Virus record (IMG/VR): IMGVR_UViG_3300021963_000197
Location: 1-48,529 of that record
DNA: 48,529 nt
Strand: one strand, 5' to 3'
From: a virus
The translations under genes were made by a program, and so were the position numbers. Shown here piece by piece: positions 1 through 48,529 of the stretch; positions within the stretch are counted from its first letter, which is position 1; each line of letters starts with the position of its first letter. The notes beneath the pieces are model-generated. The model was not told the DNA's origin and made no database searches. It saw nothing but the letters and a program-made list of their open reading frames with translations.

Positions 1-616
1 CTTGCACACTGTCAATGCTGGCTATGTAAGATTCGTTTTGGATTACAGCCAACTTTTCATAGAGTTCAGCTATTATTTTATTTTTAGCATCTTCATCTTC
101 TATGGTCAATGCTTGCCGTAGCTGCCTTTGCAGTTCAAAGTTTTTTAAGTTAAAGTCAGTCATAGACTTATAATCTAGAGGACGTATAAAGATTGTCAAC
201 TCCTCAACAGACACTCTATTATCATATTTGCAGTTACTGAAATGATCTACTAATGTCATTAGGTCAACGGTATAGTCATTTTCTGCTGCACAATTTGGAC
301 AGATATGTCCCACAGTCATATTAGTACCGTAGGTAGCTATGCGTATGGATATTAAGAGTAGATCAAGATCAAGATTGCAGACTTCCCAAGCATTTCTAAT
401 ATTGGGCACACAGCTTTGTATAACTCTAACTGTGGCTTCTCCATTCATCAATGCATCTGGAGTTTTGAGCAGAAGTTCGTCCATGCCAGTCATTGACATA
501 ACAGGCAGTTGTCCTGCAGCATTGTCTATGGCATCAGCACTAGAGTATATGCCCTGACTGGGCAATTGAATAAAAATTTTAGGCTGACGAAAATATTTTT
601 GCAGCGGATTTGACAT
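1..616 (-). CDS. 26: gp26-like T4 baseplate hub protein (partial, C-terminus beyond left edge)
   Basis: Read on the minus strand from an ATG at 614-616, the frame stays open to the window edge (205 residues, no stop). The protein starts MSNPLQKYFRQPKIF and continues with IQLPSQGIYSS. That opening, a 'TG.DE.LLKTPD' segment, a CPNC pair (C106, C109) with a further C129, and a charged helical C-terminal part fit the T4-type baseplate protein family (gp26, Pfam T4_baseplate as I remember it). T4 gp26 is about 208 residues, so little should be missing. In T4, gene 26 also reads away from the 51-27-28-29 tail cluster, matching the divergence from the gene at 679. It would act in assembly of the baseplate hub. 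The CxxC pair suggests metal binding, which is inference. Confidence 0.8.
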   Translation of the reverse strand, partial: MSNPLQKYFRQPKIFIQLPSQGIYSSADAIDNAAGQLPVMSMTGMDELLLKTPDALMNGEATVRVIQSCVPNIRNAWEVCNLDLDLLLISIRIATYGTNMTVGHICPNCAAENDYTVDLMTLVDHFSNCKYDNRVSVEELTIFIRPLDYKSMTDFNLKNFELQRQLRQALTIEDEDAKNKIIAELYEKLAVIQNESYIASIDSVQ

Positions 617-629
617 GTTTTTAACCTCA

Positions 630-637
630 GATAAATA
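630..637 (+). promoter_or_regulatory. T4-type late promoter for the rightward head/tail cluster
   Basis: GATAAATA on the plus strand, one base from the T4 consensus TATAAATA. The predicted start is near 643, about 36 nt before the ATG at 679. It lies within the expected initial transcript of the leftward promoter at 647-654, so the two transcripts should overlap by a few bases. Confidence 0.6.
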
Positions 638-646
638 TAATACGAG

Positions 647-654
647 TATTTATA
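647..654 (-). promoter_or_regulatory. T4-type late promoter for the gp26-like gene
   Basis: The minus strand reads TATAAATA, the exact T4 late consensus, centred about 10 bp before a predicted start near 641. The ATG of the leftward gene is at 616, which leaves a leader of about 25 nt. Use by the phage late sigma and clamp machinery is inferred from T4. Confidence 0.7.
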
Positions 655-678
655 TACCCACTTTTTTGGTAAAAAATT

Positions 679-2901
679 ATGTCAATAACTAGAGACGAAA
701 TGTTAGAAGTCTTCCGTGAAGCCAACAGGCGAGGCTATCTAAGTGGTGGCAGCAGTGGAGGGACTCCAGCACCAACACCGGGTTCTGCACCCACTGGTTT
801 TAATGAAGCCACCGAGGGTGCCAAACGAGCCATGAGTAAACTTGGGGATGTTTTACATGTAACAGGAGAAGAAGTCTACGACGGTTTTAAAAAAATCAGC
901 GATCAAAGTTACAAGTTAAACGATGCAACTAATAGTCTAGGTAGAATTTTTGGAGAAATGGGTGGTGCAGCCGGCCAAGCAGCTGGTACAGTTATACGAG
1001 ATCTCGGTAACTACGGTCAGAGCACTGTGGAAAAATGGAGAGAAGTCAGCAAGTTTGGTGCTAGCTTTGGCAATGATGCTATAGGTTTTAGAGCAGGTGC
1101 AGCACAAACTCGCATGAGCTTTGAAGAATATACTAGTTTTCTATCTAAAAATAAAGAAAGTCTAATAGGCCTAGGTTCATCAGTAACTGAAAGCGCAAGA
1201 GCATTTAACTCATTCTCAAAAGATTTCTTTGACACTGATACCGCAGATAAGATGCGGGCCATGGGGTATACTACAGAAGAACTTAATGAGGTGTTGGTCA
1301 ACAACATGGCCAGCCAACGATTAGTTAATCTCAATGAAAAAGAAGCACGTGGAGTGGCTATACGTGCGGCTGCAGATCTAGCTGAACAGATGGACGCTGT
1401 AGCCAAATTAACAGGCAAGAGCCGTCAAGAACAAGAAGAAGCTGCCCGCGCCAGAGCCACTGATGCACAGTATCAAGCTATGGAAAAATTATCTTTAATG
1501 GGGCTAACCAATGAAGAAAAAGCAGCAAGATCAGCAGCTATACAGAGTATGCAGACTAGTGCTCATTCGCTAGGGCCTTCTATCGAAGGTGTAGTTAAAG
1601 AAATGGCCACTGGCGGTGTACGCAGTAAAGAAGCTAGTGAACAAATGGCAGCTCTAGGACCAGCAGGACGTCAACTACAAGAAGCTGTTAATGCTGCTAA
1701 GAATGCTAAAACAGAAGAACAAAAAGCTGCTGCTGAAAGACTAATGGAAGATGCCAAGGCAGCAGTTATAGCACAACAAAATACTACAGGCTATTTACAA
1801 GCACAACAGCTAGGCATTGGTGCATTTAAATCAGGTGCTGAAAGCACCATGGGCTACAGTAAGACTATGGATGCCATGGTTGTAGAAATGAATGCCACAA
1901 GGTCCAAAGACAATCAACTAAATCTTGCCAATGCTAAAGATGCTAAACTAGTTCAAGAAGAAATTAATAAACGAGCTAAACTTGAACAAGAAGGTAAAAC
2001 TAAAACCGGCGAACAAATAGAAGGTGCTGCTACTACAGATGCTATTGTTAAATTCCAAAGTCGTGCAGCAGATGCAGGGGCTGCTATTAATGCTAATCTT
2101 GTAGCACCTTTGAACGAAGCACTGGGCAAGAATATTAGAGAATACGGTGAGAGGAATGGTGATCCTTTACGAAATGTTAAAGATGGTGTGTCCTATAGAG
2201 CTCGGGTAGAAGCGCCTATAGCCGGCTTTACTCGATCTATAATAGGAGACGGTAATCAAGCCGCACAACCTCAAACTGTAACTGATCCAACTACTGGACG
2301 AGAAAGACAAGTTCCTGATACAGTTGGAATGAATAGACAACGAGAATCTATGGTAAATCCTATGAACATGATAGGCAAACTAACCAATATGGATGTAACA
2401 ACTCTAAATGTACTAGGTAAACTTAATCCAGGGGCTAGTAGACAGCATGGTAGTTTGGGAGAAACTGGTAACTTATTTGAGAATTTTGGATCCGGAACAC
2501 TGGCCATGTTGCATGGACGAGAGTCCGTGATCACAGAAGATCAAATGAAAACATTTGTCAAAGGTGTACAGAGCAGTAATATCGAAGGCACACTTAAATC
2601 CTTGTCATCAAATTTAAATACTATGGTGCCAAAATTACCTATGCCAAATATGGACAGACTGGGTAAAGAACAGGAAGTTGAAAGAAAACTAAATGCAATG
2701 TCACAATCTACAGCTGGCACAGCTGATAGATCAGCTGACCGAATGATGCTCGGAGATGCTAGCCTCTCTGACCTAGGTGACAAGTTAGATCTGTTAAATA
2801 ATAGTATTAATCAGTTAGTCGCACTATCAGCACAATCAGTAGAAGTCAGCACTAAGCAGGTTAAAGTCACCAAAGGATTGAGCGGAAACTTATTCGCCTA
2901 A
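679..2901 (+). CDS. putative tail tape-measure / large virion structural protein
   Basis: 740 residues. After a Gly/Pro/Ala/Ser-rich linker (about residues 22-40), most of the protein is Ala/Glu/Lys-rich helix with likely coiled coils (about 210-480). Near residues 600-618 comes the segment FGSGTLAMLHGRESVI, a pattern I associate with the C-terminal part of tape-measure proteins. The end KVTKGLSGNLFA is also typical of large tail proteins in environmental T4-like phages. It sits opposite a gp26-like gene, where T4 has its 51-27-28-29 cluster, and 9 bp before the portal gene. No strong Shine-Dalgarno precedes the ATG. The role, setting tail length and filling the tail tube, is inferred. It could instead be another large internal virion protein. 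Confidence 0.6.
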   Translation: MSITRDEMLEVFREANRRGYLSGGSSGGTPAPTPGSAPTGFNEATEGAKRAMSKLGDVLHVTGEEVYDGFKKISDQSYKLNDATNSLGRIFGEMGGAAGQAAGTVIRDLGNYGQSTVEKWREVSKFGASFGNDAIGFRAGAAQTRMSFEEYTSFLSKNKESLIGLGSSVTESARAFNSFSKDFFDTDTADKMRAMGYTTEELNEVLVNNMASQRLVNLNEKEARGVAIRAAADLAEQMDAVAKLTGKSRQEQEEAARARATDAQYQAMEKLSLMGLTNEEKAARSAAIQSMQTSAHSLGPSIEGVVKEMATGGVRSKEASEQMAALGPAGRQLQEAVNAAKNAKTEEQKAAAERLMEDAKAAVIAQQNTTGYLQAQQLGIGAFKSGAESTMGYSKTMDAMVVEMNATRSKDNQLNLANAKDAKLVQEEINKRAKLEQEGKTKTGEQIEGAATTDAIVKFQSRAADAGAAINANLVAPLNEALGKNIREYGERNGDPLRNVKDGVSYRARVEAPIAGFTRSIIGDGNQAAQPQTVTDPTTGRERQVPDTVGMNRQRESMVNPMNMIGKLTNMDVTTLNVLGKLNPGASRQHGSLGETGNLFENFGSGTLAMLHGRESVITEDQMKTFVKGVQSSNIEGTLKSLSSNLNTMVPKLPMPNMDRLGKEQEVERKLNAMSQSTAGTADRSADRMMLGDASLSDLGDKLDLLNNSINQLVALSAQSVEVSTKQVKVTKGLSGNLFA

Positions 2902-2910
2902 ACATAAAAT

Positions 2911-4641
2911 ATGAGTTGGAAAAAATATTTCTCTCCAGTGCCAGTTAACACTAATTCTAGTAATGTATCACCTTTGAATCCTAACAGCAAAGCAGGTCCA
3001 GCTCGTACAAACTACAGCAGTTACCTACCAGATATCTACACTGGATCACCTAACCGTGTTGAAAGATACATGCAGTACGATACTATGGACGGAGATCCAG
3101 AAGTAAATGCTGCGCTGGATATTCTAGCTGAATTTTGCACACAGTTAAGCAAGGAAAATAACACTCCGTTTACAGTACAGTGGCGTAATCGTGCTACAAA
3201 TAGTGAAATAACAATACTTAGAGAATACCTACAGCAGTGGACAAAACTACAAAAGTTTGACACTAGAATCTTCCGCATCATTAGAAATATATTCAAATAT
3301 GGAGACGGATTCTTTATTAGAGATCCAGAAACTCAAAAATGGTTTTATGTAGATCCTGGTAAGATTGTTAAGATTATTGTCAACGAAAGTGACGGCAAAA
3401 AGCCAGAACAGTATGTTATTCGAGATATAAATCCAAACTTTCAAAACTTAGTTGTAACACAGATTACACCTAATACCACGCAGACTAACAATAGAGGTAC
3501 TAGCTATGTTGCAGGTGGCGGACTTGCTCGTGGTATGACTGGAGCATATCCTGCACAACCAGGTACACGTTTTTCTACAGGTGAACAAGAACTAGCAGTT
3601 GATGCTAGACATATGGTACACCTAAGTTTGTCAGAAGGGCTAGATAACAATTATCCTTTTGGAAATAGTCTTTTAGAAAATATTTTTAAGACCTACAAAC
3701 AAAAAGAATTACTAGAAGATGCTATTCTAATCTATCGTATTCAACGTGCTCCTGAGCGCAGAATCTTTTACATTGACGTAGGTAACATGCCCAGTCACTT
3801 GGCCATGAGCTTTGTAGAACGTGTAAAAAATGAAATTCACCAACGACGCATTCCTAGCCAAAACGGCGGTGGAACTAATGTTATTGACAGTGCTTATAAC
3901 CCGTTGAGCATCAACGAAGACTACTTTTTCCCACAGACAGCAGAAGGTCGTGGATCAAAAGTAGACACACTACCCGGCGGTACTAATCTAGGCGAGATTG
4001 ATGATTTAAAGTATTTTACTAATAAATTATTCCGTGGTCTACGTATACCCAGCAGCTACTTGCCAACAGGTGCAGATGATTCGAATTCTCAATATAATGA
4101 CGGCCGTGTGGGCACAGCTTATATTCAAGAGCTGCGTTTTAACAAGTATTGTGAGCGCCTACAAGCACTGGTAAGCAGTGTATTTGATCAAGAATTTAAG
4201 ATGTTTCTGTACTCAAAAGGTGTGAACATTGATTCATCTTTGTTCGATCTTAAGTTTAATCCTCCAATGAACTTTGCTAGCCAGCGCCAAGCAGAACTAG
4301 ATGGCGGTAGAATTAATACATTTAACGTGGTAGCAGCTATTCCTTTCATGTCTAAACGCTTTACACTCAAGCGATTCTTGGGATTAACTGATGAAGAAAT
4401 AGCAGAAAACGAACGCATGTGGGCCGAAGAAAAAGGCGAAAGCATACCTACGCATACAGACAGTGCCGGCGAACTACGTTCTGTTGGCCTAAGTCAAGCA
4501 GGTATAGATTCGGATATAGAAGCCAGCGCACCAGAATCAGCACCAGAAGATATGGTTCCGCCAGAACCTGGAGCAGCAGCTGGTGCACCAACACCAACAT
4601 CAGCTGGCGCACTACCAGCTAGTCCAATGCCGGCTGCATAA
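2911..4641 (+). CDS. 20: portal vertex protein gp20
   Basis: 576 residues (T4 gp20 is about 524). The N-terminal motif DTMDGDPEVNAALDILAEF, the central YKQKELLEDAILIYRIQRAPERR segment (shown here in two pieces: YKQKELLEDAIL and IYRIQRAPERR), and KLFRGLRIPSSYLPTG near residues 370-390 are hallmark gp20 features. The protein forms the dodecameric portal through which DNA is packaged and to which the tail attaches, and it nucleates head assembly. The last 45 residues are a Pro/Ala/Gly-rich tail that looks disordered and is absent from the T4 type. The ATG lies 9 bp after the previous stop with no clear ribosome site, so translation is probably coupled. The gp21, gp22 and gp23 genes follow in T4 order. 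Confidence 0.95.
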   Translation: MSWKKYFSPVPVNTNSSNVSPLNPNSKAGPARTNYSSYLPDIYTGSPNRVERYMQYDTMDGDPEVNAALDILAEFCTQLSKENNTPFTVQWRNRATNSEITILREYLQQWTKLQKFDTRIFRIIRNIFKYGDGFFIRDPETQKWFYVDPGKIVKIIVNESDGKKPEQYVIRDINPNFQNLVVTQITPNTTQTNNRGTSYVAGGGLARGMTGAYPAQPGTRFSTGEQELAVDARHMVHLSLSEGLDNNYPFGNSLLENIFKTYKQKELLEDAILIYRIQRAPERRIFYIDVGNMPSHLAMSFVERVKNEIHQRRIPSQNGGGTNVIDSAYNPLSINEDYFFPQTAEGRGSKVDTLPGGTNLGEIDDLKYFTNKLFRGLRIPSSYLPTGADDSNSQYNDGRVGTAYIQELRFNKYCERLQALVSSVFDQEFKMFLYSKGVNIDSSLFDLKFNPPMNFASQRQAELDGGRINTFNVVAAIPFMSKRFTLKRFLGLTDEEIAENERMWAEEKGESIPTHTDSAGELRSVGLSQAGIDSDIEASAPESAPEDMVPPEPGAAAGAPTPTSAGALPASPMPAA

Positions 4642-4644
4642 ATA
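4638..4644 (+). promoter_or_regulatory. late-promoter-like ATAAATA overlapping the gp20 stop codon
   Basis: ATAAATA spans the TAA stop of the portal gene. With T4 spacing the transcript would start at about 4650, the A of the next ATG, giving a leaderless message. No Shine-Dalgarno lies before 4650. Confidence 0.45.
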
Positions 4645-4649
4645 ATATC

Positions 4650-4889
4650 ATGATTCTTAGAGAACTTTTTTATATTGATCCAGATACTAAGGCTATTGCA
4701 ACTGATCTAAGATACGATCAGGATCGTGATAATAGCCTTATACGTCGTGACGATACAAGAAAAACTAGACTTAGTTTAGGACAAATTAACGAACTGAGAA
4801 AAAGTTCAGAAGCACATATTCTAGAACAAGAAGACGAGCTAAGTTTTATTCACACAATGTACGGACAAGAACCAGCACCAGCTGCTTAA
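4650..4889 (+). CDS. small conserved head-cluster protein (position of T4 gp67)
   Basis: 79 residues, charged and mostly helical, beginning MILRELFYIDPDTKAI, with a basic 'RDDTRKTRLSLGQINELRK' core and an acidic to Pro/Ala C-terminus. It sits between the portal and the acidic core protein, where T4 has the 80-residue prohead core protein gp67, and the length agrees. I do not see enough sequence likeness to claim homology. T4 gp67 helps determine head shape and is cut by gp21; here ILEQE near residue 57 does not match the gp21 rule. A terminator follows directly. Function is inferred from position only. Confidence 0.75.
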   Translation: MILRELFYIDPDTKAIATDLRYDQDRDNSLIRRDDTRKTRLSLGQINELRKSSEAHILEQEDELSFIHTMYGQEPAPAA

Positions 4890-4901
4890 TACATTGTTTC
4901 T

Positions 4902-4930
4902 AGAAGATTTTTTTAAAATCTTCTGTTTTT
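4902..4930 (+). terminator. intrinsic terminator
   Basis: A perfect 10-bp stem (AGAAGATTTT at 4902-4911, AAAATCTTCT at 4915-4924) with a TTT loop is followed by GTTTTT. It lies 13 bp after the stop at 4889 and before a new promoter and ribosome site, so it separates the portal unit from the core/protease/capsid unit. Confidence 0.8.
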
Positions 4931-4963
4931 CCACCATTATAACACCATTTTTTACAGTTGTAT

Positions 4964-4970
4964 GTAAATA
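4964..4970 (+). promoter_or_regulatory. late promoter for the prohead core/protease/scaffold/capsid unit
   Basis: GTAAATA (context ATGTAAATATAATC) lies just after the terminator. The predicted start near 4976 leaves a leader of about 30 nt containing AGGAGA (4994-4999), 6 nt before the ATG at 5006. Confidence 0.55.
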
Positions 4971-5005
4971 TAATCGACAGCCTTATACATTATAGGAGAC
5001 CTAAT

Positions 5006-5836
5006 ATGACTGATCGTTCTAAGTTTGAGCTTATGCTCGACGCTCTAATTAATGAGCAACAAGATAAAGCAAAAGAAATTTTTCACGATATCGTAGTTGA
5101 AAAGAGCCGTGAAATTTACGAAAATCTTCTAGCAGAAGAAATGGAAGATGAAGACGAAATGGAAGAAGCCTTCGGCGATAACGAAATTGGCGGTGATGCC
5201 AGTGATGATTTGATGCACGACGTTGAAGACGAAGAAGGCAGCGAAGACGACATGGGCGATGAAGAAGACATGGGCGGCGAAGAAGATATTGAAGATCGTG
5301 TAATGGATCTTGAAGATGCATTAGATGACCTAAAAGCAGAATTTGAACAACTGATGGCCGGCGAAGAAGGTGAAGGCCATGAGATGGATGACATGGGCGG
5401 CGACGACATGGACATGGGTATGGACATGGGTGGCGAAGATGAAACCGACGAAATGCTCAGTTTTGAAGCCAAGGACGAAGATGAAGACGAAGACGAAGAC
5501 GACTTAGAAGAAAGTCTAATGCGTGAATACGTTGAAAAAGTCTCTGCTCCAAAGCACGGTGACAATGGTGTTAATACCAAGTCAATCGTAGCAGGCAAAA
5601 ACGACATGGGCGGTACAACTGCTAACATCGCTAAGAGCTTCTCAACAGAAAAAGGTGGTACACAAGGTGGACTACTAAATCCTTCTACTAAAGAAGAAAA
5701 CTTCGGTAACATTAATGTTCCAGGTGCAAAAGCTGGAAAGTCAGCTTTTAAGAAATCTGAACCAGGTCACGGTGCAGAGAAAAAAGGCAAGCCAGAGCAA
5801 GCCGATAATAAGAAAAGTATTGTAGGTTCAAGATAA
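5006..5836 (+). CDS. acidic prohead core protein (gp68 position)
   Basis: 276 residues when started at 5006 (MTDRSKFELMLDAL), which has a strong AGGAGA site. An in-frame ATG at 4958 lies upstream of the predicted late transcript start and has no ribosome site. Residues 1-45 form a helical head. Residues 46-175 are extremely rich in Asp, Glu, Met and Gly, with repeated DMGG/EEDMGG units. The last 100 residues are Lys/Gly-rich and basic. In T4, gp68 lies between gp67 and gp21 and belongs to the prohead scaffold core. An acidic, removable core protein would suit that role, and a polyacidic stretch could mimic DNA inside the prohead. Assignment rests on position and composition. Confidence 0.75.
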   Translation: MTDRSKFELMLDALINEQQDKAKEIFHDIVVEKSREIYENLLAEEMEDEDEMEEAFGDNEIGGDASDDLMHDVEDEEGSEDDMGDEEDMGGEEDIEDRVMDLEDALDDLKAEFEQLMAGEEGEGHEMDDMGGDDMDMGMDMGGEDETDEMLSFEAKDEDEDEDEDDLEESLMREYVEKVSAPKHGDNGVNTKSIVAGKNDMGGTTANIAKSFSTEKGGTQGGLLNPSTKEENFGNINVPGAKAGKSAFKKSEPGHGAEKKGKPEQADNKKSIVGSR

Positions 5837-5837
5837 G

Positions 5838-6467
5838 ATGAAATATCTTCGTGAGAACTTGAGTTTTGATCAAGCTCAGATTACCCTCTTAGAAAGTGAT
5901 GACAAAGAGGGTAAGAGTCTATACATGAGTGGTATTTGCATACAAGGTGGTATCCGTAATGCAAACCAACGTGTATATCCTGTACATGAAATTAGTAAGG
6001 CTGTTCAAACTCTTAATGATCAGTGTGCTGGTGGATACTCAGTACTCGGCGAAGTTGATCATCCTGATGACCTAAAAATTAACCTAGACCGCGTCAGCCA
6101 CATGATAACGCAAATGTGGATGGACGGTCCAAATGGTTATGGAAAGTTGAAAATCCTACCTACACCAATGGGTAACCTTGTTAAAAGCATGGTACAAAGC
6201 GGTGTAAAGTTAGGAGTATCAAGTCGTGGATCTGGAAACGTTCGTGAGGACGGTTCCGGTGAAGTGTCAGATTTTGAGATTATCACAGTAGATGTGGTAG
6301 CTCAACCAAGTGCCCCAGGGGCATACCCTACAGCAATCTATGAACATCTTATGAATACTAAAGGTGGGAATAGGGCCGTTCGCATAGCGAACGAAGTGCA
6401 GGGCGATCCTCAGGCACAGCGTTATCTCAAAGAGAGCTTATTATCTATAATAAGCAAGCTCCAATAA
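5838..6467 (+). CDS. 21: prohead core protease gp21
   Basis: 209 residues (T4 gp21 is 212). The serine protease of the T4 prohead family (peptidase family S80, formerly U9) is recognised by GEVDHPDD with candidate catalytic His75, GVSSRGSG with Ser128/Ser129, and downstream DFEIITVDVVAQPSAPGA. It digests the scaffold and trims capsid proteins before DNA packaging, cutting after Glu in L/I-x-E|A/G sites. The ATG is one base after the previous stop with no good ribosome site of its own, so it is probably translated by coupling to the core protein. The order core protein, protease, scaffold, capsid matches T4. Confidence 0.95.
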   Translation: MKYLRENLSFDQAQITLLESDDKEGKSLYMSGICIQGGIRNANQRVYPVHEISKAVQTLNDQCAGGYSVLGEVDHPDDLKINLDRVSHMITQMWMDGPNGYGKLKILPTPMGNLVKSMVQSGVKLGVSSRGSGNVREDGSGEVSDFEIITVDVVAQPSAPGAYPTAIYEHLMNTKGGNRAVRIANEVQGDPQAQRYLKESLLSIISKLQ

Positions 6468-6480
6468 AAAGGAGAATCAC

Positions 6481-7581
6481 ATGTTGGACGCATTGAAAAC
6501 GTTAATTGAAAATAATGTGATTTCTGAAGAGACTAAAGTAGCTCTTGAGTCAGCTTGGGAAGCTCGTGTAAACGAGAACCGTGAACAAGTTACTCAACAA
6601 CTACGCGAAGAATTCGCTCAACGTTATGAACACGATAAAGCCGCAATGGTAGAAGCTGTTGACAGAATGTTAACAGATAGCCTAGCTGTTGAAATCGCAG
6701 AATTTGAGGAAGATCGTCGTCAACTAGCAGAAGCTAAGGCAAAATATGCAGTAAAAATGCATAATGCTGGTAATGTAATGAAGGAATTCGTTGCACGCCA
6801 GTTAGCCGCAGAAGTACGCGAGTTACACGAAGATCAACTTGAAATGGCTCAGAAGTTTGGCAAGTTAGAAGAATTCGTCGTAGAAGCTCTAGCTCAAGAA
6901 ATTGCAGAATTTTACAAAGACAAAACTGACCTAGCAGAAACTAAGGTTCGCTTAGTTCGCGAAGGCCGTGAAGCATTAACACAAATGAAGACAAAGTTTG
7001 TACAACGTGCTGCTAAGATGGTTGAAGAAACAGTTAAAGTTAGTCTCACAAAAGAGATTAACCAACTGAAAGAAGACATCGATGCTGCCCGTAAAGCAGA
7101 TTTTGGTCGTAAGTTATTCGAAGCATTTGCTAACGAATATCAAACCAGTTATCTTTCTGAGAAATCAGAAACAAGTAAATTGCTCAAAGTTATAAACTTG
7201 AAAGATCTAGAAATTGCAGAAGCTCAACACGCTGTGGCTGAAGCTAAGAAGATCGCAGAAAGCAAAGAAACAGAAGCTCGTGCTCTTAAAGAAGGCATTG
7301 AGCGCCAAAAGATTATGCATGAATTGTTGAATCCTTTAAACAAGGAACAGCAAGGTATCATGACAGAATTGTTGGAAAGTGTACACACTACAAAATTAGA
7401 AAATAGTTTTAACAAGTACCTTCCCGCAGTAATCGAAGGCAAAGCACCGCAGAAGAAACAGGCACTAGTAGAGGCAAAAGAAGTTACAGGCAACAAAGTA
7501 AGTAACAGCGTAAGTAGTAGCGAGAACGATTCATCAAATAATATTGTTGACATACGTAGACTCGCTGGATTAAAAATTTAA
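6481..7581 (+). CDS. 22: prohead scaffolding protein gp22
   Basis: 366 residues (T4 gp22 about 269), almost wholly charged helix with heptad-like patterns from about 20 to 300, then a Ser/Asn-rich linker (340-355) and the short basic end VDIRRLAGLKI. It lies between the protease and the capsid gene, and the AGGAG site is strong. It would form the inner core that templates the prohead and is then destroyed. Several gp21-type sites are visible: E84|A85 (LAE|A), E214|A215 (LFE|A), E247|A248 (IAE|A), E271|G272 (LKE|G) and E331|A332 (LVE|A). Family assignment rests on order, composition and these sites rather than close sequence likeness. Confidence 0.88.
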   Translation: MLDALKTLIENNVISEETKVALESAWEARVNENREQVTQQLREEFAQRYEHDKAAMVEAVDRMLTDSLAVEIAEFEEDRRQLAEAKAKYAVKMHNAGNVMKEFVARQLAAEVRELHEDQLEMAQKFGKLEEFVVEALAQEIAEFYKDKTDLAETKVRLVREGREALTQMKTKFVQRAAKMVEETVKVSLTKEINQLKEDIDAARKADFGRKLFEAFANEYQTSYLSEKSETSKLLKVINLKDLEIAEAQHAVAEAKKIAESKETEARALKEGIERQKIMHELLNPLNKEQQGIMTELLESVHTTKLENSFNKYLPAVIEGKAPQKKQALVEAKEVTGNKVSNSVSSSENDSSNNIVDIRRLAGLKI

Positions 7582-7592
7582 GGAGAATTTAA

Positions 7593-8762
7593 ATGTCAGA
7601 ACTACTACATGGCCGCTGGACAGAAACTAAAGAAGCCCTATTAGAAGGCTTACAAGGCACAAAAAAATCAGTAATGGGAATTACATTAGAGAATACACGT
7701 AAGTATCTTCTAGAAAGCCCAACAGCTGGTGCCACTTCTGCCGGCAACGTCGCAACATTAAATCGCGTGATTCTTCCAGTAATCCGTCGCGTTATGCCAA
7801 CCGTTATTGCTAACGAGTTAGTTGGCGTACAACCAATGACTGGTCCAGTGGGTCAAATCCATACTCTACGTGTTCGTTATGCAGATAACGGCGATGGCGT
7901 AGTAGCTGGTGAAGAAGCACTAAGCCCATTCAAAATTGCAGAAGCTTATTCTGGTAACAACAATGCATCTAATCCTAAAGCAGCTTCAACAGCTACTCTA
8001 GAAGGTGCAGCCGGTAAGCGCATGTCAATTCAAATCTTGAAGCAGACAGTTGAAGCTAAGACACGTAAGTTGTCAGCTCGCTGGACATTTGAAGCAGCCC
8101 AAGACGCACAAGCCCAACAAGGTATTGACGTTGAAGCAGAAATCATGGCTGCTCTAGCTCAAGAAATCACAGCTGAAATCGACCAAGAGATCCTAGCTAG
8201 CCTAGCATCATTGGCTGGTACAGCTACAGAAGCATATGAACAACAAAACGTTTCTGGTACAGCAACATTCGTTGGTGATGAACACGCTGCTCTAGCTGTT
8301 CAGATCAATCGCGTAAGCAACTTGATCGCTCAACGTACACGTCGCGGTGCTGGTAACTGGGCCGTTGTTAGCCCATTTGCTCTAACAATTCTTCAGTCTG
8401 CTACTACAAGCGCATTTGCTCGTACAACAGAAGGTACATTCGAAGCTCCAACAAACACCAAGTTCGTTGGTACATTGAACAGTGCTATGAAGATCTATGT
8501 TAACACATACGCAACTGATGCAACCGATGTTCTAATTGGATACAAAGGTTCTAGCGAATCAGACGCAGCAGCATTCTATTGCCCATACATTCCATTGATG
8601 AGCAGCGGTGTTGTTCTAGATCCATCAACATTCGAACCAGTCGTATCATTCATGACACGTTATGGTTATGTTGAATTGTCAAATACAGCATCATCTCTTG
8701 GTAATGCTGCTGACTACCTAGGTAAAGTTAGCATTGATAGCGGCAACGTTTCATTCAAGTAA
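7593..8762 (+). CDS. 23: major capsid protein gp23 (short form)
   Basis: 389 residues, against about 521 for T4 gp23. Family features: RVILPVIRRVMPTVIANELVGVQPM near residues 58-82 (as RVILPVIRRVMPTVIA then NELVGVQPM), the GPVGQIHTLRVRY segment, KTRKLSARWTFEAAQD with the following acidic helix, and the C-terminal YCPYIPLMSSGVVLDPSTF with the FMTRYGY block. It is the HK97-fold shell subunit. The only good gp21 site in the first 100 residues is LLE18|G19, so the removable N-terminal piece would be far shorter than T4's 65 residues. Strong AAGGAG site; codon use looks more biased than in neighbouring genes, as expected for the most abundant virion protein. A terminator follows. Confidence 0.95.
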   Translation: MSELLHGRWTETKEALLEGLQGTKKSVMGITLENTRKYLLESPTAGATSAGNVATLNRVILPVIRRVMPTVIANELVGVQPMTGPVGQIHTLRVRYADNGDGVVAGEEALSPFKIAEAYSGNNNASNPKAASTATLEGAAGKRMSIQILKQTVEAKTRKLSARWTFEAAQDAQAQQGIDVEAEIMAALAQEITAEIDQEILASLASLAGTATEAYEQQNVSGTATFVGDEHAALAVQINRVSNLIAQRTRRGAGNWAVVSPFALTILQSATTSAFARTTEGTFEAPTNTKFVGTLNSAMKIYVNTYATDATDVLIGYKGSSESDAAAFYCPYIPLMSSGVVLDPSTFEPVVSFMTRYGYVELSNTASSLGNAADYLGKVSIDSGNVSFK

Positions 8763-8784
8763 TTTTTACTTTAGTAAGAAAGAT

Positions 8785-8810
8785 AAGGGCTCTTCGGAGC
8801 CCTTTTTCTT
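8785..8810 (+). terminator. intrinsic terminator with UUCG loop after gp23
   Basis: Stem AAGGGCTC / GAGCCCTT around a TTCG tetraloop (8793-8796), followed by a T tract (TTTTTCTT). This UUCG design is common in T4 and closes the head operon. Confidence 0.93.
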
Positions 8811-8812
8811 GA

Positions 8813-8820
8813 CTTAAATA
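8813..8820 (+). promoter_or_regulatory. late-promoter-like CTTAAATA before the oxygenase gene
   Basis: CTTAAATA directly follows the terminator. At T4 spacing the start would be about 8826, against an ATG at 8825, and there is no Shine-Dalgarno. This is consistent with a leaderless transcript. Confidence 0.4.
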
Positions 8821-8824
8821 TCTT

Positions 8825-9292
8825 ATGTTAGATCAAATCAAACAATATTACATTGATACTCCTAGTGATTTTGTAGACAATATCTACAAATTTAAAACTT
8901 TAACTAAAGCTCAACAACGCAGTAATCGTTTAGGCTGGCAATCTCCTCAACTAACAAACACATTAAGTATACCTTGGGCCGATGAATTTTTAAATCTTTG
9001 CATCGCCACAGCAGATTTAAAATCTCCATTTAAACACATATGGTTCAATATAAGTCCATCAAAAGCCTATCACGGCTGGCATAGTCACGGAGGTGCTAGA
9101 CAAGTTGGAGTATACTACATAAAGACTCCAAGTGATTGCGGTAACATAGAGTTTAGACACGACACACAGACTAAAATATTAGAACCTGTACAAAGATTAC
9201 TTTTAATATTTCCTTCGCAATTAGAACACAGGGTATTAGAAAATCGTTCTAATGAAGATAGAATCACGCTGGCATTTAACTTAGGAGCATAA
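8825..9292 (+). CDS. 2OG-Fe(II) oxygenase-like protein (TIGR02466-type)
   Basis: 155 residues. The core reads WHSHGGARQVGVYYIKTP (His86, His88), then GNIEFR, then LLLIFPSQLEHRVLENRS with His135, then EDRITLAFNL with Arg146. This matches the double-stranded beta-helix pattern of small phage 2-oxoglutarate/iron oxygenases: a WHxH iron-binding motif, a distal His after the 'FPS.L.H' strand, and an Arg for 2OG. The family normally hydroxylates proteins, nucleic acids or small molecules; the substrate here is unknown. The gene stands alone between the capsid terminator and a late promoter, next to virion proteins, so a capsid or fibre target is possible but unproven. It is not a close copy of the oxygenase at 43042. 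Confidence 0.75.
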   Translation: MLDQIKQYYIDTPSDFVDNIYKFKTLTKAQQRSNRLGWQSPQLTNTLSIPWADEFLNLCIATADLKSPFKHIWFNISPSKAYHGWHSHGGARQVGVYYIKTPSDCGNIEFRHDTQTKILEPVQRLLLIFPSQLEHRVLENRSNEDRITLAFNLGA

Positions 9293-9300
9293 CATAAATA
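9293..9300 (+). promoter_or_regulatory. late promoter for the first fibre/decoration operon
   Basis: CATAAATA starts immediately after the oxygenase stop. The predicted start near 9306 gives a leader of about 80 nt, the longest in the window, before the ATG at 9386. Confidence 0.6.
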
Positions 9301-9309
9301 CATTGTACG

Positions 9310-9366
9310 ACTTACATTCCGTAAGTTTTATGCGGAAATCCGACCGCGTACGGCCTAGAACGCCGC
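9310..9366 (+). promoter_or_regulatory. structured GC-rich 5' leader
   Basis: Consecutive small hairpins: ACTTAC-ATTCC-GTAAGT (9310-9326), CGG-AAAT-CCG (9333-9342), CCG-CGTA-CGG (9344-9353), and an alternative CGGC...GCCG pairing (9351-9365). They precede the AAGGAG site at 9372-9377 of a virion gene. This is much more GC-rich than its surroundings. It could protect the message 5' end or modulate translation; no known riboswitch is recognised. Confidence 0.4.
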
Positions 9367-9385
9367 TTTTCAAGGAGAAAATAAA

Positions 9386-10390
9386 ATGGGACGTCCTCTA
9401 AACAAAAAATATTTTGGTAACCGAAATTTTGGTCGTGCAGGCGATCAAACAGCTGGCCCTAATTCAAACAGTCAAAACTATGCAGATGATAACATCGGCG
9501 GCGAAGGTATCTCTTCTTATATACTACCAGGCCAACTAGGTAATATTGAAGTCGATAGTGATAGCGGTCAACCAGATCTAGTAATACCAGCACCTCAAAT
9601 CCCAGGCGGCGTACAAGCCACTGCTACAGTAACTTGGGAAGTTTCTACTATTACAATTACTGATACTAACGACTACGGCACAGGATATGTTAATGGTGAA
9701 ACTGTGACATTTACAGGCCCAACAGGAGTTACTGCTACAGTAACCGTTGCTTCAGATGATATTACTGGTTTTACTATTGTTAATCGCGGTAGTTTTACAA
9801 CTCTTCCAACAGGCGGATCATATCAAGTAGTCGGAGCAGTAGGTAATGATGCACAAGCAGAAATTACATGGCGTGTTAAGACCATTGTTATGAATGAAAA
9901 AGGTTCAGGCTATACAACTGCTCCAACACTAAGCTGGGCGGCTGGCGAAGCAGGTCCTATCTCTGGCACAAGTCCAGGAGCACCAACTGCTGTACTATCT
10001 ACTGATTCAGGTATTATCGGCTCAGCAACTAATCAAGAAAACGCAATCATCATCCATGCTAACACAGGTAATGAAGGCGATCAAATTGGAGACATTATTC
10101 GTCAAGTATCAACTCGCCGTTATAAAGTTAAAACAGCAGACGGTATTAGAATTTGTCAACTAACAGACGACGATACACCAGGCGTAGGATATGCCTACAT
10201 TCAAGCTACAGATGACAACGGTAATACATACTTTGTTATGAAGTTGACATCAAAACTTGCTGTTCTTAAACAATGGACTAATAACGAAGCTGAATGGCTA
10301 TTTGCAGACAATGAAAGAGCACACTGGGTATTTTCAGATACTGAAAATTCATACAGCGCAGCTGATACAGTTGTAATTGAAAACGCTTAA
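9386..10390 (+). CDS. virion structural protein with Ig-like repeats (possible head decoration or fibre)
   Basis: 334 residues beginning MGRPLNKKYFGNRNFG, an N-terminus I associate with structural proteins of environmental T4-like phages. Residues 75-190 hold two beta-sandwich-like repeats (ATVTWEVSTITI... and AEITWRVKTIVM...), each with a 'GSGYTTAPT'-type loop. The C-terminal third (KTADGIRICQLTDDD to the end) is a separate compact domain with many aromatic and acidic residues. No signal peptide or enzyme motif is seen. Strong AAGGAG site and its own late promoter. The gene heads the run of fibre genes. Whether it decorates the capsid or belongs to the tail is not decided by the sequence. 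Confidence 0.6.
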   Translation: MGRPLNKKYFGNRNFGRAGDQTAGPNSNSQNYADDNIGGEGISSYILPGQLGNIEVDSDSGQPDLVIPAPQIPGGVQATATVTWEVSTITITDTNDYGTGYVNGETVTFTGPTGVTATVTVASDDITGFTIVNRGSFTTLPTGGSYQVVGAVGNDAQAEITWRVKTIVMNEKGSGYTTAPTLSWAAGEAGPISGTSPGAPTAVLSTDSGIIGSATNQENAIIIHANTGNEGDQIGDIIRQVSTRRYKVKTADGIRICQLTDDDTPGVGYAYIQATDDNGNTYFVMKLTSKLAVLKQWTNNEAEWLFADNERAHWVFSDTENSYSAADTVVIENA

Positions 10391-10418
10391 TTAATATAGG
10401 GGCCAAGGCCCCTATTAA
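10391..10418 (+). repeat. perfect inverted repeat between structural genes
   Basis: ATAGGGGCC (10396-10404) and GGCCCCTAT (10407-10415) form a near-perfect hairpin; flanking TTAAT/TTAA extends it with a 2-nt bulge. No T tract follows, and AAGGA of the next gene begins at its edge (10417). It could be a 3' stabilising or processing hairpin, or a weak terminator. Confidence 0.6.
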
Positions 10419-10427
10419 GGATAACAG

Positions 10428-11342
10428 ATGTCAAAGATAGTAAAAGTAACTAGTGGCGGATCAAATAGCTATGCTGGGTCATCAGCTGACTATAAAATTG
10501 TTGTAGATTCAGGCGGTAAGATTCTTTTTAACACTGGTAATCAAGTTGGTGAAGTTATCATAACTGGTAGTTTAACTGTACTTGGTGCAGTCACATCTTT
10601 AGAAACAACAAATACACAAATTAATGACAATGTTATTGTTCTTAACAAAGGCGAAGCCGGTGCTGGCGTAACATTAGGCACCAGTGGTTTAGAAATTGAC
10701 AGAGGCAGTGTTAACGCTGCACTTTGGATTTATGATGAAACTACTGATGCTTGGACAGCTAGATATAAAACAAGCGGATCATACATACCAGTAGCTACTA
10801 ACAGTATTATTACTGGCGGTGATGATTTAACTTTAATTGGTGCAGGCACAGGTGTAATTACTGTTACTGGTACAGTTGATTATGAAAATTATGTTACTAG
10901 TGACGATGTAATACCAAACAAAAAATATGTTGATGACTATGTAGCATATTACGTAGCAACTCATCCGCCGGATGAGATTATTGATCAAGATACTAGAGTA
11001 ACAGTAAGTGACTTTGCTACTTCAGGTAATCCTAGCGAAATAGAATTTGTAGTTGACAATCTTACACAAGCAACAATGACTACCAATGGTCTACTAGTTG
11101 GCAGTGTAAGAACTAGCGGAAATACTATAAGTGAAGACACTAGTGATACATTGCATGTTGACGCTTATCTAGCTTTAGATAATAGAGTATCAACACCATC
11201 AACTCCGAGTACAAATGTAAAATTATATTCTAAAGCAGTTCCAGGAAATGGAGGAACTGGTGTATACTTTGTTAATACACAAGGTACTAATGATGAATTA
11301 ATTAGTAAAACAAAAGCACTTTTATTTGCTCTAATATTGTAA
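10428..11342 (+). CDS. tail-fibre-like virion protein
   Basis: 304 residues, Thr/Ser/Gly/Val-rich beta structure with no enzyme motif. Residues 40-100 carry the 'ITGSLTVLGAVTSLETTNTQINDN...IVLNKGE' type pattern of repeating short strands used by trimeric phage fibres (shown in pieces: TVLGAVTSLETTNTQ, NDNVIVLNKGEAGAG). A 'NKKYVDDYVAYYVATH' segment near 163-180 is a helix often seen at module joints in these fibres. It is followed by the 192-aa gene after 9 bp with an AAGGA site, so the two are co-translated. Likely a shaft or connector; the exact place in the tail is unknown. Confidence 0.65.
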   Translation: MSKIVKVTSGGSNSYAGSSADYKIVVDSGGKILFNTGNQVGEVIITGSLTVLGAVTSLETTNTQINDNVIVLNKGEAGAGVTLGTSGLEIDRGSVNAALWIYDETTDAWTARYKTSGSYIPVATNSIITGGDDLTLIGAGTGVITVTGTVDYENYVTSDDVIPNKKYVDDYVAYYVATHPPDEIIDQDTRVTVSDFATSGNPSEIEFVVDNLTQATMTTNGLLVGSVRTSGNTISEDTSDTLHVDAYLALDNRVSTPSTPSTNVKLYSKAVPGNGGTGVYFVNTQGTNDELISKTKALLFALIL

Positions 11343-11351
11343 GGAATAAAA

Positions 11352-11930
11352 ATGGCGTTAGTAAGCACGATCTTAACAAATACAGCACAACCAATCAGCG
11401 ATGATCTAGCGTCATCCTCTGCTGTGACTGTGATGTTATTTTGTAACTATAACACTCCAAGTAGTGTTGACAGTGCTTTAGGCAGACAATGGCTAGAAGT
11501 ATATGCAGTAAAAGACGGAGATAGTGCCGGGACTGCTAATAAACTAATGCATCGAGTACCATTAGATGCCGGAGATACTTTTACATTTAGTACCGAAAGA
11601 ATTGTTTTAGATGCACACGACAGGATTTGGGCAAATACCTTAGGACAAGGAGTTGCCAGTGTAATTATGGGAGGCACGGGTAGTTCATATACAAATGGTG
11701 ACCCGGTTTATTTTTCTGACCCAGATTTTCCCGAAGGTGTAACCGCTACTGGTTATGCACTAGTATCTGGAGGAGCGGTAACTGGAGTTTATATTACAGA
11801 AGCTGGATCAGGATATATTAATCCTCCATCTATAGATTTTACACAATCTGGTGATGGTCTAGCAACTGGAACAGCAGTATTATTAAGTACTGATCAGGTT
11901 ACTTGTACAACCAGCTATGTGTTAATCTAA
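11352..11930 (+). CDS. small virion-associated protein with a GxGY beta module
   Basis: 192 residues. The N-terminal 100 residues (MALVSTILTNTAQPIS to DRIWANTLGQG) look like a compact beta-sandwich such as those used by attachment or decoration proteins. Residues 105-175 form a repeat module containing YTNGDPVYF and EAGSGYINPPSIDF, the same 'GSGY..(A/P)P.(L/I/V)' loop found in the proteins at 9386 and 11933. AAGGA site; stops 2 bp before the next ATG. Probably a fibre or baseplate accessory protein; no family recognised. Confidence 0.6.
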   Translation: MALVSTILTNTAQPISDDLASSSAVTVMLFCNYNTPSSVDSALGRQWLEVYAVKDGDSAGTANKLMHRVPLDAGDTFTFSTERIVLDAHDRIWANTLGQGVASVIMGGTGSSYTNGDPVYFSDPDFPEGVTATGYALVSGGAVTGVYITEAGSGYINPPSIDFTQSGDGLATGTAVLLSTDQVTCTTSYVLI

Positions 11931-11932
11931 TC

Positions 11933-14900
11933 ATGAAATTCATTCGTAGACAAAACCTTAATACTCAAAATGCTCTTGATAAGAAAGTTTTAATAAAACC
12001 TAACGGTGATATTGAATTTAATCCAACATCATCAGTAACTGTCAACGGAGAATTTATCACTGTAGGTACACAGGTTGCAGGACCTGAAGTTACGAATGTA
12101 ATGTATGTTACCTTAGACGGTAATGATGATAACGATGGTAAGGGCGAAGGCCCTAAACAAGCTAAACGAACTATTAAATCAGCATGTGAAGCAGCTCAAG
12201 AAGGCACTACTATCTTTGTTAGAAGCGGAGAATACTACGAAGATAATCCTATTAGAGTTCCGCCAAAAGTAAGTATCATCGGAGATAATCTACGCAGAAC
12301 AATTCTAAAACCATTAAATGGTACAACAAAATGGAATATAGCATTTGTTGAAAGAACTGATGGTGTTGTTACTGTTACTACAGATGTTGAACACGACTTA
12401 AATGTGAAAGACAGAGTAAGAATAATATCATCTGAAGCCGGAATTGATGACGAGTGTGCAAACGTAGAAACTATTCCAGACTCTATGTCGTTCACCTATA
12501 TTGACTACGGAGATAATATTGCCTATGCAGCAGCCACAGGCACTGTAGAAAGAGGAACAGACTTCCTATTAGTCAACAGTCAAAATTATATTGCACAACT
12601 GGTATTCAAAGCTATACCTGCACCTGCCTATTGCGTTAATATTGATAATGATGCTGTTGTTGACACCTCTCCCTACATTCAAAACTGTTCTAATATTAAT
12701 GGTCCCTGGATGAACAACGGCGAAGAATGGTTTCCATTTATCACAGAACAAAGAAACACCGCAGGTAGAATGGTAACTGGCCCTCGTCCATTATTAGACG
12801 ACGAAATTGATCCGTTGTATCTAGATGTCTATGGTATTAATCAACGTGGTGCGGGTGGCGGCATGTTAATTGACGGTGACAGGTATAGTTCAGTTTCACC
12901 TATTAAGTCAATGGTAGCCGATGCATTTACACAAGTTGCACAAGGTGCTATAGGATTTCATATTACTAATTTTGGATACATGCAGTTGGTATCTTGCTTT
13001 AATGTGTTCTGTCATATTGCTTATTATACAACCAAGGGCGGATATCTAAGTATATCAAACTCGGTATGTGACTTTGGTAACTACGGATTTGTAGCTGATG
13101 GTTATTATAAAATTCCATACGATAGTGGAATTGTTTTATCTGACTATTATTCGTATGTTGCGTCGGTGACTATTAATAGCCCTGGTAGTCATTATACCAT
13201 AGCTCCTATAGTCACTTTTGATCCTCCTACAATACTAGGAGGCTCACAAGCTCAAGGTACAGCAATCATAGATACATCAACTGGATTATTAGTTGCGATC
13301 AGTGTTGATGATCCAGGAGCAGGTTATGATTTTCAACCTAATATTACACTAACTGGTGGAGGTGTAGATCCCTTACTAGTACAAGGTAGTGCTACTGCTA
13401 ATTTGTATAAAAATGAAACAATCACGGTCAGTAATCTAAGTAACAAGCCTCAAGTAGGTAGTATCATATTTTTAGAAAATGATCCAACTAGTTACTATGT
13501 TACAGACACGGAAAATACAAACCAAGTTTTTACTTATAATGAAATAAAATGCCGACGCGATGTTGAACTTATTTTAGATGCAGTCTTAACTGATATGACG
13601 TTTGGTTCAAACTATGCTAGTACTGCTGCTGGATTATCATATTTAAGATCCTATTCGGCCAAGGTTACTAGTCTACAAAAATCACAGACAATAGCAGGTC
13701 TAAACGAAGCAAGGGATCTCGCAATAGCGCTGACTGTAAATCTTACAGCTCAAACAGCCATAACTAATAATTTTGCCATCGTAACTGATATTATCGATAA
13801 TGGATTAATAAGTGTACCGTCAATAAGTATTCCTAACGCTATAACTAGAGAAGATGGCTATTCACAAGCTAAAGATATACTCATAGCCAACAAGTTATTC
13901 ATACAAGACGAAATTACTGCCTGGATTGCCTATAACTATAATGTATTAGACTACGACAGCATAACATGTTCACGCGATGTAGGATTAATTGTTGATGCAT
14001 TGTGTTATGATTTAATGTTTGGATCTAATTTTAGGACTATAACAGCCGCACGTAGCTACTATAGAGCAGGCGCCGCAGTAGTTACACAACAACAAAAAGC
14101 AGCTACACTGGCAGCGTTTCGTTATTTAAAAACAATAGTAGCTGCAAAAATTACTGATAATGCAACTGCTAAAGCCAGTGTAGAAAATAACATGGATATT
14201 ATTATTAATGTTCTTGAAAACGGGTTAGACGAAATTGGCGGGCTAATTAGACCAGATCCAACGGGATATAGTGTTAATTACAAACTTGCAAGAAATTTAA
14301 TTGAGGATAATAGAGACTTTATTAAAGCAGAAGTTAGCGCTTATCTTAATATTAATTGGACAGCAATATGGACAGCACTAGGTGCAACCGGTCAAGAAAA
14401 ATGTCAACGAGATATTGGATACATTTTAGATGCACTATATTATGATCTTACCTATGGCGGCAATTTAGAAACTACTATTGCTGGTAACGCATATTATTCG
14501 TTTGCTGTACTGCAAATTGATCCTAGTGAAAAAGCAGCAACTTTAGATGCCTATGGTTACATGAAAACAATCATAGGAGAAATTGCTCAAAATAATGACA
14601 TTATTCAGCTACAAGGAACTGTACTACAAGTTACTGGGCTGCCTGGATCGCTGGCTGCGGCTAATGATGCAAAAGACTTAATTCAAAATGTAATAGATAT
14701 TATAGACACAGGTACTTATACTGAGGTAGAGCCGAGTATAACATGGGTAAGTGCTGCATTACAAGAAGAAAATACAGCACTTCAATATGCAAGAAGTTCT
14801 ATACAAGATTCTGTAATCAAATATATTAACGCTAACAATTTTATCTACGATGTAAACACTTGTCGTAGAGATATTGATTATATCATCGATGCAATGGCCT

Positions 14901-17443
14901 ATGACCTTGCCTACGGCGGCAACACAAAAACCGTTGATGCTGCTGCTGCATATCTTGAAGGCAGTGTTATTATAGGACAAGTAGAAGAAACTCTAGCAGC
15001 TTATACATATTGGAAAACTATAGTCGGCAACATTGTAAGAAATATTTCAATTACACCGACTCCTGGAAATAATACCAGCCAAGACACTAGTATTCCAAAA
15101 GGTTCTCCGGTCCCAGTTAGCGGTCCTGCTACTTATGCACAGGAGCTATTACAAATTGTCATAGATGTAGTTGATCATGGCACAGGATATCTTCCGGATC
15201 CAGCTACTATGCCTGACTACACATTAGGCGATGGTGCATTAGCTGTTATCAGAACAGATATACTAAGCAATGTATCAGATATACAAGATAGTGTTATCGA
15301 TTATTTGAACAATTCTTATGGCGGAACTGTCGACATAAAAGTTTTCCCCCAAATTATCAGTATTGCAGCAAATACTACAGCAAGATTTCATAATGTTTCA
15401 ACTGTTAGTACTGGTGGCACCGCACTAGAATACGTAGGCGCAGGAGTAACTTACAACGCATTGCCATTTTTTGGTGGAGAACCAGTGCCTGCCAACGAAC
15501 GTGTAGAGATTAATAACGGTAAATGTTTTACAGTTACAAATGATCAGGTGGGTAATTTCCGTGTTGGTTCGATATTTAATGTAAACGCATTAACTGGTGA
15601 AGTTACTATCGATGCTGAAAATATCGCTCTAAACGGCATTGCTAGCATTGGTCCCTTTAAAAGAAACGGTATACCTGTTGGTGTAATACTGAGAGAAATT
15701 AGCGATAGTCCTTTATTAATTAACAGTCAAGGAACGCAAGCCCACGATACTGTTCCAACGCAGTATGCAGTTAGCACCTATGTAGAAACAAATTATCTTA
15801 ATAAAGTTACGCTTAATGCTGAGACTGTGGCCAGTAACTCTATTACATTTAATGGAAGTATTGCAGTCAATGGCGGTACAATAAGCACAACTTATAGTAA
15901 TTTTACTTTAGTCAATTCTGGCGCAACAACTGTTAATTTTGCCGGTGAAGCAACAACTATTAATATCGGTGACGCTACTGGTACAGTATATATCAATGGT
16001 GATTTACAAATTAAAGGTGGAGATTTAACCACCAATCAAACAACATTTAATCTTTTAGATACTACTGCTACTACTATAAATTTTGGTGGCGATGCTACGA
16101 CTATCAGTATTGGTAAAGACAGTGGCACGACCACAGTTAATAACAATTTTAAAGTTAATATAAATTCAACTTTAGGTGATGATACTACTGCACAAAACAC
16201 GTTGAATGGCAAACTTACAAGTAACCTTCCAGATAATACTGGATCAGCTGTTGAATTTAAAGAAAGTACAAATAGTTACTTGAAGTTTGATACTTCAAAC
16301 AGTCTCGAGCTTACTACTTTTGGACCAACACCATTAGTTGCATTTAAAAATTCTACAGATGCTAGCAGTACTACAACTGCATCTACAACATTTGACGGTG
16401 GTGTTGGTATTGCTAAAAAATTATATGTTGGTACAAATTTAACAGTCAATGGAAGTGTTGCTTTAGGTGACGACAGAACAGCAGATATTCATACGATAGA
16501 TGGTACACTTTCAGTTAATATTCCTGACAATACAGCTATAGCATTTCAAGTAAAAGAAAATACACAAACTTATATTACGGCAGTTACTACCAACGGCAGT
16601 GAGAGTGTAACAATTGAGTCAACTCCGCTACTACTAGTTAATAACTCTACCGATAACACGTTAGGCACAAATAACAGTGGAGCACTACAAGTTGCCGGTG
16701 GCGTAGGTATTACTAAAAACTTAACTGTTGGAAATGATTTAAGAGTAACTGGTAATACAGTAATGACTGGTGATTTAGAAGTTCGTGGCGGCGACGTAAC
16801 TACTAACCAAACAACATTCAATTTATTAAACACTACTGCTACTACAGTTAATGCTTTTGGTGATGCTACTACAATTACCATAGGTGCAAGTGGTGCTAAT
16901 ACATTCACACTAAATCATGGAACGCTAGTTGGAAGTCAAACGACACAAAATGTATTCAATACAGTGGCAACTACTGTTAATGCATTTGGCGCAAGTACTA
17001 CTACTTCTATCGGCTCTGCAATCAGCGGTACTACTACAATCAACTATGATGCCAATATTAAACATGACTTAACAGTTGATGGTGATCTGCAGGTTAAAGG
17101 CGGCGATTTAACCACTAATCAAACAACATTTAATTTATTAAACACTACTGCTACTACATTAAACATAGGCGGTGATGCTACCACCGTCAATCTTGGCAAG
17201 AGTACAGGAACGGTAAATATTGGTGCGTTAACATTAGTCACTGATTTAGAAGTGCAGTATGGTGGTACAGGTGCAGGCACATTTACAACAAATGGTGTAA
17301 TTTACGGAAACAGTACAAGTGCTCTACAAGTCACTGCCGCTAGTAATCCAGGAAGCAATGCAACTACAAGTTATGGAATTTTAACCACAGACGGAACGAA
17401 TGTTCCTGTCTGGACAGATGTGATAGATGGCGGTACTTATTAA
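11933..17443 (+). CDS. giant tail fibre with beta-helix-like module and C-x-RD repeats
   Basis: 1836 residues from ATG 11933 (MKFIRRQNLNTQN); an upstream in-frame ATG at 11903 would overlap the previous gene. Domains: attachment region 1-60; a pectate-lyase-like right-handed helix (about 60-400) with VTLDGNDDNDG..., SGEYYEDNPIRVPPKVSIIG and later strands; a GxGY beta module (430-490); four repeats starting C-[RSQ]-RD at residues 540, 679, 824 and 977; a connector (YVGAGVTYNALPFFGG) near 1175-1195; and a long C-terminal shaft of TTxNxGGDATT-type repeats. The helix and connector modules reappear in the next fibre. No catalytic polysaccharide-lyase residues could be assigned. The role is adhesion or surface depolymerisation. 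The start lacks a ribosome site and is probably coupled. Confidence 0.75.
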   Translation: MKFIRRQNLNTQNALDKKVLIKPNGDIEFNPTSSVTVNGEFITVGTQVAGPEVTNVMYVTLDGNDDNDGKGEGPKQAKRTIKSACEAAQEGTTIFVRSGEYYEDNPIRVPPKVSIIGDNLRRTILKPLNGTTKWNIAFVERTDGVVTVTTDVEHDLNVKDRVRIISSEAGIDDECANVETIPDSMSFTYIDYGDNIAYAAATGTVERGTDFLLVNSQNYIAQLVFKAIPAPAYCVNIDNDAVVDTSPYIQNCSNINGPWMNNGEEWFPFITEQRNTAGRMVTGPRPLLDDEIDPLYLDVYGINQRGAGGGMLIDGDRYSSVSPIKSMVADAFTQVAQGAIGFHITNFGYMQLVSCFNVFCHIAYYTTKGGYLSISNSVCDFGNYGFVADGYYKIPYDSGIVLSDYYSYVASVTINSPGSHYTIAPIVTFDPPTILGGSQAQGTAIIDTSTGLLVAISVDDPGAGYDFQPNITLTGGGVDPLLVQGSATANLYKNETITVSNLSNKPQVGSIIFLENDPTSYYVTDTENTNQVFTYNEIKCRRDVELILDAVLTDMTFGSNYASTAAGLSYLRSYSAKVTSLQKSQTIAGLNEARDLAIALTVNLTAQTAITNNFAIVTDIIDNGLISVPSISIPNAITREDGYSQAKDILIANKLFIQDEITAWIAYNYNVLDYDSITCSRDVGLIVDALCYDLMFGSNFRTITAARSYYRAGAAVVTQQQKAATLAAFRYLKTIVAAKITDNATAKASVENNMDIIINVLENGLDEIGGLIRPDPTGYSVNYKLARNLIEDNRDFIKAEVSAYLNINWTAIWTALGATGQEKCQRDIGYILDALYYDLTYGGNLETTIAGNAYYSFAVLQIDPSEKAATLDAYGYMKTIIGEIAQNNDIIQLQGTVLQVTGLPGSLAAANDAKDLIQNVIDIIDTGTYTEVEPSITWVSAALQEENTALQYARSSIQDSVIKYINANNFIYDVNTCRRDIDYIIDAMAYDLAYGGNTKTVDAAAAYLEGSVIIGQVEETLAAYTYWKTIVGNIVRNISITPTPGNNTSQDTSIPKGSPVPVSGPATYAQELLQIVIDVVDHGTGYLPDPATMPDYTLGDGALAVIRTDILSNVSDIQDSVIDYLNNSYGGTVDIKVFPQIISIAANTTARFHNVSTVSTGGTALEYVGAGVTYNALPFFGGEPVPANERVEINNGKCFTVTNDQVGNFRVGSIFNVNALTGEVTIDAENIALNGIASIGPFKRNGIPVGVILREISDSPLLINSQGTQAHDTVPTQYAVSTYVETNYLNKVTLNAETVASNSITFNGSIAVNGGTISTTYSNFTLVNSGATTVNFAGEATTINIGDATGTVYINGDLQIKGGDLTTNQTTFNLLDTTATTINFGGDATTISIGKDSGTTTVNNNFKVNINSTLGDDTTAQNTLNGKLTSNLPDNTGSAVEFKESTNSYLKFDTSNSLELTTFGPTPLVAFKNSTDASSTTTASTTFDGGVGIAKKLYVGTNLTVNGSVALGDDRTADIHTIDGTLSVNIPDNTAIAFQVKENTQTYITAVTTNGSESVTIESTPLLLVNNSTDNTLGTNNSGALQVAGGVGITKNLTVGNDLRVTGNTVMTGDLEVRGGDVTTNQTTFNLLNTTATTVNAFGDATTITIGASGANTFTLNHGTLVGSQTTQNVFNTVATTVNAFGASTTTSIGSAISGTTTINYDANIKHDLTVDGDLQVKGGDLTTNQTTFNLLNTTATTLNIGGDATTVNLGKSTGTVNIGALTLVTDLEVQYGGTGAGTFTTNGVIYGNSTSALQVTAASNPGSNATTSYGILTTDGTNVPVWTDVIDGGTY
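13550..15330 (+). repeat. four tandem C-x-RD protein repeats
   Basis: Four units of about 139-153 residues inside the fibre at 11933, each opening with C-x-RD-[VI] followed by I-[LVI]-DA-x2-[YT]D and an FG/YGGN turn, then an Ala-rich helix and 'Y.KTI' segment. Units start at 13550, 13967, 14402 and 14861. The DNA has diverged, so this is an old duplication. Each unit looks helical, in contrast to the beta-rich rest of the protein. Confidence 0.85.
15998..17170 (+). repeat. three dispersed shaft repeats (GGD-TTNQTTFNLL)
   Basis: Near-identical DNA segments of about 80 bp begin at 15998, 16769 and 17091. Each encodes GDL(Q/E)-x-(K/R)GGD-(L/V)-TTNQTTFNLL followed by TTATT. They are similar enough to recombine, which could shorten or lengthen the fibre shaft. 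Confidence 0.8.
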
Positions 17444-17487
17444 CGGGTGACGAAAGTGTTAGCCCGGGGCGACGAAAGTCTTGACCC
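17444..17487 (+). promoter_or_regulatory. two tandem GAAA-loop hairpins between giant fibre genes
   Basis: Directly after the stop codon are two similar units, GGGTGACGAAAGTGTTAGCCC (21 nt: 17445-17465) and one at 17466-17487 with the same GACGAAAGT core. Each pairs GGG with CCC and contains GAC-GAAA-GT(C/G). No T tract follows, and AGGA of the next gene is at 17497-17500. Likely an RNA element (stability, processing or translation control); function unknown. Confidence 0.55.
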
Positions 17488-17507
17488 AACCTAGATAGGA
17501 AGAAGAG

Positions 17508-20500
17508 ATGGCGACAAAAATTAAGCATAAACGTTCCAGCGTACCTGGAAATAATCCAACCTCTGGACAGATTGACCAAGCAGAATTTGCGTTTAACACA
17601 GCAGACGGATCAATTTTTATCAAGAATGATGCAAACGACATCATTGAAATAACAGCAAATTTATACAAGAAAAATACCAGTATTGCACTAACTGATACAG
17701 GAGTTGATGGAACCATCACTATGAAAGCTGATGGTGTGCAAACTATTCAATCTACTTCTACATTAACCAGCATTGGACAAGATGTTAGTATTGAAGATGC
17801 AAAAGAATTACGACTAAAAGAACTAGCATCTAACGGATCAAATTATGCAGCTTTTAAAGCTCCTGATAATTTAGCCAGCAGTTATACATTTACCTTGCCT
17901 ACTACTAACGGCAATTTAGGTCAGTTAATGGCCACTGATGGAAATGGACAATTATTTTTTACTGATTCAGATACATTTGGTGGTAACAGAGTTTATGTTT
18001 CGGCCAGTAAGGGCAATGACCTTAATGACGGTATTACTGCCCCAGTTTTGACCATTAAACGTGCTCTACAAATTGCCAGCGGATTAGTTTATACTTCGGG
18101 CAGTCTCGTTAACGGACAAAAAGTTAATGTTGTTGTAGCAGCCGGAGACTATACAGAACAAAACCCTTTGATTATTCCAGATAACGTGACAGTAAAAGGA
18201 GATAGTCTTCGCTCGGTTGTAATACGTCCTGCTAATGCCAATCAAGACATGCTGCGTGTACGTAACGGGTGTTACTTTGGCGAATTTACATTTAGAGATG
18301 GTCTAAGTGGCGGTGTTCCTAGTTATACTTTCAACTATGCAGTTGCGTTTGATGACCCATTAGATGTAACTGCTTCTAGAACTGGCTATACATATTTGCC
18401 TTCTACTAAACCAAAAATTACACAATCACCATACGTACAGAACTGTTCTATAATCAGTTTCTTAGGAGGAAACGGTGTACTAGTGGACGGCAGTAAGGTC
18501 GTAACACCTAACACTCCTACCAATCAAATTGAAGCTGAAAATCCAGTATTACTTGCACCGCCCGAGCAAGGTAAGAGTATGGTGGCTAACGCATTCACCA
18601 TGTTGTCATTTGGTGGTACAGGATGGCGATTGATCAACGATGCTTATGCACAGATTGTATCATGCTTCCAAATTTTCATGTTAAATGGTGTTTATACACA
18701 AAGTGGAGGCTACTGTTCTATCACCAACTCCGCTACTAACTTTGGTTTATACGCACTTAGAGCCAGCGGTTATAGCAGTAGTGCATTTGAATTTGACAGA
18801 GGCTATATAGGTACAACTGGAACTATTGGTAGTACTCAAACAATTACTGCATTCGGGTGGACTAGAGTTGACGGACCAGTTAACGAATTTGTAGTTAGAG
18901 TTCGTGACGAATTAACCAATGCTGATTTAACCAGCACTTACAAAACATCACTGCCAGGATACTTATCTACAAGTTTTAATGCTGCCACAGATGTAAACAC
19001 CGTAACTAACGTATTCACTATTACCAGTCACGGATTTCTAAACGGAGATGCTGTTGTATATGATTCAAATGGTGGTACTGATATATCTCCTTTGTTTAGC
19101 GGAGAGCAATTTTACATTGGTTTCTTAACTGGCAATACATTTAAACTTTTTTATGATGATAGTCTTACAAGAGAAGTTGATATTATCAGTGTTGGTAGTG
19201 GAACTCAATACTTCAACAAACAAGATTATGAGATGTATGTTGAAGAAGTTATCGAAACACATAATCAATTTCAAACTCTTACACTAGATGCTGGTAGTCC
19301 GTCTGGATATACTTTTAACATAGGTGATGTGATTCTAGGCACAACTGGCGGCAATCCTAACAACGCCTACGTCTATAGTTATGACAGCATGACTAAAGAG
19401 TTAGTAGTGTGCGTCAACAAGGTAACTATTGGTCTTACTGAAACTAGAAATAATTTTACAACAGCCAGTCAAATAACCAGTGTAGACGGCGTAGCCGCTA
19501 GTTATTTTATGACATCTGGAGTTGCATCAAAATCAGATTTATACGGTGCAACATTTAAAATTAAGCCTTCAATCATAGGAGGTGCTTATACTAATCTTGT
19601 CACCCTTCCTGGAAAACAAATTTGGTTCCACAGACCAAGTATTACTAACTCATCTGGACACACTTGGGAATATGCAGGTAGCGGCACTGACTATAATGCC
19701 TTACCACAAAACGGCGGCAAAGGCGATCCGTTCTATGAACAAGTAGGACAAAATTTAGGAAAAGTTTATACATCTGGAACTAACGAACTCGGTGACTTTA
19801 AAGTTGGTAACTTTATTACTGCCTTTAACAGAACAGGTAACGTTACATTTACTAATAAAATCACAGTTGATACACTAGACGTTTTGAGACTAGGTGTAGG
19901 TGGAGTAACAGTTGAAACTATCAGTACTGACGTTGAACTAGGCGGCAACGAAACCGGAGGACCAAAAGATACAAGAATTAGTACTCAGCTGGCAATTTAC
20001 AGTTATAATCAAATTCATCTTGGCAACGTTATTGACAAAAACGTCAGTACTAATGCAGTGCCCGGCTCGCTGGTACAGTTAAATTCTAATGGTCAAATTA
20101 ACAGCGATCTTATACCAACATCAAGAAGTTTTAGCAGTTTTAGTTCTGCTGGTCTAAACAGTAGATTAAGTATTACAGATAATATACCAGCAGGCGATGT
20201 GCTAGGCGGAGATATTGCCGTAGAAGCATTTTACCAACAAGAACTTGTATTAGATAATCCAATAACAGCAGCAGTAGGAACGCCTGTTATTCAGACTACA
20301 GGTAACACTGCTACAACATCTATCACTTCAACTAGTAACTCATTTACTGTTACTCATACTGGAACGTTAGTAAACGGTACTTATGTATTGATAGAAGGTG
20401 TAACACCCTCTGCTTATAACGGCGTATGGTTAATTAATAGAGCTAGCTCAGGTACATTTACTGTTTTTACTAATATCAATCCTGGAACTGCTACAGTACA

Positions 20501-23500
20501 AGGTACAATTTATTATGGTGGTGCAAGCGGTAGACTAAAAGGGGCTTATACGGCTGCTACTAATGTTATTGTTGGCAGTGTGTTTAGCAATTTTAATACA
20601 GCTTTTGTTTCTGGAGCTAGCAATTTAATTATTGGCACCGATAGGACTCCTAGTGATACCAACACTGCTGTAACAATCAGCAGTGCTGCCGCAGCTACAA
20701 CTGCAAGTTTAAATTATTTTTTAAATATTGCAACTTACTCACAATATTTTGTATTAGAAAATTCAGCGACACCAACATTTACCAATGGTAGTATCAGCAA
20801 GGCTTTTAGGTATAGCAATGTTGGTTACATTACAACCGGTGCTGCACATAATTTTTCTACTGGTAATGAAACAAAAATTGATGCAGGCACTGATGCTTTT
20901 GACGGCTCTGGTTATGTCACCGTTATTAGCTCAACAGAATTCAGCTACTCTAATACTGGAACTAGCACCACTGCCAGTGCTACTACAACAGCAACAGCTA
21001 CTCTAGTAGGTGTCACAGGTACTAGTACAACAGGCAGTGTGGCAGCAGCTAGTTTAACTGGAACAATTACCTTGGGTGATTATGTATTTGGTGCCACATT
21101 ACCTTACGGAGCCAAAGTAACGGCAGTTGATATGGCTGTTGATCCAAGAACATTTACTATATCATGGCCTTCAACAGCCACCGTTACCGGTACTAGTACT
21201 GCAACTCTGACATTTATTACTCCGGCTGTTGAGACAGGAACAGTTCGTTCAGTATTAACAGCCAGTGATAACCAAGCTCAAGCAGAATTTGTTGAGTTAA
21301 GATCAGGAGTATTAACCAGTGTTAATAATTTATCTGGACTAACTGGAGGGAGTAGTTATGTAGCAGGTACATATTCTCGTGTACCGTTAATTAATCAAAC
21401 AGTGGCGACTACTAGTATCAGCAGTACTGCTACGGTGGCAACCATCACTCACGGTACAACAGTTATTGGTACTTTTGTCACAGGATCTACAGTGGTAATT
21501 GCAGGTACTACGGCCTCAAGCGGAAGCGCAGATCAATATAACGGCACATGGACAGTAACCAGCGGATCAAGTGGTTCATTTACTATAACTGGTACATTTA
21601 CCAACGGTGCAACAGCCAGCGTTCAAGGCACAATAGCCAGTGGTGTAGGAGAATGTGCCCTAGCAGATATAACTGTATCTGGTGCTGGTGCTGTTACTAA
21701 TGTTGACTTAGTTTTTGGCGGTGCAAATTATGCGGTCGGCAGTACATTAACTACAAGTAATACATATCTTGGTGGCGCTGGCAGCGGGTTTAAAATAACT
21801 ACTAGCGCAATAGAAAAAAGAGCCTATGTAAAATTAACTGGCGGCCAACAATTTATTGCAACAGCAGGGGCACCAGACTTTGTAGAAGAAAATGCCAGCG
21901 GAGTTTTAACTGCTACAGCAACAGCTACAGTGGTTGCAACATTTGATGCTCAATCAACAGGCGTTGGTGGCGGTGTTGACACTGTACTCAATAGAATTAC
22001 CACATTAGCCGCTCATGGATTTACTACAGGTGATCCGGTTATATACGATCCGGGAGTTGACCCTGCCATAGGAGGATTAACCAGTGGAGAAGTCTATTAC
22101 GTTAAAGTTATTACTGGTACAACAATAGAACTGTACCCAAGTTATGGTATAAGCACTATCATAGTTTTAACTACAAGTACAGGTGCAGGCCATACGTTGA
22201 CAAGAAAAACAGTTGACATTGTTAATAACACAATAACTTTCCCTGCACACGGTTTTAATACTGGAGATGCATTCCGTATAAACGGTGCTGATTTACCTTT
22301 CTTTAGTGGTGTTCAAGTAACTTCTGGTGCTCACTATTTTGTTGGATCAATTACAACAAACAGTTTTAGTGTACACGAATTAAGAAGCGATGCACTAGAC
22401 AGTGTCAGTGGAGTAACTATTAATCCAGTTAATATTACTGCCATAGGATCTGGCACAATCACTATTACTAAAAACAATATTAAAATTACAGCAGTAGTTA
22501 ATACTAGTAGCAATCTAAGCGATAATTGGAATAGTTTAACTACCAGTACTATTGATGCCAGCAGTATTATCAGCGGAATAATTTCGACTACTAGACTAGC
22601 AACTGGAACTGCCAATAGCAGTACGTTTTTGAGAGGCGATAGCGTATGGAGTACTGTGGTACAAAGTGCAACACTAGCAGGCGGATCAGCACTGACATTA
22701 AGTGGTACTGGTGTAGGACCGTATACCGGCGCTTTAACTTTTGATGTCACTAAAGCAGATAAAACTGGAGGTAGCGGAGGATATTCAACTACTGGTGTAG
22801 CCAGTTTTAACACAACTCAATTCTCAGTTGGTACAGGCGATACATTATCAGCTGGCCAGGTGTTAATTAAATCGGGTGTTATTGATGCAGGTACACTTGA
22901 CACTTATGATTCAAGTTATTTCTTAAATCCCAGCAACTTGACCAGTGCTGTGCCAGTGAACAAAGGCGGAACTAATTTAACTTCATATGCCACAGGCGAT
23001 ACAATCTATGCCAGCGGTACAACGACATTAAACACTTTGAATATTGGTGTAGCAGACAGTGTTATGACCAGCACAGGCTCAGCACCACAGTGGAGCCAAG
23101 GATTGGCACTGGCTAAGAATTTAAGTACCAGCGCAGCAGACATTACTACAGCTAGCACCAGTGCAGCCACTGTGTTTAATACTAATTCTACAGCAATAAA
23201 ATTAGGCGGTGCTGCCAACAACGTCTACGTTGGATCGAGCACAGCAAGCCAATCACTAAGCTCAAATGTAAAAAGTTATACAACTGCCGGGTCCGCTAGT
23301 ACAACTGTAACGGTGAATGTTGGATTAACAGCATCAATTAGCACAGTGGAACGAGCTACAAATACAGCTACAATAACTACTGGTAGCAATCATGGATTGA
23401 CAACAAATGATGTAGTCACGGTTGTGTGTACCAGTGACAGTTCATTCAGTGCTGTTGCAGTGTCAGTAACTGTTACAGGATTAACTACTTTTACCTATAC

Positions 23501-24824
23501 AAATAATGGCGGAGACACTGGTAGTACTGGCGGCACAGGTAGTGTGTATATTGGTGCTACTGGAATTGCTCTAGGTACAACAGCAGCCAACAATGATACA
23601 TTCTTAATATTTGCCAGCACTACAGGTGTAAGAGCAGGTATGTTAGTACAAGGTAGTGCTAACATACAAGCAGGAACTACAGTCATTGGAGTTAACAGTA
23701 CAAGAGTATATCTAAGTGCTGCCGTAACAGGTACTATTGCCAGTACTACAGCCATTATCTTTACTGATACTAATACTAGTCTTGGTATTATCACTGGCGA
23801 TCAAATTACCATCGCCAGCTCAACTGTGACTAATTTAGATGGAACATGGCCAGTTACTTCAGCAGGTCCAACCTCAACAACATTTAATATTAAAACAACT
23901 ATTGCAGTCACAGCTACAAATGACACCAGAGTCGGCACTATAGTAAGAATAAACAATCTACTGTTAAAAAATAGAACAGTAACTCTAGGCAGTAGTGAAG
24001 CTGGGACAAGTCCTGTAGCAGCCACACTCAAAGGTGAAAATGCTGTGGGCACTGATGTTGCAGGTGCAGCCTTGACTGTTCGCCCCGGACTATCAACTGG
24101 TAGTGCTACAGGTGCAGTGATTAACTTCCAAACAGGTACTACTGGATCAACTGGAGATACGACTCAGTCAGCTATTACTAGAATGAGTTTAACACAAAGT
24201 ACAGCCGATACCACACTTGATTTGACCACAGCAATGACCACAGCCAATGTGTTTAACACTGGGGCAACCACTGTCAACGCATTTGGCGCAGCCACAAATA
24301 TCAGCATGGGCACAGGTGCAGGTACATTTACCATTGGTAATGCACTGACTGTGCTTAACAGTACTAAGTCTATTCAAATTCCAGTAGGTACTACCTTAGA
24401 AAGACCTACACCAGTAACTGGACAAATACGTTTCAATTCAACATTAAGTACATTTGAAGGTTATGGTGCCAGTGGTTGGGGAAGCCTAGGCGGTGTTAAA
24501 TCAGTTGACGGTTTTACTTATATTATTCCAGAAACAAGTCCGGGTGCAAGTAATGGTGAATTAGAATTCTATGTTGAAGATGCTGCTGGTACTGGAACCG
24601 TTAAAGCCGCTGGCCTAAACAGAATAAAATTAGCAGTACTGCCAACTACAGCTTCTACCACAAGTACTAGCGGTGCTCTAACAGTGGCAGGTGGCGTTGG
24701 TGTTTCTGGCAATGTCTATGTTGGCTCAGGTAGTAGAGTTGGATTTGTAAATGCCAGTGATGTTAGTGCAGTGTATCAATATTATAACTCGGCTACTAAC
24801 AGTTTAGATACAATTTTTGGATAA
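17508..24824 (+). CDS. giant tail fibre, paralogue of the preceding one
   Basis: 2438 residues. The N-terminus MATKIKHKRSSVPGNNPTSG is the kind found at the head of phage tail fibres. Around 160-470 lies a right-handed beta-helix-like module (YVSASKGNDLNDG, VVVAAGDYTEQNPLIIPDNV, KSMVANAFT) matching that of the 11933 fibre. A connector (YAGSGTDYNALPQNGG) is near 720. From 800 onward it is a long chain of beta modules, at least five with a 'T..(A/S)HGF..GD' signature, ending in shaft repeats (TTVNAFGAATN) and a tip with GQIRFNST and GASGWGSLGG. AGGA ribosome site. Probably a long trimeric fibre for host binding; no catalytic residues identified. The DNA carries many low-complexity ACT/ACA/GGT runs. 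Confidence 0.75.
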   Translation: MATKIKHKRSSVPGNNPTSGQIDQAEFAFNTADGSIFIKNDANDIIEITANLYKKNTSIALTDTGVDGTITMKADGVQTIQSTSTLTSIGQDVSIEDAKELRLKELASNGSNYAAFKAPDNLASSYTFTLPTTNGNLGQLMATDGNGQLFFTDSDTFGGNRVYVSASKGNDLNDGITAPVLTIKRALQIASGLVYTSGSLVNGQKVNVVVAAGDYTEQNPLIIPDNVTVKGDSLRSVVIRPANANQDMLRVRNGCYFGEFTFRDGLSGGVPSYTFNYAVAFDDPLDVTASRTGYTYLPSTKPKITQSPYVQNCSIISFLGGNGVLVDGSKVVTPNTPTNQIEAENPVLLAPPEQGKSMVANAFTMLSFGGTGWRLINDAYAQIVSCFQIFMLNGVYTQSGGYCSITNSATNFGLYALRASGYSSSAFEFDRGYIGTTGTIGSTQTITAFGWTRVDGPVNEFVVRVRDELTNADLTSTYKTSLPGYLSTSFNAATDVNTVTNVFTITSHGFLNGDAVVYDSNGGTDISPLFSGEQFYIGFLTGNTFKLFYDDSLTREVDIISVGSGTQYFNKQDYEMYVEEVIETHNQFQTLTLDAGSPSGYTFNIGDVILGTTGGNPNNAYVYSYDSMTKELVVCVNKVTIGLTETRNNFTTASQITSVDGVAASYFMTSGVASKSDLYGATFKIKPSIIGGAYTNLVTLPGKQIWFHRPSITNSSGHTWEYAGSGTDYNALPQNGGKGDPFYEQVGQNLGKVYTSGTNELGDFKVGNFITAFNRTGNVTFTNKITVDTLDVLRLGVGGVTVETISTDVELGGNETGGPKDTRISTQLAIYSYNQIHLGNVIDKNVSTNAVPGSLVQLNSNGQINSDLIPTSRSFSSFSSAGLNSRLSITDNIPAGDVLGGDIAVEAFYQQELVLDNPITAAVGTPVIQTTGNTATTSITSTSNSFTVTHTGTLVNGTYVLIEGVTPSAYNGVWLINRASSGTFTVFTNINPGTATVQGTIYYGGASGRLKGAYTAATNVIVGSVFSNFNTAFVSGASNLIIGTDRTPSDTNTAVTISSAAAATTASLNYFLNIATYSQYFVLENSATPTFTNGSISKAFRYSNVGYITTGAAHNFSTGNETKIDAGTDAFDGSGYVTVISSTEFSYSNTGTSTTASATTTATATLVGVTGTSTTGSVAAASLTGTITLGDYVFGATLPYGAKVTAVDMAVDPRTFTISWPSTATVTGTSTATLTFITPAVETGTVRSVLTASDNQAQAEFVELRSGVLTSVNNLSGLTGGSSYVAGTYSRVPLINQTVATTSISSTATVATITHGTTVIGTFVTGSTVVIAGTTASSGSADQYNGTWTVTSGSSGSFTITGTFTNGATASVQGTIASGVGECALADITVSGAGAVTNVDLVFGGANYAVGSTLTTSNTYLGGAGSGFKITTSAIEKRAYVKLTGGQQFIATAGAPDFVEENASGVLTATATATVVATFDAQSTGVGGGVDTVLNRITTLAAHGFTTGDPVIYDPGVDPAIGGLTSGEVYYVKVITGTTIELYPSYGISTIIVLTTSTGAGHTLTRKTVDIVNNTITFPAHGFNTGDAFRINGADLPFFSGVQVTSGAHYFVGSITTNSFSVHELRSDALDSVSGVTINPVNITAIGSGTITITKNNIKITAVVNTSSNLSDNWNSLTTSTIDASSIISGIISTTRLATGTANSSTFLRGDSVWSTVVQSATLAGGSALTLSGTGVGPYTGALTFDVTKADKTGGSGGYSTTGVASFNTTQFSVGTGDTLSAGQVLIKSGVIDAGTLDTYDSSYFLNPSNLTSAVPVNKGGTNLTSYATGDTIYASGTTTLNTLNIGVADSVMTSTGSAPQWSQGLALAKNLSTSAADITTASTSAATVFNTNSTAIKLGGAANNVYVGSSTASQSLSSNVKSYTTAGSASTTVTVNVGLTASISTVERATNTATITTGSNHGLTTNDVVTVVCTSDSSFSAVAVSVTVTGLTTFTYTNNGGDTGSTGGTGSVYIGATGIALGTTAANNDTFLIFASTTGVRAGMLVQGSANIQAGTTVIGVNSTRVYLSAAVTGTIASTTAIIFTDTNTSLGIITGDQITIASSTVTNLDGTWPVTSAGPTSTTFNIKTTIAVTATNDTRVGTIVRINNLLLKNRTVTLGSSEAGTSPVAATLKGENAVGTDVAGAALTVRPGLSTGSATGAVINFQTGTTGSTGDTTQSAITRMSLTQSTADTTLDLTTAMTTANVFNTGATTVNAFGAATNISMGTGAGTFTIGNALTVLNSTKSIQIPVGTTLERPTPVTGQIRFNSTLSTFEGYGASGWGSLGGVKSVDGFTYIIPETSPGASNGELEFYVEDAAGTGTVKAAGLNRIKLAVLPTTASTTSTSGALTVAGGVGVSGNVYVGSGSRVGFVNASDVSAVYQYYNSATNSLDTIFG

Positions 24825-24833
24825 GGATTATAA

Positions 24834-25013
24834 ATGAAGATAGATTTTCAATTTGACACTCAATATGGAAAATTTTGTGATGCTTTGCATTTATCAGACG
24901 ATCACAGCTTAACTGATGCAGAGATTGAAGCAATGAAGCAACAACGATTGACAAATTGGATTGCGGTTATCACTGCGTCCCCTGAAGAAGTTGTTGAACA
25001 ACCAACGGAGTAA
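24834..25013 (+). CDS. 59-residue protein between fibre genes
   Basis: Starts MKIDFQFDTQYGKFCDALHL and ends EEVVEQPTE; preceded by a usable AAGGA. The frame is closed at both ends and packed between the fibre genes with 9 and 3 bp gaps. The pattern D-x3-G-x-F-x-DAL.L..DH..TDAEIEAMKQ.R..NWIAVI is one I have met in short proteins next to phage tail fibres. A role in fibre folding or assembly is suggested by position only. No membrane segment or signal peptide. Confidence 0.75.
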   Translation: MKIDFQFDTQYGKFCDALHLSDDHSLTDAEIEAMKQQRLTNWIAVITASPEEVVEQPTE

Positions 25014-25016
25014 TAC

Positions 25017-27866
25017 ATGGCAGATAGATATTGGGTTGGCGGATCAGGTACATGGGATGCAACCAGTACGACTAACTGGGCCACAAGTTCTGGCGGTGCT
25101 TCAGGAGCAAGTGCGCCTACAGCATCTGATAACGTTTTCTTTGACTCCAACTCCAATGTAGGAACAGGCGCATTTACTGTTACTGTTTCTGCGGCTGTTT
25201 GTAACGATATAACCATTGGTGGGGCAAGTGCGCCACAAGCATTAGACGGTGCAATGACGCTGGCTTTTGCGTCATCTACATTGACTGTATCTGGCTCATG
25301 GACTAATCAGGCGACTAATTTTGCTGTAACAAATACAGCAGCAACAGTGACATTTAACGCCACTACTACAGGTAAAACGATTACAACCAATGGTGTAACT
25401 ATTGGAGTTACTATTACGCTCAATGGTGTTGGTGGGGCATGGACGCTTGGATCAGCATTAAATATTAGTATATATACACTTACTCTTACAAATGGAACGT
25501 TTGATACATCAGCAAGTAACTATGCTGTTACTGCTAGTGCTTTTTCTTCAAGCAATTCAAACATAAGGACAATAAATTTAAACGGATCAACTGTTACGTT
25601 AGGCGCCGTTAGCACTGCTTGGCAAATGACAACCAGCACTAATGCAACGCTAAATGCTGGAACATCAACCATTAATCTCACATCTAGTAATTTAATTTTT
25701 GCCGGAGGTGGGTTAACTTACTATAATGTTCAGTTTACAAGCACCAGTGCAGGTGCATTGTTTCAAGTACTTGGGGCAAGTACATATAATAATTTTACAG
25801 TTGCTACGGCTAGTGCAACTGGTTTAAGTAGGCTAATTTTTACCGCAAGTCAAACAATTAACGGCACATTGACTGCTAACGGTTCAAACGGTAACATTAG
25901 GCTATTTGTCAACTCACAAACGATAGGAACAACGGCAACATTAACTTGTGCCGCAATTGCCGCTATGACTGATGTTGACTTCCGTGACATAACAATAGCA
26001 GGAGCGCATGGCACGTTGTCTGGTACTCGATTGGGAGACTGCGGAGGTAACAGCAATATTACGTTTGTGGCTGGAGCAAATAAGTATTGGAACTTAGCGG
26101 CAGGTGGCAACTGGAGCGCCACGGCTTGGGCGTTAGGTTCAGGTGGATCAGTAGCAGATACAAACTTTCCGTTACCTCAAGACACAGTAATCATTGAGAA
26201 TACAGGACTCAATACTAGCGCAACAGTTACTATCAATGCAGGTTACAACATTGGCACATTAGATACATCAACACGTACTAACGCAATGACGTTAGCGTCA
26301 AGTGGAAATGCCCCAACTTTTTATGGAAACTTTACATACGGTTCTGGTGTAACTCCAACAGGAACTGGAACATATACATTCTCTAATCGCTCCACAAAAA
26401 CACTCAACTCTGGTGGTAAAACATTTACTCAACCAATAACAATAACTGCTCCCAGTGGAGGTATTCAACTTGTTACAAACAATCTGACGCTAGGCACAAC
26501 GCTTACCACTACTTTAGCGCAAGGTACGTTAGACTTGAATAACCTGACACTAAGTACAGGATTGTTCAGCTCAAACACCTCAAATACTCGAACTATTGCT
26601 TTTGGTAGTACAGGATCAATTGTTACTACCACGACTACCGCTGGATCAACTGTTCTTTCGATGGCAACTGCCACAAACTTTACGTTTACTGGCACATCGA
26701 ACATATCAGCAGCAATGTCCACGACAAGGACGTTTAACTTTGGTGGCGCTGGAGCAACAACCTCAAACAGGTTAAACATTAACCTGACATCAGGCGCATC
26801 TGTTCCTACGTTTACAGGATCGTTTCGTCAAGTTAACTTTACCGGATCAACATGTAACACCGGCTCACAAACCATCAATTGTCACGGGTTTACGCTTGCA
26901 TCAGGAGGGACTTATACAACCACTACTTTTACAACAGTAGGTACAGGCACATTAACATCAAATGGAAAATCAATATCAACTCTTAGGGTTAATGCGTCTG
27001 GCATAACAACTACGCTTTCTGATGCTTTGATTTGCACTAGCATATGGTATTTGACCCAAGGCACAATTGATCTTAATGGGTTTAGTTTAACTACGCCCGG
27101 TTATTGGGGAGATAGCACTTTTGCAAAAAATATAACTTTTAACGGTGGGACTATTTTTATAACAATAGCTAACCCTTTTGCGTGGGATAACGTTAGCGGT
27201 AGTGGAAATCTTACCACGACAGCAGGTACTGGCACAGGCACAATCTCCATGACTGCCGCAACTGCCAAGGCGTTTCAAGGCGGAGGGGCTACGTATAACT
27301 GCACATTGAATCAAGGTGGTGCTGGTGATTTGACCATCACAGGCTCAAACACATTTGACAACATCACAAATACGGTTCAGCCAGCATCGGTCTTATTCAC
27401 CGCAGGAACAACAAGCACGTTCTTGTCTGGGTTTTCACTGTCTGGCACTGCTGGAAACCTGATAACCATAGGTTCTGCCACTGCCGCAAGCCATACGTTA
27501 TCCAAGGCAAGTGGTACTGTGTCTGTGTCTTACTGCTCCATTAGCAGGTCATCTGCCACAGGTGGCGCCACTTACCTAGCATTTACCGGCAATGGCAATG
27601 TGGACGGTGGAAACAACACTGGTTGGTTATTCAGTGGTACCAGTGTGGCCTCTAGAATAACATCAACGGGTGTGTTGTCCATAGCTGGAGAATTAGATGA
27701 AGTTACACAGACTACCATTAGACTGACCTCATCTAACCTATACTCGAGTGAATTTGATGAATATACATTGCAAGGCGCAGGTGGCGGACTTGCTAAACGA
27801 GAAACATCCACTGGAAAAATTCAAGTGACCGGACAGTTTGATGAATACAACAAGCCCTATGCATAA
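25017..27866 (+). CDS. large beta-rich fibre or surface protein (YWVGGSGTWD type)
   Basis: 949 residues. It opens MADRYWVGGSGTWDATST, an N-terminus that recurs in phage structural proteins and resembles modules in bacterial surface proteins. The rest is Thr/Ser/Asn/Gly-rich with many short repeating strands (GNLTTT, TITGSNTF types), as in autotransporter-like beta-helices; a second W-x-A-x-GGNW module (NLAAGGNWSATAWALG) lies near residue 360. The last 70 residues carry two similar 'GELDE' / 'GQFDE' strands. GGAG lies 6 nt before the start. Codon use differs by eye from its neighbours (more ACG, GCG), which suggests separate origin. Likely a fibre component; no enzyme motif. Confidence 0.65.
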   Translation: MADRYWVGGSGTWDATSTTNWATSSGGASGASAPTASDNVFFDSNSNVGTGAFTVTVSAAVCNDITIGGASAPQALDGAMTLAFASSTLTVSGSWTNQATNFAVTNTAATVTFNATTTGKTITTNGVTIGVTITLNGVGGAWTLGSALNISIYTLTLTNGTFDTSASNYAVTASAFSSSNSNIRTINLNGSTVTLGAVSTAWQMTTSTNATLNAGTSTINLTSSNLIFAGGGLTYYNVQFTSTSAGALFQVLGASTYNNFTVATASATGLSRLIFTASQTINGTLTANGSNGNIRLFVNSQTIGTTATLTCAAIAAMTDVDFRDITIAGAHGTLSGTRLGDCGGNSNITFVAGANKYWNLAAGGNWSATAWALGSGGSVADTNFPLPQDTVIIENTGLNTSATVTINAGYNIGTLDTSTRTNAMTLASSGNAPTFYGNFTYGSGVTPTGTGTYTFSNRSTKTLNSGGKTFTQPITITAPSGGIQLVTNNLTLGTTLTTTLAQGTLDLNNLTLSTGLFSSNTSNTRTIAFGSTGSIVTTTTTAGSTVLSMATATNFTFTGTSNISAAMSTTRTFNFGGAGATTSNRLNINLTSGASVPTFTGSFRQVNFTGSTCNTGSQTINCHGFTLASGGTYTTTTFTTVGTGTLTSNGKSISTLRVNASGITTTLSDALICTSIWYLTQGTIDLNGFSLTTPGYWGDSTFAKNITFNGGTIFITIANPFAWDNVSGSGNLTTTAGTGTGTISMTAATAKAFQGGGATYNCTLNQGGAGDLTITGSNTFDNITNTVQPASVLFTAGTTSTFLSGFSLSGTAGNLITIGSATAASHTLSKASGTVSVSYCSISRSSATGGATYLAFTGNGNVDGGNNTGWLFSGTSVASRITSTGVLSIAGELDEVTQTTIRLTSSNLYSSEFDEYTLQGAGGGLAKRETSTGKIQVTGQFDEYNKPYA

Positions 27867-27887
27867 GTAACTATATGGACAAATAAC

Positions 27888-30800
27888 ATGGCAAAACTAT
27901 TATCAGGAACAAGAATATATGGAACAGCAACAGTTGATTCCACACTGACACTGCAAGATCTAGTAACATCTGCGGCCACGGCTAACATAGCAAATACAAC
28001 ATCAACAACAGTTAATGCATTTGGTGCAGCCACAACACTGGGGATTGGCGGCTCAACTGGTACGCTGACCCTGGGAAATCCAACCATTGCTACCAGTGTT
28101 ACCAGCGGTACACTGGCCTTGTTCAACACTGGCCTAACAGGTACTATGAACATCGGTGGCGCAGCAGGTACATTTAACATCGGGTCAAGCACTTCAACTG
28201 TTACTTTCAATGGTACCACTATTAACTTAAACGGTACTAATCCTAGCATTGCCAGTACTAATACTGGCACAGCATCGCTATTCAATGCCAACATTACTGC
28301 AATTAACTTTGGTCAAGCAGCAGCAATTTCTATGGGCGGTACTGGCAGTAATGTCACAGTACGAGGCAATCTACTGGTAAACGGTAATACCATACTAGGT
28401 GATGCTTCTGGCGATTCAGTGACTTACAATGCCAGTACGGCCACAGTGGCTACAACTTATTCGTTCACCAATACTGATACTGGTACAAACACCGTAGTTT
28501 ATCCAATTAAATTTGCACACACACTGTCATCTGGTACAGCAGCCGTGGGTATCGGATCAGGATTCCAATTTACTGCACCTAATGCTTCTGGTACGGTGAT
28601 TGCCGGCGGCAGTGTTGAAGCTGTATCAACCAATGTAACAGCAACATCAGAAGCCTATGATGTTGTAGTTCGAGCATATACCGCTGGCGCCAGCGGTCAA
28701 GTACTAAAAGCCAATGGTACAACTTTAGAAGTTGGAGCATCTAACACTAATACTACTATTAAAACACTAGGTACTGGTACATTAACTGTAACAGGTGGCA
28801 CAACTGGTGCATCTAGTGCAGGCGCTATAGTCACAGTCAGCGGTGGAGCTGGTGGAGCAACTACAGGTGCAGGTGGACAGGCAGTATTCAAAGGTGGTGA
28901 CGGTACTACTTCTAGTACAGGAGGTGATGTAACACTCAAAGGCGGTGCCGCAGTAGGTACAAATATTGCAGGCGCAAACACTGTAATTGAAGCAGGTAAT
29001 GGTACTGGCACAGGTGGTTCTGGTAACATAATATTTAGAACAGCCAGTGCAGGCTCTAGTGGTAGTACTGCTGATACTATGACTGATAGATTAACTATTA
29101 ATAGTAGTGGTCTTATTTCTTTTGCCGGCGCAGTTACTATTGGCGGAGATCTAACAGTTAATGGAACCGTAACTACCATTAATTCAAGTACAGTCACTAT
29201 CGATGACAAAAATATTGAACTAGCCAGTGTGGCAGCCATCACAGGCTTAACTGTAACACTAACCAACGGTAGTCCAACAGTTACATTTATCGGTGTAAGT
29301 ACAACCACTGGTTTACTAGCAGGCCAAACATTAACTATCACTAGTGTACAAAGTGGTAGTCCTGCATTTGGTGTAGGCGCAACTATTCTAAGTGTTGACA
29401 GTCTAACGCAGGTAACAATGACTGATAATACTACTGGAACAACAGGTAATGTAACCATTAGCTCAAGCGGATCTAGCGATGCTACAGCAGATGGCGGCGG
29501 TATTACTGTTAAAGGCGCTACAGATAAAACATGGAGTTATGTAAATTCAACTACTGCTTGGACCAGTAATCAAAATATTGATGCTGCCTCAGGTAAAACT
29601 TACAAAATAAATGGTACCGATGTACTAAGTGCAAGTGCTGTACTACAAAATTCTGCTACATCAAGCATAGGTGCAACTGGTAGTGCTGCCACAGTTAATA
29701 TTGGCAGCACATCAAACAACAATATTTTAAACATCTATGCTAATGGTACCACAGGTACTGCTACACTAGGCACAAACGTTACCAACGGAACTGTTAACAT
29801 ATTTGCAGGTGTAACCGATACGGTTAATTACAGTGGCGCAGCAACTAGTATTACGGTTGGTAACACTGCAACCGCAGCACAGAGTGTCAGTATGTTTACA
29901 GCCAGCACTGGTTCAAGTACATACAATTTTGCCACAGGTGCCACACTTAATGCAAATACCAAAGCTATTAATATTGGTACTGCCGGTGTTAGCGGATCAA
30001 CTACTAATATCAGTATTAACAGCACAGTCAGTGGAGCACTTGGCACAACAACCATTGGCGGTGCAACTCTAACAGCATCGACTCCGACTGCTGTTAATTT
30101 AGGCACTAGCACATCATCATTAACTACAGTTACCGTTGGTGGTGCAATCACTGGAAATATATTAAAAATTGCCGGTACAGCCAGCGGTACTGCTAATCTT
30201 ACTACAGATGTAACCAACGGTACGCTAAACATTGGTCAAAGCGTTACAGGCACAGTGGCCATTGGTGCAAGCGGTACAGTACAATTAGGTACTAGTGCCA
30301 CTGTGGCAACCACTGCTCAAGTTGGCGGTGCCGTAACTGGGAATACACTCAAGGTAGCTGGTACAGCAGGAGGCACTGCTAATATTACTACAGATGTAAC
30401 CAGTGGTACATTTAATATAGCTCAAAGTGTAACTGGAACTACTACACTCGGATCAAGTGGTACTGTACAACTTGGTACAAGCACAGGATCAACAACTGTG
30501 GCACAAGTTGGTGGTGCTATCGATGGCAACACACTAAAAATTGCCGGTACAGCAGCAGGAACAACCAGTGGCATTACCACTGATGTGACCAGTGGTACAT
30601 TTAACATTGCACAGTCAGTAACAGGTACTGTAAAAATTGGTTCAAGTGGTACAGTTCAATTAGGTACTAGTGCCAGCGTGGCAACTACTGCTCAAGTTGG
30701 CGGTGCTGTAACAGGCAACACATTGAAAATTGCTGGTACAGCAGGAGGCACTACTAATATTACTACAGATGTAACCAACGGTATATTCAATGTTGCACAA

Positions 30801-31655
30801 AGTGTAACTGGTACAACTAACATTGCCTCAAGTGGTACTGTACAACTAGGTACAAGCACAGGCGCAACAACTACTGTACAAGTTGGTGGCGCAATTACAG
30901 GTAATATTCTTAAGATTGCAGGTGTAGCAGCAGGTACTGCTAATATTACAACTGATGTAACCAGTGGTACACTAAACATTGGACAAAGTGTTACAGGCAC
31001 TGTGGCCATTGGTTCAAGTGGTACTGTACAACTAGGTACAAGCACTAGTATAGCCACTACCGCACAAGTTGGTGGTGCTGTAACAGGCAACACATTGAAA
31101 CTAGCAGGCACTGCCAGCGGTGCTGTAAACATTACCACAGACGTAACCACAGGATCAGTTAATTTATTTGCTGGAGTAACTACTGGTACAGTAACAGTAG
31201 GTGGCGCTACAGCAGGCACGTTAGCCATTGCATTCAACAAGGCCAGTACCAGTACAACAACAGGGGCAGTGACCATTGCAGGCGGACTTGGTGTTGCAGG
31301 TGCTGTTAACGCACAGACCAAGAGCTTTATTATTGATCACCCAACTAAACCTGGTAAACTATTAAAACATGGTAGCTTAGAAGGCCCTGAATTTGGTGTT
31401 TATGTACGTGGACGTTGTCAAGGCAAGTATATTCAACTTCCTGATTACTGGATAGGACTAGTTGATGCTGACACGGTAACAGTTGATCTAACACCTATTG
31501 GAAGCCATCAGAAATTGTACGTAGAACGAGTAGAAGGTGATCGAGTTTACATTGCCAATGATGCTCTGTTTGGACGATCAGTTGACTGTTTCTACACAGT
31601 ATGGGGCGCACGTAAAGACGTTGGCGCATTAGATATTGAAGTAGACAAAGAATAA
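27888..31655 (+). CDS. repeat-built tail fibre with conserved C-terminal domain
   Basis: 1255 residues. The N-terminus MAKLLSGTRIYGTATVDSTL leads into TTVNAFGAATT shaft repeats also found in the two giant fibres. A 'GVSTTTGLLAGQTL' module lies near 470-530, and six tandem 62-residue repeats near 750-1122. The last 115 residues form a separate domain (KSFIIDHPTKPGKLLKHGSL, GPEFGVYVRGRC, LPDYWIGLV, CFYTVWGARKDVG) that I recognise as a recurrent C-terminal domain of environmental T4-like fibre proteins; it may cap or help trimerise the shaft. No clear Shine-Dalgarno, 21 bp after the previous stop. The opposite strand is open over long stretches because of repeated codon choice, not because of genes. 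Confidence 0.75.
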   Translation: MAKLLSGTRIYGTATVDSTLTLQDLVTSAATANIANTTSTTVNAFGAATTLGIGGSTGTLTLGNPTIATSVTSGTLALFNTGLTGTMNIGGAAGTFNIGSSTSTVTFNGTTINLNGTNPSIASTNTGTASLFNANITAINFGQAAAISMGGTGSNVTVRGNLLVNGNTILGDASGDSVTYNASTATVATTYSFTNTDTGTNTVVYPIKFAHTLSSGTAAVGIGSGFQFTAPNASGTVIAGGSVEAVSTNVTATSEAYDVVVRAYTAGASGQVLKANGTTLEVGASNTNTTIKTLGTGTLTVTGGTTGASSAGAIVTVSGGAGGATTGAGGQAVFKGGDGTTSSTGGDVTLKGGAAVGTNIAGANTVIEAGNGTGTGGSGNIIFRTASAGSSGSTADTMTDRLTINSSGLISFAGAVTIGGDLTVNGTVTTINSSTVTIDDKNIELASVAAITGLTVTLTNGSPTVTFIGVSTTTGLLAGQTLTITSVQSGSPAFGVGATILSVDSLTQVTMTDNTTGTTGNVTISSSGSSDATADGGGITVKGATDKTWSYVNSTTAWTSNQNIDAASGKTYKINGTDVLSASAVLQNSATSSIGATGSAATVNIGSTSNNNILNIYANGTTGTATLGTNVTNGTVNIFAGVTDTVNYSGAATSITVGNTATAAQSVSMFTASTGSSTYNFATGATLNANTKAINIGTAGVSGSTTNISINSTVSGALGTTTIGGATLTASTPTAVNLGTSTSSLTTVTVGGAITGNILKIAGTASGTANLTTDVTNGTLNIGQSVTGTVAIGASGTVQLGTSATVATTAQVGGAVTGNTLKVAGTAGGTANITTDVTSGTFNIAQSVTGTTTLGSSGTVQLGTSTGSTTVAQVGGAIDGNTLKIAGTAAGTTSGITTDVTSGTFNIAQSVTGTVKIGSSGTVQLGTSASVATTAQVGGAVTGNTLKIAGTAGGTTNITTDVTNGIFNVAQSVTGTTNIASSGTVQLGTSTGATTTVQVGGAITGNILKIAGVAAGTANITTDVTSGTLNIGQSVTGTVAIGSSGTVQLGTSTSIATTAQVGGAVTGNTLKLAGTASGAVNITTDVTTGSVNLFAGVTTGTVTVGGATAGTLAIAFNKASTSTTTGAVTIAGGLGVAGAVNAQTKSFIIDHPTKPGKLLKHGSLEGPEFGVYVRGRCQGKYIQLPDYWIGLVDADTVTVDLTPIGSHQKLYVERVEGDRVYIANDALFGRSVDCFYTVWGARKDVGALDIEVDKE
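30135..31253 (+). repeat. six tandem 186-bp coding repeats
   Basis: Units start at 30135, 30321, 30507, 30696, 30882 and 31068: period 186 bp (62 residues), with one unit of 189 bp carrying a one-residue insertion. Each opens VGGA(V/I)-x-GN-x-LK-(I/V/L)-AG and contains TTDVT and SGTVQLGTS; the sixth decays in its second half. An intramolecular shaft built by duplication. Confidence 0.92.
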
Positions 31656-31665
31656 GGAAAATAAA

Positions 31666-32403
31666 ATGGCATTCGGAATAGGACCAATATTAGCACAACC
31701 AACTAGTTTAGTTTTAAGTCTAGATCCTGGGAATAGTCGCTGTTACAGTGGCACAGGATCTACACTAACAGACCTAAGTCTAGCAGTCAGCACTGTTGAT
31801 AGGCGAGGACTTGAACCAGCAATCACATTAGTAAACACTCCTACATATTCGAGTAATAATGGAGGCTATTTTACCTTTAACGGAACTTCGAATTATGCAA
31901 CAGCAACAAATTTAACACCGTCAACTGTGGTATCAATCAGCGCTTGGATATACATGGCCGATTGGACTGTGGCCACAGTGGGTACTTTTGTATCAAATGC
32001 TGACAGCGACGGCACCGTCAGATACCAGATTGGACTTAATAATGCCAGCTATTCTAACAGTCTAGGTGCAATCATCAAATATTCATCAGGTACACTGACA
32101 GTGAGTTACGCAAAAAGCTCATTGACAGCCGGCTGGCATTCTGTAATCGTAACATTTGACGGCTTGAACGCAAGATTATATGTAGACAGCGTCCTAGTAT
32201 CTACTAGTTCTACGCTATCTACATCAACTCCGATAGATTATTCGTCTGTGAATACTTTGGGACTTGGCGCAAAAGTTTCGGGAGGAACAATAACAGAGTA
32301 TATAGGCTGTGCCATAGGACCAGTAAATGTTCATGCAAGCACACTTACACAAGCAGAAATTACTACATACTTTGGCGGGCTACGCAGTAGATACAGCATA
32401 TAA
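31666..32403 (+). CDS. LamG/concanavalin-like adhesin
   Basis: 245 residues. A short lead (MAFGIGPILAQPTSLVLSLD) runs into a LamG-type fold: 'SLDPGNSRCYSGTGSTLTDLS' start (in pieces: LDPGNSRCYSG, TGSTLTDLS), FTFNGTSNYATATN, SISAWIYM, AGWHSVIVTFDGLNARLYVDS and ends IGPVNVHASTLTQAEI. These are the characteristic strands of the Laminin_G_3 group, which bind glycans. The same fold heads the proteins at 37414 and 39251. AAGGA site, 10 bp after the 27888 gene. Probably a fibre tip or side adhesin. Followed by a promoter at 32411. Confidence 0.75.
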   Translation: MAFGIGPILAQPTSLVLSLDPGNSRCYSGTGSTLTDLSLAVSTVDRRGLEPAITLVNTPTYSSNNGGYFTFNGTSNYATATNLTPSTVVSISAWIYMADWTVATVGTFVSNADSDGTVRYQIGLNNASYSNSLGAIIKYSSGTLTVSYAKSSLTAGWHSVIVTFDGLNARLYVDSVLVSTSSTLSTSTPIDYSSVNTLGLGAKVSGGTITEYIGCAIGPVNVHASTLTQAEITTYFGGLRSRYSI

Positions 32404-32410
32404 GGCTTTC

Positions 32411-32418
32411 GATAAATA
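32411..32418 (+). promoter_or_regulatory. late promoter placed for a leaderless transcript
   Basis: GATAAATA followed by TACTAT and the ATG at 32425. At T4 spacing the transcript starts at 32424-32425. There is no Shine-Dalgarno within 15 bp of the start. Confidence 0.6.
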
Positions 32419-32424
32419 TACTAT

Positions 32425-33054
32425 ATGGCAAATTCCGACAAAAACATAGTTATTACACCCAATGTAGGCAGCTCAACAGCACAGCCTAACGTTGTTTATA
32501 CGGGGCAAAACAATACTCCTATTACTCTACGGGTCGCTGATGATGGTACACTAAGTTGGGAAGCCAGCAGCGGTAGACTAATGTCTGCTATAACCAGTCA
32601 AACTAGCACACTGTTCAGTGTTAACGATGCATCGGGCTTGCCAGTTTTTGAAATAACAAATACCAGCATTGTAGCCTATGCTCCTATCACAGGAGCAGCA
32701 GGATCTACACTGATGACGGACATTAGCGGTCTAGCCGATGGCAGTCGTTCAGTGTTTGACATAAAAAATGAGCAAACTATTATAAGCTCAACTTATATCA
32801 CTGATAGTAAGGATGTAGAAGTTGTAGTTAACGGACAACAACTAACGCCTTACACACAACCCCAACCTAGTGCTTGGATATCAGCTTTTGACAGCTATTC
32901 CAGTAAGATGTTTAGGGTAAGAGAAAATCGGCTAATTATATACAACGCCCCAGATGTTGGCAGTCAAATAAGCGTTACAATAAAAAAGACTGCGGCAACA
33001 CGACAAAGACAAAGATATCCGTTTAGACCAGCAATGATTGCCTTAGGAGATTAA
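32425..33054 (+). CDS. conserved virion protein of T4-like environmental phages
   Basis: 209 residues. Residues 1-100 carry fibre-shaft-like strands (DNTPITLRVADDGTLSWEASS style: PITLRVADDGTLSWE). The second half holds 'VEVVVNGQQLTPY' and ends TRQRQRYPFRPAMIALGD, a C-terminus that I associate with conserved structural genes of marine T4-like phages. It overlaps functionally with the next gene: AGGAGA lies within its last codons and serves the start at 33060. Probably part of the baseplate-fibre junction; no proven function. Confidence 0.65.
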   Translation: MANSDKNIVITPNVGSSTAQPNVVYTGQNNTPITLRVADDGTLSWEASSGRLMSAITSQTSTLFSVNDASGLPVFEITNTSIVAYAPITGAAGSTLMTDISGLADGSRSVFDIKNEQTIISSTYITDSKDVEVVVNGQQLTPYTQPQPSAWISAFDSYSSKMFRVRENRLIIYNAPDVGSQISVTIKKTAATRQRQRYPFRPAMIALGD

Positions 33055-33059
33055 CAAAA

Positions 33060-36000
33060 ATGGCCAAGCACGTAATTTTAGAAGCATACACATTTACCCC
33101 AAGTACTCGCACAATAGCGATTACAGGTAAATCTATCAGAAGAGAACAACTGCTTCTAATCACCAACACTACTACCAACACGGTAATTTATAATTTTTCT
33201 GACCCAGATTTGAAGGCAACTAGTTATACTAATGCAGTCAGCACTACAACTGGTCAAGAAACAACTACAGTAGTTTTAAACTATAATACAACTGCAATGT
33301 CGTCAACAGACAAATTGAGTATTATGGTTGAAGAAATTTATACTGAGATAATACCTTCAGAAACCATGCGAGATCCGGTGGATAAAATGCGTGTGTCAAC
33401 TCCGCAGAGTTTAATCGACACTGACTTTGAATACGGAACTCAACCTACCAAGTGGGAAAGTTTGCAAATGTTGAATAATCGTCCTAGTTCATTTTACGAT
33501 TCAACACAATATGTTTTACTTAGTGCGATAACATCATCGACTACTACTGTAAGTGTGACCATGCAGGCGTTTAGTGGTAGCATCACAACCAGCGCAGCCG
33601 TTTCTACTATTACTGGTATTGCTAGTACAGCAGGACTTTATCCTGGTATGACGTTGCTTAAACAAAGCGGTACCGGTACGCTAGGTGCAAATGCAGCTAT
33701 TATCAGTGTTGACAGTGCAACACAGGTTACCGTACAAGGTACTTCTGCTCATACTGCTGGAACTATTGTGTTTACACTGACTATGCCCAGTGTAGGTCAA
33801 CCAATATTTGTACAAGGTACATTAGATACTGGGTATGCAGATGGCTGGTGGCTATGCACTGCCAGTACTGCAGCAACCGGTGTGTTTACCTACAGCACTA
33901 CTGTTGCACCGACTATGATTGGCGGCACACTTTTTGACGGTACAAAGACTTTTATCTATTACGGTACATTTTATACTGGCGCACTAATTCCATGGGGTGG
34001 TACAGCCATTGTTACAGACGGTACTAGAGCCACAGTGACTACTACAAACGGTCACGGACTTCGTATCGGTGACAGTGTCTTTGTAGTGGGTACTACTACT
34101 AACACTGCTCTAAACAATACATGGATAGTTGAACGAACATTAACCAGTAATACATTTACTTTCTTAACATCGGCAGCAGCTACTACACATACTACTCCTT
34201 CGGTAGCCGGCGTTAGCGGATTATATCCAAGAGGTCAAGGATATGTTGTACATAGACCGTTTGACGGCGGCGTACAGTTCAGTGATGTAGTACCATATCA
34301 CGGTTATCAAGTTATTCGTCAAACTAGACGACAATTCCGTTATCAATCTGGTAAAGCTATGCAGTTCTCAACGGGTAGTATTATGAAACCGTCGTTGGTA
34401 GTTGATAACATCACCAATGGCGGCAGTGGCGCAACAGTTACAGTAACTTGCAAGTATCCACATGGATTGCTACCAGGTGGATACATTAAGGTCAGTGGTT
34501 CTCTTGATGCAGCGTATAATGGTATTTTTGTTGTGGCCACAGTAACTAGCACACGAGTATTCACTTATACAAGTACAGCATTATATACAGCTTCAGGCAA
34601 TAGTACAACACTAACACTAACTGCTGGTACTACACCAAGTACAGCTCCAGCTCCAGGATTTCCGTTAACGGTTAGTCCATATGCTTGGTACGGATCAGCT
34701 AACCGAGTAGGTCTATTTGATGGACAAAACGGTTTCTTCTTTGAGTATGACGGGCAGAACATTTACTGCGTTAAACGATCAAGCACACAACAGATTAGCG
34801 GCAGCTCAGCTGTTCCAACTGGTAGTGCCACAGTAACCGGTACCGGTACTAAGTATAGTCAAGAATTAAAACCAGGTGACTATATTGTTCTTCGTGGTAT
34901 GAGTTATGTCGTGCAGTCTATTGCTTCAGATACTAGCATGTTTATCTATCCTGAGTACAGAGGCGCATCTAATGTTAGTAACGTAATCATTAGCAAGACT
35001 ATTGACAGCAAATATGTACAAAGTTCATGGAATATTGACAAGATGGATGGCACCGGTGCAAGCCTGTACAACTTAGATCTTACACGTATGCAGATGTTCT
35101 ACATCGATTACACATGGTACGGTGCTGGTGCAATACGCTTTGGATTCAAGAATAATCGTGGTGAAGTTATCTATTGCCACAGAATTCCAAACAATAACAT
35201 AAACACAGAAGCATACATGCGTTCTGGTAACTTGGTAGCACGATATGAGACTAACAGTCTTGCACCATATACCTATTTGACCAGTACGTTGACCAGCGGC
35301 GTTACTGCCAGTATGGCTGTGGCAGATACTAGTTTATTCCCAAGTTCTGCCACTGTAGTGGTTAGCCAAAGTGGAAATACAGGTGCTGTTATTGAGTACG
35401 TTCAATACACTGGTAAAACCGGTACCACACTAACGGGCCTAACACGCAACTATCAAGGTATTACTATACCAGGTGCTGGCTCAGCCGCAGGCGGAAGTGG
35501 AGCAGCAACAACCTTTACTGTAACAGGTGCAACTACAGCCAGTGCAGGCGGAACAGCACCTGTCAAGGTTGAATTCTACGGCCCAAGCCAAGCCAGTACT
35601 ATTGGACACTGGGGTTCAGCAGTTATCATGGACGGGCGCTATGACGATGATAAATCTCTAGTGTTCGTTGGCGGTATGAACAGAAGTCAGTTGATCAGCA
35701 ACGTGGCTCAAGATGCAACTGTTCCTTTAATCAGCCTTCGTATTAGTCCAAGTATTGATAACGGCTTAACTGGTGTACTAGGTTCTAGAGAAATTGTGAA
35801 TCGTATGCAGTTGGTCATGCGATCACTGTCAACTATTACTACAGGTACAAATTGTACCTTCTTGATCTCTTTGAGATTGAATGGTCGTGTCAGTGCAGGC
35901 GTGTTCACTAGTGTAGGTGGTTCAAGTCTAGCACAGCTTGCTGTACATACTAGTGGTACAACTATTCTTGGCGGTGAAAACGTATTTGGTTTCTATACTG

Positions 36001-36209
36001 CCAGCGGTGTTAACACAGAAGACTTGAATCAAGTTCGTGACTTAGGTACTAGTATTCTAGGCGGAGGTACAACTAACACATGTCCAACTACTGCTAATAA
36101 TGTGTATCCAGACGGTCCTGATATTATTACAATTTGTGCGACTAACGTGACCACAGTAACTACTAACTCAATTCTAGCACGTATTAGCTGGACAGAAGCA
36201 CAGGCTTAA
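33060..36209 (+). CDS. large conserved baseplate/fibre structural protein
   Basis: 1049 residues. The first 150 residues (MAKHVILEAYTFTPSTRTIA, REQLLLITNTTTNTVIYNF, DTDFEYGTQPTKWE) are of a type I associate with marine T4-like phages. The middle (about 160-560) is built from inserted beta modules, including two of the 'HGL..G' type near residues 330 and 465. From 570 to 720 the segment SPYAWYGSANRVGLFDGQNG through MFYIDYTWYGAGAIRFGF is a compact beta domain with many Tyr/Trp. The last 200 residues (LVFVGGMNRSQLIS to the end) form another domain. AGGAGA site. It is likely a large adhesin-holding baseplate component; family name not certain. Confidence 0.7.
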   Translation: MAKHVILEAYTFTPSTRTIAITGKSIRREQLLLITNTTTNTVIYNFSDPDLKATSYTNAVSTTTGQETTTVVLNYNTTAMSSTDKLSIMVEEIYTEIIPSETMRDPVDKMRVSTPQSLIDTDFEYGTQPTKWESLQMLNNRPSSFYDSTQYVLLSAITSSTTTVSVTMQAFSGSITTSAAVSTITGIASTAGLYPGMTLLKQSGTGTLGANAAIISVDSATQVTVQGTSAHTAGTIVFTLTMPSVGQPIFVQGTLDTGYADGWWLCTASTAATGVFTYSTTVAPTMIGGTLFDGTKTFIYYGTFYTGALIPWGGTAIVTDGTRATVTTTNGHGLRIGDSVFVVGTTTNTALNNTWIVERTLTSNTFTFLTSAAATTHTTPSVAGVSGLYPRGQGYVVHRPFDGGVQFSDVVPYHGYQVIRQTRRQFRYQSGKAMQFSTGSIMKPSLVVDNITNGGSGATVTVTCKYPHGLLPGGYIKVSGSLDAAYNGIFVVATVTSTRVFTYTSTALYTASGNSTTLTLTAGTTPSTAPAPGFPLTVSPYAWYGSANRVGLFDGQNGFFFEYDGQNIYCVKRSSTQQISGSSAVPTGSATVTGTGTKYSQELKPGDYIVLRGMSYVVQSIASDTSMFIYPEYRGASNVSNVIISKTIDSKYVQSSWNIDKMDGTGASLYNLDLTRMQMFYIDYTWYGAGAIRFGFKNNRGEVIYCHRIPNNNINTEAYMRSGNLVARYETNSLAPYTYLTSTLTSGVTASMAVADTSLFPSSATVVVSQSGNTGAVIEYVQYTGKTGTTLTGLTRNYQGITIPGAGSAAGGSGAATTFTVTGATTASAGGTAPVKVEFYGPSQASTIGHWGSAVIMDGRYDDDKSLVFVGGMNRSQLISNVAQDATVPLISLRISPSIDNGLTGVLGSREIVNRMQLVMRSLSTITTGTNCTFLISLRLNGRVSAGVFTSVGGSSLAQLAVHTSGTTILGGENVFGFYTASGVNTEDLNQVRDLGTSILGGGTTNTCPTTANNVYPDGPDIITICATNVTTVTTNSILARISWTEAQA

Positions 36210-36222
36210 TAGGAGAGTAAAG

Positions 36223-36606
36223 ATGTCAACTAGAGACTATAGTGTACATCAAGTTAGTTCAACTGCACCTAGTGGTGGAAAAGTCGGTGACGAGTATTAT
36301 AATCCAACGACTAATAAACTCTATAAATATGTTGCTTTAAATGGGACTAGTCCTGCTTATGCAGAAACTCTGACAGCAGATGCCAACGGTAATATAGGCT
36401 TTGGCAAAACTGCCGCTTATAAACTTGATGTAGCAGGCACTGTGAATGCTACTTTTGTTCGCGCAGCAGTGATACTGACTAATCAAATTATTGATCAAAA
36501 TCTAGTCATAGGCGGTGGCAACAATGGATTAAGTGTAGGACCTGTTAGCCTGACAGCAGGTAATACCATAACTGTAAGCGCAGGACAAAGACATATCATA
36601 CTATGA
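36223..36606 (+). CDS. short fibre protein, N-terminal partner of the S74 gene
   Basis: 127 residues. MSTRDYSVHQVSSTAPSGG, then PTTNKLYKYVALNG and the shaft unit GNIGFGKTAAYKLDVAGTVNAT, a repeat typical of fibre heads before a peptidase S74 tip. The protein ends TVSAGQRHIIL. AGGAGAG site. Its TGA overlaps the ATG of the next gene (ATGA at 36603-36606), so the two are translationally coupled and may assemble as one fibre, or could be joined by a slip at the overlap. Confidence 0.75.
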   Translation: MSTRDYSVHQVSSTAPSGGKVGDEYYNPTTNKLYKYVALNGTSPAYAETLTADANGNIGFGKTAAYKLDVAGTVNATFVRAAVILTNQIIDQNLVIGGGNNGLSVGPVSLTAGNTITVSAGQRHIIL

Positions 36607-37412
36607 CAACTCTAATCACCGGCGTTACATATACAAGTGGATGGCAAGTAACTGCTGACACAACTGGCACACTGAACATACAAACTGGCAGTGTGCCTAC
36701 TAGTGCAATGTATATTGATGCTAGTCAAAATATTGGAATCAACACTGGCGGTGTTAGCCCCAGTACAAGTAATGGCAGTGTATCGATCAACGTAGGCATA
36801 AAAGGCACACTCAATGTCAATCTTGGATTTGAAACTACTACAAATCAATTTGGCGGATTAGTAGAATGGCGTAGAACCGGTAGAACTACCAGTGCTAGAT
36901 TTGCACAATTTGCAGCTAACGAAGATGCTAGTAGCAATGCTATTATGACTTGGTGGACAGCAGCAGCCTCGGCAGATGTAACTGAAAAAATGAGGTTAGG
37001 GTCAGCAGGAGGACTTAGTCTAGGCACAACTGCTACAGGTGTTGCTGGCGAATTTAGAGCAACAAATGCTGTTACTGCATTTTATTCTGATCGTAGATTA
37101 AAAACAGAAATAGGCCGTATTGAAAATGCACTAGATAAAATTGATCAACTAACTGGTGTTATCTATACACAAAATAAACTAGCAGAAGAATTTGGTTATA
37201 ATAACTACGACGAACAAGTAGGATTATACGCAGACGATGTTAAAAGAGTTCAACCACAAGTAGTTAAGCCAGCACCATTTGACTTAGATGAGAATAATCA
37301 AAGTAAGTCTGGTGAAAATTATCTAACGGTTCAGTATGAAAAACTAGTTCCATTACTAGTTGAAGGTATCAAGGAACTTAGAAAAGAAATCAACGCACTG
37401 AAAGGACAGTAA
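36603..37412 (+). CDS. fibre with C-terminal peptidase S74 self-cleaving chaperone
   Basis: 269 residues. After a shaft (1-150), the C-terminal region is the intramolecular chaperone of the endosialidase type (peptidase S74): FYSDRRLKTEIGRIENALDKI followed by LTGVIYTQN, QVGLYADDVKRVQPQVV, YEKLVPLLVEGIKELRKEI and a coiled-coil end. Ser162 and Lys167 are five residues apart, as in the Ser/Lys dyad of the endosialidase chaperone, so cleavage before Ser162 is expected after trimer folding. The released piece would be about 108 residues. Starts on the ATGA overlap with the preceding gene. It is the only S74 domain in the window. Confidence 0.9.
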   Translation: MTTLITGVTYTSGWQVTADTTGTLNIQTGSVPTSAMYIDASQNIGINTGGVSPSTSNGSVSINVGIKGTLNVNLGFETTTNQFGGLVEWRRTGRTTSARFAQFAANEDASSNAIMTWWTAAASADVTEKMRLGSAGGLSLGTTATGVAGEFRATNAVTAFYSDRRLKTEIGRIENALDKIDQLTGVIYTQNKLAEEFGYNNYDEQVGLYADDVKRVQPQVVKPAPFDLDENNQSKSGENYLTVQYEKLVPLLVEGIKELRKEINALKGQ

Positions 37413-37413
37413 C

Positions 37414-39243
37414 ATGGCAATATCATTAGGTGCTGCAAGTTATGTTACCAGTGGACTAGTATTTCACGTTGACGCAGCTAATTCAGCAAGTTATCCTGGT
37501 ACAGGTACAACTTGGACTGACATAGCAGGCAATACTGCAGGCACAATGACCAGCGTAACCTACAATGGCGCTATCAACGGTGGTGTAATGACCTTCAGTG
37601 GTGCCGCTGGCATTGGTGTTACCTATCCTGGTACAAATCTTTCTTTAAACACACTCACTATTAGCGCATGGTCATATTCAACTAATTACACCCAAAGTGG
37701 CTTTTGGTTTGAAAAGACCACTAATAATCTAGTTAATACACAATACTCAATATTTTTAGACGGTTCCGGCAATATATATTTTAGAACTCAAGGACTAACT
37801 CCAGCTGATCTTGTCGTGAGTAATAACGGAGCTAATCTTGAAAACGGCCGTTGGAATAATGTAGTAGGTACATTTGATGGCACCACTAAGAGGATCTATG
37901 TTAATAATGTGTTAGTAGCCTCAGGTGCAGTAACAGGTACAATCACAGCTAATAGTTCTGGTAATGCCTATGTCGGTAGCTATGGCAGTCTTGCTGGTTA
38001 TCCATTCAACGGATATATTTCTAGTGTACAAGTCTATAACAGAGCGCTAAGTCTCAGCGAAATACAACAAAATTATGCTCACTTTAGTCGCGGAGTTTAT
38101 TTTAGTACAGGATCCAGTCAAGTTACTGGTTCGTCTTCAACATCAGATAGAGGCCGTTTGCTGGCAGTAAGTGCATACATTACTCCGGCTATCACAGGCA
38201 GTTATAATTGGACTCCTTATGTTCCGGTGACTACTCCGGCAACTATAACTTGGAATTATTTTGGAGCTAGTGTGGCTGCTACTGGTACTACTCCTGGACC
38301 TTATACCATAACACATTCAGCAGCACCAGCGACTTGGACACAGAGTGCTTACAGTACAGAATCAGGAGTTAATGTATTTGCACAGGCTACACCTAACCAA
38401 ACTAATACTTATATTATGGTTGGTTTAACACGTACTCCTGGCGCAAGTTATACAGCGATCGAATATGCACTTTATTACAATGCTGATGGAAATTTATATA
38501 TTTACGAAAGCGGTAATAATATTGGTACATTCGGTACCTACTCTACTACAACTGTTGGTCGTGTTACCTATGACGGTAGTTACATAAGATACTACGCAGA
38601 TGTGAATGGAACAAGGCCTATTAGAGTAGTAGCAGTATCTGGTCTAACAGGTTTAAAATTCCAAGCAGCGTTTTATAATGGTGGCGCCCTAAGTGGTGTA
38701 TACTTTGGATCTAATACTCATCAGATAGCAAAGAAAGCGTTTGCCATAGTTACTGGTGGCGGTGGCGGTGCAGCTGGCTATGCAGAAAGTGGAGGTTCGG
38801 GCGGACACTGCGAAAGAATGATAGATGTTACTGGGGTACAAACAGTTACAGTTACCATAGGTGGTGGTGGATCTACTGTTACCTATTATGCTGTGGCAGG
38901 CAATGGCGGAACTAGTAGTTTTGGATCGTATGCTACTGCTACAGGTGGCAATGGTGGCAATGCTAACTTCCAGCACAGTGGCGGCAGTGGCGGCACAGGC
39001 AGTGGCGGAGACGTTAATCTTGTAGGCGGTACTGGTACAGGACATGTTAACTTAGCAGGTTCAGGAGCTATGAGTAGTGGTGGGCAGAGTTACTGGGGCG
39101 GCGGCTATGCCATTAGCCACAGTCAAAACGTTCCAATCGGATTTAGTGCTCCGGGTGCAGGCGGCTGCGGCGGAAGAACTGATGCTACTAGTCCAGGGTC
39201 AGTAGGAGCACCTGGCGCAGTAGTAGTATATTCATATAGTTGA
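37414..39243 (+). CDS. LamG plus glycine-rich adhesin (first of three)
   Basis: 609 residues. A LamG-type domain runs from about 15 to 230 (LVFHVDAANSASYPGTGTTW, TISAWSYST, GRWNNVVGTFDGTTKRIYVN, SSVQVYNRALSLSEIQQNY). A beta domain follows (about 235-440). The last 165 residues are glycine-rich (VTGGGGGAAGYAESGGSGG, GGTSSFGSYATATGG, GSGGDVNLVGGTGTGH) and end AVVVYSYS. Such glycine-rich regions form polyglycine-II bundles at the tips of some T4-like adhesins (gp38 of phage S16). The ATG is one base after the previous stop, with AAGGA inside that gene. Probably a receptor-binding tip. Confidence 0.78.
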   Translation: MAISLGAASYVTSGLVFHVDAANSASYPGTGTTWTDIAGNTAGTMTSVTYNGAINGGVMTFSGAAGIGVTYPGTNLSLNTLTISAWSYSTNYTQSGFWFEKTTNNLVNTQYSIFLDGSGNIYFRTQGLTPADLVVSNNGANLENGRWNNVVGTFDGTTKRIYVNNVLVASGAVTGTITANSSGNAYVGSYGSLAGYPFNGYISSVQVYNRALSLSEIQQNYAHFSRGVYFSTGSSQVTGSSSTSDRGRLLAVSAYITPAITGSYNWTPYVPVTTPATITWNYFGASVAATGTTPGPYTITHSAAPATWTQSAYSTESGVNVFAQATPNQTNTYIMVGLTRTPGASYTAIEYALYYNADGNLYIYESGNNIGTFGTYSTTTVGRVTYDGSYIRYYADVNGTRPIRVVAVSGLTGLKFQAAFYNGGALSGVYFGSNTHQIAKKAFAIVTGGGGGAAGYAESGGSGGHCERMIDVTGVQTVTVTIGGGGSTVTYYAVAGNGGTSSFGSYATATGGNGGNANFQHSGGSGGTGSGGDVNLVGGTGTGHVNLAGSGAMSSGGQSYWGGGYAISHSQNVPIGFSAPGAGGCGGRTDATSPGSVGAPGAVVVYSYS

Positions 39244-39250
39244 GGCACAC

Positions 39251-40681
39251 ATGGCAGTAACACTCGGTCAACAAGCACTGACGATACCTAGAAAAGATCT
39301 AGTCTTATGGTTAGACGCCAATAATACATCTAGTTACCCTGGATCAGGAACCACTTGGTTTGATGTCAGCGGCAACGCAAATCATTTTACCATACTGGCC
39401 ACAGCCTATAATAGTTCAACTGCAATCAAATACATGGACTTTGGCGGATCTTTCGGATGTGCTAAAAGATCTTCTGGCGCAGACATGCCTGTGGGTAGTT
39501 ATCCTTACACTGAAGCTACAGTAGTTGCTTGGACTAGACTTCTTAACAATACAGTTACGTGGAAAACACTATTAAGAAGTTTATCCACTGGTGGCGACCA
39601 TCAAATAATTGTAGGAGGTCCAGGGTCAACGGGCTACGGCATGGGCATGTATGATAATACCAATGGTGGCGGCTATATTGACAGCGGCTATTTACAAACT
39701 AGCATACCTGGATATAATACTGGCACATGGAACATGTTGGTCTATAGATTTTATAGATATAGTCCTTATTATACAATTACCTTAAACAATTCTCCAGCAA
39801 GTATATTAGGATCTTCAACTAATATCAATGGTAGTTTTAAACGTGGCATTTGTAGCATTGGTGCATATAACGGCGGCGATCAATCGAACGCTTCTGTTGC
39901 TAGCCAATACTGGGGAGACCTTGGTTCTATCGCCATCTATAACCGCGCACTATCAGACACTGAAGTAACGCAGTGTTATAATGCAGGAGCACCGACCTAT
40001 AAGGGAGCAGCCGTACAGTATGAAGATGCTATCACCTATAACGACGGTACTGTTCAAAGATTAAATTTTGATACCACTACTGATTCTGGGACACTATTGA
40101 GTACTTCAGTGTACAGTACCGCGGGTACGTTTACTTGGACTAAACCTGTAGGGTGTACTAGAGCACATGTCAGAGTTATAGGCGGCGGCGGTGGCGCTGC
40201 AGGCTACGCAGAATCAGGTGGCGCAGGCGGGTATAGTGAAAAGATTGTTGATGTTACTAATGTCAGCTCGGTGTCAGTTACAGTAGGAGCTGGCGGTACT
40301 TGTGTTACCTATTATGCAGCCGCAGGCTCAGGCGGTACTAGCAGTTTTGGTTCTTATGCAACTGCTACAGGTGGCAGCGGAACTAATACTCAGTTTGCAC
40401 ACACCGGCGGCGTCGGCGGATTAGGATCCGGCGGCGATATTAACTTGTATGGCGGAGGCGGTACAGGACATAGTAATGCAGCAGGCAGTGGAATTATTGG
40501 GCGTGGCGGCACAAGTTTCTATGGAAGTAGTACAACTGTTCGCAGAGACTTAATTAATACTAAATTACTTAATGGAGCTCCAGGATCAGGCGGTCCAGGA
40601 GCAAGAACAGATGATGGCAACGGTGATACTACTGGCCGTCTTGGTGAACCTGGGATTGTCGTAGTATATGCTTATAAATAA
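39251..40681 (+). CDS. LamG plus glycine-rich adhesin (second of three)
   Basis: 476 residues, built like the gene before it but without its middle domain. LamG-like region 15-245 (LVLWLDANNTSSYPGSGTTW, GDLGSIAIYNRALSDTEV), a short joint with DAITYNDGTVQRLNFD, then 'GTFTWTKPVGCTRAHVRVIG' and a C-terminal glycine-rich domain ending IVVVYAYK. The glycine-rich domain aligns with the other two copies over its whole length. GAGG site; 7 bp gap. The joint sequence recurs at the start of the third copy, which shows how it could have arisen by loss of the LamG part. Confidence 0.78.
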   Translation: MAVTLGQQALTIPRKDLVLWLDANNTSSYPGSGTTWFDVSGNANHFTILATAYNSSTAIKYMDFGGSFGCAKRSSGADMPVGSYPYTEATVVAWTRLLNNTVTWKTLLRSLSTGGDHQIIVGGPGSTGYGMGMYDNTNGGGYIDSGYLQTSIPGYNTGTWNMLVYRFYRYSPYYTITLNNSPASILGSSTNINGSFKRGICSIGAYNGGDQSNASVASQYWGDLGSIAIYNRALSDTEVTQCYNAGAPTYKGAAVQYEDAITYNDGTVQRLNFDTTTDSGTLLSTSVYSTAGTFTWTKPVGCTRAHVRVIGGGGGAAGYAESGGAGGYSEKIVDVTNVSSVSVTVGAGGTCVTYYAAAGSGGTSSFGSYATATGGSGTNTQFAHTGGVGGLGSGGDINLYGGGGTGHSNAAGSGIIGRGGTSFYGSSTTVRRDLINTKLLNGAPGSGGPGARTDDGNGDTTGRLGEPGIVVVYAYK

Positions 40682-40693
40682 CAGGAAGTAAAA

Positions 40694-41377
40694 ATGGCAA
40701 TTACACTAGGATCAACTGGTATTACATTTAACGATGGTACTACGCAGACTTCTCGATATGAAGATCAACTTGACAAAGGTAAGTTGTTGTCTATTTCATC
40801 ATATACTGTTGCAGGATCTTACACATGGAATAAACCTGTTGGTTGTACCAGTATCTTGGTAAGAGCAGTGGGTGGTGGCGGTGGTGCTAGTGGCTACTGT
40901 GAAAGCGGTGGTGCTGGAGGTTTCGCAGAAAGATTAATTGACGTTACCAGTGTTACCAGTGTAGCAGTTACAGTGGGAGCTGGAGGTGCAGGTACAGCCT
41001 ATGTAGGAACTACTGGCGGTTTATCCACTGGTGGTGGAACTAGTAGTTTTGGATCTTACATAACAGCCACAGGCGGTTTCGGCAGTAACAGAAATTATAA
41101 TCACACTGGTGGCCACGGTGGTGTAGGTAGTGGCGGTAATATTAACCTATATGGCGGCACTGGTACTGGGCATACTAACAGTGTAGGTAATGGTGCGGTG
41201 GCACGTGGTGGCGAAAGTTATTTTGGTGGGGGTGCAGGCGCAAATAGAGCCAACGCCACAGGAAAGAATGGAAATGGTGCGCCAGGATCAGGCGGTGCAG
41301 GCAATAGAACAGACGATGGTAGTGCAGCCGGTGGCCAAGGCGAAGATGGTGCAGTAATAATTTGGGAGTACAAGTAA
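40694..41377 (+). CDS. glycine-rich adhesin lacking LamG (third of three)
   Basis: 227 residues. Only a short N-terminus (MAITLGSTGITFNDGTTQTS) precedes the KPVGCTSILVRAVGGGGG joint and the glycine-rich domain (GYCESGGAGGFAERLIDV, GTSSFGSYITATGGFG, GSGGNINLYGGTGTGH) ending AVIIWEYK. This is the minimal form of the three tandem copies. The TAA stop overlaps the next ATG (TAATG at 41375-41379), tying it to the small protein that follows, as for other fibre and small-protein pairs here. AGGAAG site. Confidence 0.78.
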   Translation: MAITLGSTGITFNDGTTQTSRYEDQLDKGKLLSISSYTVAGSYTWNKPVGCTSILVRAVGGGGGASGYCESGGAGGFAERLIDVTSVTSVAVTVGAGGAGTAYVGTTGGLSTGGGTSSFGSYITATGGFGSNRNYNHTGGHGGVGSGGNINLYGGTGTGHTNSVGNGAVARGGESYFGGGAGANRANATGKNGNGAPGSGGAGNRTDDGSAAGGQGEDGAVIIWEYK

Positions 41378-41778
41378 TGAAACGAGCATTGATAAACAGT
41401 TTAGAACCAGGTAGAGTATGTGAGGTAGTAGATCCTGGAAATGAATTTGAAGTTTCAGCAGATTTATCATGGATCGATTGTCCAGATGATACAACTACAT
41501 TACATACTCATAATGTTGAGACTGGAGAATTTACACCTTTTGATATATTAACAAGTCCGGGCTTTGCTGAAAATGCCTACAAAGTAGCCAGAGTGATTGC
41601 CTATAAATCACCTGGGGAACAGTTAGACATGCTGTTCAAAGAATTACAAGCAACTGGCACAGTTAGTCCCGACGGGCCTTGGGCCACACATGTAGCCACA
41701 GTTAAAGCCAACATACCAAAAGATGATCCTGCGGCTGTACTAGCATGGAACCAGAAGCTAGCTGAGGGCAATCAATGA
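41377..41778 (+). CDS. small fibre-associated protein with divergent QLD motif
   Basis: 133 residues from the ATG at 41377 (MKRALINSLEPGRVCEVVDP), which overlaps the previous stop; an in-frame TTG at 41362 is less likely. Near residues 90-125 the segment SPGEQLDMLFKELQATG, then W-x3-V-x2-VK-x2-IPK, matches the pattern of the two small proteins at 46480 and 48072 (YPSI-x-DQLD-x-LYH-x-G ... IK-(D)-x-YPK). I infer a shared C-terminal domain with a different N-terminal part. Small proteins of this sort beside fibres are commonly assembly factors. Exact function unproven. Confidence 0.65.
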   Translation: MKRALINSLEPGRVCEVVDPGNEFEVSADLSWIDCPDDTTTLHTHNVETGEFTPFDILTSPGFAENAYKVARVIAYKSPGEQLDMLFKELQATGTVSPDGPWATHVATVKANIPKDDPAAVLAWNQKLAEGNQ

Positions 41779-41809
41779 TCGATAATTAGTATACCTAATA
41801 CTCAATTAT

Positions 41810-43045
41810 ATGACAAAATTTTCAAAAAGATTTTCAATAGCCCACTACGATAGATTCCAAAACGAGTTTGACAACGTTTACTACACTATTTTTAAAAATG
41901 CTGACCCTGCATTTTTAGACAATATTCACGACATCTACTTTGGCAAATATTTTTATTACACATTTGATGGTCAAGAACGACGCTGCGGAAACCCTATGGG
42001 AGTCGAAGCCAGTGATGCACAAATTGACAGCCTATTTAAACTACAAGAAGAAACTGGTGTTGAAATAAGCCTAACATTTAATACCATAGAAGTTCCTCAC
42101 GAAGTAATTTTTAATCACGAAATTAGACATCAATTTGTTGAATGGATTGGCAGTTACTATGATAGAGGACTACGTAGTTGTACTATGAGTTCACAGCACA
42201 TTCTTCGAACAGGAGAACTACAAGAACGCTGCCCTGATATGCGATGGAAAAGCACAGTGAATCAAATTGTATCTGATGCACAACAGTTTATTGACTATGC
42301 ATATCTTGGTTATAATACAATTTTGTTAGACAGAAGTCTTAACAGAAATATCAAAGAACTTAAACGTATTCGCAAAGCTCAAAACTATCTTAACAGTAAA
42401 AATCCACGTAAAAAATTATTAACTAGTTTATTAGTAAAAGAATCTTGTATCTATAGTTGTCCTTTTAAGAAAGAGCATGATGCTGTTGGAGAAATTATCA
42501 GCACTGAGTATTTTAGTGGTCCTGCTAATTTAACCTGTAATGGATGGCGCGGATCTAATGCATTTAAACAGCTACCTAGAGCAGGTGTTGATATTGTTGC
42601 AAATGACACAGATACTATGTTAAAATTTTTAGATCTAGTAGACATATTTAAATTTTCAGGTAGGCTAACAGTTCCAGTATTTGACGCAAAAGATGCAGAA
42701 CATTTTAAAGCAGTATGGTACTACAATGAACAAGAAAAATTTATACAGCCTATATCAAAAATTGGTCAAACAATTTACGCAGACAACTATGATGATATTA
42801 TAAAAAATAACTTAGCACCTATACATAGTTGGATTCCTGGATGGATTGATACTAGACATACCAAAGAAGATTATCGCACAACTTATACTGGCTATAAAGG
42901 TATATGGTCAACAGAGCCAGGTAAACGATTAGAAAAATTATTAACCAGTTGTAGAAATCAATGCTGGGATTGCCATGAATGTGAGCGAACATTTGGCACA
43001 GAAGAAGTTGATTCGGCACTGCAACTAAGAAAAGTTGCACAATGA
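41810..43045 (+). CDS. Cys-rich TIM-barrel-like protein, possible Fe-S enzyme (peptidase U32-like)
   Basis: 411 residues. No certain family. The order 'EISLTFNTIEV' near 85-95, 'LRSCTMSSQHI' near 121-131, 'MRWKSTVNQIVSDAQQFIDY' near 144-163, 'GYNTILLDRSLNRNIKELKRI' in pieces (GYNTILLDRS, NIKELKRI), then LLVKESCIYSCPFKKEHD resembles the beta-alpha units and Cys pair of peptidase U32-like proteins, many of which bind a 4Fe-4S cluster and modify RNA or quinones. Cysteines cluster at 213, 217, 243 and at the C-terminus 381, 385, 388, 391 (C-x3-C-x2-C-x2-C). The latter also recalls radical SAM spacing but sits at the wrong end. The gene overlaps the next by ATGA and heads a three-gene unit with a 2OG oxygenase and a halogenase. 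No ribosome site. Confidence 0.6.
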   Translation: MTKFSKRFSIAHYDRFQNEFDNVYYTIFKNADPAFLDNIHDIYFGKYFYYTFDGQERRCGNPMGVEASDAQIDSLFKLQEETGVEISLTFNTIEVPHEVIFNHEIRHQFVEWIGSYYDRGLRSCTMSSQHILRTGELQERCPDMRWKSTVNQIVSDAQQFIDYAYLGYNTILLDRSLNRNIKELKRIRKAQNYLNSKNPRKKLLTSLLVKESCIYSCPFKKEHDAVGEIISTEYFSGPANLTCNGWRGSNAFKQLPRAGVDIVANDTDTMLKFLDLVDIFKFSGRLTVPVFDAKDAEHFKAVWYYNEQEKFIQPISKIGQTIYADNYDDIIKNNLAPIHSWIPGWIDTRHTKEDYRTTYTGYKGIWSTEPGKRLEKLLTSCRNQCWDCHECERTFGTEEVDSALQLRKVAQ

Positions 43046-43620
43046 TTAAGATAGTTGATAATTTATTAACTCCTTCATATGCAACTGCCATAGAAGATGA
43101 TGTTATGAGGCCTGAATATCCTTGGTTATATCTTGACGATGTTACCTATGACGGATCTACTAATAATCCGGGCTTGGTCAGTGTAATTTTTGATCACGGA
43201 AAACCAATGAGTGATTGGTATCCTTTTATTAAACCTGCTGTATATCAAATAGCAGATGCTGGTGGAGTCGCCATAGAAAAATTACTACGCATACGCATAG
43301 GATTTTTATTACAAGAAAATACGCAACCTAAACCTAGTACTCCGCATGTGGATTTTTTATATCCTCATTACACTGCTTGTTATTATATTAACAACAGTGA
43401 TGGAGATACTGTAGTATACAATCAAACACTAGATGATGTAGGCATAGAAAAAGATCATGATATTATAAAAAAATATGTTGATCAGACTGAGTTTACAGTT
43501 GCTACGACCAGTCCTCCACGTAAAGGATCTGTATGCATATTTGACGGCAAGCACTTTCACTCTAGCACTAATCCTTACAAAAATAGGCGACGACTGGTAA
43601 TGACAGTTAATTGGACCTAA
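43042..43620 (+). CDS. 2OG-Fe(II) oxygenase (prolyl-4-hydroxylase-like fold)
   Basis: 192 residues. Iron-binding triad H102-x-D104 in TPHVDFLYPHYTACYYINNS and a distal His in CIFDGKHFHSSTNPYKNRRR (His171 or His173), with Arg183/184 placed to hold 2-oxoglutarate; a 'DGDTVVYN' strand lies between. This is the standard pattern of the P4H-like oxygenases that hydroxylate proteins or small molecules. The ATG overlaps the TGA of the previous gene, and the halogenase begins one base after its own stop, so the three are almost certainly co-translated. It has little likeness to the oxygenase at 8825 and is a separate acquisition. Substrate unknown. Confidence 0.85.
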   Translation: MIKIVDNLLTPSYATAIEDDVMRPEYPWLYLDDVTYDGSTNNPGLVSVIFDHGKPMSDWYPFIKPAVYQIADAGGVAIEKLLRIRIGFLLQENTQPKPSTPHVDFLYPHYTACYYINNSDGDTVVYNQTLDDVGIEKDHDIIKKYVDQTEFTVATTSPPRKGSVCIFDGKHFHSSTNPYKNRRRLVMTVNWT

Positions 43621-43621
43621 T

Positions 43622-45232
43622 ATGTATCACAACGTCAAATCAATTTGTATTGTAGGTGGAGGATCCAGCGGATGGATGACCGCAGCAGCCATAGCACGAC
43701 AGCTACCCCACATTAAACTTACGCTGGTAGAAAGTCCCAGCATCCCTACCATTGGTGTAGGGGAAAGCACCATTGGCCATATCAATCAATATCTACATTT
43801 ACTAGGATTAAAAGACGAAGATTGGATGCAACATTGTAGTGCAACCTACAAAACATCAATTAAATTCATAGACTTTAGAGAAACACCCGGCGATGAACCG
43901 CACGTATTCCACTATCCGTTTGGCAACTTTGATATGACTGATAAGCCAAGAGGTATCATGGAGTGGTTCTTGGCCAGAGCCAGAGATAAGACTATACCCC
44001 CTAGTCATTTTGCAGAGTTTTTTCACGATAGTGTGTTAATGACCAATGCCAATAAGATGACTAAGAATGAACACGGCGAACTTAGAGGTTTTAATTTTTT
44101 CTTTGACACTGCTTACCATATGGACGCTGCATTGTTTGGCATATTTTTACGAGATAAAATTTGTTTGCCGTCTGGTATGACACACATAGTAGACACGATA
44201 ATAGACATTAGACAACGAGACGATCAAAGTGTCAGTGAGGTTGTTACAGAAAATAACGGAGCTATTTCAGCTGATTTGTTTGTTGACTGCACAGGATTTA
44301 AATCATTACTTTTAGAACAAACACTAAAAGTTCCTTTTCAGTCTTTTAGTAACACTCTACTAAACGACAGCGCCATTGCTACAATTATACCTTATATAGA
44401 TAAGGATCAAGAATTGACATCTGTAACCAGTTGTACAGCTATAGAATGTGGCTGGGTGTGGAATATTCCCCTATGGGATAGAATAGGCACAGGCTATGTC
44501 TACAGCAGCCGTTTTGCTACTCCTGAACAAGCAGAAGAGCAGTTTCGTCAACATTTGAAATCTAATAGAATGATAGTGGCCGATGCTGCAAGAGCAGAAG
44601 CTGCTGAATTTAGACATATTAAAATTAAACATGGGGTACATGAACGAGCATGGGAAAAGAATGTAGTGGCCGTAGGATTATCCAATGGTTTTATTGAACC
44701 ACTAGAATCTACAGGCCTAATGCTAACACATGAAGCTATTGTTAAACTTGTTGCTGCGTTAGACATGCGAGACGGTCATGTGACACAATTTGATGTTGAC
44801 ATGTTTAACTATGCGCTCTATGATCAAGTTATTGGATTTAAAGAATTTATCAGCCAGCACTATGCTTTTAGCCGTAGAAATGACACAGCCTACTGGCGTG
44901 CAGTCACCGGCGGAACTACATATTCTTTAGATATGAATCAATTTAAACCTACGGTACAAAATTCATATCACGACCTAGCTTTTAGACTGCATAGAACTAG
45001 GAATTTTAGTCATCAAGGCATGAGCGGAATTATCTATATTGCTGCAGGCATGGGTGTTAATCCTATTGATGCTGCACATGCAGATTATTTAGATATAAAA
45101 TACTTAGAAATACCAGGTTACAGCCTAAAATCTTTAAGAACGTGGGAAGAGCATCGGCAAGCAGTTATGTCAGCTATTGAAAAAATGCCCTCACACTGTG
45201 AATTTTTAGCAAAAAATATATATTTTACCTAG
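43622..45232 (+). CDS. flavin-dependent halogenase (tryptophan halogenase family)
   Basis: 536 residues, the usual full length. FAD-binding GGGSSGW (residues 12-18) within IVGGGSSGWMTAAAIARQLP, VGEST near 47-50, and ATYKTSIKF with Lys77 aligned to the catalytic Lys of PrnA/RebH (Lys79). The halogenase signature W-x-W-x-I-P is intact (Trp278, Trp280, Pro283). The GLSNGFIEPLESTGLML block is also present. Everything needed for oxidative halogenation appears to be there, but no flavin reductase gene is in the window, so reduced flavin would come from the host. Third gene of a tight unit with a Cys-rich protein and a 2OG oxygenase. Tryptophan is the classical substrate, but many family members act on other indoles or phenols, so the substrate is not known. 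Confidence 0.92.
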   Translation: MYHNVKSICIVGGGSSGWMTAAAIARQLPHIKLTLVESPSIPTIGVGESTIGHINQYLHLLGLKDEDWMQHCSATYKTSIKFIDFRETPGDEPHVFHYPFGNFDMTDKPRGIMEWFLARARDKTIPPSHFAEFFHDSVLMTNANKMTKNEHGELRGFNFFFDTAYHMDAALFGIFLRDKICLPSGMTHIVDTIIDIRQRDDQSVSEVVTENNGAISADLFVDCTGFKSLLLEQTLKVPFQSFSNTLLNDSAIATIIPYIDKDQELTSVTSCTAIECGWVWNIPLWDRIGTGYVYSSRFATPEQAEEQFRQHLKSNRMIVADAARAEAAEFRHIKIKHGVHERAWEKNVVAVGLSNGFIEPLESTGLMLTHEAIVKLVAALDMRDGHVTQFDVDMFNYALYDQVIGFKEFISQHYAFSRRNDTAYWRAVTGGTTYSLDMNQFKPTVQNSYHDLAFRLHRTRNFSHQGMSGIIYIAAGMGVNPIDAAHADYLDIKYLEIPGYSLKSLRTWEEHRQAVMSAIEKMPSHCEFLAKNIYFT

Positions 45233-45240
45233 AATAAATA
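45233..45240 (+). promoter_or_regulatory. late promoter for the right-hand fibre pairs
   Basis: AATAAATA begins one base after the halogenase stop. The predicted start near 45246 gives a leader of about 26 nt with AAGG about 6 nt before the ATG at 45272. The fibre genes can thus be expressed apart from the enzyme cassette. Confidence 0.6.
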
Positions 45241-45271
45241 CAATATCAAATTGGTATTTACAAGGTAAAAT

Positions 45272-46471
45272 ATGGCACTAATACTCGATGGCACTAATGG
45301 ATTAACCTACACAGGTGACACAGCATCATCTGTAAATTTCACAGTGCCTCAAAATTTGGGAATTGGTACCAATAGTCCAAAAACAAGATTTCAAGCAACT
45401 GGTACAAGTCTACAACCTGTCCCCACACTAGGTACTGCCAGCGGCACTGCTTTTATCAGTAATAGTGATACTAACTATGGTATATTAATGGGTGTTCAAG
45501 GCAGCGGTAGTGCTTGGATGCAGGTGCAACGAACAGACGCCACTGCCACCGCCTATGACTTACTGCTACAACCAAGTGGCGGTAATGTGGGAGTAGGGGT
45601 GACCTCGACAGGTGCTAAACTTGATGTAGTTAGTAGTGGATTGCCGTTTCGAATAGCAGCATCTACTTCAAGCGGTTACGCACTTGCACAGTTTGGTCAA
45701 TCTGCGACCGCATCACAAAACTGGCATATAGGATCTGAAGGCGATGGAACTTTCCGTTGGTATAATGGAGTATACGGCGCCGGAACAGAACGTGTGCGTA
45801 TTGACTCCAGCGGTAATGTAGGTATTAATACCTCAGTGATGAACGTCTACGATGCTGTAGCAGTTAATAGACCTCTTGTCGTAGCACGATCAGATACTAG
45901 TACCAGTAATATTGGTAGTGCTGCTTCTTTAACTATCAGTAATCTTGACACTACAACCAACAATGTTTCTCAAATAAATTTTGCCGCAATTACTGGTGCA
46001 AATACTAATCATTTTTCATCAGCGATTATTTCCGCAATTCATGGTGCAAGAGTAAATGGACAGTATCCAACAGGTATATTAACATTCTCAACATCTACTG
46101 CAACTAATAATGCACCAAGTGAAAAATTAAGAATTACTAACGTTGGAACCGTTCAATATAGCAATGCTTACGCTAGTAGTTTTCACGTTGACACAACCCC
46201 TGCGGCAATATCAGTAGCGGCATCTGGAACTATCGACGTTGGTTCAACTACGATTCCTTTTTCAGGTATGGTTATGGTTAATAGTTTTACAACAGGCGGA
46301 ATAACTATATATCTCTGTGGCGGCGGCAGTGTAGTAGCTGTCTCATCAGTAATTGGAGCTGTAGGAACTATGACCTATGTTCCCGCTAATAACGGGTATC
46401 GTTGGACTAACAATACTGCTGCTGCTGTTACAGTTGGTATGTTTATAGTACGTACTAGAACTAACGCATAA
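45272..46471 (+). CDS. tail fibre with shared 'LDGTNGLTYTGDT' N-terminus (first)
   Basis: 399 residues. It opens MALILDGTNGLTYTGDTASS, almost the same as the gene at 46789, then shaft units of the 'GIGTNSPKTRF' and 'ERVRIDSSGNVGI' type (near 30-190), which are the usual short repeats of trimeric fibres. The C-terminal third is a distinct domain: SVAASGTIDVGSTTIPFSG, GGITIYLCGGGSVVA, TYVPANNGYRWTNNT, ending FIVRTRTNA. AAGG site. It is followed after 8 bp by a 101-residue QLD-motif protein, so it forms a fibre and accessory pair. No enzymatic motif. Confidence 0.75.
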   Translation: MALILDGTNGLTYTGDTASSVNFTVPQNLGIGTNSPKTRFQATGTSLQPVPTLGTASGTAFISNSDTNYGILMGVQGSGSAWMQVQRTDATATAYDLLLQPSGGNVGVGVTSTGAKLDVVSSGLPFRIAASTSSGYALAQFGQSATASQNWHIGSEGDGTFRWYNGVYGAGTERVRIDSSGNVGINTSVMNVYDAVAVNRPLVVARSDTSTSNIGSAASLTISNLDTTTNNVSQINFAAITGANTNHFSSAIISAIHGARVNGQYPTGILTFSTSTATNNAPSEKLRITNVGTVQYSNAYASSFHVDTTPAAISVAASGTIDVGSTTIPFSGMVMVNSFTTGGITIYLCGGGSVVAVSSVIGAVGTMTYVPANNGYRWTNNTAAAVTVGMFIVRTRTNA

Positions 46472-46479
46472 GGAAGAAC

Positions 46480-46785
46480 ATGAGCAGAGAATTCACACAT
46501 GAACTAATAGGTAACAAAATGTATATTGTTACCACAGAAATAGAAGGTAACGCTGAGTCTTTTCACTGCGTAGTGGCCAATGACGAAAGTGAGCTAGCTG
46601 AACTATTAGAGTTAGCAATTACATCTAAATACGAGCCTCCGGCAGAATATGCGTTAACCTATGCACAACAACGAGCTGCTGCATATCCATCTATAGTTGA
46701 TCAACTAGATTTACTATATCATGTTGGTTATGATGGATGGCGAGCCTCAATACAAACAATTAAAGATAAGTATCCAAAAGGATAA
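46480..46785 (+). CDS. 101-residue QLD-motif fibre-associated protein (copy A)
   Basis: The N-terminal half (MSREFTHELIGNKMYIVTTE) looks like a small beta domain. The C-terminal half is helical and carries AAAYPSIVDQLDLLYHVGYDG then W-x3-IQTIKDKYPKG (given in pieces). The YPSI-x-DQLD-x-LYH-x-G motif and the closing 'IK-(D)-x-YPK' match the protein at 48072, also 101 residues, though the N-terminal halves differ. Proteins with this C-terminal pattern lie downstream of tail fibres in many phages, and I suspect an assembly or chaperone role. AGGAAG site; AAGGA for the next fibre lies at its 3' end. Confidence 0.72.
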   Translation: MSREFTHELIGNKMYIVTTEIEGNAESFHCVVANDESELAELLELAITSKYEPPAEYALTYAQQRAAAYPSIVDQLDLLYHVGYDGWRASIQTIKDKYPKG

Positions 46786-46788
46786 TCT

Positions 46789-48063
46789 ATGGCAATAATA
46801 TTAGATGGAACTAACGGATTAACCTACACAGGTGACACTACTGGTGCCCAAAGTCTAAACGTACCACAAAACATCGGCATTGGTACAACTACGCCTGGTG
46901 CAAGACTAGAGATCAAAGGCACTGCTGCTGACAACGCCACATTTAACATTAACAACAACAGTGGCAATATTTGGAAGTTATGGAATGACAATGGTGCAAG
47001 CGCACTAAACATTCAGTACAACGGCTCAACTAACGTGGTTGTTACTACCAGCGGCAATTTAGGTATTGGCACATCGTCGCCAACAAATAAACTAGCAGTT
47101 GTTGGCAACATAGGTCTACAATACGGCAGTATGCCCATGCCTATTCAACCAATGCTGACTTCCCCGTCGGGTAAAGCTAGAGTAACATTCAGCTGTACTG
47201 GAGCTCTACAGTCTTGGACTGTGCCAGCAGGGGTTACATCAATATTGGTAAAACTCTGGGGCGCAGGCGGTGGTGGTGGAAACACTGGTGGCTGGGTTCA
47301 CGGATCAAGAGGCGGCGGCGGCCATACTCTGGGAATTGTACCTTGTACTCCTGGACAGATATTCTATATAGTTGTAGGCCAAGGCGGTCAAACAAACTAT
47401 GCCGGCGGCACAACTACTAACTACGGTGGTGGTGGTGGATTCCAAACTAACAGTGATAATCGATATAGTGGCGGTGGTGGTGGCTATACTGGATTTTTTA
47501 ACACTAATACTATCAGTCAGGCAAATGCTATTTTAATAGCAGGCGGTGGTGGCGGTGGTGGCACTTCTAGATTTTTCCAAGGTAACTGGGGTGGCGGCGG
47601 TGGCGGTGTCACAGGACAAAACGGAGCATCATCATTTGACGGTCGTTATACATCAGGCGGCGGTGGCGGTACACAATCAGCAGGCGGAGCAGCAGGACTT
47701 ACACAAAGCGGAACAGTAACAGCCGGTTCAGCACTAACTGGTGGATATGGGCCTAACGGTGGTTACGGTGGTGGCGGTGGTGGCGGATATTTTGGTGGTG
47801 GTGGTGGTGGCTATTATGAATCAAACTCTATGTCTGGAGCAGGTGGTGGTTCTGGATATGTAAATACTAGTTTATCCTTGTACGGTGCGACATTCTGTGC
47901 CTACGGTGATAGACCAGCAATGTATGACGATCAAGATTTACCAAAGACCTACGACGGATATAATAATTGGAGTCATTTTGCAGTTGGCGGAAATTATGTT
48001 AACAGCAGTGCTCAATATACCAGTGCCGGTGGCGGTGGTGGTGTCTGTGTGATATACTATTGA
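46789..48063 (+). CDS. tail fibre with shared N-terminus and glycine-rich tip (second)
   Basis: 424 residues. MAIILDGTNGLTYTGDTTGA repeats the N-terminus at 45272, followed by QNIGIGTTTPGARLEI and GNLGIGTSSPTNKLAV shaft units. From about 140 the TVPAGVTSILVKLWGAGGGGG strand leads into a 240-residue glycine-rich domain with many G5-G8 runs and Tyr/Phe between them, ending GGGGGVCVIYY. The opening strand and run pattern recall glycine-rich domains of the ALK/LTK ligand-receptor type (Pfam Gly_rich), and also polyglycine-II tips. It is not closely alike to the three copies at 37414-41377. The following small protein pairs with it. AAGGA site. Confidence 0.75.
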   Translation: MAIILDGTNGLTYTGDTTGAQSLNVPQNIGIGTTTPGARLEIKGTAADNATFNINNNSGNIWKLWNDNGASALNIQYNGSTNVVVTTSGNLGIGTSSPTNKLAVVGNIGLQYGSMPMPIQPMLTSPSGKARVTFSCTGALQSWTVPAGVTSILVKLWGAGGGGGNTGGWVHGSRGGGGHTLGIVPCTPGQIFYIVVGQGGQTNYAGGTTTNYGGGGGFQTNSDNRYSGGGGGYTGFFNTNTISQANAILIAGGGGGGGTSRFFQGNWGGGGGGVTGQNGASSFDGRYTSGGGGGTQSAGGAAGLTQSGTVTAGSALTGGYGPNGGYGGGGGGGYFGGGGGGYYESNSMSGAGGGSGYVNTSLSLYGATFCAYGDRPAMYDDQDLPKTYDGYNNWSHFAVGGNYVNSSAQYTSAGGGGGVCVIYY

Positions 48064-48071
48064 GGATGACT

Positions 48072-48377
48072 ATGATTAATTACTCTGATGCAATTTTAAA
48101 ACTACGACCAGAAGCAACTTTTAGCATTGTTGCTAACGATTATTCTACTCTACAGTGGTACGATCAAATTCAGACAAAACCAACAGAAGAAGAAATTATT
48201 GATAAACTAGCAGAACTTGAAGAAGAATCTACTAAGAATTTGTACAAATTAAAAAGACAATTCGAATATCCTTCAATCGGTGATCAATTAGATGATTTAT
48301 ATCATGCTGGGCTGTTTTCAGAAGAGATGATGGAAAAAATTAAAGAAATTAAGGACCGCTATCCCAAGCCCCAATAA
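48072..48377 (+). CDS. 101-residue QLD-motif fibre-associated protein (copy B)
   Basis: Started at 48072 (MINYSDAILKLRPEATFSI) with GAGG 6 nt upstream inside the previous stop region; upstream in-frame starts at 48060 (TTG) and 48066 would lengthen it by two to four residues. The C-terminal half has EYPSIGDQLDDLYHAGLFS and IKEIKDRYPKPQ, the same pattern as the 46480 protein, while the N-terminal half reads FSIVANDYSTLQWYDQI and is unrelated or very diverged. It lies downstream of a glycine-rich fibre and before another fibre, matching the paired layout. Confidence 0.72.
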   Translation: MINYSDAILKLRPEATFSIVANDYSTLQWYDQIQTKPTEEEIIDKLAELEEESTKNLYKLKRQFEYPSIGDQLDDLYHAGLFSEEMMEKIKEIKDRYPKPQ

Positions 48378-48392
48378 ACCAATAAACTACAG

Positions 48393-48399
48393 CTAAATA
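48393..48399 (+). promoter_or_regulatory. late promoter placed for a leaderless transcript
   Basis: CTAAATA (context AGCTAAATACACTATGG) puts the T4-type start at about 48405, against an ATG at 48404. There is no Shine-Dalgarno between the previous stop and this start. Confidence 0.55.
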
Positions 48400-48403
48400 C
48401 ACT

Positions 48404-48529
48404 ATGGCACAAACAATCAATGGAGATAATGGAGTAATATCAGGCTCAACGGGCTTGAAATTTTCTGCTGACACTACAGGTATTCTAGCACTTCAAACCA
48501 ACGGAACTACAGCACTAACTGTAGATGCT
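48404..48529 (+). CDS. tail fibre N-terminus (partial, runs off right edge)
   Basis: 42 residues to the end of the window, frame open: MAQTINGDNGVISGSTGLKF then SADTTGILALQTNGTTALTV. The 'NGDNGVISGSTGLKFSADTT' type N-terminus is a common start of phage fibre proteins (shown only in part), and 'ALQTNGTTALTVD' is a shaft unit. It is the third fibre in this run after the two with the 'LDGTNGLTYTGDT' start, and has its own late promoter. Nothing can be said of its C-terminal part. Confidence 0.65.
   Translation, partial: MAQTINGDNGVISGSTGLKFSADTTGILALQTNGTTALTVDA

Follow-up and report, generated by a model that had tools for sequence, protein, structure and literature searches.

The closest described relative of the halogenase studied here is VirX1 (PDB 6QGM), the product of CPUG_00131 in the cyanophage Syn10. 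VirX1 halogenates substrates in vitro with the preference I > Br > Cl (PMC8407142) and is in biocatalytic use, while neither a natural target nor a natural substrate is reported for it in the literature examined. Cyanophage halogenases have long been annotated as enzymes of tryptophan or secondary metabolism, without a proven substrate. A phage-borne halogenase is also present in S-SSM6a, where it stands with carbamoyltransferases, 2OG oxygenases and a HemK-like methylase, and the carbamoyltransferases, halogenase and 2OG oxygenases have been read as a proposed metabolite or capsule pathway (PMC7824862). With respect to fibres, the closest described system is that of Pam3, with its glycine-rich fibre tip gp24 and the chaperone gp25 (PDB 7YPX/7YFW). 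We analysed a stretch of viral DNA of 48,529 nucleotides (the window; positions 1 to 48,529 of IMG/VR record IMGVR_UViG_3300021963_000197), in which a halogenase gene lies behind genes for fibre tips of this kind.

Layout of the cassette

The initial annotation of this DNA had delimited an enzyme cassette of three co-translated genes (here A, B and C) at 41810-45232, with an ATGA overlap followed by a one-base gap and with fibre or fibre-accessory genes on both sides. The open reading frames and both junctions agreed with this layout: A and B overlap at CACAATGATT, and B and C are separated at CCTAATATG, which consists of TAA, one base and ATG. The fibre genes on the two sides were likewise borne out by ORF, Pfam and PHROG matches (Table 1). 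Homologues of the cassette genes were found in dozens of contigs, and dN/dS values against the nearest relative were low (A, ~0.07; B, ~0.08; C, ~0.06; protein identity 86-91%), placing the A/B/C trio far beyond chance. A search for promoters and terminators gave nothing informative. While the trio is real, its limits had been drawn too narrowly, as the meaningful unit begins upstream with F (37414-41377) and D. The conserved unit is composed of one to three glycine-rich tips F, the small chaperone-like D, and then A/B/C, in which A-C is the conserved core and B is optional.

Table 1. Features of the fibre-tip and enzyme block and its downstream flank
Feature	Position	Strand	Properties
F1, LamG and C-terminal glycine-rich fibre-tip protein	37414-39243	+	PF13385 (Laminin_G_3) E 6.7e-25; PHROG_863 tail fiber assembly E 2.1e-29
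F2, second glycine-rich fibre-tip paralogue	39251-40681	+	PF21722 Gly_rich_2 E 5.2e-10
F3, third glycine-rich fibre-tip paralogue	40694-41377	+	PF21722 E 2.5e-14; Foldseek best PDB 7ypx Pam3 tail fibre E 2.4e-8
Codon of F3 Y103, candidate halogenated tyrosine	41000-41002	+	
D, small fibre-chaperone-like protein, first gene of linked block	41377-41778	+	PHROG_1787
Gene A, U32-like alpha/beta barrel, proposed Fe-S hydroxylase	41810-43045	+	411 aa; C213x3C217...C243 and C-terminal C381x3C385x2C388HxC391
Gene B, predicted 2OG-Fe(II) oxygenase	43042-43620	+	192 aa; H102xD104, H173, R184; optional member
Gene C, predicted flavin-dependent halogenase, VirX1 type	43622-45232	+	536 aa
Downstream fibre protein	45272-46471	+	PHROG_18345/9942 tail fiber E 3e-6, 9e-6; flank, outside conserved block
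Small fibre-accessory protein	46480-46785	+	PHROG_9114 E 8.2e-14; C-terminal YPSIxDQLDxLY motif common with D; flank

The predicted enzymes

The C protein matched the Trp_halogenase family PF04820 with 362 bits (cut-off 21; E 4.8e-108), and its best match in the PDB was VirX1 (6qgm, E 7e-141). The alignment with VirX1 covered residues 5-534, whereas true Trp halogenases aligned only up to residue 427-432. The GxGxxG motif, the catalytic Lys, WxWxIP and the active-site Glu region are present, and the catalytic motifs are kept in 73-74 of 74 relatives. The C motifs STIGHI and YPFGN resemble STLGHF and YPFGP of VirX1, unlike ATFSTV and HPFER of Trp 5-halogenase (motif table in PMC8269204). The Trp-specific motifs and the C-terminal Trp-binding segment of the free-Trp halogenases PrnA/RebH were not found in C. 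Judged by these alignments, C is a VirX1-type flavin-dependent halogenase, in line with the flavin halogenase first proposed for this gene. C also weakly matched QhpG and LodB, two flavin enzymes involved in protein maturation. The substrate of MibH is a peptide. Taking into account these weak matches and the clustering of VirX1 with MibH (PMC8269204), a protein substrate for C is plausible.

As VirX1-type halogenases are already known from cyanophages, C as an enzyme is not new. The trio had been put forward as the best candidate in the window for a new system. The S-SSM6a cluster is similar in combining a phage-borne halogenase with 2OG oxygenases (PMC7824862), but its halogenase is only 26.6% identical to C, and a scan of the proteins surrounding the cassette showed neither carbamoyltransferase nor HemK-like genes.

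Concerning gene B, the score against 2OG-FeII_Oxy_3 was 18.5 bits, below the Pfam cut-off of 27. Nevertheless, the HxD...H metal triad and the distal Arg are kept in 46 of 46 relatives, and by this motif B is identified as the 2OG-Fe(II) oxygenase of the initial annotation. B also matched PHROG_274 (E 8.1e-36), whose label, DNA endonuclease V, is ruled out by the 2OG motif.

Gene A had no Pfam or NCBIfam match, and its PHROG matches were only to unknown PHROGs. Its predicted structure is alpha/beta (pLDDT 92), with the U32 protein Mk0906 (5d88; Foldseek E 9.2e-8) as the best PDB match. In hhalign comparisons, the A profile gave P 9.5e-9 to L120/L121 and P 4e-4 to canonical U32, while single-sequence controls gave 0.034 or worse. 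A thus resembles the U32 proteins (TrhP, RlhA, UbiU/UbiV and Mk0906) in its barrel fold, in the profile link through L120/L121 and in a Cys-rich loop after a barrel strand. U32 Fe-S proteins are O2-independent hydroxylases. On the other hand, PF01136 (U32) matched none of 35 A relatives at E 5, and the seven cysteines of A, invariant across 46 diverse relatives, are arranged as CX3C...C and a C-terminal CX3CX2CHXC, not as the U32 cluster motif CX6CX15CX3/4C (PMC6747719). The model and the profiles place A near the U32 Fe-S proteins, with a cysteine pattern of its own. This supports the earlier guess of a barrel-like Fe-S protein, and we propose that A may be an Fe-S hydroxylase. A radical-SAM protein was also considered and rejected; the barrel loop of A is CX3C and not CX3CX2C, and the fold search ranked U32 first.

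Linkage of the enzymes to fibre tips

IMG/VR searches return ranked best matches, and the counts given here cover the matches listed. When D alone was used as the query, D adjoined A or C in 80 of the 80 loci listed, and one to three glycine-rich F genes preceded D wherever the contig reached that far. For a search with F alone, we defined an F motif of five residues (Y/H-E-Y-H-H) and counted a locus as having room when at least 2.5 kb of downstream sequence was present. A halogenase was found in all 115 listed motif-bearing loci with room (73 + 42, partly on the same contigs), and motif-bearing loci without a halogenase all ended at a contig edge. Among the motif-less loci listed, a halogenase was present in 0 of 24 (15 with room). 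Seven loci with the motif in F but seemingly no halogenase were dismissed as exceptions when the halogenase was found on the opposite strand. Opposite-strand halogenases and 2OG oxygenases that still adjoin F-D occur at L211-212 and L265-270, as read in L212 and L265.

The linkage held both in phages of the jumbo type and in T4-like ones, whichever strand carried the halogenase. Of the 21 cultured phage records in which a D homologue was found, at least 20 have a VirX1-like halogenase too (35-49% identity). The VirX1 gene itself lies behind F-F-D, the same genomic seat as that of C, and both Syn10 tips carry the motif; the Syn10 block differs in having two halogenases and a 2OG array, with no A gene among the annotated neighbours. 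Gene orders included F-D-A-C, F-D-A-B-C, F-D-C-C, F-C-D-A, and F-D with a convergent halogenase. Co-occurrence of the trio elsewhere, suggested earlier as a check, was confirmed for A and C, which remain adjacent in relatives, but B was present in only about half of the loci. Among the loci listed, 13 carried F-D-A without a halogenase, indicating that A too follows the tips. As A occurs without a halogenase in these loci, and alone in bacterial MAGs, a role of A as flavin reductase for C was rejected. The halogenase is strictly linked to motif-bearing F and D, and A to C, a tie between enzymes and fibres far stronger than the initial annotation could see. At L084-L094, A-family and halogenase genes occur without a glycine-rich F, beside other repeat proteins and glycosyltransferases.

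F matched both the glycine-rich phage fibre-tip domain PF21722 and the Pam3 gp24 fold, and D lies behind F in the same way as gp25 behind gp24. A tblastn comparison of F with phage records gave no match, presumably owing to low-complexity filtering. A profile search of the PDB with D gave no match, including no detectable sequence similarity to Pam3 gp25, and what suggests a likeness of D to this chaperone is its position and a two-part layout. Pam3 lacks the two His of the F motif in the profile alignment, and is absent among the listed halogenase-bearing phage records. F3 carries Y68, E70, Y103, H137 and H160, at positions near-invariant in halogenase-linked tips; the position of Y103 is Tyr in ~98% of 80 such tips, whereas 6 of 7 A-only tips have a deletion there. 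Motif-bearing and motif-less F proteins are separated by one split in the tree, which gave no sign that motif and halogenase had been gained or lost repeatedly and independently. Motif and halogenase therefore need not be causally linked, and the gain/loss comparison gives no causal support.

Proposed role and alternatives

An enzyme unit that travels with a special glycine-rich tip suggests that these phages modify, and perhaps halogenate, the tips with which they grip their hosts. On balance, we lean towards the view that the fibre tips of the phage itself are what the enzymes modify, with a conserved aromatic residue as the target of the halogenase. We infer that F is the substrate and that the halogen is installed on the fibre, and likewise which residue is hit, what chemistry A and B perform and how the phage benefits; small metabolites and host surface molecules are less likely targets. 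The block F-F-F-D-A-(B)-C would be a tail-fibre-tip maturation unit, in which the tips F (Pam3-type fibre ends) would be made and held by D, and the co-translated enzymes would modify them. As a VirX1-type enzyme whose active site is large and open, C would halogenate the aromatic residue with the help of reduced flavin, O2 and halide; our best guess for this residue is Y103, with E70, H137 and H160 conserved alongside. A, as a U32-like Fe-S barrel, and B, as a 2OG oxygenase, might hydroxylate the tip as well, and the modified tip may differ in adhesion or stability.

The published views of such genes as free-tryptophan or metabolite enzymes fit the tip linkage less well. Synthesis or decoration of a small metabolite or host glycan (a halogenated amino-acid- or sugar-derived compound, or a surface polysaccharide), in a fibre region that collects host-interaction genes, corresponds to the published reading of S-SSM6a (PMC7824862) and would suit L084-L094, where A, a carbamoyltransferase and glycosyltransferases occur together. 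We consider this unlikely, as no carbamoyltransferase, glycosyltransferase or amino-acid-activating gene was found among the proteins scanned in the block, and in every listed locus with room the halogenase goes with D and a single fibre subtype, in both the jumbo-type and the T4-like phages and whichever the strand. The standard annotation is that such genes are auxiliary metabolic genes whose products halogenate free tryptophan (PrnA-like, for pyrrolnitrin or antibiotic protection); this is stated for S-CREM1 (PMC9964418), and the idea has been called speculative (PMC2984593). The end of the Trp-halogenase alignment near residue 427, the VirX1-like motifs (PMC8269204) and the lack of pyrrolnitrin-type partner genes nearby make it very improbable for C.

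The fibre, D and the enzymes could also form one exchange module in which enzymes and fibre are biochemically unlinked. Host-recognition and fibre loci are plastic, taking up genes that look unrelated (PMC7029224), and the motif/halogenase pattern is a single phylogenetic split. Persistence of the gene set though order and strand vary, together with strong purifying selection on A, B and C, leads us to give such hitch-hiking a low probability. Finally, the weak matches to the maturases QhpG and LodB, and an E/Y/H/H set in F that could bind metal, would agree with C being a flavin monooxygenase that matures F, or that makes a protein-derived cofactor or cross-link, with no net halogenation. Taking into account that all halogenase motifs are kept in nearly every relative and that VirX1 does halogenate in vitro (PMC8407142), we see hardly any likelihood of this.

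The link to one tip subtype points to F as a candidate substrate, to D as a chaperone-like partner and to candidate residues, and tip modification is open to test in cultured phages and in virion proteomes that already exist. If true, phage adhesin tips would bear enzymatic post-translational modifications, a hardly considered layer of host recognition, and A would be a U32-like enzyme directed at proteins. More tentatively, at least two aquatic phage lineages might halogenate, and via A/B hydroxylate, a conserved Tyr/His of glycine-rich tips, and this might be the natural job of the VirX1-type halogenases of cyanophages, until now called tryptophan halogenases.

In S-SZBM1, virion proteomics lists genes 51-54 nearby, whereas genes 48-49, at the F position, and the halogenase gene 46 are missing from the list; this could reflect poor peptide coverage or absence. 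We counted these data against tip modification, along with the plasticity of fibre loci, the single F split, the restriction of the searches to ranked best matches and the loci L084-L094 without F. VirX1 and the Pam3 tip are both trimers (PMC8407142; PMC9608196), which was counted in its favour.

Cassette and conserved core

Genes A (411-aa barrel-like protein), B (192-aa oxygenase) and C (536-aa halogenase) are tightly packed in the window, which is a 48.5-kb IMG/VR virus record. Re-reading the sequence bore out the initially annotated cassette coordinates, the ATGA overlap of A and B and the one-base gap between B and C. Purifying selection on A, B and C is strong, with dN/dS of about 0.07, 0.08 and 0.06, respectively, against L002, the closest relative. 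As the structural genes of the window are akin to those of jumbo myoviruses, the virus is not itself a typical cyanophage; one of these genes (6481-7581) shares 41% identity with its counterpart in Pseudomonas phage PA5oct.

Coordinates of features in the window and in related contigs
Sequence	Position	Strand	Feature	Basis
Window	6481-7581		PA5oct-like gene	
Window	37414-41377		F1-F3, glycine-rich fibre-tip genes	
Window	41377-41778	+	D, small chaperone-like gene	
Window	41810-45232	+	A, B, C	ORF reading
Window	43042-43620		B, member of PHROG_274	
Window	45272-48377		two further fibre genes with accessory genes	
L051	9569-9910		terminase-like ORF	
L089	1315-2562		repeat proteins	
L094	4276-6043		repeat proteins	

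Whether the three genes stay together elsewhere had been raised as a check. A and C adjoin in every close relative where the contig reaches (18 loci have a gap of -4, 8 a gap of -1); B is found between them in about half of the loci. A and C thus form the core, and B is optional.

Enzymes of the cassette

The PF04820 match of C (362 bits) identified a flavin-dependent halogenase. GxGxxG, the catalytic Lys, WxWxIP and the active-site Glu region are conserved in 73-74 of 74 relatives. Alignment of tryptophan halogenases to C stops at about residue 427, and QhpG and LodB, protein-maturing flavin enzymes, display weak homology. MibH acts on a peptide. Among solved structures, C is closest to VirX1 from cyanophage Syn10 (6QGM, E 7e-141, residues 5-534), which groups with MibH (PMC8269204) and is a trimer whose open active site takes bulky substrates (PMC8407142).

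By its metal triad and Arg, conserved in 46/46 relatives, B is a 2OG-Fe(II) oxygenase, with a Pfam score under the cut-off. Its PHROG label 'DNA endonuclease V' was rejected as a misnomer since these residues are present. The label (denV) sits on 2OG-Fe(II) oxygenases in PHROGs (PHROG_274) and in many cyanophage records.

No curated-family match was found for A. An AlphaFold model (46 relatives in the input) was alpha/beta with a pLDDT of 92, and its best solved fold match was the U32 protein Mk0906 (E 9.2e-8). The A profile matched L120 and L121, outlying U32-type proteins of a bacterial MAG (hhalign P 9.5e-9; single-sequence P 5e-5 and 9e-5, unrelated and reversed controls 0.034 or worse). 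L120 and L121 themselves match canonical U32 proteins (P 1.9e-14). Among the known members of the U32 family are Fe-S proteins required in O2-independent hydroxylation, partly prephenate-linked (PMC6747719, PMC6599085). The function of A may resemble that of U32 enzymes, although A is not classed as a member because the spacing of its cysteines (invariant C213, C217, C243 and C381/C385/C388/C391) differs. L120 and L121, from the genome of L080, carry an A-like C-terminal Cys cluster and bridge A to canonical U32 proteins. Homologues of A (39-50% identity) also occur away from a phage fibre context in the bacterial MAGs L080, L081 and L082, the last with two long copies in tandem.

Linkage to fibre-tip genes

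Neighbour clustering in distant relatives revealed that F and D recur directly upstream. F contains a Gly_rich_2 domain and folds like the Pam3 tail fibre, a receptor-binding end that is held by a chaperone while assembling and whose tips are trimeric (PMC9608196). The C-terminal motif of D is also found in other fibre-accessory genes; downstream of the cassette come two more fibre genes, and behind each stands a small accessory gene encoding a YPSIxDQLD motif.

When IMG/VR was queried with D only, D adjoined A or C in 80/80 loci among the matches listed (the best-ranked, on partly redundant contigs), with one small ORF intervening in a few and C preceding D in two. The linkage takes the form F-F-F-D-A-(B)-C in the jumbo-type clade and F-F-F-D-C-(C)-...-2OG genes in T4-like marine phages. 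At least 20 of the 21 cultured-cyanophage records with a D homologue encode a VirX1-like halogenase, adjacent by coordinates; the VirX1 gene itself (CPUG_00131 of Syn10) lies two genes after D. L205 and L210 display the variant order F-F-F(-F)-C-D-A, L205 with additional oxygenase-like genes on the opposite strand.

Five positions (Y/H68, E70, Y103, H137 and H160 in F3) are near-invariant in 80 halogenase-linked tips, and almost wholly lost in seven tips from F-D-A loci without halogenase. Two further searches used motif-bearing and motif-less F as queries, with ranked best matches. Among the matches listed, 73 and 42 loci (some contigs common to both) combined the motif, at least 2.5 kb of downstream sequence and a halogenase, and neither search gave a motif-bearing F with such room lacking the halogenase; among motif-less loci listed, 0/24 had one. 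In seven seeming exceptions, the halogenases and oxygenases are encoded by the other strand and converge on D. The linkage covers 95 tip sequences at most 70% identical, with the caveat that fibre modules move as blocks. It is strong and old, yet not a repeated independent correlation, since motif-bearing and motif-less tips are separated by a single deep split in the tree.

Proposed action on the fibre tip

Taking into account the trimeric Pam3 tips, the VirX1 trimer with its open site, the weak homology to QhpG and LodB and the clustering with MibH, the parsimonious interpretation takes F as the substrate of the enzymes. C would halogenate a conserved aromatic residue, for which Y103 is the best single guess, if a doubtful one, and A and B would hydroxylate. 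F-D-A stands without a halogenase in 13 loci, which points to a separate target for A, either on the tip or on D. A halogen found on the tips would be a route to something categorically new.

Cyanophage halogenases have been described as PrnA-like auxiliary metabolism (PMC9964418, PMC2984593), and that of S-SSM6a within a secondary-metabolite or capsule-decorating cluster (PMC7824862). Our literature search, with most subscription papers outside its cover, found none tied to fibre tips. The virion proteome of S-SZBM1 includes genes 51-54 from the same region; genes 48-49 (the F position) and halogenase 46 are not listed, and Gly-rich peptides, modified or poorly cleaved, could be missed.

Observations at other loci

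L084-L094 encode tandem virion-like proteins of about 190-200 aa, carrying (CA[HR]Y)n repeats and a GYGYGFGYG tail and neighboured by GT9-like glycosyltransferases, an A-family gene, 2OG oxygenases and a split carbamoyltransferase, and in L089 and L094 also by a halogenase. The arrangement has the look of a further tyrosine-rich adhesin served by modification enzymes of its own. On L051, a 306-kb phage contig, an ORF resembles the beginning of a large terminase subunit and continues into intein-like sequence (SKCVKGNSIITV).
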